From NCBI GenBank assembly GCA_023258775.1, contig JALQWJ010000062.1:1-8067 (forward strand): 8,067 bases of DNA. Direction: 5' to 3'. This document shows positions 1 through 8,067 of the stretch, in pieces (positions within the stretch are counted from its first letter, which is position 1; every line of letters begins with the position of its first letter). The notes below the pieces were generated by a model. That model saw only the letters and a program-made list of their open reading frames with translations, was not told where the DNA came from and ran no database searches. A program made the translations under genes and the position numbers. The DNA comes from Burkholderiaceae bacterium (GTDB taxonomy: Bacteria; Pseudomonadota; Gammaproteobacteria; Burkholderiales; Burkholderiaceae_E).

Positions 1-663
1 TGCTTTCAAGGGTTCGAAAACCCAGAACGGTACGCAAAAGTCGACGTCGCCTGCACGACCGTTGATATCGATGGTGAATTTGCAATGCAAAACCATCTCG
101 TCGTTGCCCGTTATCTTGGCAAACTGAAAGTTGCCTTCGGACCGGACAAAGTCAAACTTCAACTCATAGACCTGCTTCCATGCTTTTTCGTATTCGGCGA
201 GCACCATGTCGACAAAACGCCGAACAATACGCAATTCTGTAGCGGTATATTCCTTTGGAACGATCTTTGGTTCGAGGTGCCCTTCGCCACCGAACATATT
301 ATCGATGGTGAGGTAAATCACGGCAGGGTCGACAATCCAACAAGCCACACCACGGAGCGACTTAATATTAACGATATTAATATTAGTCCGCTCTGGAAAA
401 CTACCAAGAAACTCGCTATAGGGTTTAATACGCGGGGGATGCAAGTCAACTTCGCACCGGCACCGAATCATATTAAACAACTGCAAACGCATCGTGCGTG
501 CAAATCGCTCGTGAATCAACTCAAGCGTTGGCATCCTTCGACTAAGGATGCGGTGCATCTTGTCAAACACGGAAGCTTTCGCTTCACGCGTTGTCTTCAG
601 CACATCCTTGCCGAGGTCCTCCTCGGGAGGATCGCCTGATTGTGACTTTACCGCTTCACTCAC
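1..663 (-). CDS. fliM: Flagellar motor switch protein FliM, partial (C-terminus beyond the left edge)
   Basis: C-ring protein that links FliG to FliN and sets the direction of flagellar rotation. The frame is open from the left edge to an upstream in-frame TAA near 703. The 221 visible codons contain FliM middle-domain landmarks: RMPTLELIHERFAR, PYSEFLGSFPERTNINIVNI, KSLRG, DNMFGGEG (the GGxG loop that contacts FliG), EYEKAWK and FDFVRSE. The missing part would hold the rest of the CheC-like domain and the FliN-like C-terminal domain. There is no ATG near the N-terminus. GTG at 663 (giving MSEAVKSQ...) is preferred, with TTG at 678 (MSETSVSE...) as the alternative; neither has a good Shine-Dalgarno sequence. 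The N-terminal tail is acidic and lacks the usual LSQxEIDALL peptide that binds CheY-P. The gene follows fliL by about 60 bp on the same strand. The family call is firm; the start is uncertain. Confidence 0.93.
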   Translation of the reverse strand, partial: MSEAVKSQSGDPPEEDLGKDVLKTTREAKASVFDKMHRILSRRMPTLELIHERFARTMRLQLFNMIRCRCEVDLHPPRIKPYSEFLGSFPERTNINIVNIKSLRGVACWIVDPAVIYLTIDNMFGGEGHLEPKIVPKEYTATELRIVRRFVDMVLAEYEKAWKQVYELKFDFVRSEGNFQFAKITGNDEMVLHCKFTIDINGRAGDVDFCVPFWVFEPLKA

Positions 664-724
664 TGATGTCTCGCTCAATGAAAGGTGTGTGAGATGCCAA
701 ACTTAGTCATGCGTGCTTGAAGTC

Positions 725-1453
725 TTACTGCATGATGAAGGACTTGAACAACACACCTTGCACCGGTAGGTCCATCTCGCTGATGCGCCAGAACTGTGCC
801 GCTGCCTCTCGCGCAACCTGGGTCATTTGCGCTGTCGCTGATGCGTCTTTGGGCATCGCGCCAATGCGCTCCAGATTCCGTAAATCTGCTGTCGAGGGCT
901 GCTGCTGGAGCACATAAATCGCGGTCAACTGCGGCTCAATAATCGAATTGACAACCAAAGCGATCTCTTTACCGAGGATTTCCTTGCCTTCAACGGTGGC
1001 TAATTGCTCCATCGATCGCGAGGAAAGCACCGTGATAATACGGTCCTGAACCACAGGCAAGAACTCTTTGATCTTGCCTTCGACCTTGCCTTCCGATACG
1101 CGCAAGAACATTTCGACCTGCAAGTAGTGCTCACCGCCCTTTGAAGGAAGATTGACGGTAAATGGATCCATCTTGACGAAGGTTGGCGCTTTATTTTCTT
1201 TCTTGAACTGCATTTGCGCCTTGAGACGACTCTCGAGGGTCTGTTCAGCTTCTTCCGCCTCTTTCTTCTTCTTAGCGGAATACCACATCCAGCCGCCGAC
1301 GCCGCCGCCGATCAGTACAAGAACAACAACTATCGCAATAATCAGCGGTAACTTGCTCTTTTTTACAGGCGCTTCTTCACCTTCTACTCCAGCGGCGGGA
1401 GGCGCTGCTGCTGCGGTTGCGGGTGCTGCTGGATTCAATTCTGCTTCAGCCAT
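725..1453 (-). CDS. fliL: Flagellar basal body-associated protein FliL
   Basis: Single-pass inner-membrane protein that surrounds or supports the MotAB stator and affects motor torque. The 242 residues show an Ala/Pro-rich cytoplasmic N-terminus (about 1-34), a KKSK stop-transfer flank, one membrane segment (about 36-58, with a GGGVGG patch), a charged coiled stretch (60-88), then the periplasmic FliL domain from PTFVKMDPFTVNL to the terminal LFKSFIMQ. That ending is typical of the family. The protein is longer than most FliL (about 150-180 aa). The excess includes the N-terminal tail and roughly 50 residues (about 178-228) between the NSIIEPQL helix and the last strand. The ATG at 1453 is preceded only by a weak purine stretch. 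The gene starts 84 bp after fliK and no promoter is evident in that gap, so it is probably co-transcribed with fliK and fliM. Confidence 0.95.
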   Translation of the reverse strand: MAEAELNPAAPATAAAAPPAAGVEGEEAPVKKSKLPLIIAIVVVLVLIGGGVGGWMWYSAKKKKEAEEAEQTLESRLKAQMQFKKENKAPTFVKMDPFTVNLPSKGGEHYLQVEMFLRVSEGKVEGKIKEFLPVVQDRIITVLSSRSMEQLATVEGKEILGKEIALVVNSIIEPQLTAIYVLQQQPSTADLRNLERIGAMPKDASATAQMTQVAREAAAQFWRISEMDLPVQGVLFKSFIMQ

Positions 1454-1537
1454 GATCAGTCTCAGTTAGAAATTCAACGACAGATGACGTATTGATAGAT
1501 TAAACAAACCCGGTATGGGAATCAAAGAACCACAAAC

Positions 1538-2956
1538 TTAAACATAAAGACTAAGTCCCGCATCGGCAAGGCGGCCACTTTCCATCGCGCGGGTCGATAC
1601 GGGAGAACGGATTGCCGCGCTTGTCACCGCCGATTGCGAAGCATTATCGCCTGATTGTTGAAAAGACTGCTGCGACGCAAAAGACTGGCTAAAGCCCGAG
1701 GCTGCTCCGGTATCAACCGACACCGTCAGGGCAAGGCCTGAAGCTTCGAACGCAGCATGGAGCTGGCTCAAGGCACGCTCGATACTGGCTTTAGCAGCCT
1801 CCGTGGCGGCATGGACAACTAAGCTTGCCTGCTCACCGCGCGGATCCACGCTCAGCTCAAGACGAACTTGCCCAAGATCGGGGGGTGTGAGATCGAGTGT
1901 CGCGCTGCCGCCTTGCTTTGAAGCGAGCCAACTCACGGTTGCCGACATCGCCTGAGCATTTTGGCTTTGAGCAGCAGCAGAGACGCTTGCAGGCGCCGCG
2001 TTTACCAAAGCCGGTGCGACACCAGGCATGCCAGCAACAAAGCTATTTGAAACAAGCGCCGACACGCCATTCGTGTTGGGCTGTTCTTTGGCAGCATCAT
2101 CAGGCACTGCAGCAGCACTCGTTGCGCTCTGCGACTCAGTTACTGATCTTGCTGCCGACGCGCTTTGTTGATCGAGCAGTTGAACCCCATTGAAATCGCC
2201 CAACGCCGCGGTGTTTAACACGGAACCTGAAACCGCCGCTTGTGTATCAGACCGGAACGGGCCTGCCGATGGATCAGCGCTTGACGTAGCCGCAGCAGAT
2301 CCAGGCACAGCACCCATACTGGACAAGGCTTTTTGAAGCGAGGCCTGAAGATCAAGTTCCGCCGTCGAAGGAGCCGCGCTCGGAGCCGTAGCAAGCAAAG
2401 CGAGATCAATACCGAGCCCAGCCTTTGGCCCAAGCCAACCCTGCGCTTGCAAGGCAGCCGTTGCCGTCGGATCTCCTCTCGATGCAGCGGCGAGTTGAGC
2501 GGCTAGTTGATTTCGGGCAGCTTGGTCGTTCATGACAGCAGCTAGCTGCCTGGCAGATTCCAAATCAATCTTGCCTGCCGCGCTCAACATGGCAAGGGTT
2601 GACTGCTCAGAACCCGCACTCTTCAACGACGAGGCCGTCTGCGAAGCATTACTAACCGAGGCCTCAAGCAAGTTTGCCGCCGACCCCAAGGACGACCCGG
2701 CAAAATTTGCCGGATTTAAGGCAAACTGACTTCCGTTGTTGCCGATCTGCTGTCCGTTTTCAAAGTCTTCGCTCAACAAATCACCCGAAGGCTGTTGATC
2801 AGGTGCCGAGTTGTCCAAGGCACCCATACGCGACTCTAAAACTGATAAAAGCAGGTCAAACCCTTCCTTAGGTGCATGATCGGCAGGTTTAACCGGACGA
2901 TCGGCCTCTTTGACATCGTGGCGTGCTTGCTGCTTTGGAGTCTGAATCGAAATCAT
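1538..2956 (-). CDS. fliK: Flagellar hook-length control protein FliK
   Basis: Exported molecular ruler that measures the hook and triggers the FlhB substrate-specificity switch from rod/hook to filament subunits. Using the ATG at 2956 the protein has 472 residues. A long low-complexity Ala/Ser/Gln-rich region (about 50-335) fits the flexible ruler part. It is followed by the conserved C-terminal hook-control domain (about 340-416) with the family core LDLTPPDLGQVRLELSVD and a helix ERALSQLHAAFEASGLALTV. A Gln/Ser-rich tail ends in GLSLYV, resembling the usual ...LDLYA end of FliK. The frame extends upstream to a TTG at 2998, but the ATG at 2956 is preferred because it is preceded by GAGGA and starts a more typical export-like N-terminus (MISIQTPKQQ). 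Its own sigma-54 type promoter lies upstream at 3023-3037. The N-terminal half will align poorly with homologues, as is normal for this family. Confidence 0.94.
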   Translation of the reverse strand: MISIQTPKQQARHDVKEADRPVKPADHAPKEGFDLLLSVLESRMGALDNSAPDQQPSGDLLSEDFENGQQIGNNGSQFALNPANFAGSSLGSAANLLEASVSNASQTASSLKSAGSEQSTLAMLSAAGKIDLESARQLAAVMNDQAARNQLAAQLAAASRGDPTATAALQAQGWLGPKAGLGIDLALLATAPSAAPSTAELDLQASLQKALSSMGAVPGSAAATSSADPSAGPFRSDTQAAVSGSVLNTAALGDFNGVQLLDQQSASAARSVTESQSATSAAAVPDDAAKEQPNTNGVSALVSNSFVAGMPGVAPALVNAAPASVSAAAQSQNAQAMSATVSWLASKQGGSATLDLTPPDLGQVRLELSVDPRGEQASLVVHAATEAAKASIERALSQLHAAFEASGLALTVSVDTGAASGFSQSFASQQSFQQSGDNASQSAVTSAAIRSPVSTRAMESGRLADAGLSLYV

Positions 2957-2968
2957 GCTGCGTATTTT

Positions 2969-2973
2969 TCCTC
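2969..2973 (-). promoter_or_regulatory. Shine-Dalgarno sequence supporting the fliK ATG start
   Basis: GAGGA on the minus strand lies 12 bases upstream of the ATG at 2956. The spacing is a little long, but it favours this ATG over the in-frame TTG at 2998, which has no purine-rich sequence in front of it. Confidence 0.5.
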
Positions 2974-3022
2974 GTAAGCCTAAACGGTTGTAAGCCAATA
3001 ACCGTTAACCACTACGCATTTA

Positions 3023-3037
3023 GCAGATAGCGTGCCA
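3023..3037 (-). promoter_or_regulatory. Putative sigma-54 (RpoN) promoter of fliK-fliL-fliM
   Basis: The minus strand reads TGGCACGCTATCTGC, followed by T. This matches the sigma-54 consensus TGGCACG-N4-TTGC with exact GG-N10-GC spacing and one mismatch (CTGC for TTGC). The predicted transcription start is near 3011, leaving about 55 bases of leader before the fliK ATG at 2956. That distance supports the ATG start and argues that fliK heads its own unit rather than depending only on read-through from fliF. The motif was identified by eye. Confidence 0.72.
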
Positions 3038-3059
3038 ATATTGAGGCGCTGAGGGCCGT

Positions 3060-3082
3060 TGAGATACGGAGCGCTTATCTCA
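3060..3082. repeat. Inverted repeat upstream of the fliK promoter (7-bp arms)
   Basis: TGAGATA (3060-3066) and TATCTCA (3076-3082) are perfect inverted arms around a 9-base spacer. On the fliK strand this sits about 50-70 bases upstream of the predicted start, where an enhancer-binding regulator could bind. It is not followed by a T-run on either strand, so an intrinsic terminator after fliJ is unlikely. Its function is unknown. Confidence 0.45.
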
Positions 3083-3118
3083 GATTGTGAATTCAGCATA
3101 AACCTGCCCATAGCTCGC

Positions 3119-3562
3119 TCATCGACGGTGAAGTCTGGAGGAAACAGCATCCTCATTTTCTCTCACCTCGCGCAATTGCATCTCGGCAAGCTCATCCGAC
3201 CGCGCCCGACGCTCAAGCTTTTCTAATCCGTCCAAACGTAATTTTAAGGCTTGATGCTGCGCAACTGCAGCCTCAGTAATCTGACGTTGCGGCTCACTCG
3301 CTATTCTTTGCTCATGGGCAGTTGACTCAAGCTTTCGAGCAAATTCCAAGGTATTGACGAGTTCGGAAGGTAGCGCATGGCCACGAGACATGATTCTTGG
3401 AAGATCGGAACGATACTCTTCCGCAAATTGATCAAGCTGACGGGCTGCCCCCACTGCGTCAAAGAGTTTTTTTCGTTCGCGCTGCGCTTGGGCTGCAGCC
3501 TGCTGCTCACGCAGCCTCGCCACCCTCAAAACGGCTTCGAGCGCTTGCCTACGCAGTGCCAC
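3119..3562 (-). CDS. fliJ: Flagellar export protein FliJ
   Basis: Small soluble coiled-coil protein of the flagellar type III export gate. In the family it inserts into the FliI hexamer like the gamma stalk of F-type ATPases and helps recycle chaperones. The 147 residues match the usual length (about 145-150). They are almost entirely predicted helix with many charged residues and Gln (for example LREQQAAAQAQRERKK near 17-32, and LRLDGLEKLERRARSDELAEM near 108-128). FliJ sequences diverge strongly, so identity rests on length, coiled-coil character and position directly after fliI. The GTG start at 3562 is well supported by a strong AGGAGG five bases upstream. The start overlaps the end of fliI by 14 bases, indicating translational coupling. 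A 162-bp gap to the fliK start follows. Confidence 0.88.
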   Translation of the reverse strand: MALRRQALEAVLRVARLREQQAAAQAQRERKKLFDAVGAARQLDQFAEEYRSDLPRIMSRGHALPSELVNTLEFARKLESTAHEQRIASEPQRQITEAAVAQHQALKLRLDGLEKLERRARSDELAEMQLREVRENEDAVSSRLHRR

Positions 3563-4946
3563 CTGCGCCTCCTAGCAATCCAAAAAGCGCAATGAGCGAG
3601 TCACTCATCGAATGATTATCGTGCATGCCCTGCTGCAAGAACTGCTGAATACCGGGCCAAAGACGCAGCGCCTCATCGAGTCCTGGATCGCTACCTGGCG
3701 CATAAGCACCCATCGCGACCATGTCTCGGCCTCTCATGTACCTTGAGATGAGCTGTTTAACCTTACGGGCTGCCTCGAGGTGACGCTCATCGGTCACTTT
3801 AGGCATCACGCGCGAAATTGACTTTTCAATATCGATAGCCGGATAGTGGCCCGAATCAGCAAGTTCACGCGACAAAAACAAGTGTCCGTCGAGAATGCCT
3901 CGTGCGGTGTCAGCCACAGGATCATGGATATCGTCACCTTCGAGCAAGATGGTGTAGAAGGCAGTGATGGAGGAGTCGGGTACGGCACCGTTACCAACTT
4001 TTTCAACCAACTCGGGCATTTTTGCGAAAACTGAGGGTGGGTAGCCCCTTGAGACTGGCGGCTCGCCGAGGGAAAGCGCTATTTCACGCTGAGCCATCGC
4101 GAATCGGGTAAGCGAGTCAATAATTAAAACAACATGCCGCCCCTGATCACGAAAATAAGTTGCCACATCGGTAGCAAATAGGGCTCCTCGCAGACGCGCT
4201 AAGGGGCTTGCATCGGCTGGCGCAGCAACGACAACCGATCGATGTAGTGCATCGGACCCGAGCGTGTCTTCACAAAACTCGCGTACTTCGCGACCTCGCT
4301 CGCCAACCAAACCGATCACTACAACATCGGCCACACAACGCCTTGCAAGCATGCCTAAGAGCACTGATTTGCCAACACCCGACCCGGCAAATATCCCAAC
4401 CCTTTGTCCACGGCCAACCGTGAGCATGGCATTGATCGAACGCACACCTGCATCGAGAGGCTCTCGAATCGGCTGACGATGCAAGGGGTTGATGACAGGC
4501 GAGCGATAAGGATTTGGCGCCTCAGCACCTGTAGGAAGCCCGTCAAGAGCACGCCCATAACCATCAACAATGCGTCCGAGCAATGCTTCGCCAATCGGAA
4601 GCGGTGGCGCAGACTCAATGGGAATAAAGCGTTTACCCTCTTGTGCTGGTGTGTTGGCAGGATAAACAACGGCTCCGGGCGCGACTCGACTCGCGGGATC
4701 AATCGGCATCAAGTAGGTGGTGTGCCCTGAGAACCCAACGCACTCGCACTCAACCCAGCCGTTTCCGGAGGCTACGGCGGCACGATTGCCAATGGTCATT
4801 GGCAGCCCAGCAACCTCAAGCATCAAACCAGAGACTCGCTCAAGCCTTCCACTTCGAACGCCACGCGGGGCAGCTTGAATGCGCGCAGTCCAGCCGCGCA
4901 GTCGCTTGGAAGCGAGTTCAGCTCGACTCGGCGAGGTCGGCTGCAT
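3549..4946 (-). CDS. fliI: Flagellum-specific ATP synthase / export ATPase FliI
   Basis: Hexameric ATPase on the cytoplasmic side of the flagellar type III export gate, related to F1-ATPase beta. It works with FliH and FliJ to deliver substrates. With the ATG at 4946 it has 465 residues (E. coli FliI has 457). Visible motifs are an N-terminal beta-barrel region (about 30-95), Walker A AGSGVGKS (about 187-194), the VGERGREVREF segment with the likely catalytic Glu (about 214-224), Walker B VVLIIDSLTRFAMAQRE (about 272-288), and GEPPVSRGYPPSVFAKMPELVE. The C-terminal helical part includes SGHYPAIDIEKSISRVMP. All key ATPase residues are present. The frame can begin at a GTG at 4967, seven codons earlier; neither start has a convincing Shine-Dalgarno sequence. 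The 5' end overlaps fliH by 29 bases (50 with the GTG) and the 3' end overlaps fliJ, so fliHIJ looks translationally coupled. Confidence 0.97.
   Translation of the reverse strand: MQPTSPSRAELASKRLRGWTARIQAAPRGVRSGRLERVSGLMLEVAGLPMTIGNRAAVASGNGWVECECVGFSGHTTYLMPIDPASRVAPGAVVYPANTPAQEGKRFIPIESAPPLPIGEALLGRIVDGYGRALDGLPTGAEAPNPYRSPVINPLHRQPIREPLDAGVRSINAMLTVGRGQRVGIFAGSGVGKSVLLGMLARRCVADVVVIGLVGERGREVREFCEDTLGSDALHRSVVVAAPADASPLARLRGALFATDVATYFRDQGRHVVLIIDSLTRFAMAQREIALSLGEPPVSRGYPPSVFAKMPELVEKVGNGAVPDSSITAFYTILLEGDDIHDPVADTARGILDGHLFLSRELADSGHYPAIDIEKSISRVMPKVTDERHLEAARKVKQLISRYMRGRDMVAMGAYAPGSDPGLDEALRLWPGIQQFLQQGMHDNHSMSDSLIALFGLLGGAGGTA
3568..3573 (-). promoter_or_regulatory. Strong Shine-Dalgarno sequence of fliJ, inside the fliI 3' end
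   Basis: AGGAGG on the minus strand is five bases from the GTG at 3562 and lies within the codons for the FliI C-terminal Leu-Gly-Gly-Ala. It fixes the non-ATG start of fliJ. It is the best ribosome site seen in the window. Confidence 0.75.
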
Positions 4947-5610
4947 GGCGAGTGTTGTCGGAGGCACGCGGCAAAAGCCCCATGGCCATCAGTACCAGAG
5001 CACGCCGAGCCTCGGGGCCCACGTCAATACGCGTACCTTCGACCTCGATGTAGGCACCGTCTTCCTGGTCAGCGTCGGCGAGAATATCAACTTTAAAGGG
5101 AAGGCTCGCCTTCGCGAGGAATTCGTCCCAAATGGCGCGTTGGGAGGGCGGCACACGCAAAAGTAGGTTCTCGCCTGGAGAAGGCAGTCTCATCAGAGCT
5201 TCTTGAACCGCATGCAGGAAAGGTGCTCGGTCAATATGTTCGCCAAGCGAAAGACGCTCAGCTATCGACCAAGCCAGATCCGTGATGGGTTCGAGAATGA
5301 CCGTCGGCAGTTCGCTTAATTCGTCGATAAATTGCTGCAGTGTCGCGCCTAAATCGAGAATTTGTTGGGTGTGCTCCTGGTAGGCCTGATCACGCCCCTC
5401 GCCAAGCCCTTGTTCAAAACCCTGTGTAAATCCTTCAGCGAGTCCTTTGGCAAAACCATCTTGCTTGCCCGCTTCGAAGCCTTCACGCCTTGCGGCCTCT
5501 CTTATCGCTTCAATTTCTTCAACGGTCGGCCAAACAATATCTGGCTCCGGCTCTGGCACCGGGGGATCAAAACTCGGTGGAAACCACCGTTGAGCAGCCG
5601 TTCGAACCAT
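4918..5610 (-). CDS. fliH: Flagellar assembly protein FliH
   Basis: Negative regulator and anchor of FliI: a dimeric stalk that binds FliI through its C-terminal domain and docks the ATPase to FliN and FlhA. The 230 residues are close to the usual length (about 235 in E. coli). The N-terminus has the family-typical aromatic patch (RWFPPSF, Trp9) and a Pro/acidic stretch. A glycine ladder follows with Gly at every fourth position (44, 48, 52, 56, 60, 64, 68, 72), the GxxxG repeat characteristic of FliH. Next come a coiled helix (about 75-100) and the C-terminal FliI-binding domain, with LLRVPPSQRAIWDEF and DGAYIEVEGTRIDVGPEARR. The ATG at 5610 lies 61 bp after the fliF stop, with no clear Shine-Dalgarno sequence. 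In most relatives fliG would lie between them. Confidence 0.94.
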   Translation of the reverse strand: MVRTAAQRWFPPSFDPPVPEPEPDIVWPTVEEIEAIREAARREGFEAGKQDGFAKGLAEGFTQGFEQGLGEGRDQAYQEHTQQILDLGATLQQFIDELSELPTVILEPITDLAWSIAERLSLGEHIDRAPFLHAVQEALMRLPSPGENLLLRVPPSQRAIWDEFLAKASLPFKVDILADADQEDGAYIEVEGTRIDVGPEARRALVLMAMGLLPRASDNTRHAADLAESS

Positions 5611-5671
5611 GATGAATGTTTAGGGTGACGACCAGTCGATGCTTAGCGAGGCAGGCGCTTCTCGCCCACCA

Positions 5672-7591
5672 TCAAGCCAAGCCCTTTTCAACATCTTCCT
5701 GTAGCCACTGCTTGAAGATGGCCGCCACAACCCTTGGATCTTTCTGAACAAATTCCTTGGCGTAGGCAAGCAACTCTTCGTATTCGGCAGCCTTTTCCTC
5801 TTCCTCGCGCTTGCGCTTGTCTTCGAGGATTCGACGTTCCTCTTCAAGGCGCTGACGCTCTTCTTCTTCCTGAATACGGCGACGCTCACGCTCAAGTTCA
5901 AGCTCAAGGCGACGCTTCTCACGCGCTGCTGGCGACATCGCTTGCAATTCAGCCTTAACGCGCTCATCGAACTCTTCTTCGATCCGCTGCTCTTCTTCAA
6001 CCACTTTAGGTGGTGGCGGGAAGAGGATAGGACGGACTAAGAACACCGTCACAAGACCTAGCACCGTCGCAATGATCAAGAATTTGAAAAATTCCTTCAT
6101 CACGCTAGCAAAAGTAGCCTGCTTCCAAAACGGTGGCTCGTCGCTCACCGGCGGCGAGAAAGGAATACTCACGACCGACACCGAGTCGCCGCGCTGCTGA
6201 GAAAATCCCATCGCGTCGCGAACCAGCGATGTCATTTGCTGGATCTCCTGTTGGGTGTAGGCTGTCTCTTTAACATTGCCTTCGGCATCAACCGTCTTTT
6301 TAAAGTTCACGATCACGGCCGTTGATACCCGCTTCACGCTCGCGCGAGGTCCGCGAACGGTTTGAATCGCACGGTCAACTTCGTAGTTAACGGTTTGCTC
6401 TTTGCGCGCTGCGTTGGTGGAAACTGGGCTCTGCGTGCCTGGTGGCTGGGCTTGACCTTGGCCTGGCTGACCCTCGATGGGGGCCTGCCCGCCTTGAGGC
6501 GGCTGGTTGGTCAACGCACCCGGAATACCCCCCGCACTCGTGACGGGCCCGGTTGCTTCGAGATTTTGCTGGGAGCGAATGCTTGCCGGGTTTTGTCCGG
6601 AGTTGGGCTTGAAAATCTCCTCAGCACGCTCACTTTGAGTGAAATCAACATCGACTGCGACCTGGGCACGAACATTGTCACGCCCTGTCACTGGCTCAAG
6701 AATCGTAACGATTCGCCTCGCCACCTGATTTTCGACCTCAGCAACATACTTAATCTGTGCAGCGTCCATGCCGCTTGCACCGCTACGACTTGGATTAGGC
6801 GCGAGCAAGCCGCCGTCGCTATCAACCACGGTGACCATGGCGGGCAATAACTGTGGAACCGATGAAGATACCAAATGGGTAATTGCGGTGACCTGTTGAT
6901 CATCGACCACACGACCCGGGTGGAGCGATAAGACCACGGATGCTGTCGGCTTGGGTTGATCACGCAAAAAGGCTGATGTTTTCGGGATAGCCAGGTGAAC
7001 CCTAGCCTCTCTGACCTGGGCCAAGGTCTTGATTGAGCTCGATAACTCCGATTCAAGCGCCCTCTGGTAATTCACCTGTTCGACGAACTGTGAGGTGCCA
7101 AGCTTTTGATTTTCAAGCACTTCAAAGCCGACATTTCCTGCTTTTGGAAGCCCCTGACCCGCAAGTTTTAAACGCGCATCGTAAACCTTATCGCCGGGCA
7201 CCATGATGGCACCGCCCCCTTCGGTAAAGCGATGGGGTACCTTCATTTGCTCGAGCGCGGCAACGATTGCCGCCCCGTCTTTGTCATTGACGTTTGAGAA
7301 CAGAACCTTGTAGTCGTCCTTCTTATCGCCCGACATGGCAACAAGCACCACGGTGATCGCCACGAGCAGGATGGACACGACGAGCAATAGCTTACGCAGC
7401 GGTGAGAGCTCACGGATGCGATCTGCGACCTCTTCCCAACGCTCAGGAAGTGTTTTCGGACCACCTGGACGACTGACGCGCTCGACCTTGGGCGGCGCCA
7501 TGTCCTCCTGCACAATCGCATTGGGATTTACCCCAATCACTGTGGCACCGTTTTCGGCTTGCGCTGCAAGCCCTGGGTTCATGTCTGCCAT
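5672..7591 (-). CDS. fliF: Flagellar M-ring (MS-ring) protein FliF
   Basis: Builds the MS ring in the inner membrane, the platform for the C-ring, rod and export gate. The 639 residues are long for the family (about 550-570). Features in order: cytoplasmic N-terminus with PERWEEVADRIRELSPLRK; first membrane segment (about 68-86); periplasmic ring-building motifs (about 93-260) with YKVLFSNVNDKDGAAIVAAL and FVEQVNYQRALESELSSSI; a Gly/Pro/Gln-rich loop (about 328-400) with the family sequence GGIPGALTNQPP; the ring strand YEVDRAIQ; second membrane segment (about 503-522); and the cytoplasmic tail. That tail starts with an unusual Glu/Arg/Lys-rich stretch (about 530-606). It ends with AKEFVQKDPRVVAAIFKQWLQED (about 611-633), which matches the FliG-binding C-terminus. 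The ATG at 7591 has no strong Shine-Dalgarno sequence, and an in-frame TGA near 7633 limits any extension. The gene is first in its unit, downstream of a sigma-54 type promoter. Confidence 0.97.
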   Translation of the reverse strand: MADMNPGLAAQAENGATVIGVNPNAIVQEDMAPPKVERVSRPGGPKTLPERWEEVADRIRELSPLRKLLLVVSILLVAITVVLVAMSGDKKDDYKVLFSNVNDKDGAAIVAALEQMKVPHRFTEGGGAIMVPGDKVYDARLKLAGQGLPKAGNVGFEVLENQKLGTSQFVEQVNYQRALESELSSSIKTLAQVREARVHLAIPKTSAFLRDQPKPTASVVLSLHPGRVVDDQQVTAITHLVSSSVPQLLPAMVTVVDSDGGLLAPNPSRSGASGMDAAQIKYVAEVENQVARRIVTILEPVTGRDNVRAQVAVDVDFTQSERAEEIFKPNSGQNPASIRSQQNLEATGPVTSAGGIPGALTNQPPQGGQAPIEGQPGQGQAQPPGTQSPVSTNAARKEQTVNYEVDRAIQTVRGPRASVKRVSTAVIVNFKKTVDAEGNVKETAYTQQEIQQMTSLVRDAMGFSQQRGDSVSVVSIPFSPPVSDEPPFWKQATFASVMKEFFKFLIIATVLGLVTVFLVRPILFPPPPKVVEEEQRIEEEFDERVKAELQAMSPAAREKRRLELELERERRRIQEEEERQRLEEERRILEDKRKREEEEKAAEYEELLAYAKEFVQKDPRVVAAIFKQWLQEDVEKGLA

Positions 7592-7627
7592 GAATGCTTG
7601 TATTTCGCTTATAAGGTTCGAACAATA

Positions 7628-7660
7628 AATTCACGCGGCATAAAGCTCACATCGTGAATT
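7628..7660. repeat. Inverted repeat in the fliF leader (8-bp arms)
   Basis: AATTCACG (7628-7635) and CGTGAATT (7653-7660) form a perfect 8-bp inverted repeat around 17 bases. On the fliF strand it spans the predicted transcription start (near 7657) and the first 30 bases of the leader. It could be a binding site for a regulator acting downstream of the start, as known for FlrC in Vibrio cholerae, or a 5' mRNA hairpin. It lacks a T-run, so it is not a terminator. Confidence 0.5.
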
Positions 7661-7666
7661 CCTCGG

Positions 7667-7681
7667 TGGCAAGGCTATCGC
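7667..7681 (+). promoter_or_regulatory. Possible weaker sigma-54 element on the opposite strand, overlapping the fliF promoter
   Basis: The plus strand reads TGGCAAGGCTATCGC, again with GG-N10-GC spacing, because the site is nearly symmetric. The -12 box is TCGC rather than TTGC. The predicted start would be near 7693, about 120 bases before the kinase ATG. It may simply be a by-product of the symmetry. Confidence 0.3.
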
Positions 7682-7683
7682 CA
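7669..7683 (-). promoter_or_regulatory. Putative sigma-54 (RpoN) promoter of fliF
   Basis: The minus strand reads TGGCGATAGCCTTGC: perfect -24 TGGC and -12 TTGC boxes with exact GG-N10-GC spacing. The predicted start is near 7657, giving a leader of about 66 bases to the fliF ATG at 7591. Sigma-54 control of fliF fits the class II/III position of basal-body genes in polar flagellar cascades. The element lies in a GGTGGC/GCCACC inverted repeat (7665-7685). Found by eye; no other promoter type is evident on this strand. Confidence 0.75.
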
Positions 7684-7749
7684 CCCTGTGAAATCTAAGG
7701 CGGATGAGGGATGGGCCTATGCAACTTTGGTGGGAGGTTATAAGGAATG

Positions 7750-7764
7750 CGGCAATCGGGATGC
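7750..7764 (+). promoter_or_regulatory. Possible sigma-54 element upstream of the sensor kinase gene
   Basis: CGGCAATCGGGATGC has GG-N10-GC spacing and is followed by AATTTTT, but both boxes deviate from consensus (CGGC for TGGC, ATGC for TTGC). The predicted start near 7776 would give a leader of about 38 bases. This is a weak call, supported mainly by spacing, position and the fact that FlrB/FleS-type genes are often sigma-54 dependent. Confidence 0.3.
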
Positions 7765-7813
7765 AATTTTTGCCGCTTTTTAGCCGTTAACCCTAAAAGG
7801 TCACCAAAAAGCC

Positions 7814-8067
7814 ATGTCACAAATCGCCGGTCGTTCGACAACACGCCCTCTTATCAGTTCTGCCGAAGAACTCGAGGCGGCGTTTATTCATTTTGTCGAA
7901 GCGACCCAGGAACTTGAGGCATCGCAACAAAAACTTTCCCAGGAAATTTATCGTCTCACCGAGGATCTTGCCCGAAGCAATGCTGATCTAAAGGCACAAA
8001 TTGAAGCAAAAGCACGACTAACCGACGAACTAGCAACCTTGCTTGCCGCTTTACCCACAGGCGTAAT
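7814..8067 (+). CDS. Probable flagellar two-component sensor histidine kinase (FlrB/FleS-like), N-terminal part
   Basis: In FlrB/FleS systems this cytoplasmic kinase phosphorylates a sigma-54 enhancer-binding partner (FlrC/FleR) that switches on basal-body and hook genes. The first 84 codons are visible and the frame is still open at the right edge. They encode a soluble N-terminus with no membrane segment. A long coiled coil (about residues 17-76, with ELEAAFIHFVEATQELE and LTEDLARSNADLKAQIEAKAR) leads into LATLLAALPTGV, the typical entry to the PAS domain of these kinases (usually LLDALPGGVVVLD). The kinase core lies outside the window, so the call rests on this linker-PAS junction and on the flagellar context. 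The ATG at 7814 has AAAAGG about 13 bases upstream, a modest ribosome site. The gene diverges from fliF. Another PAS-containing signalling protein is possible. Confidence 0.7.
   Translation, partial: MSQIAGRSTTRPLISSAEELEAAFIHFVEATQELEASQQKLSQEIYRLTEDLARSNADLKAQIEAKARLTDELATLLAALPTGV

Follow-up and report, generated by a model that had tools for sequence, protein, structure and literature searches.

A fliF-fliH junction without fliG in one genus of Burkholderiaceae, and scattered fliG copies in that genus and a second one

In the flagellar gene cluster of a Burkholderiaceae bacterium, fliF is followed by fliH with no intervening fliG, and at least one of three lone copies encoded elsewhere in the genome probably supplies the FliG of the motor in trans, as judged from sequence comparisons. 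FliG is the part of the rotor on which the stators push. The cluster lies on the window, i.e. the whole stretch of DNA analysed here, which is a complete contig (C427) of 8,067 bases from a bin (G000) of 1.94 Mb that comprises 468 contigs and is 62% complete.

Open reading frames and Pfam matches identified fliF, fliH, fliI, a weakly matching fliJ, fliK, fliL and the start of fliM on the minus strand of the window (Table 1). Only 61 bp separate the fliF stop from the fliH start, and a tblastn search using five FliG proteins as queries gave no FliG match in the window at E<=10. The preliminary description, according to which fliG is missing from this junction and has left no remnant, was thus borne out. 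A single short DNA match was obtained (E 5.6e-4): 15 bases corresponding to coding nucleotides 624-638 of the fliG copy termed type C below are found at window positions 5605-5619, antisense to the operon and overlapping the fliH start codon. When 150 stretches of 160 bp were drawn at random from the window, 3 contained a word of equal length, and some of these 3 may include the same site. We read this antisense match as chance and, as tblastn gave no match either, rejected the possibility of a fliG remnant hidden at the junction.

Table 1. Features of the window and their positions
Feature	Position	Strand	Remarks
fliM, truncated by contig end	1..678	-	PF02154
fliL	725..1453	-	PF03748
fliK, hook-length control	1538..2998	-	PF02120
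fliJ, weak match	3119..3562	-	PF02050, 24.6 bits (cut-off 28.4); placed after fliI
fliI, export ATPase	3549..4967	-	PF00006 and PF18269; start position not settled
fliH, 230 aa	4918..5610	-	PF02108, 23.8 bits (just below the cut-off of 24.1)
fliF-fliH junction	5611..5671	-	61 bp; site where relatives carry fliG
fliF, MS-ring protein, 639 aa	5672..7591	-	PF01514 and PF08345; 93% identical in G003
Last 36 residues of FliF, putative FliG-binding tail	5675..5782	-	by analogy with known motors
Start of divergent gene, truncated by contig end	7814..8065	+	position; sequence likeness to G003 and LSUCC0115

Whether such a junction is shared by relatives could be answered in one genome. In G003, which belongs to the same genus, fliF is likewise followed by fliH without fliG, with 95 bp between the two genes. 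This is the sole close relative in which the junction is visible, the fliF gene of the related genus g11 (see below) being cut, and no close relative carrying an intact fliG at this place was found. The GC content of the fliF contig is 0.64 in G003 and 0.54 in the window despite 93% identity between the two FliF proteins, indicating that they are not one contig seen twice.

The proteins of the cluster that are expected to contact FliG appear intact at the relevant places. In known motors FliG is bound by the C-terminal tail of FliF, and the last 36 residues of FliF are identical in G000 and G003 and similar in canonical relatives; the GGxG loop of FliM, read from the translation, is present at residues 130-133 (window 280-291). 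Both segments had been predicted to be kept. The tail is preceded by a long, highly charged and probably coiled-coil stretch of FliF (window 5675-6080) that is also found in canonical relatives and is absent from three outgroup FliFs. The fliH product is 44% identical over 209 residues to the protein at the place of fliH in isolate LSUCC0115. The product of the truncated divergent gene had no Pfam match; it is 62% identical over 80 aa to the product of the gene at this place in G003 and 47% over 70 aa in LSUCC0115, and from its position we take it to be a flrB-like sensor kinase.

A search of the G000 bin with the FliG_C profile revealed three full-length FliGs, on contigs C188 (type A), C13 (type B) and C244 (type C). 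All of them are above the curated cut-off and free of internal stops, and each carries the FliG_N, FliG_M and FliG_C domains in this order, again above cut-off. They are 90-93% identical to one another (A-B 337/363, B-C 333/363 and A-C 328/365 aligned residues). The proposal that FliG is encoded elsewhere in the genome was therefore correct. No flagellar gene was seen around any of the three copies on the fetched stretches and, unlike in sampled relatives, none lies directly after fliF, a position that is usual and not required of FliG. Type A is flanked by a divergent gene for an ABM-domain protein on one side and a convergent RND pump gene on the other, so that it must have its own promoter. 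Type B lies next to a LysR gene and a MaoC gene, and type C adjoins TauD. Some antisense open reading frames were drawn in the fliG neighbourhoods by the simple gene caller used.

Lone fliG copies were also present in the other genomes of the window's genus (g1, comprising G000-G003) and in those of genus g11 (G013, G023 and G031). Types A and C are present in G001 and types B and C in G002, in neighbourhoods common with G000; the two copies of G003 have other neighbourhoods. Among the g11 loci, one overlaps an Nramp transporter gene and a second is flanked by genes for a molybdopterin enzyme and for PUCC. Whole copies number 2 to 3 in each of G000-G003 and G013, the three contig-end pieces of G031 are consistent with two loci, and G023 has one whole copy and three contig-end fragments. 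Counting such fragments, all seven g1 and g11 genomes have at least two fliG loci away from flagellar genes. DNA similarity among paralogs breaks off exactly at, or close to, the limits of the coding sequence; types A and C of G000 are the exception, their similarity continuing into an RND tail past the stop. At the type C locus of G000 (L069:1-370, on C244), this tail of an RND pump gene begins 31 bp after fliG, as at the type A locus, where G001 and G002 have a Cys/Met-metabolism gene; the tail may result from a rearrangement or a chimeric assembly.

The arrangement of the window is rare among the genomes sampled. A family search returned 74 genomes, 67 of which are outside g1 and g11. Among these 67, FliG was found in 48 (one match each), FliF in 49 and both in 47, and fliG lies directly after fliF on the same strand in 47 of 47. 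The unpaired cases are one genome with FliG only, near a contig end (G086), and two with FliF only (G021, and G068, where it is at a contig end). In other families of the order, 18 of 24 genomes have both genes, and these are adjacent in 18 of 18; among the genomes of these families, G040 has a FliG match split over two frames. A scan of a contig collection returned 79 loci, the first 42 of which were mapped: 22 belong to the same FliG lineage and have fliF upstream in every case (18 of them also show fliH on the downstream side, and the remaining 4 are on contigs that end before it). Another 8 loci are more distant and likewise have fliF; the last 12 lack fliF and trace back, without exception, to six g1 or g11 genomes already seen. 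The loss of fliG from an otherwise tidy operon is unusual, as had been stated at the outset. As at least two lone loci occur in 7 of 7 genomes of g1 and g11 against the canonical order elsewhere, we conclude that the fliG-less junction and the lone copies represent a clade-specific relocation plus duplication. Genus g1 is known here from bins only, two of which carry the sample names K_Offshore and K_DeepCast, presumably Lake Tanganyika material.

The lone copies appear to be under strong purifying selection. Between G001 and G002, type C shows 47 synonymous and 0 changed codons, and between G000 and G001, 174 synonymous and 2 changed codons. The corresponding numbers are 50 and 1 for type A (G000 and G001), 8 and 0 for type B (G000 and G002), and 112 and 4 for a pair of orthologous g11 copies. 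Where computable, dN/dS of orthologs was 0-0.008 in these five pairs, pairs involving G003 being saturated at synonymous sites and giving no ratio; two paralog pairs gave 0.07 and 0.035. Types A, B and C are identical to the Salmonella protein at E125 H126 P127 Q128 R160 (EHPQR), G194 G195 (the Gly-Gly linker), K264, R281 and D289, and carry E at 288 and K at 297 (Salmonella numbering) as do canonical members of the lineage. The charged residues of the torque helix, for which a FliG profile search had been proposed, are thus kept in all three copies (K264, R281, E288, D289 and K297). At position 289, E replaces D in some canonical relatives, and S or A is found in the g11 copies. We take the kept residues to be those serving contacts with FliM and the stators, and switching.

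Differences between paralogs cluster in the ARMC segment for A versus C (p 0.003, 10 of 55 residues), B versus C (0.0008), G003_A versus G003_C (0.003) and G013_1 versus G013_2 (0.04), and not for A versus B (0.18). Such clustering was also seen in 2 of 9 pairs of ordinary canonical orthologs (L098/L100, p 7e-5, 14 of 55 residues; L102/L109, p 0.026), and isoform specialisation was consequently not accepted on this basis. Crude scans for sigma-54 and sigma-28 sites, covering up to 300 bp before each copy and set against 100 shuffles per scan, revealed no consistent pattern. For G000_A and for the diverged G002 copy described below, only 3 of 100 shuffles each reached the top sigma-54-like score, and for G013_1 and G013_2 8 of 100 did so. 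However, the leading site of G000_A does not recur among the top-scoring sites of G001_A, and the leading site of G013_1 scores lower in G023_1 (38/100). Because they are not consistent among orthologs, these sites were not taken as evidence for flagellar-type promoters. Carriage by phages or recorded plasmids was also rejected: by the patterns used, no relative was encoded on viral contigs, and plasmid records held only FliF and FliG proteins below 60% identity (116 and 104 records, respectively).

A fourth, diverged stand-alone FliG, 34-39% identical to type A, lies between amidohydrolase and AMP-binding genes. It is whole in G002 (L075:9207-10238, on C64), where it lacks torque charges (K264Q, R281P, D289A), cut by the contig end in G000 (C155:12343-12945) and broken by a stop or frameshift in G001 (C367:1964-2922). 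The preliminary description had envisaged that the missing FliG might have a diverged form: G000 does hold, on C155, part of such a gene in addition to the three full-length copies, and the multiplication, its clade-wide pattern and the existence of genomes that have fliG without detected flagellar genes had not been foreseen. One metagenome FliG (P0121) is identical to type A over its first part (117/117 residues) and matches type B over the rest (248/249), which reflects either recombination between paralogs or an assembly chimera.

In a FliG tree, the copies of g1 and those of g11 each form a group (support 100/100 for both), and the two groups join apart from the canonical FliGs (90/94). 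A single exit from the operon with subsequent copying inside each genus would account for this topology, support for the joint clade being moderate; separate departures in the two genera are possible. No neighbourhood shared by the g1 and g11 loci was seen, and in the FliF tree the incomplete, long-branched sequence of G023 did not pair with g1. The FliG and FliF proteins of g1 and g11 are closer to those of LSUCC0115 and to Polynucleobacter-labelled sequences (about 64% and 50-58% identity, respectively) than to those of the remaining genera in their GTDB family (about 34-44% and 35-50%). On sequence grounds, this higher likeness suggests that the flagellar system has another ancestry, or that the assignment to this family deserves a check.

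The lone FliGs could have a flagellum-independent job, the flagellum having been lost in the species represented by G001, G002, G013 and G031 and FliG retained there for some other membrane or rotor-like role. We sought six families (FlhA, FliF, Flg_bbr_C, MotB plug, FliM and MotA_N) in the seven g1 and g11 genomes and in LSUCC0115. All six were found in LSUCC0115, four in G000 (FliF, FliM, MotB plug and Flg_bbr_C, with MotA_N and FlhA not found), three in G023 (FliF, Flg_bbr_C and part of FlhA), one in G003 (FliF) and none in each of the remaining four; searches for FliM, MotA and FlhA were negative in most of the seven. FliG without FliF occurs in 4 of 7 of these genomes versus 1 of 48 others (p 0.0005), and the type C copies of G001 and G002, which show no changed codon, both stand in genomes without detected flagellar genes. 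Since all 24 tests were negative in four genomes of 90-99% completeness (two of these bins having 6 and 8% contamination), random incompleteness is an unlikely cause, leaving systematic loss during binning or true loss. However, the residues kept for FliM, stators and switching are not obviously needed by another job, and the flagellar contigs are all short, 3.2 to 8.1 kb, as expected if they often escape binning. In metagenomes, we counted at least 240 FliF members at >=90% identity (7 listed clusters) versus at least 119 members at >=88% identity (3 listed clusters) for the TauD gene beside type C. FliG members at >=89% identity number at least 344 for all copies together (8 listed clusters) and comprise, by eye, at least about 135 A, 69 B and 129 C, with 11 unassigned or mosaic. 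This gauge is rough, cluster sizes being uneven and TauD possibly marking only some species. As FliF is not rarer there than chromosomal genes of the genus, the counts favour a binning gap over loss of the flagellum. We regard a flagellum-independent job as unlikely. The same modest weight is given to a broader version, in which the lone FliGs would be core chromosomal genes that outlive the flagellum, under near-complete purifying selection without FliF, FliM or stators, and from which the flagellum, in species that have one, would borrow its rotor. On flagellar contigs of both g1 and g11, a gene for a eukaryotic-type carbonic anhydrase (PF00194) lies just upstream of the rod-protein genes (L179:2497-3975, on C19 of G000; L181:869-2191, on C139 of G023). 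G023 has two variant rod-protein contigs (L181 on C139 and L182 on C137), a sign of strain mixture or of duplication in the flagellar region.

Three further explanations would place the anomaly in the data. The window could belong to another organism, with a fliG at any place in that genome, by a binning error, with the three FliGs belonging to the true genome of the bin: its GC content (0.54) is a little above that of the FliG contigs (0.49-0.51), the bin is only 62% complete, and the tetranucleotide correlation of the window is 0.56 with C244, 0.15 with C13 and 0.56 with the foreign G023, which is not decisive. This is improbable, since two g1 bins of very different GC content each carry a fliG-less cluster at their own GC; in G003 the fliF contig (0.64) stands beside FliG contigs of 0.62-0.63, and its FliF is highly similar to that of the window. 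That fliG was dropped from the junction by the assembly, being a repeated gene with copies at contig ends in G023 and G031, is more improbable still: the same junction with a different spacer of 95 bp is found in G003, and repeats tend to break contigs and would not normally create a fliF-fliH link across a unique 61-bp spacer. Just as little credence is given to a mixture of strains in the bins, by which variants of a single gene would pass for several FliGs. The bins are fragmented, G023 carries variant rod-protein contigs and C244, with its RND tail, could be a chimera, but G000 and G001 both contain the pair A and C, and G000 and G002 the pair B and C, each copy having its own neighbourhood that recurs in another species, and the paralogs are 75-77% identical in DNA with saturated dS, far past strain variation.

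Combined, the conserved residues, the near-zero dN/dS of orthologs and the kept tail of FliF point, in our view, to the lone FliGs as those from which the motor is built. In the preferred reading, supply of FliG in trans, fliG would have moved out of the operon in the ancestor of either genus or of both and would then have been copied within each genus. Under other promoters, the dispersed loci might allow the dose or the isoform of FliG to be adjusted independently of the other basal-body parts, and we infer that the several copies could serve such control. Because the G000 bin is only 62% complete, a fourth full fliG copy may lie unseen inside another flagellar cluster. In sampled relatives, FliG comes from one gene directly behind fliF; a clade with two to three conserved, scattered copies would be a naturally occurring example of rotor isoforms, or of a rotor dosed separately from the rest of the basal body. 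Retention of the copies in species that lack flagella would mean that FliG has a second function.

The canonical fliF-fliG-fliH cluster is found in the same FliG lineage, in isolate LSUCC0115 (MWH-UniPo clade) and in related freshwater Burkholderiales bins. LSUCC0115 is described in one report as having flagellar assembly genes (PMC6952679). The G000 system resembles these clusters in FliG (about 63-65% identical) and FliF (50% in LSUCC0115), and the window shares with them the order fliF, fliH, fliI, fliL, fliM and the divergent flrB-like gene. The two arrangements differ in that LSUCC0115 has a single fliG between fliF and fliH, whereas the window's genome has three copies elsewhere and none at the junction. 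To our knowledge, flagellar systems with more than one FliG occur mainly in spirochetes, and the literature searched, with partial coverage, contained no description of fliG relocation or multiplication for Burkholderiales. Borrelia is reported to have two FliGs, of which FliG2 is needed for flagellar synthesis and assembly and FliG1, asymmetrically placed, for torque (PMC7225975, PMC11673145). Compared by feature and not by origin, the present system is like Borrelia in having at least two FliG paralogs in one genome, and unlike it in that the copies are 90-93% identical and number up to three, plus a diverged one. The arrangement is thus a variant: several FliGs were already known from Borrelia, and their departure from the operon and multiplication in Burkholderiales are apparently new.
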